Shown here in pieces: positions 1 through 64,000 of a stretch of 64,000 nt of DNA. This stretch comes from Desulfitobacterium metallireducens DSM 15288. GTDB taxonomy: Bacteria > Bacillota > Desulfitobacteriia > Desulfitobacteriales > Desulfitobacteriaceae. The position numbers and the translations under genes are program-made. The stretch covers positions 2,356,001-2,420,000 of the forward strand of contig NZ_CP007032.1 of NCBI RefSeq assembly GCF_000231405.2. Direction: 5' to 3'. The first letter of the stretch is position 1; every line of letters starts with the position of its first letter. The notes under the pieces are model-generated. The model had not been told where the DNA came from. It saw only the letters and a program-made list of their open reading frames with translations, and did no database searches.

Positions 1-256
1 GAGCAAAACAACGAATTCCGTTACCACACATTTCCGGCTCTGAGCCATCTAGATTAAAAATCCGCATTCTGGCATCGGCTACTTGTGAAGGAAGCACAGC
101 AATTAAACCATCACTACCCACTCCAAATTGACGGTGACAAAGTCGACGGGCAAGTTCGGGATAGTCTCCTTCACTCTCCCCTTCTGCGGGTTGCTTATTA
201 AAATGGTCTATAAAAACAAAATCATTACCGAGACCATGCATTTTTACAAATTCCAT
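1..256 (-). CDS. dapF: Diaminopimelate epimerase, N-terminal part (cut by window edge)
   Basis: About 85 codons are visible and the rest lies beyond base 1. The product interconverts LL- and meso-diaminopimelate for lysine and peptidoglycan synthesis in the cytoplasm. The protein opens [13 protein letters not shown], and near the cut edge reads [11 protein letters not shown], which holds the first catalytic cysteine of the family (CGNG motif). The second catalytic cysteine is outside the window. Two ATGs overlap near the start. The one at 256 is in the DapF frame and has a GGAGG at 266-270. A separate promoter at 298-326 suggests the gene heads its own transcript. Confidence 0.9.
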
Positions 257-297
257 CCATCTTGACCTCCTTCATGAATTAGAAACATGTCAGCTTA

Positions 298-326
298 AAG
301 ATACTATGGTTAATCACTCAGGTCAA
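298..326 (-). promoter_or_regulatory. Putative sigma-A promoter of dapF
   Basis: On the minus strand TTGACC (321-326) is followed after 17 bases by TATCTT (298-303). It lies about 40 bases upstream of the dapF start. The match is moderate and was found by eye. Confidence 0.45.
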
Positions 327-473
327 CTCAGTAGGGATTTCTTACTATATTAACAGTAATTCTACAAAACCCTCTCAATTCCTTTTCACTTTAGCCCATA
401 TATTTCCAACAAATTTAAAAATGGTCGTGTAGTTTCGGGTCTTTTGCAATAGTCCATAATTATTTTGAACACC

Positions 474-501
474 AAAAAAGAGGCTGTTTTGCGACAGCCC
501 C
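474..501 (-). terminator. Rho-independent terminator after the P-type ATPase
   Basis: The minus strand reads GGGGCTGT, a CGCAAA loop, ACAGCCTC, then a run of T. It sits about 30 bases past the ATPase stop and separates that gene from dapF. Confidence 0.75.
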
Positions 502-533
502 TAGTACTATTACTGATTCATTGAGTATGAACT

Positions 534-3275
534 TCACTTTCCTCCGACCACTGAGGTGCGTCTATTTCCTGCATTCTTGACCAAACGCCAAAGCCCAATA
601 AGGATCGATGGGCCACCGGCAACCCCTAAAATGATTCCCCACTGCCAGAGTTGCAACGGAGCTGTTTTAAAAATAGCTTGGAGCGGGGGCAGATAGATTA
701 CACTCAGTTGCATTAGAGTTGAAGTTGTAACTGCGGCTACTAGGTAGGGATTAGAGAACAACCCCACTTCAAAAATACCACGCGACTCTGACTTACAATC
801 AAAAACATGGAATAATTGGGAGAAGACCAAGGTGCTAAAAGCCATCGTCCTGGCGGTTAACATATTCCCTCCTAAGAACATACCTGTAACAAACACGATT
901 AACGTCCCAAGTCCAATCATTGTACCGCGAATGACGATTTTTCGCGCCAACCCACGGGAGAAGATGCTTTCTCCCGGCGCTCGTGGTGGGCGGCTCATGA
1001 TATCTTTATCCACCCCATCAACCCCTAAAGCCATTGCCGGTAAACCGTCCGTAACAAGATTAACCCAAAGTATCTGGATTGCTAATAACGGGAGCGGGAG
1101 TCCAACCAGCGTTGCTAAGAACATTGTCAAGACTTCTCCCAAGTTACACGAAAGCAAATAACGGATAAACTTACGGATATTGTCATAAATTCCCCGACCT
1201 TCTTCAACTGCTGCAACGATCGTCGCAAAGTTATCATCGGCTAGAACCATAGCAGAAGCCTCTTTTGTCACATCTGTTCCCGTTTTTCCCATCGCTATTC
1301 CAATATCTGCTTCCTTAACTGCAGGAGCATCATTAACCCCATCACCTGTCATCGCTACCACTTGCTTTTTTTTCTTCAATGCCCGAACGATGCGTAGTTT
1401 ATCTTTCGGGGTAACCCGGGCATAAACCGAGATATTCATAACTCTCTTCTCTAGTTCCTCATCGGATATTTGTTCCATCTCCGCCCCTGTCATTATTCCA
1501 TGGGAATTTCCCCTTAAGATTCCAAGCTCCTGTGCCACCGCTTCCGCAGTCAGTCGATGGTCCCCCGTGATCATAACGGGTTTGATCCCCGCACGACGGC
1601 AGACTTGAATCGCTTTACCCGCACTTGCTCGAGGAGGGTCAATCATCCCCATCAAACCCACAAAGACTAAGTTTTCTTCAATCCGCTCGTCTTGTTTCTC
1701 TCCTTCACGCAGAGAACGTTCGGCGATGGCTAATACCCGTAACGCTTTGCGCGCCATTTCATCATTGGCTCGCATGATTGTACGGCGTCGAATATCCGAG
1801 ATTTCTACGATTCCCTCAGAAGTAAGCTCATTTTTACAAAGTCTGAGGATGACATCGGGTGCTCCCTTAACATACGCTTTTCGTTCATGTTTTCCTTTAT
1901 AGACAACACTCATCCGTTTACGATCTGAGTCAAAGGGAATTTCCCCAATTCGTTCTTCTTTCCGTTCTAAGGTCTCCCTCCAAATCCCAGCCTTGGCTGC
2001 TGCAACGAGTAAAGCACCCTCTGTCGGGTCTCCCTCAATTCCCCAAGGAGATTCTTTGTTTGAAGAGCGGAAAAGTCCGGCAACCTGTACCCCTTTTTTA
2101 GTTAAAGTCGAGTTATTGCATAACGCCGCAACTTTTAAAGCTTCATTCAAAGGATCTTTTGTCTTCATCGGATCTCCGCCATGAAATTCTCCTTTCGGAT
2201 CATATCCCTGTCCTGTCACTGCAATCATTCGCCGATCTGAATAAATCTGGCGTACGGTCATTTCATTTTGCGTCAGCGTCCCGGTCTTATCCGAGCAAAT
2301 CACGGTGGCGCAACCTAAGGTTTCCACTGCCGGAAGCTTACGAACGATTGCTTTTCTTTTGACCATCCGTTGAACTCCAATCGCTAAAGCGACGGTTACA
2401 ATCGCTGGAAGTCCTTCAGGAATCGCAGCAACAGCTAAGGAAACTCCGGCAAGAAACATTTTATAGAAACCTTCTCCCCGCCAAACGCCTGTTGCCACAA
2501 CCAACCCACACACAATTAAACTAATAAGAACGAGATATTTACCCAGCTGATCAAGACGTTTCTGAAGGGGAGTCTCCTCATCTTCAACACTCTGAATCAT
2601 CCCCGCGATAATCCCCATTTCCGTATCCATACCGGTTGCAACAATCACTCCTGCTCCACGACCGTTAACTACGACTGTCCCCATATACCCCATATTAGAC
2701 CGATCCGCCATCGGCGTTAATTCATCGGCTAAGGCTGAGACCATTTTATTGACAGGATGAGATTCGCCCGTGAGTGCTGATTCTTCCACTTCGATATTTA
2801 CCGCTTGGATCCAGCGTATATCTGCAGGTATTCGATCTCCCGCCTCCAGTAAGACGATGTCGCCTGGCACAAGATCCGCAGCTGGGATTCGACTTTCTAT
2901 CCCGTCCCGGAGTACTCTAGCTTCTGGAGCAGTTAAAGATTTAAGGGAATCAATCGATTTTTCCGCCCGATATTCCTGAATAAATCCAAGAACGGCATTC
3001 ACAATCAGAATAGCCATAATCGTGATAGCATCCGCTATTTCACCCAACAGCCCCGATACAATCGTCGCCGCTAATAGGACCAAAACCATAAAATCCTTAA
3101 ATTGCCCTAAGAATACGAAAACAGGATGGGTTCCCTTTTTCGTCTCAAGCCTGTTTTTCCCGAACTCGATTAAGCGATGATTCACCTCTTTCAAGCCTAA
3201 TCCCTTACCTGGATGAACTTCAAAGGCCTTTACTACGTCGAGCCAAGGTAAAACATGCCACGCTTGTTGCCGCAT
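534..3275 (-). CDS. Calcium-type cation-transporting P-type ATPase (P2A)
   Basis: A 913-residue membrane pump that couples ATP hydrolysis to cation export; the motifs fit the SERCA/PMCA-like bacterial Ca2+ group. In order: a cation-ATPase N-terminal domain (about 5-75), the actuator loop with LTGES (near 170), the M4 segment with PEGLPA, the phosphorylation motif DKTGTLTQ (aspartate near 330), KGAPD in the nucleotide domain, the hinge TGDGVNDAP (near 645), then M5-M10 with the [13 protein letters not shown] segment typical of Ca2+ pumps. Start chosen by AAGGAGG just upstream. It stands alone with its own terminator. Ion specificity is inferred from family motifs; Mn2+ is an alternative. Confidence 0.93.
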
Positions 3276-3336
3276 TCCTTTCTTCCTCCTTTAAATCCTG
3301 TCCACTCTTTTTGTACATGCTTATTCAGGAGGGGAA

Positions 3337-3365
3337 AGAAAAATGACCAAGAATTGTGGTATACT
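3337..3365 (+). promoter_or_regulatory. Possible extended -10 promoter toward rqcH
   Basis: TGGTATACT (TG at 3357-3358, TATACT at 3360-3365) resembles an extended -10 element, but there is no clear -35. If used, its transcript would read through the repeat element at 3407-3601 before reaching rqcH. Confidence 0.25.
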
Positions 3366-3403
3366 ATATCAACGATTGAAAGCATCATTAGAAGATAATG
3401 CAG

Positions 3404-3607
3404 TTTCGGGTCGTGTAGCTTCTCACCCATCCGTTCACTTAGCGCTTCTGGGCTGGCACACTTGATTCCGTGGGAGCTTCGCCAAACCTCAGGGTAATAC
3501 CTTATGTGAACCATGGGCTACGCTAACCCACAGAACCAACGTGCGCCTTAGCGCCCTTCCGCGAAAGCGTTCACTCCTGTGCGAGAAGCTACGCTATCGG
3601 GTTTCTT
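3404..3607. repeat. Family A intergenic repeat with terminal inverted repeats (MITE-like), full copy
   Basis: The stretch between the ATPase and rqcH has no credible gene. It has perfect 10-base inverted ends, GTAGCTTCTC at 3415-3424 and GAGAAGCTAC at 3583-3592, each flanked outside by CGGG. The left half (3407-3513) recurs at 41229-41392, between gcvH and gcvT. A piece like the right end recurs near 37889-37916, and a short look-alike lies near 424-441. A 93-codon minus-strand frame across it is not a gene. No transposase is present, so it would be a non-autonomous element if mobile at all. Confidence 0.7.
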
Positions 3608-3657
3608 TTAACCGTAATTAAATGTTTCAGTATAAAAGATTAAAAAGGAGTCTCCAT

Positions 3658-5517
3658 ATGGCCTTAGATGGTGTAACCCTAAATCATCTTGTTAAAGAAC
3701 TCGCTCCTCAACTCATTGGAGCGCGCATTGATAAAGTCGTTCAACCTGAGAAGGAAGAAATTCATCTTTATCTCCGCAATCAGGGCAAGTCGTTGCGCTT
3801 GCTTTTAAACATAAGCGCCACCGCTGCTCGATTGCATCTCACTCAAGAAAACAAAAAGAATCCAACATCCCCGCCCATGTTTTGCATGATTCTGCGCAAA
3901 CACCTTGAAGGCGGGAAAATACTCAACCTTGAGCAAATTGGACTCGAGCGGATCGTTCTCATCACCGTGCAAAACTACAATGAATATGGAGACCTTGCCA
4001 CACTCCAGCTTTATCTGGAAATCATGGGCAAACACAGCAATCTAATCCTTGTTGATCCTGTAAAGCAAGTTATACTTGATGGGATAAAACGCTATTCTCA
4101 TGCCGTTAGCCGCCATCGCGAAGTCCTACCCGGCCGCACCTATATCATCCCCCCTTCGCAAGGAAAATGGGATCCCATTTCCGAATCAGAAGAAGAAACG
4201 TTTCGCTCTGTGCTTTTAAAAGATGAAATCTCCGGTAAGTTAATCGACCTGCTTGTCAAACACTTCAATGGTATCAGCCCAGAACTTGCACGGGAAGTCG
4301 TGGTCCGCGCAGGACTCAGTCTAACAATCCGGCTTGAACAATGCGGAGATATTGACCTTTCCCGAGTTTTCCAAGGATATCTTACACTAGCTAACCCTGA
4401 TACCCTGCCTCAAATCGAGCCTTGTCTTTATTATCAAAGTGATGCCCCCTCAAAAAAAGGACTTCCCACAGCCTTTACGTTTGTCCCCTTCCAGCAATAT
4501 CAGGGCTTAACGGCTGAAACTTTTTTCTCTCTCGATGCAGCCATTGAACGCTTCTATCACTCTAAAGCTTCAAACAATAATCTCGAGGCCAAACGCGGCT
4601 CACTCCGTAAAATCGTGCAGGAAAATCTACACCATATGAATAAAAAGCTTAGCATTTATGAAGAAACGATGGAAAACGCTGAGAAATCGTTTAAATATTC
4701 CAGATGGGGTGAGTTAATCACCGCGAATCTTTACCGAATAACCCCGGGAATGACTGAAATCACCGTTGAGGATTATAATGAAGAAACACTCCCCCAAATT
4801 ACGATTCAACTAGATCCTCAACTAAGCGGGATCGATAATTCGCAACGTTACTACCGACTCTATAACAAGGCTAAGGTCACCTTACAAAAGACCGAACCAC
4901 TTAAAGCAGCGAGTTTAAATGAAGTGAACTACTTGGAGTCTGTTCTTCTCAGTCTCGAACAAGCCTCCACTCCTTCGGAAATTGAGGAAGTCCACAAAGA
5001 GTTAATCGATCAAGAATACCTTGCCGGCAAGCATATCAACAAAAGCAACCCTAAAAAGGCGAGCAAATATCCGAACAAAGCAAATGCGAAGAAAAAACAA
5101 GGAAATAAGCCGGAAGCCCCTCAACCTAAGACCTATCTTTCGAGCGAAGGTCGGATGATTTTAGTAGGAAAAAACAATCGACAAAACGATTGGCTCACTC
5201 TAAAAAAAGGTCGTCCTCAAGACCTTTGGCTCCACGTTAAGAACATTCCCGGTTCTCATGTCCTCATTCCGCTCGAGGATGGAGAGGAATTTCCCGATGA
5301 CACCACCCTCGAAGAGGCAGCAGCACTGGCTATTCACTTCAGCCAAGCCAAAGGATCAAGCCAAGTGCCTGTGGACTATACGCATGTTAAGAATATTAAA
5401 AAGCCGAATGCCGCAAAACCAGGTATGGTCATTTATGAAACGAACTGGAGTTTGTATCTTACACCAAAGCCGGAGGTAATTGAGCGGTTGTTGTCCACGG
5501 AAAATGCAGATGAGTAA
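3658..5517 (+). CDS. rqcH: Ribosome quality control protein RqcH (NFACT family, formerly FbpA-like)
   Basis: 619 residues with the chosen start. RqcH binds obstructed 50S subunits carrying peptidyl-tRNA and directs C-terminal alanine tailing of stalled chains; older annotation calls it a fibronectin-binding protein. Visible features are the NFACT-N domain at the start (MALDGVTLNHLVKEL, then ARIDKVVQ), a central coiled-coil region, a lysine-rich linker (about 460-485) and the C-terminal NFACT-R domain with DLWLHVKNIPGSHV (from about 522). The frame is open 12 codons further up, but AAAAGGAG precedes the ATG at 3658 and the family starts there. It is the only intact plus-strand gene in the window. 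Part of its NFACT-R coding region is repeated at 5755-5890. Confidence 0.93.
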   Translation: MALDGVTLNHLVKELAPQLIGARIDKVVQPEKEEIHLYLRNQGKSLRLLLNISATAARLHLTQENKKNPTSPPMFCMILRKHLEGGKILNLEQIGLERIVLITVQNYNEYGDLATLQLYLEIMGKHSNLILVDPVKQVILDGIKRYSHAVSRHREVLPGRTYIIPPSQGKWDPISESEEETFRSVLLKDEISGKLIDLLVKHFNGISPELAREVVVRAGLSLTIRLEQCGDIDLSRVFQGYLTLANPDTLPQIEPCLYYQSDAPSKKGLPTAFTFVPFQQYQGLTAETFFSLDAAIERFYHSKASNNNLEAKRGSLRKIVQENLHHMNKKLSIYEETMENAEKSFKYSRWGELITANLYRITPGMTEITVEDYNEETLPQITIQLDPQLSGIDNSQRYYRLYNKAKVTLQKTEPLKAASLNEVNYLESVLLSLEQASTPSEIEEVHKELIDQEYLAGKHINKSNPKKASKYPNKANAKKKQGNKPEAPQPKTYLSSEGRMILVGKNNRQNDWLTLKKGRPQDLWLHVKNIPGSHVLIPLEDGEEFPDDTTLEEAAALAIHFSQAKGSSQVPVDYTHVKNIKKPNAAKPGMVIYETNWSLYLTPKPEVIERLLSTENADE

Positions 5518-5543
5518 TCTAGCGAACTTTAAAAGAAAAGATT

Positions 5544-5567
5544 AGGGACAGGCAAATGCCTGTCCCT
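5544..5567. terminator. Long palindrome after rqcH, probable terminator
   Basis: GGGACAGGCA and TGCCTGTCCC form a near-perfect palindrome 27 bases past the rqcH stop, followed by CTTTAAGTCTTTC. The T-tract is weak on the plus strand and somewhat better on the minus strand (CTTTTCTTTT). Confidence 0.5.
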
Positions 5568-5588
5568 TTAAGTCTTTCAATCGTAAAC

Positions 5589-5778
5589 TTAAGCTTTCTT
5601 AACTTTCTTGTGCCCACACACCAGGCAATTTTGATACAGCTCCTTGGTTTTAGTCTCATCTTTAAAGTTGATGATAATAAAGCTTTTATCGGGTAGTAAG
5701 AAACACATACGGACCTTTGTTTGTTTGTTTCCATAAATAGTTAAAAGAGGGACACCTTCAAGATCTTTAACTCCATAT
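5589..5778 (-). pseudogene. Unrecognised open-frame remnant with a CLVCGHKK tail
   Basis: About 62 codons are open on the minus strand from a stop upstream of 5778 to TAA at 5589. The translation ends ELYQNCLVCGHKKVKKA and reads like protein, with a small Cys-x2-Cys-x-His group. There is no good start codon or ribosome site, and its first 24 bases overlap the rqcH relic on the other strand. It may be a gene fragment or chance. Function unknown. Confidence 0.2.
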
Positions 5779-5890
5779 TAAAAATATACCTGGCTCGATG
5801 TTTTAATTCCCCTTGAGGATGGAGAGGAATTTCCCGATGATGCGACCCTCGAGGAGGCAGCAGCACTGGTCACTCACTTCAGCCAAATAT
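5755..5890 (+). pseudogene. Relic of a second rqcH copy (NFACT-R fragment)
   Basis: This stretch matches rqcH 5214-5347 at roughly 80 percent by hand count. The homology is clear from codon patterns: many differences are synonymous (GAT/GAC, CAT/CAC, AAA/AAG, CCT/CCC, GGC/GGT). The relic has the DLWLHVKNIPG tryptophan codon changed to TAA and one base missing just after IPGS. The later part still reads IPLEDGEEFPDD, as in rqcH. It sits at the edge of the polysaccharide island, directly before the end of the TagD-like gene. Synonymous divergence suggests an old duplicate or a donor-derived ortholog rather than a recent duplication. Confidence 0.8.
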
Positions 5891-5897
5891 TTTATTC

Positions 5898-6329
5898 TTA
5901 GATTTTGCTTAAGACATTTCTTAAAAGTGTTGATGAAGTATTCTGGGTATAGGGAACATAAATGACAGTGACACCTTTTTTAGCTAATTTCTCTTCTATT
6001 GTTATATAATGATTACTGCCTTTCCAATCATCACCGACAATGAGAACGTCAAATCTATATTTTTCATAAGCCATAATCTTGTTTCTACTTGTCACCGGCA
6101 CAACCTTATCTACATACCGTATGCTCTCAACAATTGCAATACGCTCAGTCGTGGGAATGACTGGCGTTTTTTTCTTATATTCTTGGACAAGCTCATCTGT
6201 ATTAACACCGACAATAAGAATCTCGCATATCTCTTTTGCACGCCGCAATATATTTAAGTGCCCGACATGGAATAAATCAAAAACGCCTGCTGTATATCCG
6301 ATTAGATATTTCTTTTTTTGTGAATTCAT
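5898..6329 (-). CDS. Glycerol-3-phosphate cytidylyltransferase-like nucleotidyltransferase (TagD/GCT family)
   Basis: 143 residues, close to the 130-145 of TagD-type enzymes. The HxGH nucleotide-binding motif is at 21-24 (FHVGH), preceded by GYTAGVFDL. The C-terminal signature reads TQNTSSTLLR instead of the RTEGISTT of classical TagD, so the alcohol-phosphate substrate is uncertain. CDP-glycerol or a related CDP-activated group for decorating a surface glycan is the best guess. It is the last gene of the polysaccharide island and is separated from the flippase gene by a terminator at 6452-6479, so it probably has its own promoter, which I could not place. A weak AGGTG precedes the ATG. Confidence 0.8.
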   Translation of the reverse strand: MNSQKKKYLIGYTAGVFDLFHVGHLNILRRAKEICEILIVGVNTDELVQEYKKKTPVIPTTERIAIVESIRYVDKVVPVTSRNKIMAYEKYRFDVLIVGDDWKGSNHYITIEEKLAKKGVTVIYVPYTQNTSSTLLRNVLSKI

Positions 6330-6451
6330 AAAAGGCGCACCTACTTCCCATTCCTTAGTACTCTTTTTAAAAATCCTTTGATTAGATTTTTAATAACCTA
6401 GCTATTCTTATACAATTCGAGATAAAGGATATATATTACTATTATTTGAGT

Positions 6452-6479
6452 AAAGAAAAGCCCAACCCCAAGGTTGGAC
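6452..6479 (-). terminator. Terminator after the flippase gene
   Basis: The minus strand reads GTCCAACC, a short loop, GGTTGGGC, then TTTTCTTT. It lies about 50 bases past the flippase stop and should end the polysaccharide operon. Confidence 0.7.
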
Positions 6480-6527
6480 ATGAATTTTCTATTTTTGAGT
6501 TTTGTAGTAGCTAGTCAATTCGAAATA

Positions 6528-7937
6528 TTAAGACTCCCTATCTCTAAATTTTAGACAAAAAAACGATGATATGTATTTCTGATTGTAAAAAACATTTAAC
6601 ACCAAAATGCTGAGAAATATAATAATCTGAAATAATATAACATTTTTCTCTACAAAAGACCTTATAATAGCTTGCACTGTCAAAAGAAAAATGCTAAAAA
6701 ATAAGTAAAAGTATTTTACATCAATTTGCGAATATTGTTTTGTGTTAAACATTCTTACTATGACAATAATAAAGTAACTCACTATGTTTGAATATACAGC
6801 ACCATATACGCCGATTTTCGGTATCAAAACAAAACACCCAACTACGTTCACAACAGCCCCGATTACGGTACTGACCATACTCATTAAGTTCTTCTTGACA
6901 GCCAGATAAAAAGTTCCGAAATATATAGAGTAGCAACCTAAAACTGCAGATACCAGTAACAATGGCACATAATGCCAGGCCTCATAGAAGTCACCTCTCA
7001 ACACAATACGAGAGATAAGTGGCGTGAAGAAAATAACCGCAGAACCTGCCAACACAATAAAGGCCGAGTAGAATTCAAACACCATAGTGAAAAATTGTTT
7101 ACTATCTTGGCTCTTGCTTTCCTTTGATGCTGAAAACTGCCAGGCTTGCTGAAAGATTGTCGCCAACAAGTTTATCATGGATGGTAATTTGCAAGCGGCA
7201 GAAAACATTCCGGCAATTCCGATGCCGCAAACAGCGCTGACAATGTATCTGCTGAATACATTATTAAACCACCACGAAACCATATTGGGCACATTGGGCA
7301 GTGAAAAAATAAGCATTTCTTTCTGCATCTCTTTACTTGTTCTCTTTATGTTGCAGTATTGTCCGATATGTACACTAAAGAACAAATATACTGCCGCCAT
7401 GACATTGGATAATATAATGGCAAGCAGATATCCGGAGGTTTCAAGCTTCAGCGCTAACAAAAACAACATATTAAAGCCGAGAAGAGATAATGTATTTATA
7501 ATGCCACTAATAACAAATTTTTTAATATGTCCCATACCGCGTGCAAAATTTGCAAATAACGAGCGAGTTGCATTTGCCATATACAAGGCCAAAAAGAAAC
7601 ATGTATATTCGTACTTAATAAATATATTTCCAACTAGAATAATTACAGACACAATCGCAAAGCTTATTAGCAATACATTTAAACCAATATTAAATATTTG
7701 CTGTTTGTCACTATCTTCATCAATGACAAATCGATAAACCGCATCTGAAATACACAATGTAGCAACCGGTAAAAACAGCTCTATGGAATTATTTAGTAAA
7801 TCCGCAACGCCATACTGCTCAGTTGTTAATGTAGTAGTATACAAAGGCATTAAAAAGAATAGTATTACTTTCGAAAATACGTTCCCTATTGCAAAAACAA
7901 ACGTATCTGATAGTAATCGCATAAATTTACCGTTCAT
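6528..7937 (-). CDS. Oligosaccharide flippase (Wzx/MATE-like, MOP superfamily)
   Basis: 469 residues with about 12-14 hydrophobic segments. The start, VFAIGNVFSKVILFFLMPLYTTTLT, is typical of polysaccharide exporters that flip undecaprenyl-linked repeat units to the outer face. The gene is AT-rich compared with the flanking core genes. It follows the EpsG-type polymerase by about 40 bases, and a terminator lies downstream. Together with the polymerase and the Wzz-like protein it completes a Wzx/Wzy-dependent pathway. The sugar unit cannot be predicted. Confidence 0.88.
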   Translation of the reverse strand: MNGKFMRLLSDTFVFAIGNVFSKVILFFLMPLYTTTLTTEQYGVADLLNNSIELFLPVATLCISDAVYRFVIDEDSDKQQIFNIGLNVLLISFAIVSVIILVGNIFIKYEYTCFFLALYMANATRSLFANFARGMGHIKKFVISGIINTLSLLGFNMLFLLALKLETSGYLLAIILSNVMAAVYLFFSVHIGQYCNIKRTSKEMQKEMLIFSLPNVPNMVSWWFNNVFSRYIVSAVCGIGIAGMFSAACKLPSMINLLATIFQQAWQFSASKESKSQDSKQFFTMVFEFYSAFIVLAGSAVIFFTPLISRIVLRGDFYEAWHYVPLLLVSAVLGCYSIYFGTFYLAVKKNLMSMVSTVIGAVVNVVGCFVLIPKIGVYGAVYSNIVSYFIIVIVRMFNTKQYSQIDVKYFYLFFSIFLLTVQAIIRSFVEKNVILFQIIIFLSILVLNVFYNQKYISSFFCLKFRDRES

Positions 7938-7979
7938 CTAGTCTTCTCCAATATTTGAAGTAACTATCAATAATGATAC

Positions 7980-9101
7980 TTAGTGCTGCCAAAAAAATTC
8001 ATAGGGATAAATATAGTTCCAATCCGGCCGATATAACTGTATAGTCGTGAAATATATTGTGAACGCAACAATAACCACAGCTGTCAACAAAACTGATAAA
8101 TTTTTATTTTTAAAATTTCTCAGTATATTTGGCAGATATACTATTGAAAATACACTAAAATATTCACTCATACGATCCAGCAGATTGAATTTAAATGAAA
8201 TAACTGTAACTGATAAACTAAACATCAAAAATATAGTCATGATTTGATTCTCGTTATTTTCTTTTATTGTCGCAATCCCATTCTCATTTACCAATTTTGA
8301 TTCCCTTTTATATGCTCCAGAACATAATCCAACCAGAAAAATACAAAGTGTTATTCCGAAACTCACCACGCTTGCAGTTCTTATTCCTCCTTCCATATAT
8401 TTTCCCCCTAGATAATACTGATATATAGGTAAATATGAGAACAGTACATTTAAAGCACGAGTAAAAACAATATAGACTACAATTGTTCCAGCCGTAAACG
8501 CTCCAATAGTCTTATAATTAATTCTCATTTTCGAAATGGGATATGCCAGTACAAATACAATCGCTGTTTTGTGAAAGGTTGTCGCCAATATTACACAAAT
8601 AAGAAACGGCAGTATTTTTTTTCGCTTAATAAAACTATAGGAATAAAGCAAAACAATCATTGCTATGCATTGTCTAAGTATATTCACGGCACTTCCGAAA
8701 TATCCCATAACCAAAAATAAGTAAACGCTCAGCCATACATTCATCGAATATTTTCGTATAAAACGTGCATATCCAACAATTAGTATTAAACTCGTTATTG
8801 CTAATAAGACCTGTGGATTCCCATTGATTATGCTTACTGCCTTGTTATAGTACAGATAGCCCAACTCATAACGGCTATTCGTATTCAAGTCTTGAATGGA
8901 CATGCGTGATATATTTTCAAAAAGCCAAACATAAGTCTGCGTGTCATTTCCTATAGTATGTGCTCTCAAAGCAGCCAAAACAAACAGTACACTCATCGTA
9001 CAAAACAAATATATACTATCTTTTTTACCATGCTGTTTTCCATAGTACAGTATCAAAGCCGCTATCAAGAAATATCCCATAAGGCCGTAATACAATGACA
9101 T
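7980..9101 (-). CDS. EpsG-family polysaccharide polymerase (Wzy-like)
   Basis: 373 residues, almost entirely membrane-embedded (about 10 segments). The early loop reads LRAHTIGNDTQTYVWLF and is followed by RYELGYLYYNK, matching the R-x-x-x-x-G-x-D-T-x-x-Y and E-x-G-Y pattern of EpsG proteins. It presumably polymerises lipid-linked repeats outside the membrane. Its ATG overlaps the stop of the upstream glycosyltransferase by one base, showing translational coupling. Low GC sets it apart from the core genes. Confidence 0.82.
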   Translation of the reverse strand: MSLYYGLMGYFLIAALILYYGKQHGKKDSIYLFCTMSVLFVLAALRAHTIGNDTQTYVWLFENISRMSIQDLNTNSRYELGYLYYNKAVSIINGNPQVLLAITSLILIVGYARFIRKYSMNVWLSVYLFLVMGYFGSAVNILRQCIAMIVLLYSYSFIKRKKILPFLICVILATTFHKTAIVFVLAYPISKMRINYKTIGAFTAGTIVVYIVFTRALNVLFSYLPIYQYYLGGKYMEGGIRTASVVSFGITLCIFLVGLCSGAYKRESKLVNENGIATIKENNENQIMTIFLMFSLSVTVISFKFNLLDRMSEYFSVFSIVYLPNILRNFKNKNLSVLLTAVVIVAFTIYFTTIQLYRPDWNYIYPYEFFWQH

Positions 9102-10222
9102 TATCTTTCGTCTCCAGACATTTCAACATATATTTTTTCTAATTTTTTGGCTTCTTCGTTGATGTCAAGTCCTGCTAATTTAATTTGCTCTGTTGTGTCA
9201 TTTCGATTATGAACCATTGCCTTTTTAATTATCAGTTCACTCCAATTTGAAAGCGAAGCAGATAATTTTAGATGATCCACATTGGTAATATCAATTTCTT
9301 TTGTGACCTTATCACTCATGACACACGGCAGTCCTGTCGACTGTGCTTCTATGCCGATTACCGGCAATCCTTCATATAGAGATGGAAGTACAAACACATC
9401 CATCGCCTGCAACAAATCTGGTATATCACTACGTTGACCCAAAAAGAAAACAAAACCGTTCAATCCTAGATTCTCAACCTTTTGTTTGATCTTCTTTTCT
9501 AGCGGTCCTCTGCCAACAAGCATTAATACTGTGTTATTGTTCTTTTTGTGAATTTCATTAAAAATATCAATTAAGAACACATGGTTTTTTTGCTCAGTAA
9601 ATCTTCCCACGTGACCAACTACCACTTTTCCTGTGAGCCCTAGTCCATTACGTACATCATCACGAACGGTTTCATTATATTGAAACCTCTTGCAATTAAT
9701 CGCATTATTGATAACCATCACTTTTCCAGCACGTATTCTCTTTTCCCCGTACAAAAATGTACCTGCAGCTTTTGAACAGGTAAAGTAGTGATTAGCTTGA
9801 CGTTTTAGTGGAAAGCAAAGGATACGATTGCGCAATGCCTTAATTTTATTGTCAGAAAACATAGTAGCATGGCTATGTGTGATAATATGTTTTATACCAT
9901 TTTTCTTTGCAATTGGAGCAAGGAAAAAGGTGAGATATACCTCATGATTATGTAATGCAACATATTCGTTCGCATGCCTTGAGAAAAAGTGATTATACTG
10001 CATACATGTCGCTAGCCTGAAACCAGGCTTGACCAAACAGAATGTATGGCCACCTAAAAACTCTATTTCTTCTTTGTACGTTCCCTCTATTTCTTTAAAA
10101 TACAGAAAGTCAAATTGAATTTTTTCACTATTTATATTGCGAAAGTAATTCATGATGAATCCCATGACACCGCTGCCTGTGCTTAGGCTAGACACTACAT
10201 GCAAGATTTTAATCTTTTCCAT
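9101..10222 (-). CDS. Glycosyltransferase family 4 (EpsF-like)
   Basis: 373 residues with a GT-B fold pattern. The N-terminus is KILHVVSSLSTGSGVMGF, with a donor-acceptor linker near 170-200 and GHVGRFTEQKNH opening the C-terminal domain. The EX7E motif reads EGLPVIGIE near residue 285. It transfers a sugar from a nucleotide donor to the growing lipid-linked oligosaccharide on the cytosolic side. It overlaps the polymerase gene by one base. Donor and linkage are unknown. Confidence 0.87.
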   Translation of the reverse strand: MEKIKILHVVSSLSTGSGVMGFIMNYFRNINSEKIQFDFLYFKEIEGTYKEEIEFLGGHTFCLVKPGFRLATCMQYNHFFSRHANEYVALHNHEVYLTFFLAPIAKKNGIKHIITHSHATMFSDNKIKALRNRILCFPLKRQANHYFTCSKAAGTFLYGEKRIRAGKVMVINNAINCKRFQYNETVRDDVRNGLGLTGKVVVGHVGRFTEQKNHVFLIDIFNEIHKKNNNTVLMLVGRGPLEKKIKQKVENLGLNGFVFFLGQRSDIPDLLQAMDVFVLPSLYEGLPVIGIEAQSTGLPCVMSDKVTKEIDITNVDHLKLSASLSNWSELIIKKAMVHNRNDTTEQIKLAGLDINEEAKKLEKIYVEMSGDER

Positions 10223-10225
10223 TCA

Positions 10226-11053
10226 TTAAAACTCCAAACTGTAAGGTCTATGTCCTACCCTTTTCTCTGATGGAGGCAACATCATATAGTCACCGTAGTG
10301 ATGTTTTAAATACGAATTCACATGTCCTGGGCAATTTACTTCAACACCTTCAAAACTGATTCTATCTACCTTCTCAAGATCTATGCTCGGTATTTGTAAA
10401 TACGAATATTTAACAAAAGCTTTTACTTTGCTAGGTGTCTGATTGTATTCTTGACACTCTAAATCAAGTTTTCTATATAAGATCTTTTTAGGAACAAGAA
10501 TCAAAACAATATGAAGTAATTTCCTGACCGCAATTTTTAATCCGCCTATCACCCCATGTTGTGGTTTGCTTGACCCTGTTAAACATTTAGCTATGAAGAA
10601 ATTGGAAATAATGTTCACTTTTAGATGATGCTTTTTTCTCTGTTTCAGGTTATCAGGAATATTATCAAAAGGAAAAATATCAACAAAAACACCATGATTA
10701 ATATTTAAGTTTGCACAATATTCTTCAATAAATTTCGTTCCGTTTTTTCTAACTTTTGCACAATAAAAGGGCGAATTGGGCTCTGTTTCTACCGTCTGTA
10801 AAAACAAATCTTGTGGCAATTTTTCCTGCGCTATTGATAAAAAATGATCATAATTTTCTCTAGTCATTCCAATGTCAATATCATCGTCCCATGGAATAAA
10901 CCCGCCATGACGAACGGCCCCCAGTGCCGTTCCATTAATTATGAAATAGATAATATCATTTTCATCACAAATACGAACTATCTCTTTAAATATACTCAAT
11001 ATTATTGATTGAACTTTATTTAGTTCCGTGCCGTATTCCCCTCTATTTCCCAT
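10226..11053 (-). CDS. LicD family phosphotransferase
   Basis: 275 residues. The signature NGTALGAVRHGGFIPW is followed by DDDIDIGM, the LicD/fukutin-like nucleotidyltransferase-fold active site (residues about 42-65). Family members attach phosphocholine, phosphoglycerol or similar groups to glycans. No choline uptake or licC gene is visible; the island carries only the TagD-like enzyme at 5898-6329, so a CDP-glycerol-type donor is a reasonable inference. It lies 3 bases upstream of the GT4 gene in the same transcript. Confidence 0.85.
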   Translation of the reverse strand: MGNRGEYGTELNKVQSIILSIFKEIVRICDENDIIYFIINGTALGAVRHGGFIPWDDDIDIGMTRENYDHFLSIAQEKLPQDLFLQTVETEPNSPFYCAKVRKNGTKFIEEYCANLNINHGVFVDIFPFDNIPDNLKQRKKHHLKVNIISNFFIAKCLTGSSKPQHGVIGGLKIAVRKLLHIVLILVPKKILYRKLDLECQEYNQTPSKVKAFVKYSYLQIPSIDLEKVDRISFEGVEVNCPGHVNSYLKHHYGDYMMLPPSEKRVGHRPYSLEF

Positions 11054-11098
11054 TTTTATTTTTCCTCCGACGTATTGCTCGCAGCTTAATGTAAATTT

Positions 11099-12106
11099 CT
11101 AAACAACTATTGAGTTTTTCCTCCAGCTCGGCATTTTAAATAAGCCTACCAAAGTTCCGACACCATAACTGACATGCAATAAAAGGAACAAGGTCGGTAA
11201 CGCCGATGACGATACATTAAAATTTTTCTTTTCAACCGATAATACCGCCATCAAAATTGCAACTATCCAGTAAGCTCCCCACATCAGCATGCCCAATTGT
11301 GGCAATCCAAAGGTCGCCAATAGACTTGTAATGATGATTCCCAGTACAAACGCAAACGGCACGAAATGGTAGAGTGAAAAGCATTTGGGTGAAATACCTA
11401 TTGTTAAACCTATCCAATACCCATTAAGGAATTTTTGCTTTATCATCTTCACTAGACTATTTCTTGAGAAATGGTACGATTTGATTTTTGGCGAAAAAAA
11501 GAACTTATACCCTGCCTCCCTCATTCGGTAGTGAATCTCGTTATCCTCAGTTCGGACTAATCTTTCATCATATCCCCCAACACGCTCAAAAACCTCTCTG
11601 CTATAGGCTGCATGTGCAAGTGTATTTACATATTGCGGAGAATTAGCATTACGGTATTTAGCAATACCACTGCCAAACATTGATTTTTCAGCCATCAACA
11701 ATGTACACTGCCAATTGCTACTCTCATCAATAATACTTATCCTAGGACCTCCTGCAATTTTCTCGCCACTTTCCATACAAATTACATTCTGACGAATGAA
11801 GTCAGCAGGTATTTTAGAGTGTGCATCAACTCTTAAGATTACATCGCCTTGTGCCTCCGATAAGGCAACGTTCCAGCCACAAGGTAATATCTTTTGTGGG
11901 TTATCTAGCACACATACTCTTCTGAATAAACCTTTATATGCTTCGCGGAAATTCTCCATTACATTTTTTGTTTTATCGCTTGAGTTGCTGTCGACCAAAA
12001 TAGTCTCTATTTTCTTATGTTCGTAGTCTTGCTGTAAAAGATTATTCAGAACATTAGCTATTCTATCTTCTGCATTGTATGCAACGATAATAAATGATAC
12101 AAGCAT
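11099..12106 (-). CDS. Glycosyltransferase family 2 (ExoA-like, membrane-anchored)
   Basis: 335 residues from the chosen start. The GT-A core opens MLVSFIIVAYNAEDRI, with ILVDSNSSD, and RVDAH as the DxD-type motif near residue 95. RTEDNEIHYRMREAG follows near 185. At least two hydrophobic segments close the protein (about 240-330). The frame is open 20 codons further up, but GGGGAGG just before the ATG at 12106 and the family start argue for this one. The order of action among the glycosyltransferases is unknown. Confidence 0.86.
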   Translation of the reverse strand: MLVSFIIVAYNAEDRIANVLNNLLQQDYEHKKIETILVDSNSSDKTKNVMENFREAYKGLFRRVCVLDNPQKILPCGWNVALSEAQGDVILRVDAHSKIPADFIRQNVICMESGEKIAGGPRISIIDESSNWQCTLLMAEKSMFGSGIAKYRNANSPQYVNTLAHAAYSREVFERVGGYDERLVRTEDNEIHYRMREAGYKFFFSPKIKSYHFSRNSLVKMIKQKFLNGYWIGLTIGISPKCFSLYHFVPFAFVLGIIITSLLATFGLPQLGMLMWGAYWIVAILMAVLSVEKKNFNVSSSALPTLFLLLHVSYGVGTLVGLFKMPSWRKNSIVV

Positions 12107-12166
12107 ATGATACCTCCCCGCAAGCCTCATATCCCCTTTTAAAACAACGGGTACAATATTACTCAA

Positions 12167-12976
12167 CTAAAAAAAGTTTAAGCGCCAACGTTTTTTTCCT
12201 GAATTTCCTTTACCTCGTGATTTTGTCCGTATGAATTCCCCTTGAAATTCAGTTCTCTGAATAGCCCCTTGCGTAAGAACCGCTCGAGGGTTTCTTTGCA
12301 TGAGGATATCCTTTCCGTCCTCACCTAACGAATCTCCTAACAAAGCCAACTCCCTCAAAAAGGGTTCATTTTCTAAACTCGGGTGATGGGTATCCGTACC
12401 TACCAAAGAAATCATATGATGTTTAAGTAGCCATAACGCAACTTCTTTAGGTCCCGATCCATAACGTCCGCTTAAGCTCCTCAAATTGAGCTGATACAAC
12501 ACTCCCGATCCAGCCCAATGTTCAAGAAGTGCCCGGTCATTCATGATATAGCTGTAGCGTTCGGGATGAGCTAAAACCGGATGATAACCTGCTACTTGAA
12601 GTTCAAAGAAGACCTTCTCAACATAATGAGGAAGTGAGAGTACGGGGAGTTCTACCAGCAGGTATTTCCCCTGCCCTCCAAGCGTTAGAATCCTTCCTTC
12701 TTTGACATAACGAGGCAGTTGCGGAAAGAGGTAAATTTCTGCACCAGGAAGTACTTCCAACGGAATCTCCTGTTCCCGTAAAATTTTATTTAGTTGTTCT
12801 ACAGACTTGCGAATTATTTCCGGGGAAAGAAATGACTTCCCCCCAAGGACGTGAGGGGTAGCGATCACCTGAGTATAGCCCACCTGAACTAGCTGTCGTG
12901 CAAGAGTGATGGCCTCTTCAAAATCCCTGACCCCGTCATCGAGACTGGGTAGTATATGGAGGTGGGTATCAATCAA
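12167..12976 (-). CDS. cpsB: PHP-type protein-tyrosine phosphatase (CpsB/YwqE family)
   Basis: A manganese-dependent phosphatase that removes phosphate from the BY-kinase tyrosine cluster and so tunes polymer length. Metal-binding motifs: IDTHLHILPSLDDG at the start, ATPHV near 45, GAEIYLFP near 80, AHPERYSYI near 135 and GTDTHHP near 190. The frame extends 15 codons up to an ATG at 13021 without a ribosome site. A TTG at 12976 has AGAGGGGTG seven bases upstream and gives the family start M-I-D-T-H, so I chose it; confidence in this start is about 0.65. It follows the kinase gene by about 45 bases with this start. Confidence 0.9.
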   Translation of the reverse strand: MIDTHLHILPSLDDGVRDFEEAITLARQLVQVGYTQVIATPHVLGGKSFLSPEIIRKSVEQLNKILREQEIPLEVLPGAEIYLFPQLPRYVKEGRILTLGGQGKYLLVELPVLSLPHYVEKVFFELQVAGYHPVLAHPERYSYIMNDRALLEHWAGSGVLYQLNLRSLSGRYGSGPKEVALWLLKHHMISLVGTDTHHPSLENEPFLRELALLGDSLGEDGKDILMQRNPRAVLTQGAIQRTEFQGEFIRTKSRGKGNSGKKRWRLNFF

Positions 12977-13021
12977 AAAGTTCACCCCTCTTTGAACCTG
13001 TAAGCTTGAGCATTTTTTCAT

Positions 13022-13720
13022 TTATGCTTTTTGGCTTGATCGCTGATCATAAGAATAGTAATAGTAATATTCTTTAGTCTTCATTTCCATTTTGTTCAGT
13101 ACGATACCCAAGATTTTAGCTCCGACTTTTTCCAACTGTTCCTTGGCTTGCACAGCATAGTCACGGCTGACTTCCCCAGATGCCAAAACTAAAACAACTC
13201 CATCCACGGATTGAGCCAATATGGATGAATCCGTCACGGCAATCGTTGGTGGAGAATCGATAAGCACAATATCATAGGCCTCAGCCGCTTCGCTTAAGAG
13301 TTGTTTCATTCGCTTTGAACCAAGTAGCTCGGCAGGATTCGGCGGAATTGGGCCTGATGTCAAGAGCTCTAAACCTTCTTGGTCCGTCTTTTTAATATAA
13401 TTCAGAATTGGGAGTCCCTCATCCACGAGTAATGTTGTCAATCCTTCACAGTTATCTTGACTCAATATTTTGTGTTGGGTTGGATTGCGAAGATCTGCAT
13501 CGATAATAAGCACCTTCTTATCCGTTTGTACCATCATCGATGCAAGATTAGCAATTGTTGAAGATTTTCCTTCTCTTGGGCCAGTACTGGTAAATAGAAT
13601 TCGTTTAACAACCCGATCAACATTGGAAAATTCGATATTCGTTCTCAGCGTGCGAAAAGCCTCAGAAATCGGCGACTTCGGGCTAAGCATGCTGAACAAC
13701 TTATATTCGCTCAAAATCAT
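13022..13720 (-). CDS. cpsD: Bacterial tyrosine kinase (CpsD/YwqD type)
   Basis: 232 residues. Walker A STGPREGKSS (45-54), Walker A' IIDADLRNP (near 72-80) and Walker B VLIDSPP are present. The C-terminal tail EYYYYYSYDQ is the autophosphorylated tyrosine cluster. The cytosolic kinase needs the adaptor encoded just upstream (13730-14428) for activity and controls chain length and export. It lies 9 bases after the adaptor gene, with AAGGG before its ATG. The kinase, adaptor and phosphatase trio is the standard Gram-positive arrangement. Confidence 0.93.
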   Translation of the reverse strand: MILSEYKLFSMLSPKSPISEAFRTLRTNIEFSNVDRVVKRILFTSTGPREGKSSTIANLASMMVQTDKKVLIIDADLRNPTQHKILSQDNCEGLTTLLVDEGLPILNYIKKTDQEGLELLTSGPIPPNPAELLGSKRMKQLLSEAAEAYDIVLIDSPPTIAVTDSSILAQSVDGVVLVLASGEVSRDYAVQAKEQLEKVGAKILGIVLNKMEMKTKEYYYYYSYDQRSSQKA

Positions 13721-13729
13721 CTTTCCCTT

Positions 13730-14428
13730 CTAGAGATCATCCGTCTCATAATGCGGGATCATTCCCAATACAGGAAGGCCCAGGAGATTCTCTGCATCGT
13801 GAGTCGTTTTGATGGTGTTATCCAAATATTCACGAAGAAAAGCCAAACCTATTGAGACCATTAACCCAATAACAAAGGCAATAAAAACATTAAGGATCTT
13901 GTTCGGTTTAACCGGTTTTAGCGGCGCGATGGCCTTATCCACAATACTGATACTATCTACTTTTTTAATATCCATAACTGCTTGAGAAAACTGATTAGCC
14001 ATCTCATTGGCTATTTGTGCTGCCTGCTCTGGGTTTATATCTTCAACAGTTATAGCCAGAATTTCCGTGTCTTTAACTGGAACGACGGAGATTTTACGAT
14101 CTAAAGTTTCAATAGCAAAAGGAAGATTCAGCTCCTTTATCACGTCATCTTCCACCGTCCGACTTTTAGCAATCGCACTATACGTTTTAACTAATTGCTG
14201 ATTTGCCATTAGAACGTCATAGTCGAGAATTTGGCCTGCTTGCTGAACTGGCAAATCAGATGTTTTTTTCCCAACGATCAGCGTCGTAGACGCTTGATAA
14301 ACGGGTTTAATCACAAAAAAACTGACAAGTCCACTCATTAAAGTGGCAATTAAAGGGATGGCTATAATCATACGCCAGTGCTTCTTAAGCATTTGCCAAT
14401 ACTGTTGGAGGTCGAGTTCTTCTTCCAT
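13730..14428 (-). CDS. cpsC: Wzz-type chain-length determinant, BY-kinase adaptor (CpsC/YwqC type)
   Basis: 232 residues with a membrane segment near 19-40, an extracytoplasmic domain, and a second segment near 176-198, just after a proline-rich KPVKPNK. The Wzz domain starts at DLQQYWQMLKKHW. The cytosolic C-terminal tail activates the kinase encoded next. AGAGGGGAGG stands before the ATG. It appears to head the biosynthetic part of the island; the 125-base gap to the LCP gene shows only weak promoter candidates. Confidence 0.92.
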   Translation of the reverse strand: MEEELDLQQYWQMLKKHWRMIIAIPLIATLMSGLVSFFVIKPVYQASTTLIVGKKTSDLPVQQAGQILDYDVLMANQQLVKTYSAIAKSRTVEDDVIKELNLPFAIETLDRKISVVPVKDTEILAITVEDINPEQAAQIANEMANQFSQAVMDIKKVDSISIVDKAIAPLKPVKPNKILNVFIAFVIGLMVSIGLAFLREYLDNTIKTTHDAENLLGLPVLGMIPHYETDDL

Positions 14429-14553
14429 TTAGTCCTCCCCTCTTACTTTTATATCAGTAATAACTGAACTGCAAAAACAATCATTTACTAAACTATATTA
14501 TTTAACAGGTTGAAAATATTACCATCTTATCCCAGATCCAATTATTTTTTAAA

Positions 14554-15513
14554 TTACCTTTCAAACGCTTCTTGTATGACTTTCTTAACGCCGTCTTTAT
14601 TCGGTTCATAATAATAAACCACTGCTCCTACTAACGGATCAAGAGCCGAAATTCCTTTTCCTGGTAACTGATAATATTTCATTGCTTCTTTATCTATCCC
14701 TTTGAATTCAACCCCCAGTGTTACCATCTCATAAATTGACATATTCGTATCGAGTAAATCCTGACGAATAGTGGTTATCAATTTGGGCAATTCAGGAATA
14801 TTTGAAGGAGCAAGCATTTGATTTGCTAAAGACTGAACGACATAAAACTGATTCTGCTGGCGGCCAAAATCTCCGTCTGGTAAATCATAACGAGCCTGCA
14901 CTAAGACAAGAGCCTCTTCCCCAGAAAGGTGATGTTCCCCCGCTGACAAATGAAGGTTTGACCTTCTGTCATTTACTGAACTGGGAAGACTCACGTCAAT
15001 TCCCCCAATGGCATCGACTACTTTTTCAAAACCTTTGAAATTTATCTTTAAATAATAATTGATGTCGACTTCTAACAAATTACTAACCGCTTTTACTGTT
15101 TCCAGCGTTCCCTCGTCGATACCCCCTTTTAACTCACCAACGACATTAGCGTGAGTAATTTTGGTCAGCCCCACCTCAGGAAGACTAACTCGGGTATCCC
15201 GTGGAATGGAAATGGCCGAAATCTGATGCGTATCACTATTGGCTGAAACAAGAATTATCGAGTCTGCTCTTCCTGGTTCATCACCTTTGTTATCAATACC
15301 AAGGAGAAGAATATTTACCCTTCCTTTTTCCTTTGGCACCGGCGATTCAGATTTACCTTTTTCCTCTTCTTCATTTCCTAGAGCAACCTCTGAGGGCTGA
15401 TAAACTACCATTGCCTGATCATGCGTTTGCCCTTTCCAGTAGAAAGCTCCGAGAGAAATTCCCAACATTCCAAAACTCAAAAGAATGCCTAGCCCCAATT
15501 TATTCAATTTCAA
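14554..15513 (-). CDS. LytR-CpsA-Psr (LCP) family cell-wall glycopolymer ligase
   Basis: About 319 residues. A single membrane anchor near the N-terminus (LGLGILLSFGMLGISLGAFYW) precedes the extracellular LCP domain, with NILLLGIDN, ADSIILV, SIPRDTRV and the late QARYDLPDGDFGRQQNQ region. These are the arginines and aspartates that bind polyprenyl pyrophosphate. It would attach the finished polymer to peptidoglycan. Two starts are possible: TTG at 15591 with AGAGG, or TTG at 15513 with GGGGTG. I chose the second because it places the membrane anchor directly at the N-terminus, as usual; certainty of the start is low. Confidence 0.88.
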   Translation of the reverse strand: MKLNKLGLGILLSFGMLGISLGAFYWKGQTHDQAMVVYQPSEVALGNEEEEKGKSESPVPKEKGRVNILLLGIDNKGDEPGRADSIILVSANSDTHQISAISIPRDTRVSLPEVGLTKITHANVVGELKGGIDEGTLETVKAVSNLLEVDINYYLKINFKGFEKVVDAIGGIDVSLPSSVNDRRSNLHLSAGEHHLSGEEALVLVQARYDLPDGDFGRQQNQFYVVQSLANQMLAPSNIPELPKLITTIRQDLLDTNMSIYEMVTLGVEFKGIDKEAMKYYQLPGKGISALDPLVGAVVYYYEPNKDGVKKVIQEAFER

Positions 15514-15622
15514 TATATGTTCACCCCATCCAATATCAGAAGTCTTTAATTTTGCCAAGCATATACTGAAATTTATGTGATTATGTACCAAACAGAACCT
15601 CTCGTTATGGAGCTAATTTAAC

Positions 15623-15670
15623 AAAAAAATAGTCAGCCAATTGATAAAATTTCAACTGGCTGACTATTTA
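15623..15670 (-). terminator. Strong hairpin terminator ending the pyrimidine operon
   Basis: AAATAGTCAGCCAGTTGA pairs almost completely with its partner across an AATTTTA loop and is followed by a T-run on the minus strand. It sits about 110 bases after the pyrE stop and upstream of the LCP gene. It is nearly symmetric and could work in both directions. Confidence 0.85.
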
Positions 15671-15777
15671 TTTAGTCTTTTTTAATTAGTCATTTAAGAA
15701 AGATACGATTTCTTCGAACGAGATATTGTTTCTACTCTTTTTCGGATTCTCCTATGTAGCCACTTTCGTTAAATTAT

Positions 15778-16353
15778 TTATATTGCCCTACTTCCAGGCT
15801 TAATCGCAGGAATACCTTCTGCACAAAGAGGACAGTTTTCAGGTTCAAAGGTCTCAATCTGAATCTTTAGCAAGGAGACATGAGGAAGACCAAAATCTGC
15901 TTTTCCCCCACTGCGATCGACTATAACCCCAACACCAACTGGCTCAGCCCCAAGTTTGCGAACGACTTCTAAAACCTCTTTCACCGATCCACCCGTCGTA
16001 ATAACGTCCTCTACAACTAAGACTTTTTGTCCAGGAGTAAGTTCAAAACCACGACGCAAGGTCATAACTCCATTTTCACGCTCTGTAAAAAGAACCTTAG
16101 TTCCTAACGCTCTTCCTACCTCATGTGCCACAAGAATTCCTCCCATGGCTGGCCCTATAACAACATCAATTCCTTGGTCTTTCCAAGCCTGAGCTAATTC
16201 TTCCCCTAAGCGAGCTGCATGATGAGGATACTGCAAAACCTTTGCACATTGCATGTATCGATTGCTATGTTTACCTGAGGTTAAGCGAAAATGGCCTTTG
16301 AGAAGTGCCCCGCTTTCCTCAAAAATATTTAAAACTTCTTCTGATGTAATCAT
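15778..16353 (-). CDS. pyrE: Orotate phosphoribosyltransferase
   Basis: 191 residues from the chosen start. It makes OMP from orotate and PRPP, the fifth step of UMP synthesis. The PRPP-binding motif is VVEDVITTGGS, preceded by the flexible-loop region TERENGVMTLRRG; GPAMGGI lies near residue 70. The open frame extends 33 codons up, but AAAGGGG precedes the ATG at 16353 (MITSEEVL). It is the last gene of the pyr operon and is separated from pyrF by about 290 bases of repeat-rich DNA, so coupling to the rest of the operon may be weakened. Confidence 0.93.
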   Translation of the reverse strand: MITSEEVLNIFEESGALLKGHFRLTSGKHSNRYMQCAKVLQYPHHAARLGEELAQAWKDQGIDVVIGPAMGGILVAHEVGRALGTKVLFTERENGVMTLRRGFELTPGQKVLVVEDVITTGGSVKEVLEVVRKLGAEPVGVGVIVDRSGGKADFGLPHVSLLKIQIETFEPENCPLCAEGIPAIKPGSRAI

Positions 16354-16404
16354 ACTTATTTGCCCCTTTCTAGCTATGTATCTTTTCTTAAATAATTCTT
16401 CGAA

Positions 16405-16557
16405 GCGAGTTACGATTACAGTAAGTGAGGACTCGACGCGAGCAGACACCAAGCTTAGGCATAACTGCTCCTACTTTAGTGGAACGAGTCACACGACGTG
16501 ACTCGCCGACTGTGAGCCAAGGATGGCGAATTGGGAGGGAATTCCACTGCTTAAATC
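16405..16557. repeat. Hairpin-rich intergenic segment between pyrF and pyrE
   Basis: No credible gene is seen. It contains a perfect inverted repeat CGAGTCAC-ACGAC-GTGACTCG (about 16484-16504) and a second, ACTGCTT-AAATC-AAGCAGT, which runs into the family B repeat starting at 16558. It looks like one compound repeat element inserted into the operon. Confidence 0.55.
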
Positions 16558-16630
16558 AAGCAGTTATTCCGGTAGCTTGGTCTGCGAGCGTACGTCAGAG
16601 TGTATGTAACGTAACTCTGCTTGCAAATTT
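16558..16630. repeat. Family B intergenic repeat, copy 1
   Basis: A 71-base stretch matches 28179-28249 at 61 of 71 positions by hand alignment, with no gaps. The best-conserved core is TGTAACGTAACTCTGCT. It includes CAGAGT and ACTCTG as a potential stem. It lies immediately downstream of the pyrF stop. Confidence 0.75.
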
Positions 16631-16645
16631 CTAAGATAAAACTTC

Positions 16646-17350
16646 CTAATCCCAAAGATGCTCCAAAGCCTCTCTAGGATTTGCCGCGCGTGTAATCGGC
16701 CGTCCTACAACAATATAAGAACTGCCCGACTCAATCGCCTCTCGCGGAGTCATCGTCCGCGCTTGATCCTGAGTCTCGCTTCCTGCAGGCCGAATGCCTG
16801 GTGTAATGAGTAAGAAGTCAGGGCCACTCTGCGCTCGCAGATCCCGTGCTTCTTGCGGAGAAGCTACAACTCCTGCAAGGCCCGCTTTTTTTCCGAGTTC
16901 TGCAAGCATAAGGACTTGTTCCTTAAGATTCCGCTCCACCCCAAGTTCTTCATGGAGCCTTTTTTCATCTAAGCTCGTCAAGACCGTAATTCCAACGAGT
17001 TTAAGACCATTTTCAGAGGTTGAAGACGCTTTAGCTACTTCAACCGACTCAGCCATCATCTGAAAGCCACCGCTGCAATGAATCGTCAACAAATCCGCCC
17101 CACAGTTTGCTAATACTGCAACCGTCCGTTTGACAGTATTCGGAATATCATGAAGCTTCAGATCAAGGAATACCCTAAAGCCCATCGCTTTTAGTTCCCT
17201 AATAATTTCTGTCCCACAAATGCTATAAAGCTCTAACCCAACTTTAACCCAACATCCACTTCTTTGTAATTGCTGAGCAATCTCTAGGGCTTTAGCTCGA
17301 TCTTCAACATCAAGTGCAACCATAACGCGCTCGTTTAATTCCGAACTCAT
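16646..17350 (-). CDS. pyrF: Orotidine 5'-phosphate decarboxylase
   Basis: 234 residues, a normal length. It decarboxylates OMP to UMP. The active-site segment reads FLDLKLHDIPNTV (the catalytic D-x-K-x-x-D array, near residue 60). Other conserved parts are MVALDVED at the start, LTIHCSGG, and TPGIRP and VVGRPIT near the end, which bind the phosphate. It follows pyrD by 17 bases and belongs to the pyr operon. A family B repeat abuts its 3' end. Confidence 0.95.
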   Translation of the reverse strand: MSSELNERVMVALDVEDRAKALEIAQQLQRSGCWVKVGLELYSICGTEIIRELKAMGFRVFLDLKLHDIPNTVKRTVAVLANCGADLLTIHCSGGFQMMAESVEVAKASSTSENGLKLVGITVLTSLDEKRLHEELGVERNLKEQVLMLAELGKKAGLAGVVASPQEARDLRAQSGPDFLLITPGIRPAGSETQDQARTMTPREAIESGSSYIVVGRPITRAANPREALEHLWD

Positions 17351-17367
17351 ATCTCACACACCTTTCT

Positions 17368-18315
17368 TTATATATTTCCCTTCCATGCTAATCCCGTGAG
17401 TTCGCTAACATTAGAAACCCCATGACGCTGGCAGTATTCTTCGATTCCCTCTAAAACGCTAAGCGGAGCCTGAGGATCCACAAAGTTCCCTGTTCCAATA
17501 CTAACAGCACTTGCGCCAGCCAGGAGAAACTCCACCGCATCCTGCCAGGTGAGAATTCCACCCATCCCTATGATAGGTATTTCAACGGCCTGTGAAACTT
17601 CCCAAACCATCCGCACTGCGACAGGGCGCACGGCTGGACCTGAGAGGCCCCCCATAGTATTTGCTAATACAGGACGTTGTTTTTCGATATCAATACTCAT
17701 GCCTAGAAGGGTGTTAATTAAGGATATGATGTCCGCCCCGCCTCGAGCTACTGCTTGGGCCATGGCGACAATACTGGTTACATTCGGTGAAAGTTTCGCG
17801 ATCACGGGTAAATCCGTTTCTGCTTTAACCGCAGCAATCACTTGCTCCGCACTGGCTGGATCCGTGCCAAAATGCATGCCTCCATGTTTAACGTTCGGAC
17901 AGGATATATTGACTTCAATGGCCGCTAATCCAGATTCCTTTTGTAAGGCCCGAGCCATGTGTGTATAATCTTCGACGGAAAAACCTGAGATATTAGCAAT
18001 CGCTGCCGTCGGCAATTCTCGAACCTTAGGAAGATAAGAAGCGATAAATTCATCCAACCCGGGATTTTCTAGTCCTACAGAATTGAGAAGTCCTGCTGGC
18101 GTTTCTGCAAGTCTTGGAACAGGGTTCCCCATCCGAGGTTCAGGAGTAATTCCTTTGAGTGTTATCCCACCTAATCTTTCAACTGGGCAAAGCGGAGCAT
18201 ATTCTTCCCCAAAGCCATACGTTCCCGAAGCTGTAATAACTGGATTTCTCAAAGCAAGGGGACCTAACTTTACTTCGGTGTTGATCGTTTTCACGGATGC
18301 CTTAGACTGTTGCAT
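17368..18315 (-). CDS. pyrD: Dihydroorotate dehydrogenase, class 1B catalytic subunit
   Basis: 315 residues with the chosen start. It oxidises dihydroorotate to orotate with FMN and passes electrons to NAD through PyrK. Seen: NPVITASGTYGFG near the start, then EVNISCPNVKHGG with the catalytic cysteine, then AKLSPN, and GMGGI with SIGTGNF for phosphate and FMN. The frame is open 31 codons further up, but AAAGGAGG precedes the ATG at 18315, which lies inside the end of pyrK (14-base overlap). That overlap matches the obligate PyrD-PyrK complex. Confidence 0.94.
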   Translation of the reverse strand: MQQSKASVKTINTEVKLGPLALRNPVITASGTYGFGEEYAPLCPVERLGGITLKGITPEPRMGNPVPRLAETPAGLLNSVGLENPGLDEFIASYLPKVRELPTAAIANISGFSVEDYTHMARALQKESGLAAIEVNISCPNVKHGGMHFGTDPASAEQVIAAVKAETDLPVIAKLSPNVTSIVAMAQAVARGGADIISLINTLLGMSIDIEKQRPVLANTMGGLSGPAVRPVAVRMVWEVSQAVEIPIIGMGGILTWQDAVEFLLAGASAVSIGTGNFVDPQAPLSVLEGIEEYCQRHGVSNVSELTGLAWKGNI

Positions 18316-19105
18316 TCCAAACGACCTCCTTTGCCTTGAAGACCGGTCCGTCTTTGCAGACTTTCCCGCGTCTAAGCTTTCCTTGTTCATCTTGTAGCGT
18401 GCAAACACAACCCAGGCAAGCCCCTACACCACAACCCATTCTCTCTTCGAGTGAAGCCTCTACTTCAAAATCCGTTTCTTTAAAAAACTCATTCACACTT
18501 GCCATCATCATCATCGGGCCACAAACTGCGACTTGACCGGATTCTGTCAATTCATGGTTACGAAGAAGGTCTAGAACGGTTCCTTGAATACCCATACTTC
18601 CATCCATAGTGCTAACTTCGATGGTTATACCCAAATCCTCCCAAAGATGCATGCCAGCGCTTTCCAGAAACCTTTGGTTTTCTCCGCCCCAGAATAAACA
18701 AACCTTTACTCCCTGCTCCAAGGCTTTTTGAGCCAGCGGAAGCAGCGGGAAGGCCCCAATTCCACCAGCTACCAGATATAAGGTTCCACTTTGAGGGATT
18801 GTAAAACCTTGCCCTAAAGGTCCGAGAAGATTGAGCTCGTCTCCGGGTTTCGCTTGGGCTAATACTTTTGTTCCTTTACCTTTCAGGCGATAAAGCAAGG
18901 TGATTTCATTTTTATCTGTATCGACTCCCGCAATACTGATCGGTCGTCTCAGCAGCGGATCTAATCCCGAAGAAACCTTGAGTTGAACAAACTGCCCAGG
19001 ATGTGCTTCTTTGGCTATTTCTGTCTTGAAAACCAATCGCATCATCCCCAATTGAGGATCCCCCATTATTTCATGTTCCACAATTTTAGCATCTTCTAAA
19101 CGCAC
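18302..19105 (-). CDS. pyrK: Dihydroorotate dehydrogenase electron-transfer subunit (FAD, 2Fe-2S)
   Basis: 267 residues. The flavodoxin-reductase-like FAD domain includes PLLRRPISIAG, and the NAD domain YLVAGGIGAFPLLPL. The C-terminal iron-sulfur motif is CGVGACLGCVC, with a later cysteine in KVCKDGP. It carries electrons from PyrD to NAD+. It starts at GTG (19105) with GGGGAGA upstream and overlaps pyrD. It follows carB by only 4 bases. Confidence 0.94.
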   Translation of the reverse strand: MRLEDAKIVEHEIMGDPQLGMMRLVFKTEIAKEAHPGQFVQLKVSSGLDPLLRRPISIAGVDTDKNEITLLYRLKGKGTKVLAQAKPGDELNLLGPLGQGFTIPQSGTLYLVAGGIGAFPLLPLAQKALEQGVKVCLFWGGENQRFLESAGMHLWEDLGITIEVSTMDGSMGIQGTVLDLLRNHELTESGQVAVCGPMMMMASVNEFFKETDFEVEASLEERMGCGVGACLGCVCTLQDEQGKLRRGKVCKDGPVFKAKEVVWNATV

Positions 19106-19109
19106 CCTG

Positions 19110-22100
19110 CTATCTCCCCTCTTTACTGACTAAAGGCATAAGGCTGGGAGCAATCGTTTCCAGTACCTGCAACCATGCCGATGCTGTGTCTAGGCTGGTA
19201 AAGCAGGGAATTCCGTGTTCAACGGCTGACCGGCGAATAACGAAACCATCACTGGCCTGTCTTTTATTATGCGTTGTCGTATTGATTACCCCTTTAATCT
19301 GTCCGTCACGAATTCCATCCGTAATTTCCGTTGAACCTTGGTGAAGCTTAGAAACCCGCTCAACCTCAATTCCTGCTTCCTTCAGGACTTGAGTTGTTCC
19401 TTCTGTGGCCAAAATCCTAAATCCTAGATCCTGAAAGCGCTTAACAAGGGGTAGCCCTTCTGCTTTATCACGATCCGCTAAAGTGACCAACATGGTTCCA
19501 TGAGCAGCCATACTCAGTCCGGAAGCCAGTAGCGCTTTATACAGTGCTTTCTCATAGGTCTTATCCGCTCCCATAACTTCACCCGTCGACTTCATCTCAG
19601 GTCCCAAGGAAGGCTCGACATTGTGTAGTTTGGAGAAAGAAAACACCGGTACCTTAACCGCAAAAAATTCGGGTTTCGGCCATAAGCCGGTCTGACTTCC
19701 CAGTTCACTTAACGTGGAACCGAGGATGATCTGTGTTGCCAAGTCCACGATGGGTACTCCGGTTACCTTACTCAAGAAGGGCACCGTCCGGCTGGAGCGT
19801 GGATTGACTTCAATCACATAAACTTCGTCCTGATAAATAACGTACTGAATATTGAGTAAGCCACGGATATTTAAAGCTCGAGCAATTCCAGTTGTTAATT
19901 TTGCGATCTGTTGCTGAGTTTCTGAAGTCAGCGTAAGAGGTGGACAAACGGCGATGGAATCACCGGAATGCACCCCAGCTCGCTCCAAATGTTCCATAAT
20001 CCCAGGGATACTGACATTTTCGCCATCGGATACAGCATCCACTTCCAACTCTGTACCCACAAGATATTGATCCATCCAGATTTCCTGTCCAGGGAACTCC
20101 GCAAGTGCTCTTTGAATCACCTTTTCTAACTCAGAGGGAGAAAAAACAATCTCCATCGCACGTCCGCCCAAGACATAAGAAGGGCGAATCATGAGAGGTA
20201 AGCCAATATTATCCGCAACCTTGAGTGCCTCCTCAAGTGATGCCGCTTGTCCACCGCGAGGCCTTTTCGCTCCAATCTCTTGTAAGACCTCATCAAAAAG
20301 TCCACGTTCTTCAGCACGATCAATATCCTCGAGACTTGTACCGAGAATCTTGTAGCCCCGCTGAACCAGAGGTTTAGCTAAACCAATCGCTGTTTGCCCC
20401 CCGAATTGTACAACGACACCCTCAGGTTTTTCCCGTTCCAGGACGGCTGTCACATCTTCCAGCGTCAGCGGTTCAAAATAGAGCCGATCCGCAGTATCAA
20501 AATCGGTAGAGACCGTTTCTGGGTTATTGTTGATGATGATCGTCTCCACTCCTGCCTTGCGCAAGGCTAGAACCGAATGGACAGAGCAATAATCAAACTC
20601 AATCCCTTGTCCAATTCGAATGGGTCCTGAACCTAAAACAACCACTTTGCGGCGTGCTGTAGGCTCACCCTCTTGTTCTTGGTCATAACTAGAGTAGAAG
20701 TAAGGGGTTACTGCTTCAAATTCGCCAGCACAGGTATCGACCATTTTGAAAACGGGTTCGATGCCTTGCCTTAGCCGGAATTGATAAACTGCTTCTTCAT
20801 CACTCTGCCAGCAGTCTGCGATAACCACATCGGAAATTCCTAACCGTTTAGCCTTAAGCAGCGTTGTTTTATCCCACGGAGCTTGACGAAGGGTCGCCGA
20901 CATTTGGACGACATTTTCGAGAGCCCGTAAAAAGTAGGGATTCCACTGAGTGAGTTCTTGAAGTTTAGCTACCGTCCAGCCCCGTCTTAACCCTTCCGCC
21001 ATGAAGAAAAGCAATTGATCATTCGGTTTTTGGCATCCGCTGATCAACTCTTCTTCAGTTAGTTTCTCGAATTCAGGTAAAAGCACCCCGAACGTTTTGA
21101 TTTCCAAAGATCGAACAGCTTTCATCAGAGCCGTTTCTAAATTTCGGCCAAGGCCCATCACTTCACCGGTAGCTTTCATCTGGGTTCCCAAACTCCGATC
21201 AGCATCAGAGAATTTATCAAAAGGCCAACGTGGAATTTTCACAACCACATAATCAAGTGCTGGTTCAAAGCAGGCTGAGGTTTTACCCGTCACAGCATTC
21301 GGAATCTCAGGTAAAGTTTGTCCAAGGGCAATTTTAGCTGCAACCTTGGCAATCGGATAACCGGTTGCCTTTGAGGCCAATGCGCTCGAGCGGCTGAGTC
21401 GAGGGTTAACTTCGATAACCACATATTCTAAACGTTCAGGATGGAGAGCATATTGAACATTACATCCGCCTTCAATCCCCAAAGCATCGACGATCCGGCG
21501 AGCCGATGTTCTTAGCGTTTGGACTTCCCGATCCGTTAACGTTTGGCAAGGTGCAACTACAATACTATCACCTGTGTGCACTCCGACGGGATCCATATTT
21601 TCCATATTACAAACCGTGATACAGTTTCCCGCGCCATCTCGTAATACTTCGTATTCAATTTCTTTCCAACCGGCTACACTGCGTTCCACGAGGATCTGAC
21701 CGATCATGCTTGCTTGAAGACCACCTTGAGCAATCTCCTCTAAAGATTCGCGATCTGTAGCGATTCCTCCTCCCGTTCCGCCTAACGTATAAGCGGGGCG
21801 TACGATCACAGGATAGCCGATTGAATCCGCAAATTCTAGGGCGGCTTGAACCTCCTCAACGATGACACTAGGCGGTACTGGCTCATCCAGTTCTTGCATC
21901 AGAGAGCGAAACCCATCCCGATCCTCCGCCCGCTCAATGCTTTGCAGGGAAGTTCCCATCAATTTAACCCCGCAACGTTCTAGGATCCCTTTTTGAGCCA
22001 GCTGAAACGCAAGATTTAAGCCGGTTTGACCTCCCATTGTAGCAAGAAGTCCATCTGGTCTTTCGCGTTCGATAATCCGCTCGACCACATCTACAGTTAA

Positions 22101-22301
22101 CGGTTCAATATACACCTTGTCCGCAACTTCCGGGTCAGTCATAATCGTTGCAGGATTCGAGTTGACGAGAACCACTTCGACACCTTCTTCTTGCAACGCC
22201 CGGCAAGCCTGGGTTCCGGCATAGTCGAATTCTGCAGCTTGTCCGATCACAATGGGTCCTGAGCCCAGAACCAATACTTTCTTCCATATTTGTTTCTCCA
22301 T
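19110..22301 (-). CDS. carB: Carbamoyl-phosphate synthase, large subunit
   Basis: 1063 residues from MEKQIWKK, close to the usual 1060-1075. It makes carbamoyl phosphate from bicarbonate, ATP and ammonia passed from CarA. There are two homologous halves, each with an ATP-grasp site: [20 protein letters not shown] in the first and the matching [18 protein letters not shown] near 560. An MGS-like allosteric domain follows from about 930 ([14 protein letters not shown]). AGGGGAAG precedes the ATG at 22301; an upstream ATG at 22322 lacks a site. It lies 26 bases after carA. Confidence 0.96.
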
Positions 22302-22327
22302 GTCTTCCCCTGCTTTCCTCATTATAC

Positions 22328-23419
22328 TTAACCGATTAAGCCTATCTTCAAAAAAAAGTCTTCAAATATCGTATGGTTTTCTTCTGGCCCCGGAGCACTT
22401 TCTGGATGATATTGAACGGAGAACACCGGATAAGAAGTATGTTCCATTCCTTCAACAGTCCCATCATGAACATTGCGCAAGAAAACCTCAAAACCGGATT
22501 GAGCAAGAGAATCTTCCCGAACCGCATATCCATGGTTTTGAGCCGTCATTGTTGCTTTCTTTGTTCGACTATCCTGAACAGGATGGTTTCCCCCTCTATG
22601 CCCAAAGGGGAGTTTATATGTTTCTCCACCTGCAGCTAACGCAAGAAGCTGATGTCCTAAACAAATCCCGAGAATCGATAGCTTCGGCAGTAGTTCTCGC
22701 ACCGTTGCCACAACCTCTGGCAATTCGCTCGGATCTCCCGGTCCATTACTGATCACTAAAGCCTTGGGTCGTGAACGCAAAATTTCATCAGCCGACGTTG
22801 TCGCAGGAAAAACACGGATCCGGAACCCATATTCCTGTAAGGATCGCAGAATATTACGTTTTGCCCCGCAATCGAGAACCGCCACATAGGGACCTTTCCC
22901 CGGTATTTCATAACTTTCCGCTGTTGTAGTCTGGTAAACCCAATGCTTTTGAGGGTGCCAGTCAGCCTTTCCTTCTTCGACATTGTCCCAATATCGTAGT
23001 CCATCTTCTTCATTGACGACGAGAACACCCGGAATCGTCCCTTGTTGGCGAATATGCCGAGTTAAAGCTCTTGTATCGACTCCTTTAAGACCCCAAATCC
23101 CCTGTTCTTGACAGAATTCTTCTAGTGATACGTCAGCATGTAAACTTCCTTCGCCTGAGGAAAGTTCGCGAACAACCAAGCCCTTTAATAAGATTTTATC
23201 GGCTTCACTTTCCTCATCATGCCAACCGTAATTACCAATCTGAGGATGAGTTAAAACCAAAATCTGACCTGAATAGGACAAATCCGTAATAATCTCCTGA
23301 TACCCACTCATTGAGGTGTTGAACACAACTTCACCCACTTGTTCCCCACGCTCTGCTGGCCAAGCCCCAAAAGCTTCTCCTTCATATACTGTTCTATCTT
23401 GTAATACCAAAAATGGCAT
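22328..23419 (-). CDS. carA: Carbamoyl-phosphate synthase, small (glutaminase) subunit
   Basis: 363 residues. It hydrolyses glutamine and channels ammonia to CarB. The class I amidotransferase nucleophile is in [13 protein letters not shown] and the His-Glu pair is in [11 protein letters not shown] near the end. The N-terminal domain carries [21 protein letters not shown] precedes the ATG. It sits between pyrC and carB in the operon. A long plus-strand frame across it is only a shadow. Confidence 0.96.
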
Positions 23420-23477
23420 CTTTCATTCCTCCTCGCTTTAGCCTTGATGATTTCATTATTCTCGCAAGATACAAAAG

Positions 23478-24779
23478 TTATTTACCCAAACGAAGCTGGC
23501 CGTTCACCCAAACCATGCATGCAAATCCTTGCAGCTCTTGTCCTAAAAACGGTGTATTTTGAGCTTTTGAAGTGAACCATTTGGATTCAATCTTTTCTTT
23601 TTGCTCAGGATCAAAAAGAACCAAATCAGCAATCTCCCCCGGCTGCACCTTACCCCCTAGCAGGTTAAAGCGTTGAGCAGGGTTAAGACTCCAGGCTCTA
23701 AGTAATACCTCTACCGGTAACTTTCCGGGTTTAACCAGATAAGTCCAAACCGCAGCCAGTGATGTTTCGAAGCCGGCAATCCCAAAAGGAGCCTCTGCGA
23801 AAGGTTTCATTTTTTCCTCCCACGTATGTGGAGCATGATCCGTTGCCAACATATCTAACGTTCCATCCAAGATTCCTTCAAGAAGAGCTTCCCTATCCTG
23901 AGCTGAACCGAGGGGCGGGTTAACTTTATAGGATGTATTATAATTCGATTCTGCAACTGCTTCATCCGTAAAGATAAGGTGGTGGGGATTAACCTCGGCT
24001 GTTACATCCACACCCCGTAGTTTAGCTGCCCGAATCAGTTCGACACTCTCTTTAGCTGAAATATGAGCGAGGTGAAGTTTGCTGCCTGTCTCTTCTGCTA
24101 AGAGAATATCCCGAGCAACCATCACCGACTCGGCACTTGAGGGAATTCCTCTGAGTCCCAGTCTGGCACTGACCTCTCCTTTATGCATCGACCCGCCCCG
24201 CGCTAAATTATCATCTTCGCAGTGACTGATTAAGGGAAGACCGGTTAACTTCACATATTCCATTGCTAAACGCAAGAGTTCCGCATTTTGAACTTCTCTG
24301 CCATCATCGGAAAACGCTTTAGCTCCACCTGCAGCTAAGTCTACCATTTCCGTGAGCTCTTTGCCCTCTTCTCCTTTGGTAATCGCACCGATCGGATACA
24401 CTTTGGCTCCGGCGGCTCGTTCTCCTTGGTTACTAACGAATTCAACCAAAGCTCGCTGATCGAGAACTGGTTTAGTATTCGGCATCGCGAGGATCGTCGT
24501 AAATCCGCCTTTGAGCGCTGCACGAGCCCCAGTCGCAATTTCCTCTTTTTCTTCTTGTCCCGGTTCCCGTAAATGCGTATGCACATCGATAAGCCCTGGG
24601 AAGAGGTATTTTCCCGTACCGTCGATGACTTGAATCTCCGACTGTGACTTATTTTGAACCTCTTTCTCCGTCAAAGATTCTGTGATTTCAAGAATCCGTT
24701 CCCCTTCAATTAAAACATCCCGAACTTGAGTCGACCCGCTCTCAAGATCGACAATCTTAACGTTTTTAAGCCACCACAT
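23478..24779 (-). CDS. pyrC: Dihydroorotase, class I
   Basis: 433 residues, the long type I form. It closes carbamoyl aspartate to dihydroorotate. Metal ligands are visible in DVHTHLREPGQEEKE, in LISHCED, LHLAHIS and the late ATDHAPHT. The carboxylated-lysine position usual in this family was not assigned. The ATG lies within the last 14 bases of pyrB, and GGGAGG upstream is supplied by the pyrB coding end, so the two are coupled. Confidence 0.95.
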   Translation of the reverse strand: MWWLKNVKIVDLESGSTQVRDVLIEGERILEITESLTEKEVQNKSQSEIQVIDGTGKYLFPGLIDVHTHLREPGQEEKEEIATGARAALKGGFTTILAMPNTKPVLDQRALVEFVSNQGERAAGAKVYPIGAITKGEEGKELTEMVDLAAGGAKAFSDDGREVQNAELLRLAMEYVKLTGLPLISHCEDDNLARGGSMHKGEVSARLGLRGIPSSAESVMVARDILLAEETGSKLHLAHISAKESVELIRAAKLRGVDVTAEVNPHHLIFTDEAVAESNYNTSYKVNPPLGSAQDREALLEGILDGTLDMLATDHAPHTWEEKMKPFAEAPFGIAGFETSLAAVWTYLVKPGKLPVEVLLRAWSLNPAQRFNLLGGKVQPGEIADLVLFDPEQKEKIESKWFTSKAQNTPFLGQELQGFACMVWVNGQLRLGK

Positions 24780-25701
24780 TGCTTGTCCCTCCCATCAACA
24801 AATACATTATAGCCATGCGGATTGCGACCCCATTTGTGACCTGTTCCTCGATGACCGCATTAGGGGAATTCGCAACTTCACTCGTGATCTCCACCCCGCG
24901 ATTCATAGGACCAGGATGCATGACTAAAGTATCCTTACCCGTTTGCTCAATCCGTTCCCGATTTAAGCCGTAAAGCAAGCTGTATTCCCTCAGACTCGGT
25001 AATAGTCCTGCTTGTTGACGCTCAAGTTGTAAACGTAAGGCCATTACGACATCTGCTCCCGGTAATTCGGTATCCAGTTGATAGCTCATCTTGACACCTA
25101 ATATTTTCATCTCCGGTGGAAGCAGTGTCGGTGGGCCAACAAGAACCACCTCAGCACCCATTTTCGTCAAAGAATAAACATTACTCCGTGCCACCCGGGA
25201 ATGAAGCACATCGCCCACAATTAAGACTTTTTTTCCGCTCAGATCAGTGATATGTTCCCGCATTGTGAAAAGATCGAGTAGGGCTTGAGTCGGATGCTCA
25301 TGCTGTCCATCTCCAGCATTGATGACTCCTGCCTTTAAAGTCTGGGATAAAAACTGGGCAGCTCCAGAGCTTGCATGACGAACGACCACGATATCTGGAT
25401 TCATCGCTTGCAGGGTACGAGCCGTATCATATAACGTTTCCCCTTTATTGACACTGCTTTGCGCAACCGCCAAGCTAGTGGTATCCGCCCCTAATACTTT
25501 GGCTGCTGTTTCAAAGGAACTTTTCGTCCGGGTACTTGACTCATAAAAAAGATTGATCACCGATTTTCCACGAAACGTCGGAAGCTTTTTGATTGGACGA
25601 AATAGAATCTCTTTCATGGGTTTAGCCGTTTGTATGATCAACTCAATTTCGTCGCGTGTTAAACTTTCGATGTGCAAAAGATCTTTGCGATTCCACTTCA
25701 T
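24766..25701 (-). CDS. pyrB: Aspartate carbamoyltransferase, catalytic chain
   Basis: 311 residues. It joins carbamoyl phosphate and aspartate. The carbamoyl-phosphate motif is YESSTRTKSSFE (near 52), with HEHPTQALLDLFT and HPGPMNRGVEI later. No regulatory chain pyrI is seen, as expected in Firmicutes. AAAGGAGG precedes the ATG. A PyrR-type attenuator sits directly upstream (25738-25830), so expression should fall when UMP is abundant. Confidence 0.96.
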   Translation of the reverse strand: MKWNRKDLLHIESLTRDEIELIIQTAKPMKEILFRPIKKLPTFRGKSVINLFYESSTRTKSSFETAAKVLGADTTSLAVAQSSVNKGETLYDTARTLQAMNPDIVVVRHASSGAAQFLSQTLKAGVINAGDGQHEHPTQALLDLFTMREHITDLSGKKVLIVGDVLHSRVARSNVYSLTKMGAEVVLVGPPTLLPPEMKILGVKMSYQLDTELPGADVVMALRLQLERQQAGLLPSLREYSLLYGLNRERIEQTGKDTLVMHPGPMNRGVEITSEVANSPNAVIEEQVTNGVAIRMAIMYLLMGGTSNVVA

Positions 25702-25737
25702 TAGATTTCCTCCTTTATTCTTACATCTTAATAGTGC

Positions 25738-25830
25738 AAAAAATCCTCCTACCCAATGGTAAGAGGATATAAGGATACACTCATCCTAATCTCTACCCTT
25801 GGGTAACTCACGGGAAAACCTCTTAAAGGG
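25738..25830 (-). promoter_or_regulatory. PyrR-binding attenuator before pyrB (divergent binding loop)
   Basis: The minus strand carries a terminator with arms ATCCTCTTACC and GGTAGGAGGAT followed by six T (25738-25770). Upstream at about 25796-25820 is UCCCGUGAGUUACCC then AAGGG, which fits the PyrR loop core UCCnGnGAG followed by AAGG. The site is less canonical than the one before pyrR. Its position between pyrR and the next gene parallels the Bacillus pyr operon. Confidence 0.65.
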
Positions 25831-25883
25831 TTACGTTATGCTGCTTAAATAATTCTATTCAATAATTTCTATTCCAAAAAAGC

Positions 25884-26465
<582 letters not shown>

Positions 26466-26488
26466 TCATCGAATGAGTTACTGGTAGT

Positions 26489-26570
26489 GCAAAAAAACTG
26501 CCTGCACTAGCAGACAGTTCACTCTCCAATGTCGTCTGCCTTTGCGTCTCTCAGGACACATTTTAAAGGC
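26489..26570 (-). promoter_or_regulatory. PyrR attenuator in the pyrR leader (PYR element)
   Basis: The minus strand shows the classical PyrR loop GUCCUGAGAGACGCAAAGGC within 26538-26567, preceded by UUUAAAAUGU. It is followed by a terminator with arms AACTGTCTGC and GCAGGCAGTT and seven T (26489-26520). This agrees well with the known consensus for anti-antiterminator sites. Confidence 0.88.
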
Positions 26571-26584
26571 TTTGAATTTAATTA

Positions 26585-26613
26585 AGTCTAACTTAGAAAG
26601 AAGTAAAAGTCAA
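26585..26613 (-). promoter_or_regulatory. Promoter of the pyr operon
   Basis: TTGACT (26608-26613) and TAGACT (26585-26590) are spaced by 17 bases on the minus strand, just upstream of the attenuator leader and downstream of the rluD stop. Confidence 0.65.
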
Positions 26614-26634
26614 TTAAATTTCTTCTATAATTCT

Positions 26635-27624
26635 TCATTCTTCTTTTCTAATCTGCTCTAAAATCGATATGAAAACTTCGGGTGGCTTTACCGTGAATTC
26701 TAACCATTCTCCGCTCCGAGGATGTACAAAACCGAGATGCTCCGCATGCAGCATTTGTCCTTCAAGTCCAAAGGGATTTCTCTTCGGACCATACAACGGA
26801 TCTCCTAAAACGGGATGCTTTAGATAGGCCATATGGACCCGAATTTGGTGAGTCCTTCCCGTTTCCAACTTTGCTCGAAGATAAGTAAAATCGTGGAATC
26901 GCTCGAGAACGTGATAATTCGTCACGGCTTCCTTCGAATTATGGAAGGTAACAGCCATTTTCTTCCGATCTAACGTATCCCGACCAATCGGTGCGTCTAC
27001 AGTTCCAGTCGATTCTAAAACTACACCATGGACAATCGCAATATACTTACGTGCCATGCTATGTTCTTTGACCTGCGCGGCCAAACCTTGATGAGCTTGA
27101 TCATTCTTGGCAACGACCAAAAGTCCAGACGTATCCTTATCAATGCGATGAACAATCCCTGGACGCAGTACGCCATTAATACCCGAAAGATTGAGGCAAT
27201 GATAAAGAAGTGCGTTGACTAAGGTCCCCGTCCAGGATCCTGGAGCAGGATGCACAACCATTCCTTGCGCTTTATTTACAACAAGAACGTCTTCATCTTC
27301 ATAAACGATATCCAAGGGAATATTCTCAGCCTCAACGGAAAGTTCCTTAGGCGGGGGGATGACTACCTTCACCTTATCCCCCTGCCTAATCTTATAATTA
27401 GCCTTCTTAACTTCCCCGTTAACCTCCACCAATCCCTCACTTATTAGGGTTTGGACATAGGACCGGGTTTTACCAATGGCCTCAGTCGCCCCAACATCAA
27501 GCCGGACTCCTTCTGACAATTCAAACTCATGAATTTCTTGATTCACAGGATCACTAGAATAGGTCTCCTGAGACTCTAGCCCTTCTAGCTCTTCATCTTC
27601 TAGTTCAAAATGGTTTTCCGTCAT
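26635..27624 (-). CDS. rluD: RluA-family 23S rRNA pseudouridine synthase (RluD-like)
   Basis: 329 residues. An acidic N-terminal extension of about 25 residues is followed by an S4 RNA-binding domain (GKTRSYVQTLISEGLVEVNG). The catalytic domain follows, with GIVHRIDKDTSGLLVVAK, where the aspartate is the nucleophile. It converts uridines in 23S rRNA helix 69 or a similar target; the exact site is not predictable. Its ATG overlaps the lspA stop (ATGA), a pairing common in Firmicutes. Confidence 0.9.
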   Translation of the reverse strand: MTENHFELEDEELEGLESQETYSSDPVNQEIHEFELSEGVRLDVGATEAIGKTRSYVQTLISEGLVEVNGEVKKANYKIRQGDKVKVVIPPPKELSVEAENIPLDIVYEDEDVLVVNKAQGMVVHPAPGSWTGTLVNALLYHCLNLSGINGVLRPGIVHRIDKDTSGLLVVAKNDQAHQGLAAQVKEHSMARKYIAIVHGVVLESTGTVDAPIGRDTLDRKKMAVTFHNSKEAVTNYHVLERFHDFTYLRAKLETGRTHQIRVHMAYLKHPVLGDPLYGPKRNPFGLEGQMLHAEHLGFVHPRSGEWLEFTVKPPEVFISILEQIRKEE

Positions 27625-28076
27625 TCCGTTCTCCTACTCTTACGATCCTTGAGATACATGATGAGCATCAACAGCCCAACTCCGATCACGATCATACTAT
27701 CTGCAAAATTAAATACAAAAGGCCAGATCTGAAAGTCCAAATAATCCACAACTTTTCCAATAACGACCCGATCATAAAAATTACCTAAAGCGCCGCCACC
27801 AATCATCCCTAACGCAAACCGTAGAACTTTCTCCTCCCTGGGAATCTTAAATTGGGCATAAATTATGCCAACTACAACCAATAACGCGGTAATAATAAAA
27901 ATCCAAGTCTGGCCTGCCATTAATCCAAATGCCGCTCCTGGATTTAAGACATAAGTTATATGAAAGAAATTAGGGATAACTGCTAACGTTTCATTAGGAT
28001 GTAAATTCCCTTGAATAAAGATTTTCAACACCCGATCGATTATCCAAATTCCAATAATGGTAAGCCAAATGAGCAA
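27621..28076 (-). CDS. lspA: Lipoprotein signal peptidase (signal peptidase II)
   Basis: About 151 residues and four membrane segments. The catalytic aspartates lie in GNFYDRV and FNFADSMIV; NPGAAFG is also conserved. It cleaves prolipoprotein signal peptides in the membrane. The frame is open up to an ATG at 28163, but that would add a hydrophilic 29-residue leader with no ribosome site. TTG at 28076 follows GGGGAGG by eight bases and gives the usual MLIWLTIIGI start. A family B repeat lies upstream. Confidence 0.92.
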   Translation of the reverse strand: MLIWLTIIGIWIIDRVLKIFIQGNLHPNETLAVIPNFFHITYVLNPGAAFGLMAGQTWIFIITALLVVVGIIYAQFKIPREEKVLRFALGMIGGGALGNFYDRVVIGKVVDYLDFQIWPFVFNFADSMIVIGVGLLMLIMYLKDRKSRRTE

Positions 28077-28178
28077 TCCTTTACCCTCCCCACAGTTCTT
28101 TGAATTCATCTTAACACAATGCAACCCTGCGGGGCAATCCTTAAGTAGGTTAGCAGCTTTCATATCGTAGCTTGCATT

Positions 28179-28250
28179 AAGCAGTTATGTCCTTAGCTTA
28201 GTCTGCGAGCGTTCGTCCGAGCGTCTGTAACGTAACTCTGCTAGCAAATC
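28179..28250. repeat. Family B intergenic repeat, copy 2
   Basis: Matches 16558-16628 at 61 of 71 positions without gaps. It lies just after the yteA stop and before lspA, in the same orientation relative to transcription as copy 1, which follows pyrF. Confidence 0.75.
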
Positions 28251-28252
28251 AC

Positions 28253-28921
28253 TCACGTTCTGCCATGCTGTTTATCGTAGTACACCGTATTTCCAAACCC
28301 CGGCTCCACCTCAACTTCGAGGCTTTCGATATCATCTACTGCACCGATCACTTCATCAGCATCTTCATACATTTCATTAGGATCACTAATGTCTCGATTC
28401 GTGCCTAGATCCTGAGGAGAATCTGCTGTTCCATAACGAGCGACCGCTTGCCAAGAATCTTCGCTATCAAACTCGACGCGATCTGTTGCATCATTAAAGG
28501 TCCGCGAAAACGGACGATTGAGGATTTCATCTTCCACAGGTTCCCGATGCAGTGAGTGTTGTTCTTCTTTTTCTTCTAAACGACTGCAATCTTTACAAAC
28601 TGTGGTATAGGGAAGAGCTTCAAGTCGCTCCAGCGGAATCGTTTTCCCACAGTGTTCACAGATTCCGTAGCTTCCCTCTTCCCACCGTTGCAAGGCTGAA
28701 TCAATGGCATGAACTTGATGCATATAGCGATCATGAATGGCTACGTCCCGTGAACGTTCGTATACCTCTGTCGCAATATCTGCTGGATGATTATCGATTA
28801 AAGAAAGTTCTCCTATCGATTCGCGCATATCTCCAGTGATTAGTTCTGTTGCATTTTTAAGCGTTTCCTTTTTATCCTGTTTTAGTTGTTCAATCAGTTT
28901 CGCATATTTTTGATTTTCCAT
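28253..28921 (-). CDS. yteA: TraR/DksA-type zinc-finger protein (YteA family)
   Basis: About 222 residues from MENQKYAKL. The N-terminal helical region is followed by SYGICEHCGKTIPLERL and VCKDC, a C4 zinc finger (Cys-x2-Cys, 17 residues, Cys-x2-Cys). An acidic tail with ISDPNEMYEDADEVIGAVDDIE is typical of the YteA group of spore formers. Family relation to DksA suggests RNA polymerase binding, but YteA function is not established. An ATG 12 codons further up (28957) is possible; it would overlap the upstream DUF5665 gene and has no ribosome site. Confidence 0.85.
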   Translation of the reverse strand: MENQKYAKLIEQLKQDKKETLKNATELITGDMRESIGELSLIDNHPADIATEVYERSRDVAIHDRYMHQVHAIDSALQRWEEGSYGICEHCGKTIPLERLEALPYTTVCKDCSRLEEKEEQHSLHREPVEDEILNRPFSRTFNDATDRVEFDSEDSWQAVARYGTADSPQDLGTNRDISDPNEMYEDADEVIGAVDDIESLEVEVEPGFGNTVYYDKQHGRT

Positions 28922-28937
28922 TTGCTCTTCACTCTCC

Positions 28938-29267
28938 CTAATATCCATTATGGGCATTCACGACTTTTACGAGTTCAGCGATGAACCCCCCAATCACAGG
29001 CAGATTTAAAAAGACGAGACGTCGCAAGACAATAAGGGCTATACCTGCGAGAATTGATGCCCCGATGGCTATTCCTAAGCCCCGCACTAAACCAGAAGCG
29101 AAGTTAATCAAGAGCATACGTCGAGGATTATTTAAGTAAGAAATGTATTCTGAGAGGTTCATTTTCTCGAGAACCTGGGCTAATTCAGTGACTTGATTTT
29201 TAAATAGCGGCCAATCTGCGGGTTTCGTGCTTTCTGTCTTTTTTTCTTGATCCTCAGAATTTGGCAA
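28938..29267 (-). CDS. DUF5665 small membrane protein
   Basis: 109 residues. A hydrophilic N-terminus is followed by the conserved KMNLSEYISYLNNPRRMLLINFASGLVRGLGIAIG core and a hydrophobic segment (about 55-85). It matches the DUF5665 family as I remember it; function unknown. The start is a TTG at 29267 with AGAGGTG upstream. It lies about 16 bases ahead of yteA, so the two are probably cotranscribed. Confidence 0.75.
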   Translation of the reverse strand: MPNSEDQEKKTESTKPADWPLFKNQVTELAQVLEKMNLSEYISYLNNPRRMLLINFASGLVRGLGIAIGASILAGIALIVLRRLVFLNLPVIGGFIAELVKVVNAHNGY

Positions 29268-29340
29268 GCAGGATCACCTCTAATTTACACTTGACTCATT
29301 TGATATCATTGTTTCCAAACCGTTTCAAATTTACACCCAT

Positions 29341-29373
29341 AAAAAAGAGTACCTCAACGCAAGTTGAGATACC
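29341..29373 (-). terminator. Terminator after the nitroreductase gene
   Basis: GTATCTCAAC, TTGC loop, GTTGAGGTAC, then TCTTTTTT on the minus strand. Confidence 0.85.
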
Positions 29374-29382
29374 CATTCAAAT

Positions 29383-29982
29383 TTACTTAAATACTTTAAT
29401 TCGTCCCTCTAAAGGTAAAGATTGTTTTTCTCCTGCCGGAGCAGTCGGTTTACCAAAAGGCATTTGTCCCAAAAGTTTCCAATCGTTTGGAATATCCCAC
29501 GTCTTTTGAACTTCAGCATCAATCAGTGGATTATAATGTTGCAAAGAAGCACCCAAACCCTCTTCCTCTAAGGCTGTCCAAACAATATATTGAAGGAGTC
29601 CCGCAGATTCAAGAGACCAGATTGGGAAATTATCTGCATAAAGAGCGAACTTTTCTTGGAGTCCTTTAACAACACTTTGATCCTCAAAGAATAAAACAGT
29701 TCCATAGCCATCACGGAAGGACTTTATTTTATTTTCTGTGGATTCAAAATTTCCAACGGGAGCGATCTTTCTCAAGGTCTCCATCGTGATATCCCATAGT
29801 TTATCATGTTGCTCACCCAGTAATAACACCATTCGTCCACCTTGAGAATTAAAAGCTGTCGGTGCATATTCTGCAGCCTGCTCAATGATCTCTTGGATTC
29901 GAGCATCAGAAATAGGCGATTCTTTACTGAGTGCATAATACGTTCTTCTATCTTTCACAGCAGTCATAAATTCTTTAGACAT
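29383..29982 (-). CDS. Nitroreductase family protein (NADPH/FMN-dependent)
   Basis: 199 residues. It resembles the YdfN/HBN1-like branch: KDRRTYYALSKESPISD at the start, APTAFNSQGGR for FMN binding, SAGLLQYIVWTALEEEGLGASLQHY, and GQMPFGKPTAPAGEK near the end. It likely reduces nitro or quinone compounds as a homodimer; the physiological substrate is unknown. It is monocistronic, with a good promoter (30054-30083) and a terminator. Confidence 0.88.
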   Translation of the reverse strand: MSKEFMTAVKDRRTYYALSKESPISDARIQEIIEQAAEYAPTAFNSQGGRMVLLLGEQHDKLWDITMETLRKIAPVGNFESTENKIKSFRDGYGTVLFFEDQSVVKGLQEKFALYADNFPIWSLESAGLLQYIVWTALEEEGLGASLQHYNPLIDAEVQKTWDIPNDWKLLGQMPFGKPTAPAGEKQSLPLEGRIKVFK

Positions 29983-30053
29983 TCTAAACTCCCCTTTTAT
30001 TTTTATCGAACATAACTCTATATCTTTATTTAATTTAAAATTACCTTTAACTT

Positions 30054-30083
30054 ATAATAATTCTTTTGGTATCATTTTGTCAA
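30054..30083 (-). promoter_or_regulatory. Promoter of the nitroreductase gene
   Basis: A perfect TTGACA (30078-30083) and TATTAT (30054-30059) with an 18-base spacer on the minus strand, about 70 bases before the ATG. Confidence 0.7.
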
Positions 30084-30110
30084 GTAGTTACTTAATGTAA
30101 TCATAAATTT

Positions 30111-30154
30111 AAGAAAAGCCGCTCGAGAGCTATACAGCCCTAAAGCGGCTAAGC
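30111..30154 (-). terminator. Terminator after the activase gene
   Basis: The outer arms AGCCGCT and AGCGGCT enclose a second small stem and are followed by TTTTCTTAA on the minus strand. Confidence 0.75.
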
Positions 30155-30183
30155 GAACTGATGAGCAACTATCTCCTCTGAAT

Positions 30184-33100
30184 TTAACCTGATACACTCG
30201 CTGGATTAGCACCGTCAGCTAACGAAATTTCCTTTGTCTGGATTTCTCGCTTCTCCATTGTCTCTTTTCCCAAATTTTCTTGAGCAACAGACAGCATCAA
30301 CTTAATCCGATTGAGCTGATTTACCTCGCTCGCTCCGGGATCATAGTCGATCGGAGCAATATTAGAAAGCGGGTAAGAACGCCTTAACTCGCGGATCATC
30401 CCTTTCCCCGTGATATGATTGGGCAGACAGGCAAAGGGTTGCAAGCAGACAATATTGTTTACTCCGCTTTGAATGAGTTCAACCATTTCCCCGGTTAGGA
30501 ACCACCCCTCTCCTGTTTGATTAGCCAGTGAAAGATGCTTTTCCGCCCCATTTGCAATATGGCGAATCGATTGAGGAGCACTGAAGCGTTTACTCGCCTT
30601 CAAGGCTTTTTTCATATCCCGACGATAGTACTCTATTACTCCAATAGAGATATTTCCATTGATCATACTCTTAAAACTGCCAGAAAGAAGCTGATACTTT
30701 ATTTGATTATCAAAGGCACTATAGAGTAAGAAATCCATAAGATCAGGCATAACCGCTTCTGCCCCTTCTGCCTCAAGAAGCTCGACAATATTGTTATTGG
30801 CCGTGGGGTGGAATTTAACCAAGATCTCGCCGACAATACCCACTTTCGGTTTGACGAGATATTCATCGATTGGCAAGTTGTCAAAGTCTTTAACTATCCC
30901 GTAAATATTTTCGCGGATCTCCTTGCGGTTCCCCTTACGAAGCGACTCTTGACATTTCTCTACCCAGTGTTCATATAAAGCATTCGCTGATCCTGCAACC
31001 TTTTCATAAGGTCGAATGCGATAAAGGACACGCATCAAGAGATCGCCATAAATTAATCCTTGCATGAGATCATTAAGCAGGGCTCCCGTAATTTGAAAAC
31101 CCGGATTTTTCTCTAACCCGGAGGCACTAAGGGATAGCACAGGAATATGATCAAGTTTAGCGTCACGAAGGGCTTTGCGAATGAACGCAATATAATTGGT
31201 AGCCCGACAACCGCCACCGGTCTGGCTGATAATCACTGCAGTTCGATTCAAATCATACTTTCCAGAACGCAAGGCTTCCATAAGCTGTCCGACAACAATG
31301 ATTGCTGGATAGCAGGCATCATTGTGAACCGTACGGAGACCCTCATCCACAGCCGATTTATCCACTGAGGGGAGAATTTCGATTGTATACCCCGCCTTTT
31401 CAAACCCTGTCTTTAGAAATTGGAAGTGGATCGGTGACATTTGCGGTGAAAGAATCGTATAATTCTTTTTCATCTCTTCCGTAAAGACAACTCTTTCTTG
31501 GAGATCATAAAGTTTCTTTGGAACAAAGTTACGTTTGTCACGCTCGTTAATAGCCGCTATCAAGGAACGAATCCGAATGCGAGCCGCTCCGAGGTTATTG
31601 ATTTCATCAATTTTTAAAACGGTAGAGATTTTACCATAACGCTCGAGTATCTCTTTAACTTGGTCTGTGGTCACTGCATCAAGACCGCATCCAAACGAGT
31701 TTAACTGGACAAGCTCCAGATCCGCCTGCTGAGCGACATAGCTTGCGGCCGAATATAAACGAGAATGATACACCCACTGGTCAACAACACGAATGGGTCT
31801 TTCAACCGGCATTAAATGATGGATTGCATCCTCAGTAAGAATGGCAAATCCATAGGAACTCATCATTTCAGGAATTCCATGATTAATTTCCGGATCAATA
31901 TGATAAGGCCGTCCTGCCAGAACAATCCCTTTGATCTGATGCTGGCGTATATACTCAATCGTTTTTTCGCCCTGTACTTGAACTTCTTTTTTATAAGCAG
32001 CCAACTCTTCATAGGCTTTGCGCATGGCCTCAACCAGTTCATGCTTCGGAATTCCCTCTGGAGCTAACTCTTTAATAAGCCGTTTAGCCATCCGCTTTGG
32101 CATATCTAAAGGCAAGAAGGGATGATAGAACGTGATATCATCATGACGGATAATATCCATGTTCGCCCAGATAGTTTCCGGATAAGAGGTTACCACGGGA
32201 CAGTTATAGTGATTATTTGCACCCGAATCTTCCTCAATATTATAAGGAATACTGGGATAAAAGACTTTTTTAATTCCCTTGTTCACTAAATCAATAATAT
32301 GACCATGTACTAGCTTGGCCGGATAACATGCGGATTCTGAAGGAATCGTATCCATACCTTGCTCATATATTTTTTTCGAGGAACGACCCGATAAAACAAC
32401 CCGATATCCAAGTTCCGTAAAGAAAGTATACCAAAAGGGATAGTCCTCATACATATTAAGAACTCTCGGCAGGCCAATTTCACCCCGTTTGGCTTCGGTT
32501 ACTTTTAACGGTTTATAGTTAAAGACCCGTTTATATTTATAGTCATAGAGGTTAGGAATATCGTTCTTACAAATCTCTTTACCTGCTCCTCGTTCACAAC
32601 GGTTACCCGAGTAAAACTCGCTTCCATTGGAAAAATGCTTCACTGTGACCATACAGTTATTTCCGCAGAGTCCGCAACGCTTCAGGGTTGTCTCGGTTGA
32701 AAAACTATCCAGCTCCTCACCCTGAAGGAGGCTGGATTCATAGTCTTCCTCATAACGTTCGCGGGCCACTAAAGCCGACCCGAAAGCCCCCATAATTCCT
32801 GCAATATCCGGACGGACTACATCTCGACCCAGGATCTTTTCGATGGAGCGCAGAACAGCATCATTGTAGAAGGTCCCGCCTTGTACAACCACTTTTTCCC
32901 CTAACTCCTCAACGCTACGCAAACGAATGACTTTAAAAAGGGCATTTTTAATAACCGAAAGCGAAATCCCTGCGGAAATATCACTCACATCGGCGCCTTC
33001 TTTTTGAGCTTGTTTCACTTTAGAGTTCATGAAAACAGTGCAGCGCGTTCCCAAATCAACTGGTTTTTTCGACATTACACCAAGCTTCGCAAATTCCTTC

Positions 33101-34488
33101 ACTTCAACATTTAAGCCATTGGCAAAAGTCTCAATAAACGAACCGCAACCCGATGAACAGGCTTCATTAAGGCTGATTGAATCAATGACCCCCTCTTTGA
33201 TGACTAAGCTCTTCATATCTTGTCCACCAACATCGAGTACAAAATCCACACCAGGCAAGAAAAAGTCTGCCGCTTTAAAGTGAGCGACCGTCTCAATTTC
33301 CCCGATATCCACTTTCAAGGCCGCCTTAATCAGATGTTCCCCATATCCGGTTACAGCCGAATGAACAATCTCTGTCTGGGGATTCAGCTTACCCAAAAGT
33401 TCCTTAAGCGCTTTAATCGTTGACTCAAGAGGACTTCCCATGTTGCTTCCATAATACGAATAAAGGAGACTTCCATCCTCTCCAATTAAGGCAATTTTCG
33501 TAGTCGTTGACCCTGCATCAATTCCTAAATAAGCCTTTCCCGAGTAGCTTTCAAGGCTTTCACGTTTGACTTTATATTTTTCATGACGGGCCTTAAAGGC
33601 TTGATATTCGACTTCATTGGCAAAGAGGGGATCCATGGCGCCACTGTCGTCTTCTCTCATCTTATAAATGGCCGGCGTCCGCTCATATAAACATTCAAAA
33701 GAAATGGGTTGTTCGCCTCGAGAAGAGATTGCCGCCCCAATCGCGACAAAGAATTGGGAATCATCTGGGAAAACAACATCTTGATCCGTGAGCTTTAACG
33801 TCTCGATAAAACGTTCACGAAGCTCAGACATAAAGTGCAAAGGTCCCCCGAGAAAGGCCACGTTTCCTTGAATAGGCCGACCTTGGGCTAAGCCACTGAT
33901 AGTTTGATTCACAACCGCTTGTAGTACAGAAGCCGCAATATCCTCTTTAGCTGCTCCCTCATTAAGAAGGGGCTGGATATCGGTTTTTGCAAACACACCG
34001 CAACGTGAAGCGATCGGATAGATATTTTGATAATTTTTAGCCAGTTCATTAAGCCCTGTTGCATCAGTTTGCAAAAGAGATGCCATCTGATCAATAAACG
34101 CGCCAGTACCTCCGGCACAAGTTCCATTCATCCGTTGCTCCATTGAGTCGCCCAAGAATGTAATCTTCGCATCTTCACCGCCAAGCTCAATCGCTGCATC
34201 AGTCCTTGGAATGATCGACTTAATCGCGTTCGTGCAGGCAATAACTTCTTGAATAAAGGGGACATCGAGTTTTTGGGAAATGTTGAATCCCCCTGACCCG
34301 GTGATCATCAAAGTCAACCCGTGTCCTTTTATGACATTTTTTGCATCTTCCAGCATACCAATAACCGTATTCTTGATATTCGAAAAGTGTCGGAGATATT
34401 TCTTATAAACAATCTGATTCTCATCATTGATTACAACCATTTTCACTGTTGTTGAGCCTACATCTAATCCTACATTTAATACGCTCAT
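30184..34488 (-). CDS. Giant 2-hydroxyacyl-CoA dehydratase activase-type protein (BadF/HgdC ASKHA domains plus DUF2229 and HgdB-like regions)
   Basis: 1434 residues. Two ASKHA ATPase domains are visible. The first starts [21 protein letters not shown], with [10 protein letters not shown] and [12 protein letters not shown] cysteines. The second starts near 318 ([18 protein letters not shown]), with ACSSGCGSF and [22 protein letters not shown] cluster follows near 630, then a DUF2229-like region ([18 protein letters not shown]), and an HgdB-like C-terminus with [12 protein letters not shown]. Single-domain activases use ATP to push an electron into a dehydratase from a 4Fe-4S cluster. No separate dehydratase subunits lie nearby, so the partner or substrate is unknown. 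The ATG follows GGAGGAG and overlaps the tetR stop by one base. Confidence 0.85.
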
Positions 34489-35102
34489 TAATTCTCCTCC
34501 ATAGTAGTTCTCGAGCCACTCGCTATCGGACATTGGCTACGGACAGACAGTTGTTGGGCATAATCGGCAATATAATTGTCGATCTCTGTTCCAGACAGCA
34601 ATTGCTTATTGACTAAACAGAGCATAAATAGACCAAAATTATAAGCGAGAATATTCACAGCCCATTTTTCCGCATCAGCTATAAAGTATCCTTTCTCCTT
34701 CATCTTGGACAAGTAGTCCAGTAACAGCCTTTTTAATTCACTAGGAAATCTTAATAATGGCGCATCAGATATGGACATAAAATCTTGATTGCGAAATTGC
34801 ATCATGATAATTTTCTGGTTCTTCCATAGATTTTCCTGGTAACAATGACATATTTTAATTAAATCTCTTTCTAAGTTTTCCTCCATTTGTTGTTCAAAGA
34901 GGACTTTGAACTGCGGAGTGAAGATATAGGTTTCAAACATGCTTTCGAAAAGATTGCGTTTACAGGCAAAATGCCGAAAAAGCGTCATTTCACTAACCCC
35001 GGCTTGGTGGGCAATTTCCTTTGTCGCTACGGCATCATATCCTCTTTGTGAAAATAGGAGTAAAGCTGCTTCTAAAATTTTCTTTTCCGTTGTGGAGATC
35101 AT
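34488..35102 (-). CDS. TetR family transcriptional regulator
   Basis: 204 residues. The N-terminal helix-turn-helix is [28 protein letters not shown] (near 28-55); the C-terminal ligand domain is divergent. Its stop overlaps the activase start, so it should be co-translated with it. A perfect 11-base inverted repeat lies between its promoter and its start, which argues for autorepression and control of the activase. The inducer is unknown; an acyl-CoA or fatty-acid-related ligand is a guess from the partner gene. Confidence 0.92.
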
Positions 35103-35138
35103 CTATTGTAATTCCTCCTGTAAGCAACCTGTTAACGC

Positions 35139-35166
35139 AAAGATGTTAGCATCTACTAACATCTTT
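35139..35166. promoter_or_regulatory. Palindromic operator for the TetR regulator
   Basis: AAAGATGTTAG and CTAACATCTTT are perfect inverted arms with a 6-base spacer. The palindrome begins immediately downstream of the -10 element and would cover the transcription start. Confidence 0.8.
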
Positions 35167-35195
35167 ATTTTATCATTTCCTCCTAGGTCTGTAAA
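35167..35195 (-). promoter_or_regulatory. Promoter of the tetR-activase operon
   Basis: TTTACA (35190-35195) and TAAAAT (35167-35172) with 17 bases between, on the minus strand. The -10 abuts the operator. Confidence 0.7.
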
Positions 35196-35317
35196 CAACA
35201 TCCACCTTAATACCATCATCACTTCGCTTTTCCTTGTTTGTTTTTCTTATTCTTATGCAATACACTCGTAATTTCTTACGAATATATATGTAGAAAGCTT
35301 AACTTTATAAAAATATT

Positions 35318-35355
35318 CAAAAACGCCGCTAACAATACTGTTAGCGGCGTTTTTG
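35318..35355 (-). terminator. Strong symmetric terminator after pta
   Basis: CGCCGCTAACA, a 4-base loop and TGTTAGCGGCG with A and T tracts on both sides. It ends pta on the minus strand and could act in both directions. Confidence 0.88.
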
Positions 35356-35374
35356 AATATTTATCAAAGAGGCT

Positions 35375-36379
35375 TTATTTTTTAAGCGTCTGCGCTTGCA
35401 CAGCGGTTATGGCCACGACATTTACGATGTCTTCTGCGCTGCATCCTCTTGAAAGGTCATTGATCGGTTTGGCAAAGCCCTGGCAGATAGGTCCTATGGC
35501 CTCCGCTCCAGCCAACCGCTGTACGAGCTTATAGCCAATGTTTCCCGCTTGGAGGTCCGGGAATACGAGGACATTTGCCTCTCCAGCTACCTTCGAGTTT
35601 GGAGCCTTCAGCTTGCCTACTTTTTCAACAAGCGCTGCATCAGCCTGAAGTTCTCCATCAATCGCAAGATCTGGTCTAAGTTCGTTAGCCTTTTTAACAG
35701 CATTTTGAACTTTAGTCACGTTTTCATGTTTTGCACTGCCCATCGTAGAGAATGAGAGCATCGCTACCTTGGGATCCATCTTGCAGAGATTCTTTGCTGT
35801 CTCTGCCGTGGAAATGGCAATTGCCGCGAGTTCATCTTCATTGGGATTTGGGTTAACAGCGCAGTCAGCAAAAAGCATCGTGCCATCCTCGCCATATTCC
35901 TTGTTCTGAAGAAGCATGACGAAGAAAGAGGATACGACGCTGATGCCAGGTGCGGTTTTAATGATCTGAAGTCCCGGTTTAAGCAGATCTCCTGTCGTAT
36001 GTATAGCTCCTGAAACCATGCCTTGAGCATCGTTCATCTTGACCATCAAAGTACCATAGTACAAGGGATCCTGTAAAGTTTTTGCCGCGCTCTCCTCGGT
36101 GACTCCCTTTGATTTTCTGAGCTCATAGAACTCTTTAGCGTAGACACTGGTCTTTTCAGATTTTGCGGGATCCTGAATTTCTATCCCTTCGATATTAATT
36201 CCAAGTTTTTTTGCATTTCCCTTGATAACTTCCTCGTTACCAACAAGAATCACTTCAGCAACTTTCTCAGCATGGATGGTTGCTGCTGCAGTAAGGTTTC
36301 TTTCTTCCTCACCTTCTGGTAAAACTATTCTTTGAATATCGCTTTTAGCGAGATTCTTCATTGTTGACAAAAAACCCAT
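35375..36379 (-). CDS. pta: Phosphate acetyltransferase
   Basis: 334 residues, the short single-domain form. It interconverts acetyl-CoA and acetyl phosphate. Conserved regions are RIVLPEGEEERNL near the start, ADCAVNPNPNEDELA, MLSFSTMGSAKH, DGELQADAAL, VFPDLQAGNIGYKL and GPICQGFAKPINDLSRG. No ackA is in the window. AAGGGAG precedes the ATG. It follows the PK-domain-like gene by about 100 bases and may be transcribed on its own. Confidence 0.95.
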   Translation of the reverse strand: MGFLSTMKNLAKSDIQRIVLPEGEEERNLTAAATIHAEKVAEVILVGNEEVIKGNAKKLGINIEGIEIQDPAKSEKTSVYAKEFYELRKSKGVTEESAAKTLQDPLYYGTLMVKMNDAQGMVSGAIHTTGDLLKPGLQIIKTAPGISVVSSFFVMLLQNKEYGEDGTMLFADCAVNPNPNEDELAAIAISTAETAKNLCKMDPKVAMLSFSTMGSAKHENVTKVQNAVKKANELRPDLAIDGELQADAALVEKVGKLKAPNSKVAGEANVLVFPDLQAGNIGYKLVQRLAGAEAIGPICQGFAKPINDLSRGCSAEDIVNVVAITAVQAQTLKK

Positions 36380-36482
36380 AAAATCGTCTCCCTTCGCTTA
36401 TCCTTGATTTCTGCTTAACTATAGTCTGCAATACTTCAACATTATACTCCTTTTTTTGAGGAATAGGAGTTTTTTATAACTT

Positions 36483-37031
36483 TTAGAAAGGTTTACAAAT
36501 GATTTCGTGGACCTTAGTTTTGAAAAAAGAATTTGAATGATTAGGGGTTAAAACGATAGCGCTGTCTGCGCCACGTCCTGTTCCTCCAATAGCAATTACT
36601 TTTTCACCAAATTCAATCAATCCTGCATCAAGTGCCATCACGGAGCACTCTATCCCGACTTTAACTCCTGGCCCAAAAAGTCTTAAGGTTTGTGCTACAA
36701 TTTCTGCTGGATAAAGCCCTCCATTTTGAAGTCTTAACGCACGATCAATCCCCGCAAAAAGATGAGTCGTTGTCAGCACCTTTACTCCGCGTTCTTCCAA
36801 ACTATTCCGGCGTTCTTTATCCATTTCATCTACACCTGGTCCGGCAAAACCAACATGATGTGTAACGCAAACAACCTGAACACCTTGATCCAAGAATAAT
36901 TCAGCTGTAGCACCTGAATTTGACGCCACGACAAACGTCGAAATCTCTAACTCTCGTGCTCGCTTCAGAGTTAGACGTACCACCTCTGAACTATTCTCAG
37001 AACCTGGCTTTTCAAAATAATGGACTTCCAT
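36483..37031 (-). CDS. Pyruvate kinase C-terminal (alpha/beta) domain-like protein
   Basis: About 182 residues from MEVHYFEKPG. The pattern TLKRARELEISTFVVASNSGATAELFLDQG resembles the isolated PK_C alpha/beta domain; no catalytic barrel of pyruvate kinase is present. A conserved central part reads VTHHVGFAGPGVDEMDKERR. Function unknown; a regulatory or sensor role is possible. GGGAGG, overlapping the comB stop, precedes the ATG at 37031, so it is coupled to comB. Confidence 0.7.
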   Translation of the reverse strand: MEVHYFEKPGSENSSEVVRLTLKRARELEISTFVVASNSGATAELFLDQGVQVVCVTHHVGFAGPGVDEMDKERRNSLEERGVKVLTTTHLFAGIDRALRLQNGGLYPAEIVAQTLRLFGPGVKVGIECSVMALDAGLIEFGEKVIAIGGTGRGADSAIVLTPNHSNSFFKTKVHEIICKPF

Positions 37032-37039
37032 AGCTACGA

Positions 37040-37771
37040 TTACCTCCCTTCCATTTGCCAAACCACTTCTCCATTGACAAGGGCAGGGACAATAGGAAGA
37101 ATATTAGCCGTCGAACAATAGATAACATCCTTTTCAAACCCTAATTCAAGAAGACTGCGCCCATGATCCGATTGCTCAATGATCTCCAGCAGATTATGCT
37201 TTGAAAGCTGATAGAGCATCAGAGCCGCTTCTCCCAAATCATTTAATCGGGTATCGGAGCCTAACGCGTCAATAAGCATCCCTGCACAAAGGGTATCCGG
37301 TAAATCAAAGCGGTCTTCCGTTCCAGCGCAAAAAATCACTATACCCTCTAGTAACGTTTTTTGTTTCAGACGATAAATCGCTTCGACAATGCTTTCTAGA
37401 TTTAGAAATGAAGCCATCCAGACAGCCTTAGCCTCAGCAGCCGCTCGGATCGCACGCGTTCCATTGGTTGTTGTCATGATCACTCGTTTTCCGCCCACCT
37501 TTTCTGGGGCATAATCAAAGGGCGAGTTACCCAGATCAAAACCCTCGATCCGCATAGCCCGACGTTCTCCACCCAAGAGTGCACCTGGAATTTCCATGCG
37601 TTTTTCCAGAGCGTCCTCCGGAGTCAAGACCGGGATGAGAGCTTGACAACCGTTAGCTAGAGCTGTAACCATGGTACTGGTGGCCCTCAAAACATCAATC
37701 ACGATGACAAGTTTGTCTTCCAAATAAGGAAGGACAGGCGTTCCTGCACTCGGCAGTACTTCAACTCTCAT
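37040..37771 (-). CDS. comB: 2-phosphosulfolactate phosphatase (ComB family)
   Basis: 243 residues. It removes phosphate from 2-phospho-3-sulfolactate in the family prototype. Seen: VIVIDVLRATSTMVTALANGC near the start, LLGGERRAMRIEGFDLGNSP, MTTTNGTRAI and CAGTEDRFDLPDTLCAG. In methanogens this leads to coenzyme M. In Bacillus the homolog YitC is linked to sulfolactate in spores, which suits a spore former. No comA is adjacent. Start at ATG 37771 after AGAGGTG; a GTG three codons up is possible. Confidence 0.88.
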   Translation of the reverse strand: MRVEVLPSAGTPVLPYLEDKLVIVIDVLRATSTMVTALANGCQALIPVLTPEDALEKRMEIPGALLGGERRAMRIEGFDLGNSPFDYAPEKVGGKRVIMTTTNGTRAIRAAAEAKAVWMASFLNLESIVEAIYRLKQKTLLEGIVIFCAGTEDRFDLPDTLCAGMLIDALGSDTRLNDLGEAALMLYQLSKHNLLEIIEQSDHGRSLLELGFEKDVIYCSTANILPIVPALVNGEVVWQMEGR

Positions 37772-37888
37772 ATAGGGCACCTCTTTGGCTTATTATTCTT
37801 ACATTATGCTCATGATATATCTAGCGTAACCTGTTTTCTAGCTTATTTCAACAAATTTTTCACAAAGCCTTCAATAATGACATCCTCA

Positions 37889-37916
37889 CGGAATCAACAA
37901 GCTACGCTACCGGGTC
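37889..37916. repeat. Family A repeat fragment
   Basis: AAGCTACGCTACCGGGTCTTTT resembles the right end of the full element at 3588-3607 (AAGCTACGCTATCGGGTTTCTTTT). Only this end is present, between comB and the gcv terminator. Confidence 0.45.
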
Positions 37917-37960
37917 TTTTTAGGTCTTTCAGAATTATCCCCTTTATCATGATGAGCGCA

Positions 37961-38003
37961 CAAAAAAGAAGGGGCTTTTGCACTATTTGTACAAAAGCCC
38001 CTC
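37961..38003 (-). terminator. Terminator of the glycine-cleavage operon
   Basis: GAGGGGCTTTTG and CAAAAGCCCCTTC arms followed by TTTTTT on the minus strand, right after the gcvPB stop. Confidence 0.9.
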
Positions 38004-38010
38004 AGTCTAA

Positions 38011-39471
38011 TTACGCTTTACGCCAACGAAGATCAGGGTGTCGAGCTGCTGCGGTTTCATCCAAACGAGTGATCAGCGTATTATAAGGTGCATTCTTCAC
38101 CCGCTCTGGATCCGTTTTAGCTTCTTCCGCGATTTGAATTAAAGACTGGGCGAATTTCTCCAAGGTTTCCATACTCTCAGTCTCCGTGGGTTCAATCATC
38201 ATGGCTTCTTCTACAATAAGAGGGAAATAAATCGTCGGCGGGTGATATCCATAATCCAGCAACCGCTTGGCGATATCAAGGGTGTGAATACCATAGGATT
38301 TGAGGTGTTTCGGAGTGATGATAAATTCATGCATACATACCCTGTCATAAGCGACATAATAATGTTCCTTAAGGATGCTCATCAGAAAGTTAGCATTTAA
38401 GACTGCATTTTCAGAGGCTTCCTTTAATCCTTCTCCCCCTAGGGCTCGGATATAAGCATACGCTCTGACCAAAACACCAAAGTTAGCCTGGAAGGATCTT
38501 ACTCTCCCGATGGATAGCGGGCGGTTATAATCAAGAGTGTAAGTCCCATCTTCTTTTTTGACAACGATAGGCTTCGGTAAAAAAGGCTTGAGGAATTCTT
38601 TAACCCCAACAGGTCCTGCTCCCGGTCCGCCTCCACCATGCGGCGTAGAAAAGGTTTTATGGAGATTAATGTGTACGACATCAAAGCCCATATCTCCAGG
38701 GCGTGCCAAACCCATAATCGCATTAGCATTCGCTCCATCATAGTAGAGCAACCCACCTACATCATGAATAATCTGAGCGATTTCTAGAATATTTTCATCA
38801 AAGAGTCCTAAAGTGTTCGGGTTCGTGAGCATTAACGCCGCGATTTCATCATTAGCTACAGCGCGCAAGGCTTCAATATCTACCCCACCCCGTTCATTGG
38901 AAGGAACCTGCACAATTTCAAACCCTGCCATTGCAGCCGTCGCAGGATTCGTCCCATGGGCAGAATCTGGGACGATTACTTTCGTCCGTTTCGCATCCTG
39001 ACGATGGGCATGATAAGCCTTAACAATCAGAATCCCTGTCATTTCCCCGTGGGCACCGGCAGCGGGTTGCATTGTAAAAGCATCCATCCCCGTAATCTCA
39101 CCCAAATCTTGCTGGAGCTCATACATCAGTTGTAAGGAGCCCTGGGTTAACTCTTCAGGCTGATAGGGATGAAGCATCGTAAAACCCGGTAAACGTGCCA
39201 GCATTTCATTGACCTTGGGATTATACTTCATCGTACAGGAACCCAAAGGATAGAAGCCGGTATCAACCCCATGATTAAAGGTCGATAAGCGGGTAAAATG
39301 GCGAACTACATCTACTTCTGAGACTTCAGGCAATTCAGGCTCTTGCACCCGTATAAAATCGGAAGGGAGAAGATTGTCGATAGCGACCTCCGGGACATCA
39401 CATAGGGGCAAGCTGACTCCGGTCCGTCCTTCCCGACTTAGTTCAAAGATTAACGGTTCCAACTCTGTCAT
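38011..39471 (-). CDS. gcvPB: Glycine dehydrogenase (decarboxylating) subunit 2, P-protein beta part
   Basis: 486 residues. With GcvPA it forms the PLP-dependent P-protein that decarboxylates glycine and loads the aminomethyl group on GcvH. The PLP lysine is in [18 protein letters not shown]. Other conserved parts are [15 protein letters not shown] and GAHGEMTG. Its ATG overlaps the gcvPA stop by 4 bases. The split P-protein is usual in Firmicutes. Confidence 0.96.
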
Positions 39472-40808
39472 TTCACTTCCCCCAATCTGGCCACAAGTTG
39501 ATCAATATCCGCTTTACTCTTCGTCTCTGTCACACAAATGAGAAGATGATGATCCAATTCTGGATAGAACCGAGAGAGATCCAGTCCGCCAATAATCTTT
39601 TCTTTAATCAATTCCTGATTAATTTTAGATGGGCTCACTTCTGTCTCGATTACAAACTCATTAAAGAAAGGTTGAGCATAAGCCAACCGCATTCCAGGGA
39701 GTTTAGCAATTTCCTGAGCTGCATAGTGCGCTTTTTGAAGATTTAAGTTAGCCATATCTTTAAGTCCTTTTTTGCCAAGACCTGTCAAATGAATTGTAAA
39801 AGCTAAGGCGCATAGAGCTTCATTGGAACAAATATTGGAGGTCGCTTTTTCCCGGCGAATATGCTGTTCGCGGGCTTGTAATGTAAGGACATATCCCTTT
39901 TTACCTTTTTTATCTGTGGTCGCCCCAACAATTCGTCCAGGCATCCGGCGAACATACTTATCTCGTGTTGCTAAGTAACCAAGATATGGCCCCCCATAAT
40001 TAAGCGGATTACCAAAAGGTTGCCCTTCTCCAACAACGATATCAGCCCCTAGTTCCCCTGGCGATTTCAACAGTCCTAAGGAAACGGGATTGACGGACAT
40101 TATAAATAAAGCGCCTTGGTCATGGGCCAGTTTACCGATCTGCTCGGCTTTCTCAATCGCGCCAAAGAAATTTGGGCTTTGGAGAAGAACACCTGCGACA
40201 TCCTTTTCTAGATACCTTTCTAGAGCGTCCAGATCGACAACCCCATCTTTTGAGGGAACTTCAACCATTTCAACGCCCCGCGGAGGTAAGTAGGTTTGAA
40301 GCACTTCCCTATACTCTGGATGAATAGTTGCAGGAACTAGAACTTTCTTGCGGCGAGTCGCATCGCAGCTCATCAGTGATGCCTCAGCCAAAGCAGAAGC
40401 CCCATCATACATTGAGGCATTGGCCGCATCCATCCCTGTCAGCTCACAAACCAGGGTCTGATATTCATAAATCGCCATCAATGTTCCTTGGCTAATTTCC
40501 GGTTGGTAAGGTGTATATGCTGTATAAAATTCAGAGCGCATAAGAAGTTGATCAACATAGCTCGGGATATAGTGCTCATAAGCGCCGGCTCCCAAATAAG
40601 AAGTATACTCCTCTAAATTCCCATTGCGGTTAGCTATTCCCTTAACCAGTTTCACAAGATCTTGCTCAGCCATTCCTCCAAGAACGTTCAAATTCGTTTT
40701 CAGCCGAACAGTTCCCGGGATATCTTTAAATAGATCATCGATCGACTGTACTCCGATCCTAGATAAAAGCTGTTCCCGCTGGTCTGCCGTGTTCGGCACA
40801 TAATTCAT
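39468..40808 (-). CDS. gcvPA: Glycine dehydrogenase (decarboxylating) subunit 1, P-protein alpha part
   Basis: 446 residues from MNYVPNT; GGAGGG precedes this ATG, while the open frame extends further up into gcvH. Conserved segments are [13 protein letters not shown]-like [29 protein letters not shown] and [14 protein letters not shown]. It pairs with GcvPB. It begins almost at the gcvH stop. Confidence 0.95.
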
Positions 40809-40809
40809 T

Positions 40810-41193
40810 TTAGTTGCCCTCCTCAAGTAAGGCTTCATATTCGGCTGCAGATAACAAGTCATCAAGAGCTTTGAGGTCGTCTACTTCAACTTTGATTAAC
40901 CACCCTTCACCGTAGGGATCACTATTTAGTGTATCGGGAGCATCAAGAACAGTCTGGTTAAATTCAAGAACTTTTCCGGTCACTGCCGCAACGATATCGG
41001 AAACCGCTTTAACTGACTCAACAGTACCATAAGCCTCTCCTGCGCTTACCGTTACTCCTTCTTCAGGAAGCTCAACAAAAACAACATCCCCTAGACTTTC
41101 TTGAGCATGATCTGTAATTCCTAAGGTCACAATATTTCCGTCTACTTTCGCCCACTCGTGTGTTTTGCTGTACTTAAGATTTGTTGGATTCAT
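40810..41193 (-). CDS. gcvH: Glycine cleavage system H protein (lipoyl carrier)
   Basis: 127 residues. The lipoylated lysine is in [12 protein letters not shown] (near 63). The N-terminus, [12 protein letters not shown], is typical. It shuttles the aminomethyl group between P, T and L proteins. Downstream genes follow at once, but upstream a family A element separates it from gcvT. No lpd (L protein) is in the window. Confidence 0.96.
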
Positions 41194-41228
41194 GATAATT
41201 CCTCCCTAAATTTAATTTAATAATAATC

Positions 41229-41392
41229 CGGGTCGTGTAGCTTCCCGCACATCCATTCACTCAGCGCTCCAGGGCTGACAGCGCCTTTTCCCATCCGTGG
41301 AGGCGCTTGCACTAGGCACGTCCATGTGCCGTCGGCGCACTCACTTTTGTGGCAGCTTCGCCAAACCTAAGGGTATTACCTGAAGTGAACCA
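41229..41392. repeat. Family A intergenic repeat, copy 2, inside the gcv operon
   Basis: The 214-base gap between gcvT and gcvH is mostly this element. It shares CGGGTCGTGTAGCTTC, TTCACT-AGCGCT, GCTTCGCCAAACCT and AGTGAACCA-type blocks with 3407-3513 in the same order. It has an extra internal piece of about 55-70 bases that contains GGCAC-GTCCAT-GTGCC as a stem. The right inverted end of the full copy is missing. Confidence 0.7.
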
Positions 41393-41407
41393 GAATACAA
41401 TCCAAAT

Positions 41408-42505
41408 TTAGCGCGCTCTTTTATAAAAGGGGGTAGGGATAATTTGTGCTTTAACCGCTTTGCCTCGAATAATGACGTCTAAAGTGGAACCCATTTCTGC
41501 TAAATCAGCACGGACTAAGCCTAACGCGATATTTTTGTTCAAAGTTGGAGAGAAAGAACCCGAGGTGATAAAACCGACTTCTTCTCCATCTTTTTGTATA
41601 AGGTAATGTGAACGAGCAATCCCGCGTTCAATCATTTCTAAGCCCACGAGTTTTCGGGAAAGTCCTTTTTCTTTCTGCGCTTCAAGAGCTTCCTTACCCA
41701 CGAATTTCTCTTTGGCAAGCTTCACAAAGAAACCAATTCCTGCTTCAAGCGGAGAAATCTCTTGACCCAGTTCGTTGCCATAAAGGGGAAGCTTTGCTTC
41801 GAAACGCAAGGTATCCCTTGCCCCGAGGCCAATGGGCTGAATACCTTCAGATTTACCTGCTTCAAGAATCTTCCGCCAAAGTTCGGGAGCTTTCTCGGGA
41901 GCTGAATAGATCTCAAAACCATCTTCGCCAGTATACCCTGTGCGAGAAATAAGGCAGGGTACCCCGTTTACTTCTCCATGTTTAAACCAATAATATTTAA
42001 TTTCCGAAAGATCTATTGACGTCAGTCCTTGCAAAATTTTCTCGGATAAGGGGCCTTGCAACGCCAATTGGGCCACTTCAGCTGACTTATTGTTCAACTG
42101 TACGTCATACCCTTTAGCCTGTTCAAGCATCCAAGCATAGTCTTTATCCGTATTTGAAGCATTAACCACGATATAGAAATGTTCTATACCATAACGATAA
42201 ACCAAAAGATCATCAACAATTCCACCCTCCGGATAACACATCGGAGAATACAGAATCTGCCCATCCTGAATTAGGGTAACATCATTGGTAATCAAGTTCT
42301 GCACAAAGGAAAGTGCTTCTTTCCCTTTAACATCTACTTCACCCATATGTGATACGTCAAAAAGACCGGCTTTCGTACGAACCGTATTATGTTCTTCAAT
42401 AACTCCAGCATACTGAACTGGCATTTCCCAACCACCAAAATCAATAAGCTTGGCTTTAGCTGCTTGATGTTCCTCATAAAGAGGAGTACGTTTGAGTTCC
42501 GCCAC
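41408..42505 (-). CDS. gcvT: Aminomethyltransferase (glycine cleavage T protein)
   Basis: 365 residues. It releases ammonia from the aminomethyl-lipoyl GcvH and forms methylene-tetrahydrofolate. Seen: [30 protein letters not shown] (folate site), [14 protein letters not shown] and [20 protein letters not shown]. It starts at GTG (42505) after AAGGAGG. It is first in the operon, directly behind the glycine riboswitch. Confidence 0.96.
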
Positions 42506-42590
42506 TAAAAAACACCTCCTTAAGTTTTGAGTATTACCAAATTCATGGCTTTCATGAGAAAAGTATAGTGTTACAAGATAAAATGAATAT

Positions 42591-42632
42591 AAAAAGGACA
42601 GAGGATAGCGCTTCGCGCTTCCTCTGTCCTTT
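42591..42632 (-). terminator. Expression-platform terminator of the glycine riboswitch
   Basis: AAAGGACAGAGGA and TCCTCTGTCCTTT arms enclose an inner stem AGCGC-GAA-GCGCT and are followed by a T-run on the minus strand. It lies between the second aptamer and gcvT and is expected to be disrupted when glycine is bound. Confidence 0.85.
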
Positions 42633-42800
42633 AACCTGAGAGATTCGCCTTTCGGCTTCCCCTTTGGTGTTCTCGTTCGAGAAACTCTCCAGAGCCCCGT
42701 CTTTCAGCAGTACATTTGCCTGAGAGTTTCCCTTCCTAAATGAGCGATCTAAGAAGTTTTCTCCTTCGGCGTCCGGTTTTACCGGATCTCTCCCACTGAA
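42633..42800 (-). ncRNA. Tandem glycine riboswitch controlling gcvT-gcvH-gcvPA-gcvPB
   Basis: Two glycine aptamers occur in a row on the minus strand. The first (about 42718-42800) has GGGAGAGAUCC, CGCCGAAGGAG and AACUCUCAGGCAAA. The second (about 42633-42712) has CUGGAGAGUUUCUCG, ACACCAAAGGGGAAGCC and AAUCUCUCAGGUUAAAGGAC. These are the conserved cores of the gcvT motif. It should switch the operon on when glycine is high. Confidence 0.95.
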
Positions 42801-42837
42801 ATCATTCGGTCATATGTATTTATCTTGTGTCTCCTAC

Positions 42838-42866
42838 ATTATACGCAGACAGTACTTATTCGTCTA
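42838..42866 (-). promoter_or_regulatory. Promoter of the gcv operon
   Basis: TAGACG (42861-42866), 17 bases, then a perfect TATAAT (42838-42843) on the minus strand, about 40 bases ahead of the first aptamer. Confidence 0.65.
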
Positions 42867-42909
42867 CTCCTAAAAGCAATTCTTCGAAAATTATTCATAT
42901 TCATTTTAA

Positions 42910-43767
42910 TTATAATTTAAGAGCTAAACTATTTAAATCATCACCGACGCGTTGAACTTTCTCAATCATCTGGGCAATTTCTTGTGTTGCTTTCGCCTGT
43001 TCTTCAGTAATCTCCTTATTTTGAACTACTCCTTGAGTGATTCGCTCGATAATCTCTTGAAATTGATTTAAAATCGTGCCAATCTCATTAGCAGAACGAT
43101 TGCTTTCCTCCGCTAGTTTCCGTACTTCTTCAGCAACTACCGAAAATCCTTTTCCATGCTCACCTGCACGTGCTGCTTCAATAGCTGCATTCAACCCCAA
43201 CAAATTGGTTTGAGTCGAGACTCGGCGAATGAATTCCAAAATATTCGTCGTTTCTTTCACTTGTTCTTTACCTTCGTAGGCAACTTCAGATACGGTATGA
43301 CTGATTCCTGCAACTTCTTCTGCCGAAGCTGCCATTTCCTGAATCGCTCCCGCTGCTTGTTCAATTGCTTGGTGTAACTGGTTGACATGCTTTCGAATTA
43401 TATCTTTTAATTCCTGATCTTTTAATAAGGAAATAACCATGCCTACAGCGATGCGTGCAACAGGCGTAACCACCTCGATCGGTCCAGCGATTCCAAAGCT
43501 TCCTAATTTTGTTCCTTCCGACCTGACCGCTATATTAAGACCCTCACGTTGTCCTCCATTAGATCGCTCTTCATCCTCTTTAGTGACCGCAATTTCATTA
43601 ACCGAAGTCGTCATGATTTTCTTGCTTCCCTGGTGTATTTTACCTACCCGAGTTCCTGCTGAGTCCGCGATTATTTTTCCTGTTGAATCACATACAATGC
43701 CATGAAAGCCACTTTCTGTATAAATCAGTTGAACAATTTGGTCTGCAATTTGCTGAGTAAGAATCAC
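42910..43767 (-). CDS. Soluble methyl-accepting chemotaxis-like protein with diacid-recognition-type sensor
   Basis: 285 residues from GTG at 43767, or 303 if a TTG at 43821 is used. The N-terminal part ([31 protein letters not shown] and onward) resembles the sugar-diacid recognition domain of CdaR. The C-terminal part is a shortened MCP signalling hairpin with [41 protein letters not shown] at its tip. No membrane segment or HAMP domain is visible, so it should be cytoplasmic. The ligand is unknown. AGGGAAG lies before the GTG. No chemotaxis genes are adjacent. Confidence 0.82.
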
Positions 43768-43865
43768 TGAATCCACTTCCCTACTGTTATTGTAACTTAT
43801 AAATATATTATTTTCCGACAAAATCCTTTGTATATTGTAAACTATCCTGAAGTAAATTGTCTATA

Positions 43866-43910
43866 CAAAAATCCTAAGGGTGAGAGTCTCCTTTTCCACC
43901 CTTAGGATTG
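43866..43910 (-). terminator. Terminator after ileS
   Basis: AATCCTAAGGGTG and CACCCTTAGGATT arms followed by TTTTG on the minus strand, just past the ileS stop. Confidence 0.88.
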
Positions 43911-43919
43911 CTAATCAAT

Positions 43920-46691
43920 CTATTCTATTCCTTTAACAACTGAGGCACACCGTGGGCAGAGCGTGGGATGGGCTTCATCCTTGCCCACTTCAGTATGATA
44001 CATCCAGCAACGTTCACACTTTTCACCAGCTGCTGAGCTGACCTTAATCCTTAAGCCTTCGATATCTTCGGCTACAGTTGCCTCTACAGGCGTTTCTTCT
44101 GTGGGTTGATGTAACTCAACATCAGAAACAATGAAGATTTCCGCAAGGTTAGGAACTCCTTGCAGGAATTCATAGAGATCAGCTGGGGTGTAAAGATCAA
44201 CTTGAGCGGTAAGCGGATGATTGATGAGCTTATCTTGACGGGCTTTCTCCAAAGCCTTCGTGACCTCAGCACGTAAGGATAAGATTTGATCCCATTTAGC
44301 TCCAAGTTGTTCATCCATCCATTCCGGCTTCACTGTAGGCATTTTTTCAACTTGAATATTTACCCCTTCAGCTACACCTGAGACATAAGGCCAAATTTCA
44401 TCCGCTGTGAAGGTAAGTACCGGAGCAATTAAGCGTACCAGAGCATCCAAGGACTGATAAAGAACTGTTTGCGCAGAACGACGCAGTGTGGATTTCTTCC
44501 CTTCGACATAGAGGCGATCTTTGGCAATATCGAGATAAATAGCGCTCATCTCAATCGTACAGAAATTATGGACGGTATGATATACCCAGTGGAACTCATA
44601 TTTTTCATACCCTTCAAGCACACGGTCGATCACTTTTCCAAGTTGAAGAAGCGCCCAGCGATCAATCTCAGGGAGCTCAGCGTAAGGAACTTGATCCTTT
44701 GCTGGGTCAAAGTCATTGAGGTTACTGAGCAGAAAACGTAAAGTATTCCGGATCTTTCGGTAAGCTTCCGACATCTGTTTCATAATGCGTTGAGAAGCTG
44801 CTACATCGTTTTTATAATCCGCTGAAGCAACCCAGAGTCTTAAGATATCTGCTCCCATTTGGTTCACGACTTGAAGCGGATCAACCCCATTACCCAAAGA
44901 CTTTGACTGTTTCCGCCCTTGCTCATCCACGAGGAATCCATGAGTAAGTACGGCTTTATAGGGAGCCTTGCCAAAAGCGGCGACAGATGTCGACAAGGAA
45001 GAGTTAAACCAACCTCGATGCTGGTCAGAGCCCTCCAAATAGAGGTCAGCAGGCCAGGTAAGTTCCTCTCTCTGCTTGAGAACTCCAGCATAACTTGTCC
45101 CCGAATCAAACCAAACATCCATGATATCCGATTCCTTGCGGAACGCATGGCCCCCACAAGGGCAGGTCGTTCCCTCCGGAAGAAGTTCTTCAGCTGGATG
45201 TGCAAACCAAGCATCTGAACCTTCTTGACGGAAGATCTCTTGAAGTTTAGCAATCGTTTCATCGTTAACGAGCTCTTTGCCGCAATCCTCACAGTAAAAA
45301 ATCGGGATCGGAACACCCCAAGTCCGTTGTCGGGAAATGCACCAGTCTCCTCGATCTCGAACCATATTGTAAATTCGATCTCTACCCCAAGCCGGAATCC
45401 ATTGAACTTGATCAATCTGCTCTAAGGCTTCTTTACGGAAACCATCGATTGATGCAAACCATTGCTCTGTTGCGCGGAAAATAATCGGATTTTTGCAGCG
45501 CCAGCAGTGAGGATAACTATGGGTAATCTTTTCTTCAAGTACTAGAGCATTCGCCTTAGTAAGGTCTTCAATCACGATCGGATTAGCTTTACCAACTTTC
45601 AGTCCGACATAAGGTCCGCCTTCTTCAGTAAACTTACCTTGATGGTCGACTGGACAAATGACCGGCAAATCATATTTTTTCCCAACGATAAAGTCATCTT
45701 CCCCATGACCAGGAGCCGTATGAACGCAACCCGTTCCTGCTTCAAGTGTAACATGCTCACCGAGGATTAATAGCGATTCTCTATCGAGGAGTGGATGTTG
45801 ACATGTAATCAACTCTAAATCCTTACCGACGAAGGTTTTCTCAACAGGCAATGCCAAATTCCAAAGGGCACGGAGTCTTTCCAGAAGACCTTCAGCGACA
45901 ATCCAATGTTCATCCCCAACCTTGACTTGAGCATAAGTAAAGTCTGGATGCAAACTGATGGCTACATTGGCCGGAATGGTCCAGGGCGTCGTAGTCCAAA
46001 TGACAACGTAGGTATTCGCTTCGTTAAGAATACCTTTACCCTCTTTGACAGCAAATTTTACATAAATTGCGGAAGAGGTCTGATCTGCATATTCAATCTC
46101 CGCTTCAGCTAGAGCCGTCTCGCAAGAAGGACACCAATACACAGGTTTTAAGCCTTTGTAGATATAGCCCTTTTTCGCCATTTCGCCGAAAACACCGATT
46201 TGCTCAGCTTCATATTCTTTATGGAAAGTTAGATAGGGGTGATCCCAATCCCCACGTACGCCTAGACGTTTAAAACCCTCACGTTGAATACCGACATACT
46301 TTTTCGCGTACTCTTTGCAATGCGCGCGAAATTCTAGGGTGGAAACGGCATGTCGATTTAGTCCCACCTTCTTAATAACCTGCTGCTCAATCGGTAGACC
46401 ATGTGTATCCCAACCAGGAACATAGGGAGCATCGTACCCCATCATCGTTTTATACTTAACAATGATATCTTTAAGCACTTTATTTAACGCATGCCCAAGA
46501 TGAATATCTCCATTTGCATAAGGAGGCCCATCATGGAGTATAAACTTTTTATGTCCTGCTCGAGCTTTTTGAACGTGCTCATAGAGATTGTTTTCTTCCC
46601 ACTTTTTTAAGATTTCCGGTTCACGTTGGGGTAAATTGCCCCGCATCGGGAAATCCGTTTCTGGTAAGTTTAAGGTATCCCGGTAATCCAT
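43920..46691 (-). CDS. ileS: Isoleucyl-tRNA synthetase
   Basis: 923 residues from [12 protein letters not shown], where GGAGG is well placed; the frame is open 32 codons further into the T-box leader but is not coding there. The HIGH motif is in [14 protein letters not shown] (near 60). The KMSKS motif reads KQSKSLGN (near 600). The editing domain has [15 protein letters not shown], and the C-terminal zinc cysteines are in CERCWMYH and CPRC. It charges tRNA-Ile and is regulated by the T-box leader just upstream. Confidence 0.96.
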
Positions 46692-46737
46692 AAATTGATT
46701 CCTCCTAAGTATTCTATACATAGTAATGATAAAAACT

Positions 46738-46972
46738 AAAAAAATCCCTGTCCACATAAAAGGGACGGGATATTCTCGCGGTGCCACCCTTGTTGCTCAA
46801 TTGAGCCACTCGGAACCCTATAACGGAGGTGATCCGGAGAAGCTTACTCTAACCGTTCAGCTTCTCACTCTAAGGTGATTTCCTTGTCTTACCTCGCGGG
46901 CTTGCACCATTTCCCGCTCGCTTGAGAGGATATCTCAAGGACTGTCCTTATCCACGTTTTCCCGAAAATAAT
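46738..46972 (-). ncRNA. T-box leader of ileS (isoleucine-specific)
   Basis: The T-box sequence AGGGTGGCACCGCG is at about 46777-46790 on the minus strand. Stem I shows GGAAATGGTGCAAGCCCGCG. A likely specifier codon AUC (Ile) is at 46929-46931 within GAGATATCC. The terminator has ATCCCGTCC and GGACAGGGAT arms with a T-run near 46738-46765. Uncharged tRNA-Ile would favour read-through. No promoter fits in the few bases upstream, so it may lie inside the preceding gene. Confidence 0.93.
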
Positions 46973-46983
46973 TAAGCAAACAA

Positions 46984-47451
46984 TTAAGCTAAAACTTTAC
47001 GGATTAAACCAACTAATTTGGCTGTTCCTTCAGAATCAACCGGCTCAACTAGAAATAAACAAAGATAGGGAATTTTTCGTTCCTTCCAGTTAATTACCAT
47101 CTCATAAAGTCCATCTTTAACCAAAGTGACTTGATGTGCATCACGTTCATTAGATAAACCAACAACGACTCCACGTTGCTCCATGACATCAAGTGCTTGA
47201 AACGCACGATCAAGCAATTCATCGCTTCCTGCCATGAGGACATCCCCCGCGCGGAAAGGTCCAGGTTCAGCCTTTCCAAGATAAAGGACTTGAATCTCCT
47301 CTGGAAACGAAATTAACTCACTGAGGGTTGACACAAGTTCCATATCACTACGACCCACTTTGCCAACAGGGAGACTATTGTCCTGAATATGTAGTCCTAA
47401 CCCCTCAACCAAGAAATCGGAAGCCAGTTCCGTGTACAATATGCTTTTCAT
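46984..47451 (-). CDS. Unrecognised conserved-looking protein between divIVA and ileS
   Basis: 155 residues; I do not recognise the family. It opens MKSILYTELASDFLVEGLGLHIQ and has no signal peptide or clear membrane segment. It mixes alpha/beta-like stretches (VLYLGKAEPGPFRAGDVLMAGSD, YLCLFLVEPV). It has about 65 bases to divIVA and lies at the end of the sepF-yggT-ylmH-divIVA cluster, so a role near division or envelope synthesis is possible by position only. Confidence 0.65.
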   Translation of the reverse strand: MKSILYTELASDFLVEGLGLHIQDNSLPVGKVGRSDMELVSTLSELISFPEEIQVLYLGKAEPGPFRAGDVLMAGSDELLDRAFQALDVMEQRGVVVGLSNERDAHQVTLVKDGLYEMVINWKERKIPYLCLFLVEPVDSEGTAKLVGLIRKVLA

Positions 47452-47516
47452 AACCAGCCATCCTTCTAAATAAACTATTGTCTAAGCGATATCGTACATT
47501 CTACCATGATTCTAAC

Positions 47517-48032
47517 CTATTCCGCAAGATTCAAACCATTATCTTGACTCTTGATTAGCTTAAGAGAATCAATTGAAAGTTCGGATTCCTTATTAAAAGA
47601 TTCTGCAAGATTAAGCTGTGCGTGTAGGAATGACTTTAATTGTGTCCGAATCAGCTCTCTTCTTCTGAAAAGATCTTCAATTTCCTCGTTAACCTCAGTT
47701 ATCTTTTTCTGCGCTTCTATAAAGCGTTGCGCCTTTTCTTGTTCAGCAGTTTTGATCATCAGTTCAGCTTCATGGCGTGCAGATAGCTTCACTTCCTCGG
47801 CTGTCTGCTGAGCGAGTACCATTGTCTGCTGCAACGTCCCTTCAAGCTGTTTATATTGTTTAAGTTCTTGCTCAAAGCGTTGCACCTTTTCGCGAAGTTC
47901 GAAATTCTCACTATAAACGACTTCAAATTCTTTACTGACCATATCGAGGAACTTCTCCACTTCTTCCGTTTGGTAGCCACGAACCCCTTTACGAAACTCT
48001 TTATTCCTGATGTCAATCGGAGTCATCGGCAT
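47517..48032 (-). CDS. divIVA: DivIVA domain cell-division/polarity protein
   Basis: 171 residues. The membrane-binding N-terminal domain reads MTPIDIRNKEFRKGVRGYQTEEVEKFLD and is followed by long coiled coils (about 30-165). DivIVA marks curved membrane at poles and septa and recruits partners, including in sporulation. AAAGGGG precedes the ATG. It directly follows ylmH, the usual order in Firmicutes. Confidence 0.93.
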   Translation of the reverse strand: MPMTPIDIRNKEFRKGVRGYQTEEVEKFLDMVSKEFEVVYSENFELREKVQRFEQELKQYKQLEGTLQQTMVLAQQTAEEVKLSARHEAELMIKTAEQEKAQRFIEAQKKITEVNEEIEDLFRRRELIRTQLKSFLHAQLNLAESFNKESELSIDSLKLIKSQDNGLNLAE

Positions 48033-48047
48033 AGTTCTGTCCCCTTT

Positions 48048-48845
48048 CTAATGCTTTTGTGTCTGAAAAACAATAATACTCCAGCCAATCCGCCCTTTGC
48101 GAGTCTCACTTGCATCACGAAGGCGTAATCGTCCATATCCTCGGCAAGAAATAACATCCCCTGACTTCACTTCCAAATCGGGTTTGCTAATCATTAGATC
48201 ATTGCGTTTAATCTTTCCTTGTCTAATCCATTCTTGAACAACGCCTCGGGCAACATTAAAACCTGAAGCAACTATGGCGTCAATCCGTGAAGAAGCAACA
48301 GTAATTCGGCGCTCTTCTCCAGGATCTTCACGGAGATTGAGTTCTCCTTGAACTCGCTCGACACGAATATTGGCCCGTCCCGCCATTCTCCACTCTTGAA
48401 GCAAATAATCTGCAATTTCATCGACAACAGCGACGATCATCCCACGAATTCCAGAATGGATATCCCCAATCAGTTCTCTCTTTAGGCCAAGACCCATCAG
48501 AGACCCTAAAATTTGTCGATGTTCTAAAGCGACATGGGGATCTGTTGAAAGCACCTCTAATAGAGTGATCCCATTTTGTACCTGGTCTAGGTCTTGTCCA
48601 TTTTGACCGAGGAAATAGCATACCCTCTCTGAATCTGAAAATCCACCCTGTGCCTTATAACTTAACGATTCCTTTTGGATAACTCCCTCAAACCATTGCG
48701 CTAAACTCAATCCCAAAAAAGGTGTCCTTACGGAAAGCGAATTATCTATTGCTTCATCCGCAAGATCTAAGAGATGCGCCGCTTCAAGACGCATCTCTTT
48801 TTCTTGCCAAAAGCCTAATACATTTCGGTCAATCCAATGGTTCAT
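48048..48845 (-). CDS. ylmH: YlmH S4-domain RNA-binding protein
   Basis: 265 residues. The C-terminal S4 domain is SSRIDAIVASGFNVARGVVQEWIRQGKIKRND with a closing GDVISCRGYGRLRL. The N-terminal half contains RVCYFLGQNGQDLDQ-like sequence typical of YlmH. It has been linked to rescue of obstructed 50S subunits, parallel to RqcH. It overlaps yggT by 4 bases. Confidence 0.9.
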   Translation of the reverse strand: MNHWIDRNVLGFWQEKEMRLEAAHLLDLADEAIDNSLSVRTPFLGLSLAQWFEGVIQKESLSYKAQGGFSDSERVCYFLGQNGQDLDQVQNGITLLEVLSTDPHVALEHRQILGSLMGLGLKRELIGDIHSGIRGMIVAVVDEIADYLLQEWRMAGRANIRVERVQGELNLREDPGEERRITVASSRIDAIVASGFNVARGVVQEWIRQGKIKRNDLMISKPDLEVKSGDVISCRGYGRLRLRDASETRKGRIGWSIIVFQTQKH

Positions 48846-49144
48846 AGACCTAGCTCTTGTAAAAGGCCAAAAATTAGAGGTAAAACAATGACTCGGATGA
48901 GATAAATCGAAAAATAAGCGATAATTGGAGAAAGATCAATTCCAAAGCCCGCTCCCCCGATTTGAAACCTTCTAAACGGTCTTAGCAACGGTTCGGTAAT
49001 ATCATAAAGAATACTTCCGAATTTTGAATTAGATAACTGTGGAACCCATGACATAAGAGCTTCAAGGACAATCGCATACCCAAGAAGCATCAAAACTTTA
49101 TCTATGACAGAATAAACAAACACGAGGATAGAAATAGAGACCAC
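48842..49144 (-). CDS. yggT: YggT family small membrane protein
   Basis: 100 residues. Hydrophobic segments at about 5-30 and 65-95 flank PLLRPFRRFQIGGAGFGIDLSPI, the conserved YggT core. The function is unknown but its position between sepF and ylmH is widely conserved. The GTG start lies only 1-2 bases after AAGGAG, so the true start could be slightly downstream. Confidence 0.88.
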   Translation of the reverse strand: MVSISILVFVYSVIDKVLMLLGYAIVLEALMSWVPQLSNSKFGSILYDITEPLLRPFRRFQIGGAGFGIDLSPIIAYFSIYLIRVIVLPLIFGLLQELGL

Positions 49145-49149
49145 ACTCC

Positions 49150-49599
49150 TTATTTACTGCTCAATGACCATGAGAATCCTTTTTCTTTAATTGTCTCATG
49201 CGACTCTCCTGAAATATCTACATTATTAGGAACGAAAAGAAAGATTCCTTGACCCACTTTTTGCATATTACCCCCAAGGGCATAAGTAGCGCCGCTTACA
49301 AAATCAACAATTCGTTTCGCAAGATTGTGGTCTGCATTCTCTAAGTTAACAATAACGGGTCGGCGGTTTTTAAGCTGATCCGCGATATTCTGAGATTCAT
49401 CGAAAGAGGTGGGTTCTATCACAACAACTTTAACTTGTTTCTGAGTATGTATACTCACAACTTGAGCGCTTTTTCGGCTTGAAGATCGAGGCTCATCTTG
49501 AGCGTCCTTCTCACTTACTTCCTCTTCTAAAAGTTCTTCATCATCCTCTTCATCAGCAAATCCCATAATTCCAATCACTTTGTCCAATATTTTAGCCAT
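49150..49599 (-). CDS. sepF: SepF, FtsZ-associated septum protein
   Basis: 149 residues. The N-terminal membrane-binding helix MAKILDKVIGIMGF is followed by an acidic linker (DEEDDEELLEEEV). The core reads VVVIEPTSFDESQNIADQLKNRRPVIVNLENAD and closes with GATYALGGNMQKVGQGIFLFVPNNVDI. It tethers and arranges FtsZ filaments at the septum. GGGAGG precedes the ATG. Confidence 0.94.
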   Translation of the reverse strand: MAKILDKVIGIMGFADEEDDEELLEEEVSEKDAQDEPRSSSRKSAQVVSIHTQKQVKVVVIEPTSFDESQNIADQLKNRRPVIVNLENADHNLAKRIVDFVSGATYALGGNMQKVGQGIFLFVPNNVDISGESHETIKEKGFSWSLSSK

Positions 49600-49635
49600 A
49601 CACGTATCCTCCCTTAAATTTGATTTATCATTAAC

Positions 49636-50346
49636 TTAAATGTTAGCAGGTTTATTCATGGCTTGACGATCTCCAAAAATTTGTCGTCCTACCCGAACTA
49701 TCGTCGCTCCCTCTGCAATGGCTAATTCAAAATCCCGGCTCATTCCCATCGAAAGCTCATCAAGATTGACATGAGGAATTTTTTTCTTTTGCAACACATC
49801 TCTGATTTGGTGCAATTCCCTAAAAAACCCTTGTGTCTCTTCTGGTGTAGCCTCCAACGCCCCAATCGTCATCAAGCCGAAGGCCTGAACGTGTGAACAG
49901 TCTGCAATCGCATTCAAAAAATCCTCTAGCTCTTCCCTCATTAGCCCCGCTTTATCCGGATCTCGAGCCGTATTGACCTCAACAAGTACCGGCCAAATAA
50001 TATCTCGCCTCGTTCCCTGTTCTTCTAGCGTTTTAAGTAAATTCAAGCGATCGAGAGAATGGATTAAGGTAATATTATCATTCAAATATTTAACTTTATT
50101 GGTTTGCAGCCGTCCAATCAAATGCCATTCACAATCTTTCGGTAAAGCAGGAGCCTTTTCTAACCATTCTTGGACTCGATTTTCAGCAAAAACACGTTGC
50201 CCAGCTTGGTAAGCCTCCCTAACTGCTTCTACCTTCATCGTCTTACTCACGGCCAGAAGTTTAATTTCTTGCAGTCCCCGGCTAGCACCTTCTGCAGCTT
50301 TACCCATTCTTTGGTAAATCTGTTTCAAATTATTTTCTATACTCAC
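49636..50346 (-). CDS. yggS: YggS/YlmE PLP homeostasis protein
   Basis: 236 residues. It is a PLP-binding alanine racemase-fold protein without known catalysis. The PLP lysine is in LLAVSKTMKVEAV near residue 34. Other conserved parts are FAENRVQEWLEKAP, EWHLIGRLQTNKVK, and LSMGMSRDFELAI at the phosphate site. It starts at GTG (50346) with a weak site. Confidence 0.92.
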   Translation of the reverse strand: MSIENNLKQIYQRMGKAAEGASRGLQEIKLLAVSKTMKVEAVREAYQAGQRVFAENRVQEWLEKAPALPKDCEWHLIGRLQTNKVKYLNDNITLIHSLDRLNLLKTLEEQGTRRDIIWPVLVEVNTARDPDKAGLMREELEDFLNAIADCSHVQAFGLMTIGALEATPEETQGFFRELHQIRDVLQKKKIPHVNLDELSMGMSRDFELAIAEGATIVRVGRQIFGDRQAMNKPANI

Positions 50347-50407
50347 GGATTACACCACCATGCTGAAAGATTCTACACTTTTTCCATATTTCCTGCCAAT
50401 TCCAGCT

Positions 50408-51352
50408 CTATGATGGGATTTTTACATTGGCAGTCAAACCTTCAATCCCTGAACGCGGATTTTGAACGACAGGGATACCCTGAGGAAGGTTTTCCACACA
50501 GACAGAAGCATCATTTTCCCCCAGAACTTTTACTTTGTGAAACTGAAATATTCCTTCCTGTACAACATAGACTCCCATTTCCTCTCCCTTCGTGAAAAGG
50601 GCATTTTTCGAAATGATAACCCCGTTCTCGGAAGGACGTGCTATCCAATTCACCTCTTGCATTCTCTCGTTTACTGTCCCCTCAAGGTATTGATTAAAAC
50701 GAACAACGATTCCCTGAGGTGTATTTGACTTACGCATAATCTTTCCACTTAAAATCTGCCCTTCAACGTTAAATTTAATCGTTTTCCCCACACTCAAATC
50801 CTCTGTCGTTTGTACTTCGACAAAGGCTTCTGTTGGAATCAAGTTATTGACCACTTTTCCCAGGGGAGCCCCCGCTTGAATTAGATCGGCTTTCGTTTGG
50901 GGATTTTCTTGCTGTTCAAGAATTTTCGCTAAGTCCATTTCCATTAAACTTTGAGGAGTAAGCACACTTTCTAAGCCATCCACTTTTTGAAAGAATAATC
51001 CACCCTTTGGGATGCTCACTTTAACGGATTGCTGATTAGAATTCGTCCCCGGAGCTGCTCCCTCCGGATAAATTTGAGCAACAATTTCCCCACGCCGGAA
51101 TCTCTGTCCTTCTTTTCCAAGAAATTCTACTTTTCCTGAGGCGGGAGATGGGATGACATGCTCTTCATTCGCGAAGATCGCTTTAACGCTAACATAATGG
51201 TCAATACTCCCCATTTGTGCGGGTTCAATTTCAAGTGAACCTGTCATCCAGTTTGCTCGATACACCCAGCCCAAGGAACAAACGATAAGGGTCATGAGCA
51301 GCCCCCCCCAGAGCAACCTTTTAGCCATTGTATGTTTACTTTTCTTTTTCAT
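50408..51352 (-). CDS. HlyD-like membrane-anchored adaptor protein, no partner transporter nearby
   Basis: About 314 residues from MKKKSKHTMAKRLLW; AGGGGGAG precedes it. One N-terminal membrane segment (about 10-30) is followed by a biotinyl-lipoyl-like stretch (HVIPSPASGKVEFLGKEGQRFRRGEIVAQIYPEGAAPG) and later beta-barrel-type sequence. This resembles HlyD/RND adaptor proteins. No ABC or RND transporter lies nearby. It starts inside the end of the sensor kinase gene (17-base overlap), so it belongs to the PhoPR-like operon. Confidence 0.7.
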   Translation of the reverse strand: MKKKSKHTMAKRLLWGGLLMTLIVCSLGWVYRANWMTGSLEIEPAQMGSIDHYVSVKAIFANEEHVIPSPASGKVEFLGKEGQRFRRGEIVAQIYPEGAAPGTNSNQQSVKVSIPKGGLFFQKVDGLESVLTPQSLMEMDLAKILEQQENPQTKADLIQAGAPLGKVVNNLIPTEAFVEVQTTEDLSVGKTIKFNVEGQILSGKIMRKSNTPQGIVVRFNQYLEGTVNERMQEVNWIARPSENGVIISKNALFTKGEEMGVYVVQEGIFQFHKVKVLGENDASVCVENLPQGIPVVQNPRSGIEGLTANVKIPS

Positions 51353-52727
51353 ACAACTCCCCCTGTTCAGCGACTGGCAATTCACAGGTAAACACTGATC
51401 CCAAACCCAACCGAGAAGTAATCCCAATTTTTCCGTTCGAACCCTCAACAATATGTTTAACAATGCTTAATCCTAAACCTGTACCCCCTTGTTCTCGAGA
51501 ACGAGCTTTATCTACCCGATAAAATCGTTCAAAAATCCGAGGGAGATCCTGTTCTGGAATTCCACATCCCGTATCCTTAAACTCTAAATAAACAACAGAG
51601 TCTTTTTGAGATGCTGACAACTCAATTTTACCTGTAGTTGTATATTTCACTGCATTCTCTAACAAATTCAGAAGAACCTGGCTAAGTAAATCTGGACCCA
51701 TAGCAACAGCAGGCAAATCGGAAGGTAACTCCACCACGAGTTCCAGTTCTTTCGCCTTTGCATAAGATGAGATCACGGGTTTTATCTTCTCATAGGCTAC
51801 CTGAACTCGGCTTGAACTCACAACTAAATCAGTCCGTCGATTTTCAATACGGGAAAGGGTTAAGAGATCATCGATTAAACGTTGCAAGCGTAAGGTTTCT
51901 CTTTGGATGATCGTCAAAAAGCGTTCACGAAGTGCTGGATCATCAGCTGCACCATCAAGTAACGTTTCAACAAATCCTTTGATCGAGGTTAAAGGGGTTC
52001 GCAGTTCATGAGAAACATTACCCACAAAATCAGTCCGTACTTGCTCCAACCTGCGAAGTTCTGTCACATCATAACCAACAATTACAGCTCCCCGAGGACG
52101 TATTTGATCCTGTTCCCCAAGAAAAGGATTAACCTGAACCCGAACAATTCTTTCACCTAAAGTGATTTCTGAAACTCCAGATTTTCCTTCCTCTAAGGCA
52201 CTTTGAACAAGTTCTTCCAATTCGGAATAACCCTGAACATCGATAAAATATTTGCCCTTCAAATCATCTTGAGTATAATCGAAAATATTTTCCGCTGTTG
52301 CATTAACGAGGACCACTCGGCCCACTTGATCAAGCGCAATTACTCCCTCTTGCATTCCAGCTAGGATTGTTTGAACTTTCTCTGCTTCTTGCGTATTTTT
52401 TTGTAAGCTGATTTTAAATTCCTGTGCTAGCGTGATCATTTCTTTCCCAATCTTACCAATTTCATCAGCAGAATCGAGAAAATACACTTCACTAAAATCC
52501 CCTTTGGAAATTGACCGGGCTGTGGTATAAAGTTTATCCAACCGAAGACATAAGCGATTCGTCAGGTAATAAACGATTCCGCCCGGCAAAATCAGGGCCA
52601 GAATAAAAGTCGGCCAGTCAAAAACAATAGCTTCTCTGTTTACAGCCCTCTCTCCTAGCCAGAACAAAAACAAGGTCAGCGACGTTGCTAGCAGATAGGT
52701 GCTTAAAATTCTCCACTTTATTTTCAT
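51336..52727 (-). CDS. phoR: PhoR/WalK-like sensor histidine kinase
   Basis: 463 residues. Two membrane segments lie close together (about 8-25 and 37-58). A HAMP-like segment follows (LYTTARSISKGDFSEV), then a PAS domain (about 115-220) with MQEGVIALDQVGRVVLVNATAEN. HisKA carries the H-box VSHELRTPLTSIKGFVETLL. The ATPase has NLLENAVKYT (N-box), DTGCGIPEQD and GGTGLGLSIVKHI. The stimulus is unknown; phosphate is suggested only by family likeness. Confidence 0.88.
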   Translation of the reverse strand: MKIKWRILSTYLLATSLTLFLFWLGERAVNREAIVFDWPTFILALILPGGIVYYLTNRLCLRLDKLYTTARSISKGDFSEVYFLDSADEIGKIGKEMITLAQEFKISLQKNTQEAEKVQTILAGMQEGVIALDQVGRVVLVNATAENIFDYTQDDLKGKYFIDVQGYSELEELVQSALEEGKSGVSEITLGERIVRVQVNPFLGEQDQIRPRGAVIVGYDVTELRRLEQVRTDFVGNVSHELRTPLTSIKGFVETLLDGAADDPALRERFLTIIQRETLRLQRLIDDLLTLSRIENRRTDLVVSSSRVQVAYEKIKPVISSYAKAKELELVVELPSDLPAVAMGPDLLSQVLLNLLENAVKYTTTGKIELSASQKDSVVYLEFKDTGCGIPEQDLPRIFERFYRVDKARSREQGGTGLGLSIVKHIVEGSNGKIGITSRLGLGSVFTCELPVAEQGELYEKEK

Positions 52728-52732
52728 TTTAT

Positions 52733-53416
52733 TTATCCTTTTAAACGGTAGCCTATGCCCCGAAGTGTCTCAATATATTCAGGGTTTGAGGAATCTCTTT
52801 CCACCTTTTGCCGCAAATGTCGAACATGGACATCTACCGTTCGGGTATCCCCTGAATATTCATAACCCCATACCTGTTCCAAGAGTTCATCTCTTGAATA
52901 GACTTTGCCTGGATGTGTGGCTAGAACCCGCAGAAGTTCAAATTCCTTAGGAGTCAATTCGACCTCCACTCCACGTACAAGCACCTGAAAGCGATTCAAA
53001 TCCATTTTCAAGTCCCCACGAACCAATTCGTTTTCTTGAATTTGGGGTTTAATCCGGCGAAGTCGAGCACGGATACGGGCTAAAAGCTCCCGCGGACTAA
53101 AGGGTTTCGTCAAATAGTCATCTGCTCCCAACTCTAGGCCTAAAACCTTATCGATTTCCTCGACTTTAGCCGTTAACATAATCACAGGAATATCACGTGA
53201 TTTTGGATTTTGTCGAAGCTGATTACATACTTCCATACCATCCATTCCAGGAAGCATAACATCAAGGATCACTAGGTCAGGACATTTCTCTTCGACAGTC
53301 TTCAATGCGGAGGGGCCATCATAGGCCACAAGTACCGTATAGCCTTCCTTTTCAAGATTAAATTTCAAAAGCTCCTGAATGGGCTCTTCATCATCCACGA
53401 TTAGAATGACAGCCAT
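52733..53416 (-). CDS. phoB: PhoB/PhoP-like OmpR-family response regulator
   Basis: 227 residues. The receiver has DDEEP (acidic pocket), the phospho-acceptor in LVILDVMLPGMDG (Asp near 52) and LTKPFSPRELLARI (Lys near 104). The winged helix ends with TRTVDVHVRHLRQKVERD. It pairs with the kinase encoded 5 bases downstream. No pst or other phosphate-uptake genes are in the window, so the regulon is open. GGAGGG before the ATG. Confidence 0.9.
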   Translation of the reverse strand: MAVILIVDDEEPIQELLKFNLEKEGYTVLVAYDGPSALKTVEEKCPDLVILDVMLPGMDGMEVCNQLRQNPKSRDIPVIMLTAKVEEIDKVLGLELGADDYLTKPFSPRELLARIRARLRRIKPQIQENELVRGDLKMDLNRFQVLVRGVEVELTPKEFELLRVLATHPGKVYSRDELLEQVWGYEYSGDTRTVDVHVRHLRQKVERDSSNPEYIETLRGIGYRLKG

Positions 53417-53431
53417 ACATTTCCCTCCTCA

Positions 53432-54238
53432 TCAATCCTTGCGCCGTATCCATCCCGCCATCCGCCCCGTCATCGGTCCTTCCTGGCGATGAGAGAAAAA
53501 TCGATCTGTATGACAAGCTGTACAAATACCATCACTCCAAATATTTTTTGGCAGAACTCCAGCTTCGAGTAACAATTGACGATTTGCTTCCCAAAGATCA
53601 AGCTGAGCATGACCAAGACGAGAGGGCTTTATAAAAGGAGTCTCCTTAAACGTCTCTTGAAAAAGCTTCATGACGCGCTCATCCACTTCATAACAGCAGG
53701 GGCCAATACTTGGTCCCAGAGCCACCCAACATTCGCGAATATCCCCTCCCAGGTTTTTAAATTCCCTGAGAACGTTATTCACGATTTTACCCACTGTCCC
53801 TTTCCAGCCTGCATGAGCAATACTTATTGCCTCAAGGGTTGGATGATAAAAAAATACAGGCACGCAGTCTGCGAAGAAAGCCATTAACCCCAGAGAGCTT
53901 GTTGTTATTAACCCATCTACTCCAGGCAAAACCGTTTTAACATCCTTACTTCCTCGACCCGCATCAGTTGATTCAACGTGTTGAACCTCTACACCATGAA
54001 CTTGTTCCCCTATTACGAAATCGTTCCACTCCGCATCCCATTCCTGTAGCCAGAGCTCTCGATTTCTCAAGACGATTTCCGGATCGTCCCCCACATGTAA
54101 CCCTAAATTCAAGGATTCATAGGGAGATTCTCCCACTCCGCCCCAGCGCGTTGAAAAACCAACTTGAATTCCACGTTCTTCCCACTCTGGAAGGGTGAGA
54201 TAAGTTAGCTTTTCACCTTGATGATAACACCAGTTCAT
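53432..54238 (-). CDS. pgeF: Peptidoglycan editing factor PgeF (YfiH/YlmD, laccase-domain)
   Basis: 268 residues from MNWCYHQG, after GAGGAG. Metal and catalytic residues are in HAGWKGTVGKIV, VALGPSIGPCCYEVDERV and the late CTACHTDRFFSHRQEG. The family removes L-Ser wrongly placed in peptidoglycan precursors. It heads the transcript that continues into the two-component system. Confidence 0.92.
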   Translation of the reverse strand: MNWCYHQGEKLTYLTLPEWEERGIQVGFSTRWGGVGESPYESLNLGLHVGDDPEIVLRNRELWLQEWDAEWNDFVIGEQVHGVEVQHVESTDAGRGSKDVKTVLPGVDGLITTSSLGLMAFFADCVPVFFYHPTLEAISIAHAGWKGTVGKIVNNVLREFKNLGGDIRECWVALGPSIGPCCYEVDERVMKLFQETFKETPFIKPSRLGHAQLDLWEANRQLLLEAGVLPKNIWSDGICTACHTDRFFSHRQEGPMTGRMAGWIRRKD

Positions 54239-54291
54239 ATTCGACTCCTCGTGTTTCGAGATATATAGCACAATTTTATATCTTACTTTTA

Positions 54292-54320
54292 ACTATACCA
54301 TAATTTTTCCAGTCACAAAA
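54292..54320 (-). promoter_or_regulatory. Possible extended -10 promoter for pgeF-phoBR
   Basis: TGGTATAGT on the minus strand (TATAGT at 54292-54297, TGG at 54298-54300) about 55 bases before the pgeF ATG; the -35 is poor. It lies after the ylmC terminator, which supports a new transcript here. The rest of the 260-base gap holds nothing else I can identify. Confidence 0.4.
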
Positions 54321-54431
54321 CCTACCAAAGTCCTATCTTTTACTAGGAAATCTGACAGTATCTCAGATATATCCCGTTCCATAGCCTAACTTTATCAGAA
54401 AAAGACGAAGTCTGGGTTATGTAGAATACGT

Positions 54432-54452
54432 AAAAAGCTCCCCGAAGGGAGC
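54432..54452 (-). terminator. Terminator after ylmC
   Basis: GCTCCC, TTCG tetraloop, GGGAGC, then TTTTT on the minus strand. Confidence 0.85.
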
Positions 54453-54497
54453 AAAATAAACAAGCAATATTGATAAACAGTATTTCACGGAGGCTAA

Positions 54498-54770
54498 TTA
54501 ATGGTGCTCCGGATCCGAATTTAAGTCAGGCAAGCCTTGAGCATCCACTAAGATAACATCCACGCCGATCTTCTTTACTCGATCCCAGGGAATGGTAATA
54601 TCTTCAGTTCGGTTTCCACCAAAAAAAACCCAACTGCGGGACGCTCCAGGAACAACAATTCCCTTCACAACGCCACGTTCCAAATCCAAATCCAAATCTT
54701 TAATTGGTCCTAATCTTCGGCCGTCCTTAATATTGACGATATCCAACATACGAAGTTCAGAGATCCGCAT
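54498..54770 (-). CDS. ylmC: YlmC/YmxH family PRC-barrel sporulation protein
   Basis: 90 residues. MRISELRMLDIVNIKDGRRLGPIKDLDLDLERG and GIVVPG match the YlmC/YmxH group of single PRC-barrel proteins found next to sigG in spore formers. Exact role unknown. GAGGGGGG before the ATG. It lies about 75 bases after sigG and ends in a terminator. Confidence 0.88.
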   Translation of the reverse strand: MRISELRMLDIVNIKDGRRLGPIKDLDLDLERGVVKGIVVPGASRSWVFFGGNRTEDITIPWDRVKKIGVDVILVDAQGLPDLNSDPEHH

Positions 54771-54846
54771 CGATATACCCCCCTCTCTAATCCATATGAG
54801 AGGAACTAGGGTTTAAGACTCAGGATTCTCACATTTTTATCTGTTG

Positions 54847-55620
54847 TTATACGTACTTACGCATGTGACCGAGTGCAGCTTTTTCCAAGCGTGAAACTTG
54901 GGCTTGGGATATCCCAATCTCATCCGCAACTTCCATTTGCGTTTTGCCATGAAAAAAGCGCAAAGATAAAATGAGCTTTTCTCGCTCACTTAGTCGCCGA
55001 AGAGCCTCACGTACCGCAATACCTTCTAACCAACTTGCATCAGAATGCTTCTCATCACCAATTTGATCCATCACAAAAATGGGATCTCCCCCATCATGGT
55101 AAATAGGCTCAAAAAGCGAAATAGGTTCTTGAATTGCATCTAGTGCAAAGATGACTTCTTCTCGAGGTACGGTTAATTTGGATGCGATTTCTGAGACGGT
55201 CGGTTCACGTGAACATTCACTCACTAACTGATCCCGAACCTGAAGCGCCTTATAGGCAATATCACGCAAAGAACGACTGACCCGGATCGGATTGTTATCC
55301 CGCAGGTACCGCCGGATTTCCCCAATAATCATCGGCACAGCGTACGTTGAGAATTTAACATTTTGCCCTAAATCAAAATTATCAATTGCTTTCATTAGCC
55401 CGATGCATCCCACCTGGAAGAGATCATCGACATATTCTCCTCGATTCGTGAATCTCTGAATCACGCTGAGGACCAGTCGCAAATTACCATAGACTAATTT
55501 TTCCCTGGCTTCACGCTCCCCACTTTGATAAGCAACAAACAACTCTGTCATTTTCTTACTCTTTAGGACAGGTAACTTTGAGGTGTTCACTCCACAAATT
55601 TCAACCTTGTTTAAAGCCAT
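54847..55620 (-). CDS. sigG: RNA polymerase sporulation sigma factor SigG
   Basis: 257 residues from MALNKVEICGVNTSKLPVL, the conserved SigG N-terminus; a GTG four codons up is also open. Region 2 has FQVGCIGLMKAIDNFDLGQNVKFSTYAVPMIIGEIRRYLRDN, and region 4 has LSLRFFHGKTQMEVADEIGISQAQVSRLEKAA. It directs late forespore transcription. AAGGTGAG precedes the ATG. It follows sigE, the standard order. Confidence 0.96.
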   Translation of the reverse strand: MALNKVEICGVNTSKLPVLKSKKMTELFVAYQSGEREAREKLVYGNLRLVLSVIQRFTNRGEYVDDLFQVGCIGLMKAIDNFDLGQNVKFSTYAVPMIIGEIRRYLRDNNPIRVSRSLRDIAYKALQVRDQLVSECSREPTVSEIASKLTVPREEVIFALDAIQEPISLFEPIYHDGGDPIFVMDQIGDEKHSDASWLEGIAVREALRRLSEREKLILSLRFFHGKTQMEVADEIGISQAQVSRLEKAALGHMRKYV

Positions 55621-55680
55621 TTGAGCACTCACCTTCCCAGCCGATTTCCTCTTGGTGAGTATGCCCTAACTGACTTTATG

Positions 55681-56406
55681 TTATTCCAATCGACAAAACT
55701 CTTTCCTCAATCTCCTAATTATGCGTTTTTCCAACCTTGAAATATAGGATTGAGAAATTCCTAACCGATCGGCGACCTCTTTCTGCGTTTTTTCCTCTCC
55801 GTTGTCTAACCCGAAACGGAGCTCCATGATCAGCTTTTCCCGATCAGAAAGACGTCCCATGGCGAGATGGAGAAGCTGGCGATCCACTTCTTCTTCGATC
55901 GGCCGTGAAATAATATCATTTTCTGTCCCAAGAACATCAGATAATAAGAGTTCGTTGCCGTCCCAATCGATATTTAAAGGCTCATCAAAAGAAACTTCTG
56001 ATCGGGTCTTATTATTTCTCCGCAAATACATAAGGATCTCATTTTCGATACATCTAGAAGCGTATGTAGCTAGTTTAATCTTCTTTTGAGGATCAAATGT
56101 ATTGACGGCCTTAATTAGTCCTATTGTTCCTATTGAAACCAGATCTTCAATTCCAATACCCGTATTTTCAAATTTGCGTGCAATATACACAACTAACCTA
56201 AGATTGCGCGCGATCAAAATATCACGAACCGTTGGATCTCCCATTTCGAGCCGTTCCAGCAGATCAACTTCTTCATCTAAACTTAAGGGAGGAGGTAAAG
56301 CCTCGCTGCTGCCAACATAATAAATTCCCTTGCGGCCGCTGAGTCTTTGAAGAAGCATGCCCCATAAAATGTAAAATCTATTCCAAATTTTCTTATACCA
56401 GCTCAT
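55681..56406 (-). CDS. sigE: RNA polymerase sporulation sigma factor SigE (pro-sigma-E)
   Basis: 241 residues. The N-terminal pro-sequence (about 1-27) includes a membrane-associated stretch and the likely processing area [13 protein letters not shown]. Region 2 has [42 protein letters not shown], and region 4 has [34 protein letters not shown]. It acts in the mother cell after cleavage by the SpoIIGA protease encoded 3 bases upstream. Confidence 0.96.
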
Positions 56407-56409
56407 AGG

Positions 56410-57315
56410 TCAACCTCCGCTTCCTTGAACTTGTTCCGGATGTAACAAGGCCTGGTATTCACCATCCGGGCTTAAGGATTGTTGTACTAAAGCTAATGTT
56501 GCTTTGATTTCCTGGCCTTCAGGGTCTGAATAGAAAAAAACGCGGTGCGGCCGAATTCCCAATAGCCAGCTTTGGTGTCCGACGGATTGATAGGGAATAA
56601 ACACGAAAGTTCTCATCCAAATAGGATCGGCCTTCCAGAGCCAGGGCCAGGGATCCTCTAGCTCACGCCAAGGAGCTTGAAGTATGGAACGTAAGTTTTC
56701 GGGCAAGGCTGTTGCGGCTATATCCTCTTCGACAAGGAGAACGGGAGTCCCCGTAAGAGGATCTCTCAGTTGATTGCCCGTGTCCAACATTGCTCTCACT
56801 TTAATTGGCTCGCTATCTTCTTCAAAATCAATTCCAAGATCATAAACTACAGTCTTTAATTGCATCGCTTTTGCTAACCATCTCATCCAAAGCTTCTGCC
56901 CGCCCCACCAGAGGAGAACACCTAAGGGTAATACCCAGAAGTTTCGTATACCTAAGTTAAATACAGAGGATCCTAATCCATCAAATTCTACCCAACCCCA
57001 CAGAGCAAAGACGATGCCTCCCAAACCCGCAGATAAGATCCAGAACAAGGTCAAACGTTTAAGAAAAACTCGCCGACCACCCGGTGCAAAACTGACCCAA
57101 ACCATTGCTAGAGGGGTAAGGACCTTGCTCAGAAGCAAGAATGTCGAAGCTGGCCAATACGCCGAGAGAATAACTGAAAACTCACCCAGGAACACTCCTC
57201 CCAACATGCGATATCCATGCGTTGAGATATTGAGGAGTCGGGCCGTTAAATAAAGAAGAAAGAGATCCATTATTCCATTGATCATCAGATCAAGATCAAG
57301 ATACCTCACGACCAT
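56410..57315 (-). CDS. spoIIGA: Sporulation sigma-E factor-processing peptidase SpoIIGA
   Basis: 301 residues. About five membrane segments lie in the first half. The C-terminal aspartic protease domain has RAMLDTGNQLRDPLTG, with the catalytic aspartate in DTGN (near 177), and IPYQSVG. It cleaves pro-sigma-E at the septum when signalled by SpoIIR. AAGGGG lies a little far (about 12 bases) from the ATG. It forms an operon with sigE. Confidence 0.93.
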   Translation of the reverse strand: MVVRYLDLDLMINGIMDLFLLYLTARLLNISTHGYRMLGGVFLGEFSVILSAYWPASTFLLLSKVLTPLAMVWVSFAPGGRRVFLKRLTLFWILSAGLGGIVFALWGWVEFDGLGSSVFNLGIRNFWVLPLGVLLWWGGQKLWMRWLAKAMQLKTVVYDLGIDFEEDSEPIKVRAMLDTGNQLRDPLTGTPVLLVEEDIAATALPENLRSILQAPWRELEDPWPWLWKADPIWMRTFVFIPYQSVGHQSWLLGIRPHRVFFYSDPEGQEIKATLALVQQSLSPDGEYQALLHPEQVQGSGG

Positions 57316-57356
57316 CTTTAAGGCAGCCCCTTTTGTCCCTGTACGTTTCTGTTCAA

Positions 57357-57390
57357 ATTATACCTTAGATGGTGAATAAAACCTGTCGTA
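57357..57390 (-). promoter_or_regulatory. Candidate spoIIG promoter with a Spo0A-box-like site
   Basis: A perfect TATAAT (57357-57362, minus strand) lies about 45 bases before spoIIGA, with no good -35 at 17 bases. About 20 bases upstream is TACGACAGG (57382-57390), whose complement CCTGTCGTA resembles the Spo0A box TTGTCGAA. This would copy the Bacillus spoIIG layout, where Spo0A replaces a normal -35 contact. The match is partial. Confidence 0.4.
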
Positions 57391-57439
57391 TTACGTGGGA
57401 ATTTTTAGGAAAACGCAGGCGAGTCTTGACGAGATATAT

Positions 57440-57473
57440 AGAAAAGGAGCTAGCCCTTAGGCTAACTCCTTTA
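57440..57473 (-). terminator. Terminator after ftsZ
   Basis: AAGGAGTTAGCC and GGCTAGCTCCTT arms, then TTTTCTAT on the minus strand. It separates the ftsZ transcript from spoIIG. Confidence 0.82.
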
Positions 57474-57497
57474 TAATCGAAACTTAATATTAACTGA

Positions 57498-58562
57498 TTA
57501 CCGACGACGGCGTAAAAATTCAGGAATATCGAGTTCATCTGATGAAGCCGCTGCTACAGGTCGAATCACCTGTTCTGCTGTCGTTCCAGTTTTACCGAAA
57601 GAACTCTGTGTCTGATCAAAACCCGTGGCAATAACTGTAACTCTAACTTCTTCCTTCAACGTTTCATCAATAACTGCTCCAAAAATAATATTTGCCTCTG
57701 GATCAGCAGCTTCAGCAATAATTTCAGAAGCTTCATTGACTTCAAACAAGGTCAGATTTTGCCCGCCTGTAATATTGAGAAGCACACCTTTGGCTCCTTC
57801 AATCGAGGTTTCCAAGAGTGGGCTAGATATTGCTTTACGTGCCGCATCTGAAGCCCGATTTTCACCACTGGCTTGTCCAATGCCCATTAAGGCTGAGCCA
57901 GTATTTCTCATAATCGTTTTCACGTCAGCAAAGTCTAGATTAATCAGACCTGGAACAGCAATTAAATCGGAGATTCCTTGAACACCTTGACGCAGAACAT
58001 CATCCGCAATCCTGAACGCCTCATGAATCGTCGTATTCTTATCAACCACTTGCAACAAGCGATCATTCGGTATCGTAATTAAGGTATCCACTTTGCTTTT
58101 TAATTCAGCAATTCCTTTTTCAGCTTGCATCGCTCGTTTGCGTCCCTCAAAAGTAAAAGGACGGGTGACTACCCCTACAGTGAGTGCCCCTAGCTCTTTT
58201 GCCACTTCAGCAACAATTGGAGCAGCTCCGGTTCCAGTACCGCCTCCCATGCCTGCTGTGACAAAAACCATATCAACACCCTTTAAGGTTTCAAGAAGTT
58301 CTTCCCGACTTTCCTCAGCCGCTTTTGCTCCAACCTCTGGGTTTGCGCCAGCTCCTAAGCCCTTCGTCAGTTTCAAGCCAATCTGAACTTTTTGTCCTGC
58401 CCGCGAAAGGTTTAATGCCTGTGCATCTGTATTTACAGATACAAAATCAACACCCTTAAGCCCTGCTGTAATCATGCGGTTTACCGCATTATTTCCTCCG
58501 CCACCAACACCGACGACCTTTATCCCTGCAAACTGATCAAAGTCCATGTCAAATTCAAGCAT
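57498..58562 (-). CDS. ftsZ: Cell division protein FtsZ
   Basis: 354 residues. The tubulin GTPase signature [15 protein letters not shown] is near 100, and [14 protein letters not shown] near the start. The synergy loop has [20 protein letters not shown]. The C-terminal tail [11 protein letters not shown] is the SepF/FtsA/ZapA contact peptide, after a short variable linker. It forms the Z ring. GGGGGAG before the ATG. Confidence 0.97.
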
Positions 58563-58717
58563 CTAGCGTTTCTCCCCCTCGTAAATTCAACTATTTATCC
58601 ATCATCTTCATAATCGAACCTTTTCAGACTTGCATAGAAGTTCTATGTACAAGCCCAATATTCCTTTTTTCACGAACATTTTTTTCTGCTAAAAGGACTA
58701 AAAATATAGGATGGATC

Positions 58718-59047
58718 TTATTTTTTTATTAAATTTCTTCTAATAATTGCCAAGTTGTTAAATAAACGCACCCCAAAGGCGACGACTGCAGCTAGATATA
58801 GATCCACGCCAATCCGATCGCCGATATAGGCCAACAAGCCTGCGAGCAGGATATTAGTAAAGAAACCGGTCAGGAAAATTGTTGAGTCAAAATGCTCTTC
58901 TTGAGCTGACCTCAATCCTCCTAAAACAGAATCCAAAGCCGCTAAAATCGCAACAGATAAATACTTGGAGTACTCTACCGGAACGGTAAAGGGACTAAAC
59001 CACCCAATCGATAAACCCAGCAACAAACCTAAAAATGGTAACCACAT
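58718..59047 (-). CDS. sbp: Small basic protein Sbp (DUF1290)
   Basis: 109 residues from the ATG at 59047 (GGAGG ten bases upstream); a TTG two codons earlier is too close to the site. It is hydrophobic, with three likely membrane segments, and shows YLSVAILAALDSVLGGLRSAQEEHFDS and GVRLFNNLAIIRR, typical of DUF1290. Function unknown; it sits between ftsQ and ftsZ as in many spore formers. Confidence 0.9.
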   Translation of the reverse strand: MWLPFLGLLLGLSIGWFSPFTVPVEYSKYLSVAILAALDSVLGGLRSAQEEHFDSTIFLTGFFTNILLAGLLAYIGDRIGVDLYLAAVVAFGVRLFNNLAIIRRNLIKK

Positions 59048-59065
59048 TATCAATAATCCTCCTCA

Positions 59066-59791
59066 TCATCGGCCAATAACAGGCTTGGCAGCCGTAAAAT
59101 CAATATACCTCACTCCGTTTTCAACGGTTTTATAGCCCGGGTCATTAAGGAGTTGGTAAAGCCCTGCTAATTTATCTTTCCAGTCTTGAGCTTGTCCTAA
59201 CCGTACTTCAACTCCACTGGTCAAATAAAGTGTAATTTGCTCAATGGGGTTTACATAAACTTCCCCAATCAAAGGTAAAATTTCTGAAGGGGATTCTTGT
59301 AAAAGAAGTAGAGCTGCCTCCAAACCGGGAAGTTTAAGTTCTTGGCCTGGACCCGCCGTATCGGGTATCGTAACACCATTAATTACAGGATAGCTATGAT
59401 CTGGCCAACCTTCGCTTCTCTGGAGGAAGATCCCTTGATCATCAACTTTAACTACACCGTTAGGAACAACAACCAATGCGACAGGGGTTCGCTCCGTAAC
59501 CTGAGCGACCAGAGTTTGAGGAAATTGCCGTTTAAATTGAATGCTTTTAACTAGAGGATGTAGAGTCACTTTTTTTCTTAAGCTCTCCTGATCCACAAGA
59601 ATAATATTCTGTCCTTTAGCACTACTCATCAAGCGATCAATTTCAAGCTGAGGGATCTGATCTAAACCCTCGACTTTGATATTTTGAATTGTGAAGTAAC
59701 TCGATCGAAGAAAAAGTGTCGAGCCCGCTACCAGTAGGATAACCAATATTGCAACATAAAAAAAGGCTGCATTCGTTTTCATGGGTGCCAT
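59066..59791 (-). CDS. ftsQ: Cell division protein FtsQ/DivIB
   Basis: 241 residues from MAPMKTNAAF; AAGGGGG precedes it. One membrane segment (about 8-28) is followed by a POTRA domain (FTIQNIKVEGLDQIPQLEIDRLM, GQNIILVDQESLRKKV, HPLVKSIQFKRQFPQTLVAQVTERTPVALV). It links FtsL and FtsB in the divisome outside the membrane. It lies between murA and sbp. Confidence 0.92.
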   Translation of the reverse strand: MAPMKTNAAFFYVAILVILLVAGSTLFLRSSYFTIQNIKVEGLDQIPQLEIDRLMSSAKGQNIILVDQESLRKKVTLHPLVKSIQFKRQFPQTLVAQVTERTPVALVVVPNGVVKVDDQGIFLQRSEGWPDHSYPVINGVTIPDTAGPGQELKLPGLEAALLLLQESPSEILPLIGEVYVNPIEQITLYLTSGVEVRLGQAQDWKDKLAGLYQLLNDPGYKTVENGVRYIDFTAAKPVIGR

Positions 59792-59852
59792 GTCTGTTCC
59801 CCCTTGACCCAAGTATAACGAATACAGCCTCAACTGTCATGCCTTTTTTGTA

Positions 59853-61112
59853 CTAAGACTTAACCCGAGTTAGCTTGGCTCCAATTTGACGGTATTTCTC
59901 CTCGAGATTTTCATAGCCACGATCAATATGACCGACCTTTTCTAGCACCGTCGCATCTTCCGCTGCCAGAGCAGCAAGAAAAAGTGCAGCACCTGCTCTT
60001 AAATCAGTCGCTTCAACAAACGCACCCTCTAAGTTTTCAACCCCGCGAATGATTGCTGTCCGACCTTCAATCGTGATTTGTGCTCCCATACGGCGCAATT
60101 CATCGACATGCTGAAACCGGTTTTCAAAAATCGTCTCTGTGATTACGCTTGTTTCCTCTGCCATAGCCAGCAACGCCATAAACTGAGGTTGCATATCCGT
60201 TGGAAATCCGGGATAAGGCATCGTTTTGCAATCTACGCCTTTGATTCTACCTGTTCTGCGGACACGAACTGCATCATCCCCAATTTGGACCTTAGCCCCG
60301 ATTTGGCGAAGCTTTGCAATTACAGGTTCTAGATGCTCAGGAATTACATTTTCGACTTCAATATCGCCCTGAGTCATAACAGCAGCAATCATGTGCGTCC
60401 CAGCCTCAATTCTATCAGGTATCACCGTATGCTCAGTGGGCTTGAGTTGAGTCACTCCGTCAATCCGGAGAATATCCATACCCGCCCCCCGAACTTTTGC
60501 CCCCATCTTATTCAGGAAGTTCTGCAAATCCACGATTTCCGGTTCACGTGCCGCATTATGGATCAGCGTTGTTCCCTTAGCTAATACAGCGGCCATCATG
60601 ACATTCTCGGTTGCTCCGACACTCGGTACATCGAAATAGACATCTGCACCTCTAAGCTCATCTGCCCAGGCCTCAATGTAGCCATGTCTCTCCTTGACCT
60701 TAACGCCTAACTCCTGAAGGCCTTTGATGTGCTGATCCATAGGCCGGGAGCCAATCGCACAACCTCCTGGTCGCGAAATTCTAACCCGACCATTCCGTGC
60801 CAGCATCGGTCCTAAAATCAAATTTGAGGCTCGCATTTGGCGCATCAAATTTTCATCGACCTCCCAGCACTTCAGATTTGAGGAGTCGACAATCAGACCT
60901 TCCTTGTTAAATGCGACTTCTGCTCCTAAGTATTGCAACACTTCGATCATATGTTCAATATCTGCTAGATGCGGAATTTCTAGCAGGTTCGATCGCCCGG
61001 AAGCAAGAAGAGTCGCCGCCAATAAAGGTAATGAGGCATTTTTGGCTCCACTGGTCCGTATCTTTCCTTCCAGCCTTTGTTTTCCTGTGATGACGTAGCG
61101 GTCCATCGTCAT
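59853..61112 (-). CDS. murA: UDP-N-acetylglucosamine 1-carboxyvinyltransferase
   Basis: 419 residues. It transfers enolpyruvate from PEP to UDP-GlcNAc, the first committed peptidoglycan step. The loop with the catalytic, fosfomycin-target cysteine is RPGGCAIGSRPMDQH (near 115). The N-terminus has GKQRLEGKIRTSGAKNASLPLLAA. Later, GFPTDMQPQFMALL is conserved. GAGGAGG before the ATG. Confidence 0.96.
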   Translation of the reverse strand: MTMDRYVITGKQRLEGKIRTSGAKNASLPLLAATLLASGRSNLLEIPHLADIEHMIEVLQYLGAEVAFNKEGLIVDSSNLKCWEVDENLMRQMRASNLILGPMLARNGRVRISRPGGCAIGSRPMDQHIKGLQELGVKVKERHGYIEAWADELRGADVYFDVPSVGATENVMMAAVLAKGTTLIHNAAREPEIVDLQNFLNKMGAKVRGAGMDILRIDGVTQLKPTEHTVIPDRIEAGTHMIAAVMTQGDIEVENVIPEHLEPVIAKLRQIGAKVQIGDDAVRVRRTGRIKGVDCKTMPYPGFPTDMQPQFMALLAMAEETSVITETIFENRFQHVDELRRMGAQITIEGRTAIIRGVENLEGAFVEATDLRAGAALFLAALAAEDATVLEKVGHIDRGYENLEEKYRQIGAKLTRVKS

Positions 61113-61142
61113 AGAAATACCTCCTCTATGCGGTTATGCAAA

Positions 61143-62021
61143 TTATGAGGTCATATAATGGACTTCGGTTCGGAGCTCAACTCCGTATTTTTCAAAAACG
61201 TCCCTCTGAATGGCTTGGATTAAAGCTAATACATCGGCAGCTGTGGCATTCCCAACATTTACGATGAAGTTACCATGTTTAGATGCGACTTGGGCCCCGC
61301 CTATACCTTTGCCTTTCCAACCCGCTTGTTCAATAAGCTTACCAGCAGAATCACCCGGAGGATTACGGAATACACTGCCTGCATTGGGTAGCTCTAAAGG
61401 TTGCGCTGCTTTACGTTTCGCCAGATTCTCAGCCATCTGCGCCTTAATCGTTTCTATTTTTCCCGGCTTAAATTTGAGTTCTGCTGCTAATATCCAACCT
61501 TTACCTCGCAGTGAACATTCGCGATATCCAAAGGTTAGCTCCTCTTTACTCAAAGTCTCGATCTGACCCTCCTCAGTTAAGACCATAACTTTATAAAGCA
61601 CATTCTGGATTTCCCCGCCATGCGCACCCGCGTTCATGACGATTGCTCCGCCAAGAGTCCCTGGAATACCCCGAGCAAACTCTAACCCGCTGAAGCCCTT
61701 CTCGCCTGCCTCCTGAGCTAAACGAGCTACGGAACATCCCATCTCAGCCTGCAAACTGCATTCTCCCCATACCTCACTAGTTAAGGACGTGGTGACAACC
61801 GTAATTCCTTTCAATCCTTCGTCTGGGAAAAGCAGATTTGACCCGCGCCCAATCAGGCGGATTGGGATATTCTCCTGTTGGGAAAAACGCCAAAGCTTCT
61901 CCATTTCAGCAACTGATTTTGGCCATACCACCCATTCAGCTGTACCACCGATCCTCCACGTACTCAGGTTCTTCAACGAAACATTCTTCTCTATTCGTCC
62001 CTCGATCCCGTTCAATAGCAT
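61143..62021 (-). CDS. murB: UDP-N-acetylenolpyruvoylglucosamine reductase
   Basis: 292 residues from the ATG at 62021 (AAGGTGG seven bases upstream); an ATG two codons up is also open. It reduces the MurA product to UDP-MurNAc with FAD and NADPH. FAD-binding regions are RLIGRGSNLLFPDEG and GIPGTLGGAIVMNAGAHGGEI, and the active site includes AGSVFRNPPGDSAGKLIEQAGWKG. The start overlaps the end of the upstream unknown gene by about 86 bases in another frame, an unusually long overlap. Confidence 0.95.
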   Translation of the reverse strand: MLLNGIEGRIEKNVSLKNLSTWRIGGTAEWVVWPKSVAEMEKLWRFSQQENIPIRLIGRGSNLLFPDEGLKGITVVTTSLTSEVWGECSLQAEMGCSVARLAQEAGEKGFSGLEFARGIPGTLGGAIVMNAGAHGGEIQNVLYKVMVLTEEGQIETLSKEELTFGYRECSLRGKGWILAAELKFKPGKIETIKAQMAENLAKRKAAQPLELPNAGSVFRNPPGDSAGKLIEQAGWKGKGIGGAQVASKHGNFIVNVGNATAADVLALIQAIQRDVFEKYGVELRTEVHYMTS

Positions 62022-62736
62022 TCCCATTCCACCTTATGTTCTTCTTCACTTCCCACCAGGATACTCCCATCTGTAAACCCAGCAGGATTGAACGATAAAT
62101 ACTTTCCTCAGCTTCAGGCTCCGGATAACGTTGAAGCCTTCCGAAGTAGCGGAAATTTTCTCGTTCAGCATAGAAATCCACGAAGGCCTCACTGATCACC
62201 CAGTCGCCTTCAGGAAACCAGCGTTTGAATTGCCTTCCTATAGGCATATCTTTAACGAGTGCTTTTAACCAATTCTCGGAAACCACCCAATGCAGGCCCC
62301 GTCCTTGTTCAGCAACCCAATGACGATCCGCTCCATACCAGAGAAGAGAAGGCTCATAACCTGCTTCCGATAACAGCTCCCAAAGTAAAGGTCGCCCCTC
62401 TTGTAGCAGACTTTCAAAAACGGGAAGGATTACCTCTTGCTCCCATAGTCTATGTAAGAAATCCTCAACTGACTCTTGGAGCAAGCCCTGACTTTCTCCC
62501 CACTGGCGATAATCATTTTCAAATTCAAACTCCGGCCAATAAACGATCTCTGTTGGGCCAAGATCCGGGAAATCTTCGTCCTTAGCCCCCATCAGGCTCG
62601 TTAAATCTAACGGCTCATCAGCCGAAACTTGCCTGAGAATCGTCTGAATCTGTAAGGCCTCGAGCAAAGCTTGAAAGCCTAGCCCTTCTTCTGAACCATG
62701 CGGCGTAAGTATGAGAATCTTCCGCGTTGGCCACAT
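61936..62736 (-). CDS. Unrecognised protein between murG and murB
   Basis: 266 residues; no family recognised. It opens MWPTRKILILTPHGSEEGLGFQALLEALQ, is rich in Trp, Glu and aromatic residues, and has no signal peptide or membrane segment. LLWELLSEAGYEPSLLWYG and EAFVDFYAERENFRYFGRLQRYPEPEAEES are the most protein-like parts. Codon use fits its neighbours. It lies in the mur cluster, with its 3' end overlapping murB, which makes cotranslation likely. A cytosolic role in wall precursor synthesis is possible by position only. Confidence 0.7.
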   Translation of the reverse strand: MWPTRKILILTPHGSEEGLGFQALLEALQIQTILRQVSADEPLDLTSLMGAKDEDFPDLGPTEIVYWPEFEFENDYRQWGESQGLLQESVEDFLHRLWEQEVILPVFESLLQEGRPLLWELLSEAGYEPSLLWYGADRHWVAEQGRGLHWVVSENWLKALVKDMPIGRQFKRWFPEGDWVISEAFVDFYAERENFRYFGRLQRYPEPEAEESIYRSILLGLQMGVSWWEVKKNIRWNGNAIERDRGTNREECFVEEPEYVEDRWYS

Positions 62737-62814
62737 GACAATCCACTCCCTTCCTTCTGACTGTCATATGTTATGCCAACCGTCAAGAAGGTGTGAATTG
62801 AGAGCCGATTTCTT

Positions 62815-63924
62815 CTATTTCCACCCTGTTTCAAAGCAAATGTTCACGATCTTGCCTAAGGCATCTGGCTCTCCTAATTCCTTCGCTTTAGCAGCCATTT
62901 CTTGGAGCTGGACCGCTTGCCCCATCAAGTCACGAACCGCTTGCCAAAGGGTTTCCCCGTTTAAGTCTTTATCCAAAATAACACGTGCAGCTCCAGTTTG
63001 CTCTAACGCCCGCGCATTGTATTCTTGATGATTTTCAGCCGCATAGGGATATGGAATAAGAATTGCAGGCTTTCCTGCCACCATCAATTCCGCGAGAGAA
63101 GCTGCTCCAGCTCGCCCAATCCAAAGATCAGTACAGGCTAAAGCTGCGGGCATATCAGCCAGGTACTCGAGCACCTTCCAGTTCTCTCTCTTCCATTGAA
63201 TTCCTGCCTCTTGTAATGACTTTAGGCTTTCCTGATGAGTCGCTTTTCCCGTAGCCCAAACAACTTGGACCTCTGGGTGCGAAGATAACTCTTTAAGCAC
63301 CTTAATCATGGCTTGGTTAATACTCCGCGCCCCTCGACTCCCGCCCGTGATGAGCAAAGTCAAGCGTTTAGGGTCTAATCTAAGCCTGCTCGCCCCTTCC
63401 TGTCGGCTCATCTGACCTATTTCTGGCCGGACTGGCAAACCTGTCAAGACAAGTTTTTTCTGAATTCCAAAATGAGCAATACTATCCGGGAAGGTAACCA
63501 TAACCTTACGCACAAACCGAGCTAGTATTTTATTTGTCACACCCGGTAGGGCATTTTGCTCATGAAGCAAGGTCGGAATTCCAAAAAGTGCTGCTGTTAA
63601 AACAACCGGCCCAGATACATAGCCTCCTGTCCCCACCACTAAATCAGGCTTAAATTTCTTCAGGATTTGTTTTGTATCCCAAAGTGCTTTTACACTTTTA
63701 ACTCCAACCTTAAGGGTCTCCACACTAAGCTTGCGTGGTAATCCCTGTCCTGGCACACTGGCAAACTTTAAACCCGCCTCGGGAACAAGCTTTGCTTCCA
63801 TTCCTGTATCGGTTCCCACGTAAAGGATTTCTGTTTGCGGGTCAGCGGACTGCATTCCCTTAGCGATCGCTAAGGCAGGATAGATATGTCCTCCAGTTCC
63901 TCCTCCGGTCACAATCACTCGCAC
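62815..63924 (-). CDS. murG: UDP-N-acetylglucosamine--N-acetylmuramyl-(pentapeptide) pyrophosphoryl-undecaprenol GlcNAc transferase
   Basis: 369 residues from GTG at 63924, with AAAGGGG upstream; the open frame extends 19 codons further. It makes lipid II from lipid I at the inner membrane face. Motifs: VRVIVTGGGTGGHIYPALAIA at the start, VVGTGGYVSGPV, LHEQNALPGVTNK and LLITGGSRGARSINQA. The C-terminal donor site is WIGRAGAASLAELMVAGKPAILIPYP. It is the first complete gene of the mur-fts block in the window. Confidence 0.95.
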   Translation of the reverse strand: MRVIVTGGGTGGHIYPALAIAKGMQSADPQTEILYVGTDTGMEAKLVPEAGLKFASVPGQGLPRKLSVETLKVGVKSVKALWDTKQILKKFKPDLVVGTGGYVSGPVVLTAALFGIPTLLHEQNALPGVTNKILARFVRKVMVTFPDSIAHFGIQKKLVLTGLPVRPEIGQMSRQEGASRLRLDPKRLTLLITGGSRGARSINQAMIKVLKELSSHPEVQVVWATGKATHQESLKSLQEAGIQWKRENWKVLEYLADMPAALACTDLWIGRAGAASLAELMVAGKPAILIPYPYAAENHQEYNARALEQTGAARVILDKDLNGETLWQAVRDLMGQAVQLQEMAAKAKELGEPDALGKIVNICFETGWK

Positions 63925-63955
63925 GGAATCTGCCCCTTTCATACGCTTAATTATT

Positions 63956-64000
63956 CTAAGATCTAGGTTTTTGCCTATCATCTATTTTTCTGAGCAATTT
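63956..64000 (-). CDS. Possible C-terminal end of the preceding dcw gene (ftsW?)
   Basis: The only open minus-strand frame at the edge reads KLLRKIDDRQKPRS then TAG, ending about 30 bases before murG. The basic hydrophilic tail suits the end of FtsW, which precedes murG in dcw clusters. This is only 14 codons and the identity is inferred from position. Confidence 0.35.
   Translation of the reverse strand, partial: KLLRKIDDRQKPRS

Follow-up and report, generated by a model that had tools for sequence, protein, structure and literature searches.

A decayed partial copy of rqcH beside the polysaccharide genes of Desulfitobacterium metallireducens DSM 15288: a probable scar of recombination

The window, i.e. 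the whole 64-kb stretch of the D. metallireducens DSM 15288 genome that was analysed, contains one intact rqcH gene and, at 5741-5886 on the + strand, a relic of a second copy, the 146 bases of which pair with rqcH 5200-5346 (NFACT-R region, codons 515-563). The relic is a pseudogene fragment and cannot encode RqcH, because the start and the end of the gene are missing and the remainder carries a stop codon and a frameshift. It is probably a non-functional scar of recombination with a divergent rqcH allele; that the relic and the neighbouring glycan genes arrived in the same event is plausible, and is put forward only tentatively.

The relic and its neighbourhood

Self-comparison of the window (blastn) aligned 5201-5346 with 5742-5886 at 79.5% identity (E 5.9e-29), and ungapped repeat detection gave 87% identity over 5798-5886. 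When aligned in codon phase, the match extends from Leu515 (5200 in rqcH, 5741 in the relic) through the end of codon 563 (5346 and 5886, respectively), with 30 substitutions per 146 compared bases and one deleted base, located between 5796 and 5797, that shifts the frame. Both ends of rqcH are absent from the relic, and about 56 final codons are gone beyond 5887. The relic has the same orientation as rqcH and lies about 540 bases downstream; in a search of the whole genome (3,176,073 bases, single contig) the two were the sole copies, and no third copy was detected. A decayed second NFACT-R copy had been proposed in the preliminary description, with limits of 5755-5887 against rqcH 5214-5347: the copy itself is borne out by a significant collinear match, the change of TGG to TAA and the one-base deletion, whereas its exact limits had to be widened after codon-phased alignment. 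A 10-base overlap at 5759-5768 was considered as microhomology at the junction and was dropped, since the codon-phased alignment put the left end of the relic at 5741. The features of the region are summarized in Table 1.

Table 1. Features in and around the rqcH-pyrE interval (positions in the window)
Position	Strand	Feature	Basis
3658..5517	+	Intact rqcH, NFACT protein, 619 aa	Pfam NFACT_N 1.8e-145, NFACT-R_1 1.7e-14
5200..5346	+	rqcH segment paired with the relic	blastn, codon-phased alignment
5544..5567	.	Terminator-like hairpin, between convergent rqcH and broken bPH-type gene	Scan: 10-pair stem, minus-strand call
5592..5740	-	Remnant Y, last ~49 codons of a DUF3784/bacterial-PH membrane protein (probable)	Weak homology and family HMM
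5741..5886	+	rqcH relic, NFACT-R codons 515-563	79% identity, one nonsense codon, one frameshift
5768-5770	+	Nonsense codon TAA replacing Trp524 TGG	Alignment with local rqcH
5898..6329	-	Intact cytidylyltransferase gene	Pfam CTP_transf_like 3.6e-21, profile 1-132 of 133
6460..6479	-	Terminator-like hairpin, between wzx and cytidylyltransferase gene	Scan only
6528..15591	-	Polysaccharide genes: flippase, EpsG-type polymerase, glycosyltransferases, LicD, CpsB/CapC, tyrosine-kinase-like AAA, Wzz, LytR-CpsA-Psr	
15778..16452	-	pyrE, right border of the variable interval	Name from reading of translation

On its left side the relic adjoins remnant Y, which is probably the C-terminal part of a DUF3784/bacterial-PH protein truncated at about 5740. 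The match of Y to a protein of one relative (G041) is weak (36% over 39 aa, E 0.0016); this full-length protein carries Pfam PF12650 and PF10882, and a family HMM built without Y gave Y 18.2 bits, with 6.3 bits for the best of 5000 shuffles. The relatives of Y comprise about 245 residues, and Y is without the first 190 or so codons (the N-terminal three quarters). Y ends in a normal stop codon, its break coincides with the left end of the relic (about 5740), and its mechanical open frame, which runs to 5777, is antisense of the relic beyond 5740. Next to rqcH, none of the genomes examined showed an intact relative of Y, and the rest of the local genome yielded no intact DUF3784 gene. The truncated rqcH relic here meets the apparently truncated Y, and this abutment of two broken genes suggests that the join at about 5740 was illegitimate and not made by a clean homologous exchange. 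Remnant Y and its junction with the relic are additions to the preliminary description. On the + side, the hairpin between rqcH and Y is accompanied by a short stretch of T.

On the right side, the stop codon of the cytidylyltransferase gene is found 11 bases past the end of the relic (5886). The hairpin at 6460-6479 may mark the end of the glycan operon, short of the relic. The GC content is about 45% in rqcH and 31-39% past the relic, and goes up again from about 11500, in agreement with the earlier placement of the relic at the start of the AT-rich glycan side. The link between the relic and the glycan genes is positional only, with the same hairpin and the separate cytidylyltransferase gene standing between them.

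Further structured or repeated sequence was observed outside this junction. A structured sequence immediately 5' to rqcH, with a fold of about -74 kcal/mol over 240 nt, has two blocks (85% and 89%) in common with another part of the window (3407-3513 and 41229-41392, self-blastn) and is possibly a dispersed repeat of the genome. The pyrE-pyrF spacer contains an 80-base sequence (16549-16628) that recurs with 84% identity at 28170-28249, between two other genes; it is a probable second dispersed intergenic repeat.

Divergence of the two copies and comparison with relatives

Third codon positions account for 16 of the 23 substitutions between relic and rqcH in the core alignment (129 columns) and for 19 of the 30 in the extended one. 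When the same base-change spectrum was put randomly on the local rqcH sequence, the third-position count was reached in 0.02% (core) and 0.01% (extended) of the trials, and the synonymous codon count in 0.04% and 0.07%, respectively; Nei-Gojobori estimates for relic and local rqcH are dN 0.066 and dS 0.97. The third-position and synonymous excess, together with the ratio of dN to dS, argues that most of the divergence accrued while both copies were under coding constraint, i.e. as working genes, and not through decay from the start. The earlier view that the third-position bias marks an allele of old or foreign origin rather than a fresh duplication was thus upheld (p 0.0001-0.0007 against neutral decay). 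Later decay probably accounts for the stop codon, the frameshift and some of the missense changes (Ala to Val, Ile to Thr); among the missense differences, Ala549 is also present in rqcH of the Desulfitobacterium group, as is expected of a real allele.

The relic was placed among 43 rqcH sequences, a comparison set in which the local genome is the only member of its genus; the close sequences are those of Desulfosporosinus, Desulfitobacterium and Acididesulfobacillus. The local rqcH was nearest to the relic (82% of 128 core sites; runner-up, 76%), the two were sisters with a support of 96/96, and their third-position identity was 0.62, compared with at most 0.51 between the local gene and that of any other species. 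The segment is short (146 bases), synonymous sites are saturated against all other species, and placements that join the relic to sequences of the Desulfitobacterium group were not rejected by the AU test (p 0.13 and 0.17). The expectation that the relic would be closer to another species than to the local rqcH was therefore not borne out; a closest match to the local gene, which had been named as evidence against a scar, was indeed obtained, and it weighs little in a set of sequences without a congener. The relic may be the allele of a near relative outside the sample, or an old paralogue.

No donor allele was found among the 43 rqcH sequences, the relic DNA had no match in plasmids and phages, and its exact 26-base pattern (see below) was absent from the viral contigs. 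Similarly, a search of the other 44 family genomes, able to detect the relic, yielded no second NFACT-R copy comparable to it, and there was none around rqcH in the loci examined except for a fragment at a contig end of a metagenome-assembled genome (MAG; G029). In the latter, a second rqcH C-terminus lies at 9763-9897 of locus L138 (G029:C71); it was rejected as a parallel to the relic, being at the contig end of a fragmented and partly contaminated assembly, and is probably due to strain mixture or contamination. Apart from this fragment, the same relic was not found in relatives with another interval, an occurrence that the preliminary description had held to count against a scar. The possibility that the 3' end of the intact rqcH is itself the newcomer was examined by tracing the gene's identity to the two closest genera in a sliding comparison, which showed no clear switch; synonymous sites are saturated in this comparison.

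The rqcH-pyrE interval in the Desulfitobacteriaceae

Comparison of the rqcH-pyrE interval among relatives, as proposed earlier, revealed a different content in nearly every one of the Desulfitobacteriaceae examined, with lengths of 1.6 to 13.4 kb (loci L094-L105). The interval contains genes for cytochrome b561 and a multihaem cytochrome c in genomes of the Desulfitobacterium group, and a type I phosphodiesterase gene or redox genes in other relatives; several relatives (including G008 and G017) have larger inserts, and in some pyrE was not found within about 15 kb of rqcH. An interpretation of the interval as a turnover hotspot is supported. No direct repeats of note frame it. The local genome contains no close copy of the relatives' cytochrome b (27% at best) and no match to their phosphodiesterase (in a search run without a positive control), an absence that is expected if the interval was replaced in the local genome. 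One further relative (G003) has apparent CRISPR-associated genes in the interval, as read from the sequence only. A search for a donor of the glycan island by way of Wzx gave a best match of 38% identity, outside the family but within the phylum; at this low identity the match was rejected as the donor island.

Origin of the relic

For the probable origin as a recombination scar, the following course of events is proposed. The relic allele, whose divergence was constrained, would have evolved as a working gene in a lineage that we infer to have been separate and closely related. Uptake of related DNA would have rearranged the rqcH-pyrE interval and placed this allele beside the resident rqcH, probably by homologous pairing at one end of the incoming DNA and an illegitimate join at the other. 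In such a join, rqcH broken at about codon 515 would have been fused to the broken bPH-type gene at about 5740; the truncation of the relic is seen directly, that of Y is probable, and the mechanism is deduced from both. A second break or a later deletion at 5887 would have removed the last 56 or so codons, which are plainly absent, in an order of events that is conjectural, and the relic would afterwards have acquired its stop codon, frameshift and missense changes. Two directions may be considered: the relic may have entered with the DNA on its right, including the glycan genes, or it may be the old resident copy, with the intact rqcH and remnant Y as the newcomer from the left. The single homologous exchange at rqcH that was envisaged earlier would yield a chimeric rqcH without a second copy; a clean exchange of this kind was rejected, because a truncated second copy that adjoins a truncated neighbour requires at least one non-homologous end.

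A variant that overlaps with the scar is a foreign relic in whose 3' half gene conversion removed some of the differences from the local rqcH. Over the core, identity to rqcH rises from 72% (first 54 bases) to 89% (remaining 75), the two copies agree without a difference over 26 bases (5815-5840), more than would be expected (p 0.04), and the first part is slightly nearer to genes of the Desulfitobacterium group (80% and 78%) than to the local gene (72%); however, the contrast was not significant when the breakpoint was left free (permutation p 0.09), and the segment is short, so that conversion is possible and rather doubtful. An ancient tandem duplication of rqcH within the lineage, with both copies long functional and the second then broken and mostly deleted, would agree with the relic and the local gene being mutually nearest, with their common orientation and short distance, and with the failure to find a donor. 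Against it, no family genome searched has an intact second rqcH, two copies kept to a dS near 1 and then lost in all sampled species are less economical, and the truncated Y at the junction is left unexplained; we regard this origin as unlikely. A recent local duplication with neutral decay would likewise place the relic nearest to the local gene and could leave the 26-base run, but neutral decay is rejected by the third-position and synonymous excess; a fresh local duplication is thus an unlikely source, and very improbable in the form of neutral decay.

A function for the relic is unlikely, because it has no Rfam match, folds in an ordinary manner and was not found in relatives. If the minus strand were transcribed, an antisense RNA from the glycan side could pair with the rqcH mRNA through 26 perfectly complementary bases; this or another functional element is barely credible, as the locus has no match in Rfam, the + strand fold is ordinary (z 0.75), the terminator-like hairpin at 6460-6479 separates the glycan operon from the relic, and relatives were not found to have the relic.

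The recombination scar has known counterparts, and the relic is most likely a fresh instance of this kind and not a new system. The capsule island of Neisseria meningitidis contains a truncated galE2 remnant (Region D'), which has been explained by illegitimate recombination (PMC5349592); like the relic, it borders a polysaccharide locus that is exchanged horizontally and is what remains of an additional, truncated copy of the housekeeping gene next to that locus (PMC5349592). In galE2, 615 nt are kept, whereas the relic comprises 146 decayed bases, and galE2 lies in an inverted repeat at the opposite end from galE1, with inversion of the locus possible, whereas the relic lies on the side of the intact rqcH and points the same way (PMC5349592). 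Furthermore, the galE2 remnant carries a divergent allele; the divergence of the relic is coding-constrained, yet the local rqcH is its nearest sampled gene, and the relic is known here from one genome, not from a population. Homology-facilitated illegitimate recombination has been described for S. pneumoniae, Acinetobacter and P. stutzeri and proposed for the T6SS arrays of V. cholerae (PMC5361080), and is also known in B. subtilis (PMC6382021). It would give one homologous and one non-homologous end, a broken resident gene and fragments; for the relic, this process is a possible one, suggested by the anatomy of the junction. As to the RqcH/NFACT family, the relic derives from the NFACT-R domain, but with 49 codons, a stop and a frameshift it is not a gene.

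It is improbable, at present, that rqcH-pyrE serves the family generally as a site where surface-glycan and accessory genes are exchanged, with leftover partial rqcH copies that provide landing homology for later exchanges, like the duplicated flanks at capsule loci. The relic leaves the knowledge of RqcH and of capsule locus movement unchanged; its junction with remnant Y is one concrete record of gene exchange in an anaerobe, beside polysaccharide genes, and rqcH-pyrE is marked as a variable interval across the Desulfitobacteriaceae.
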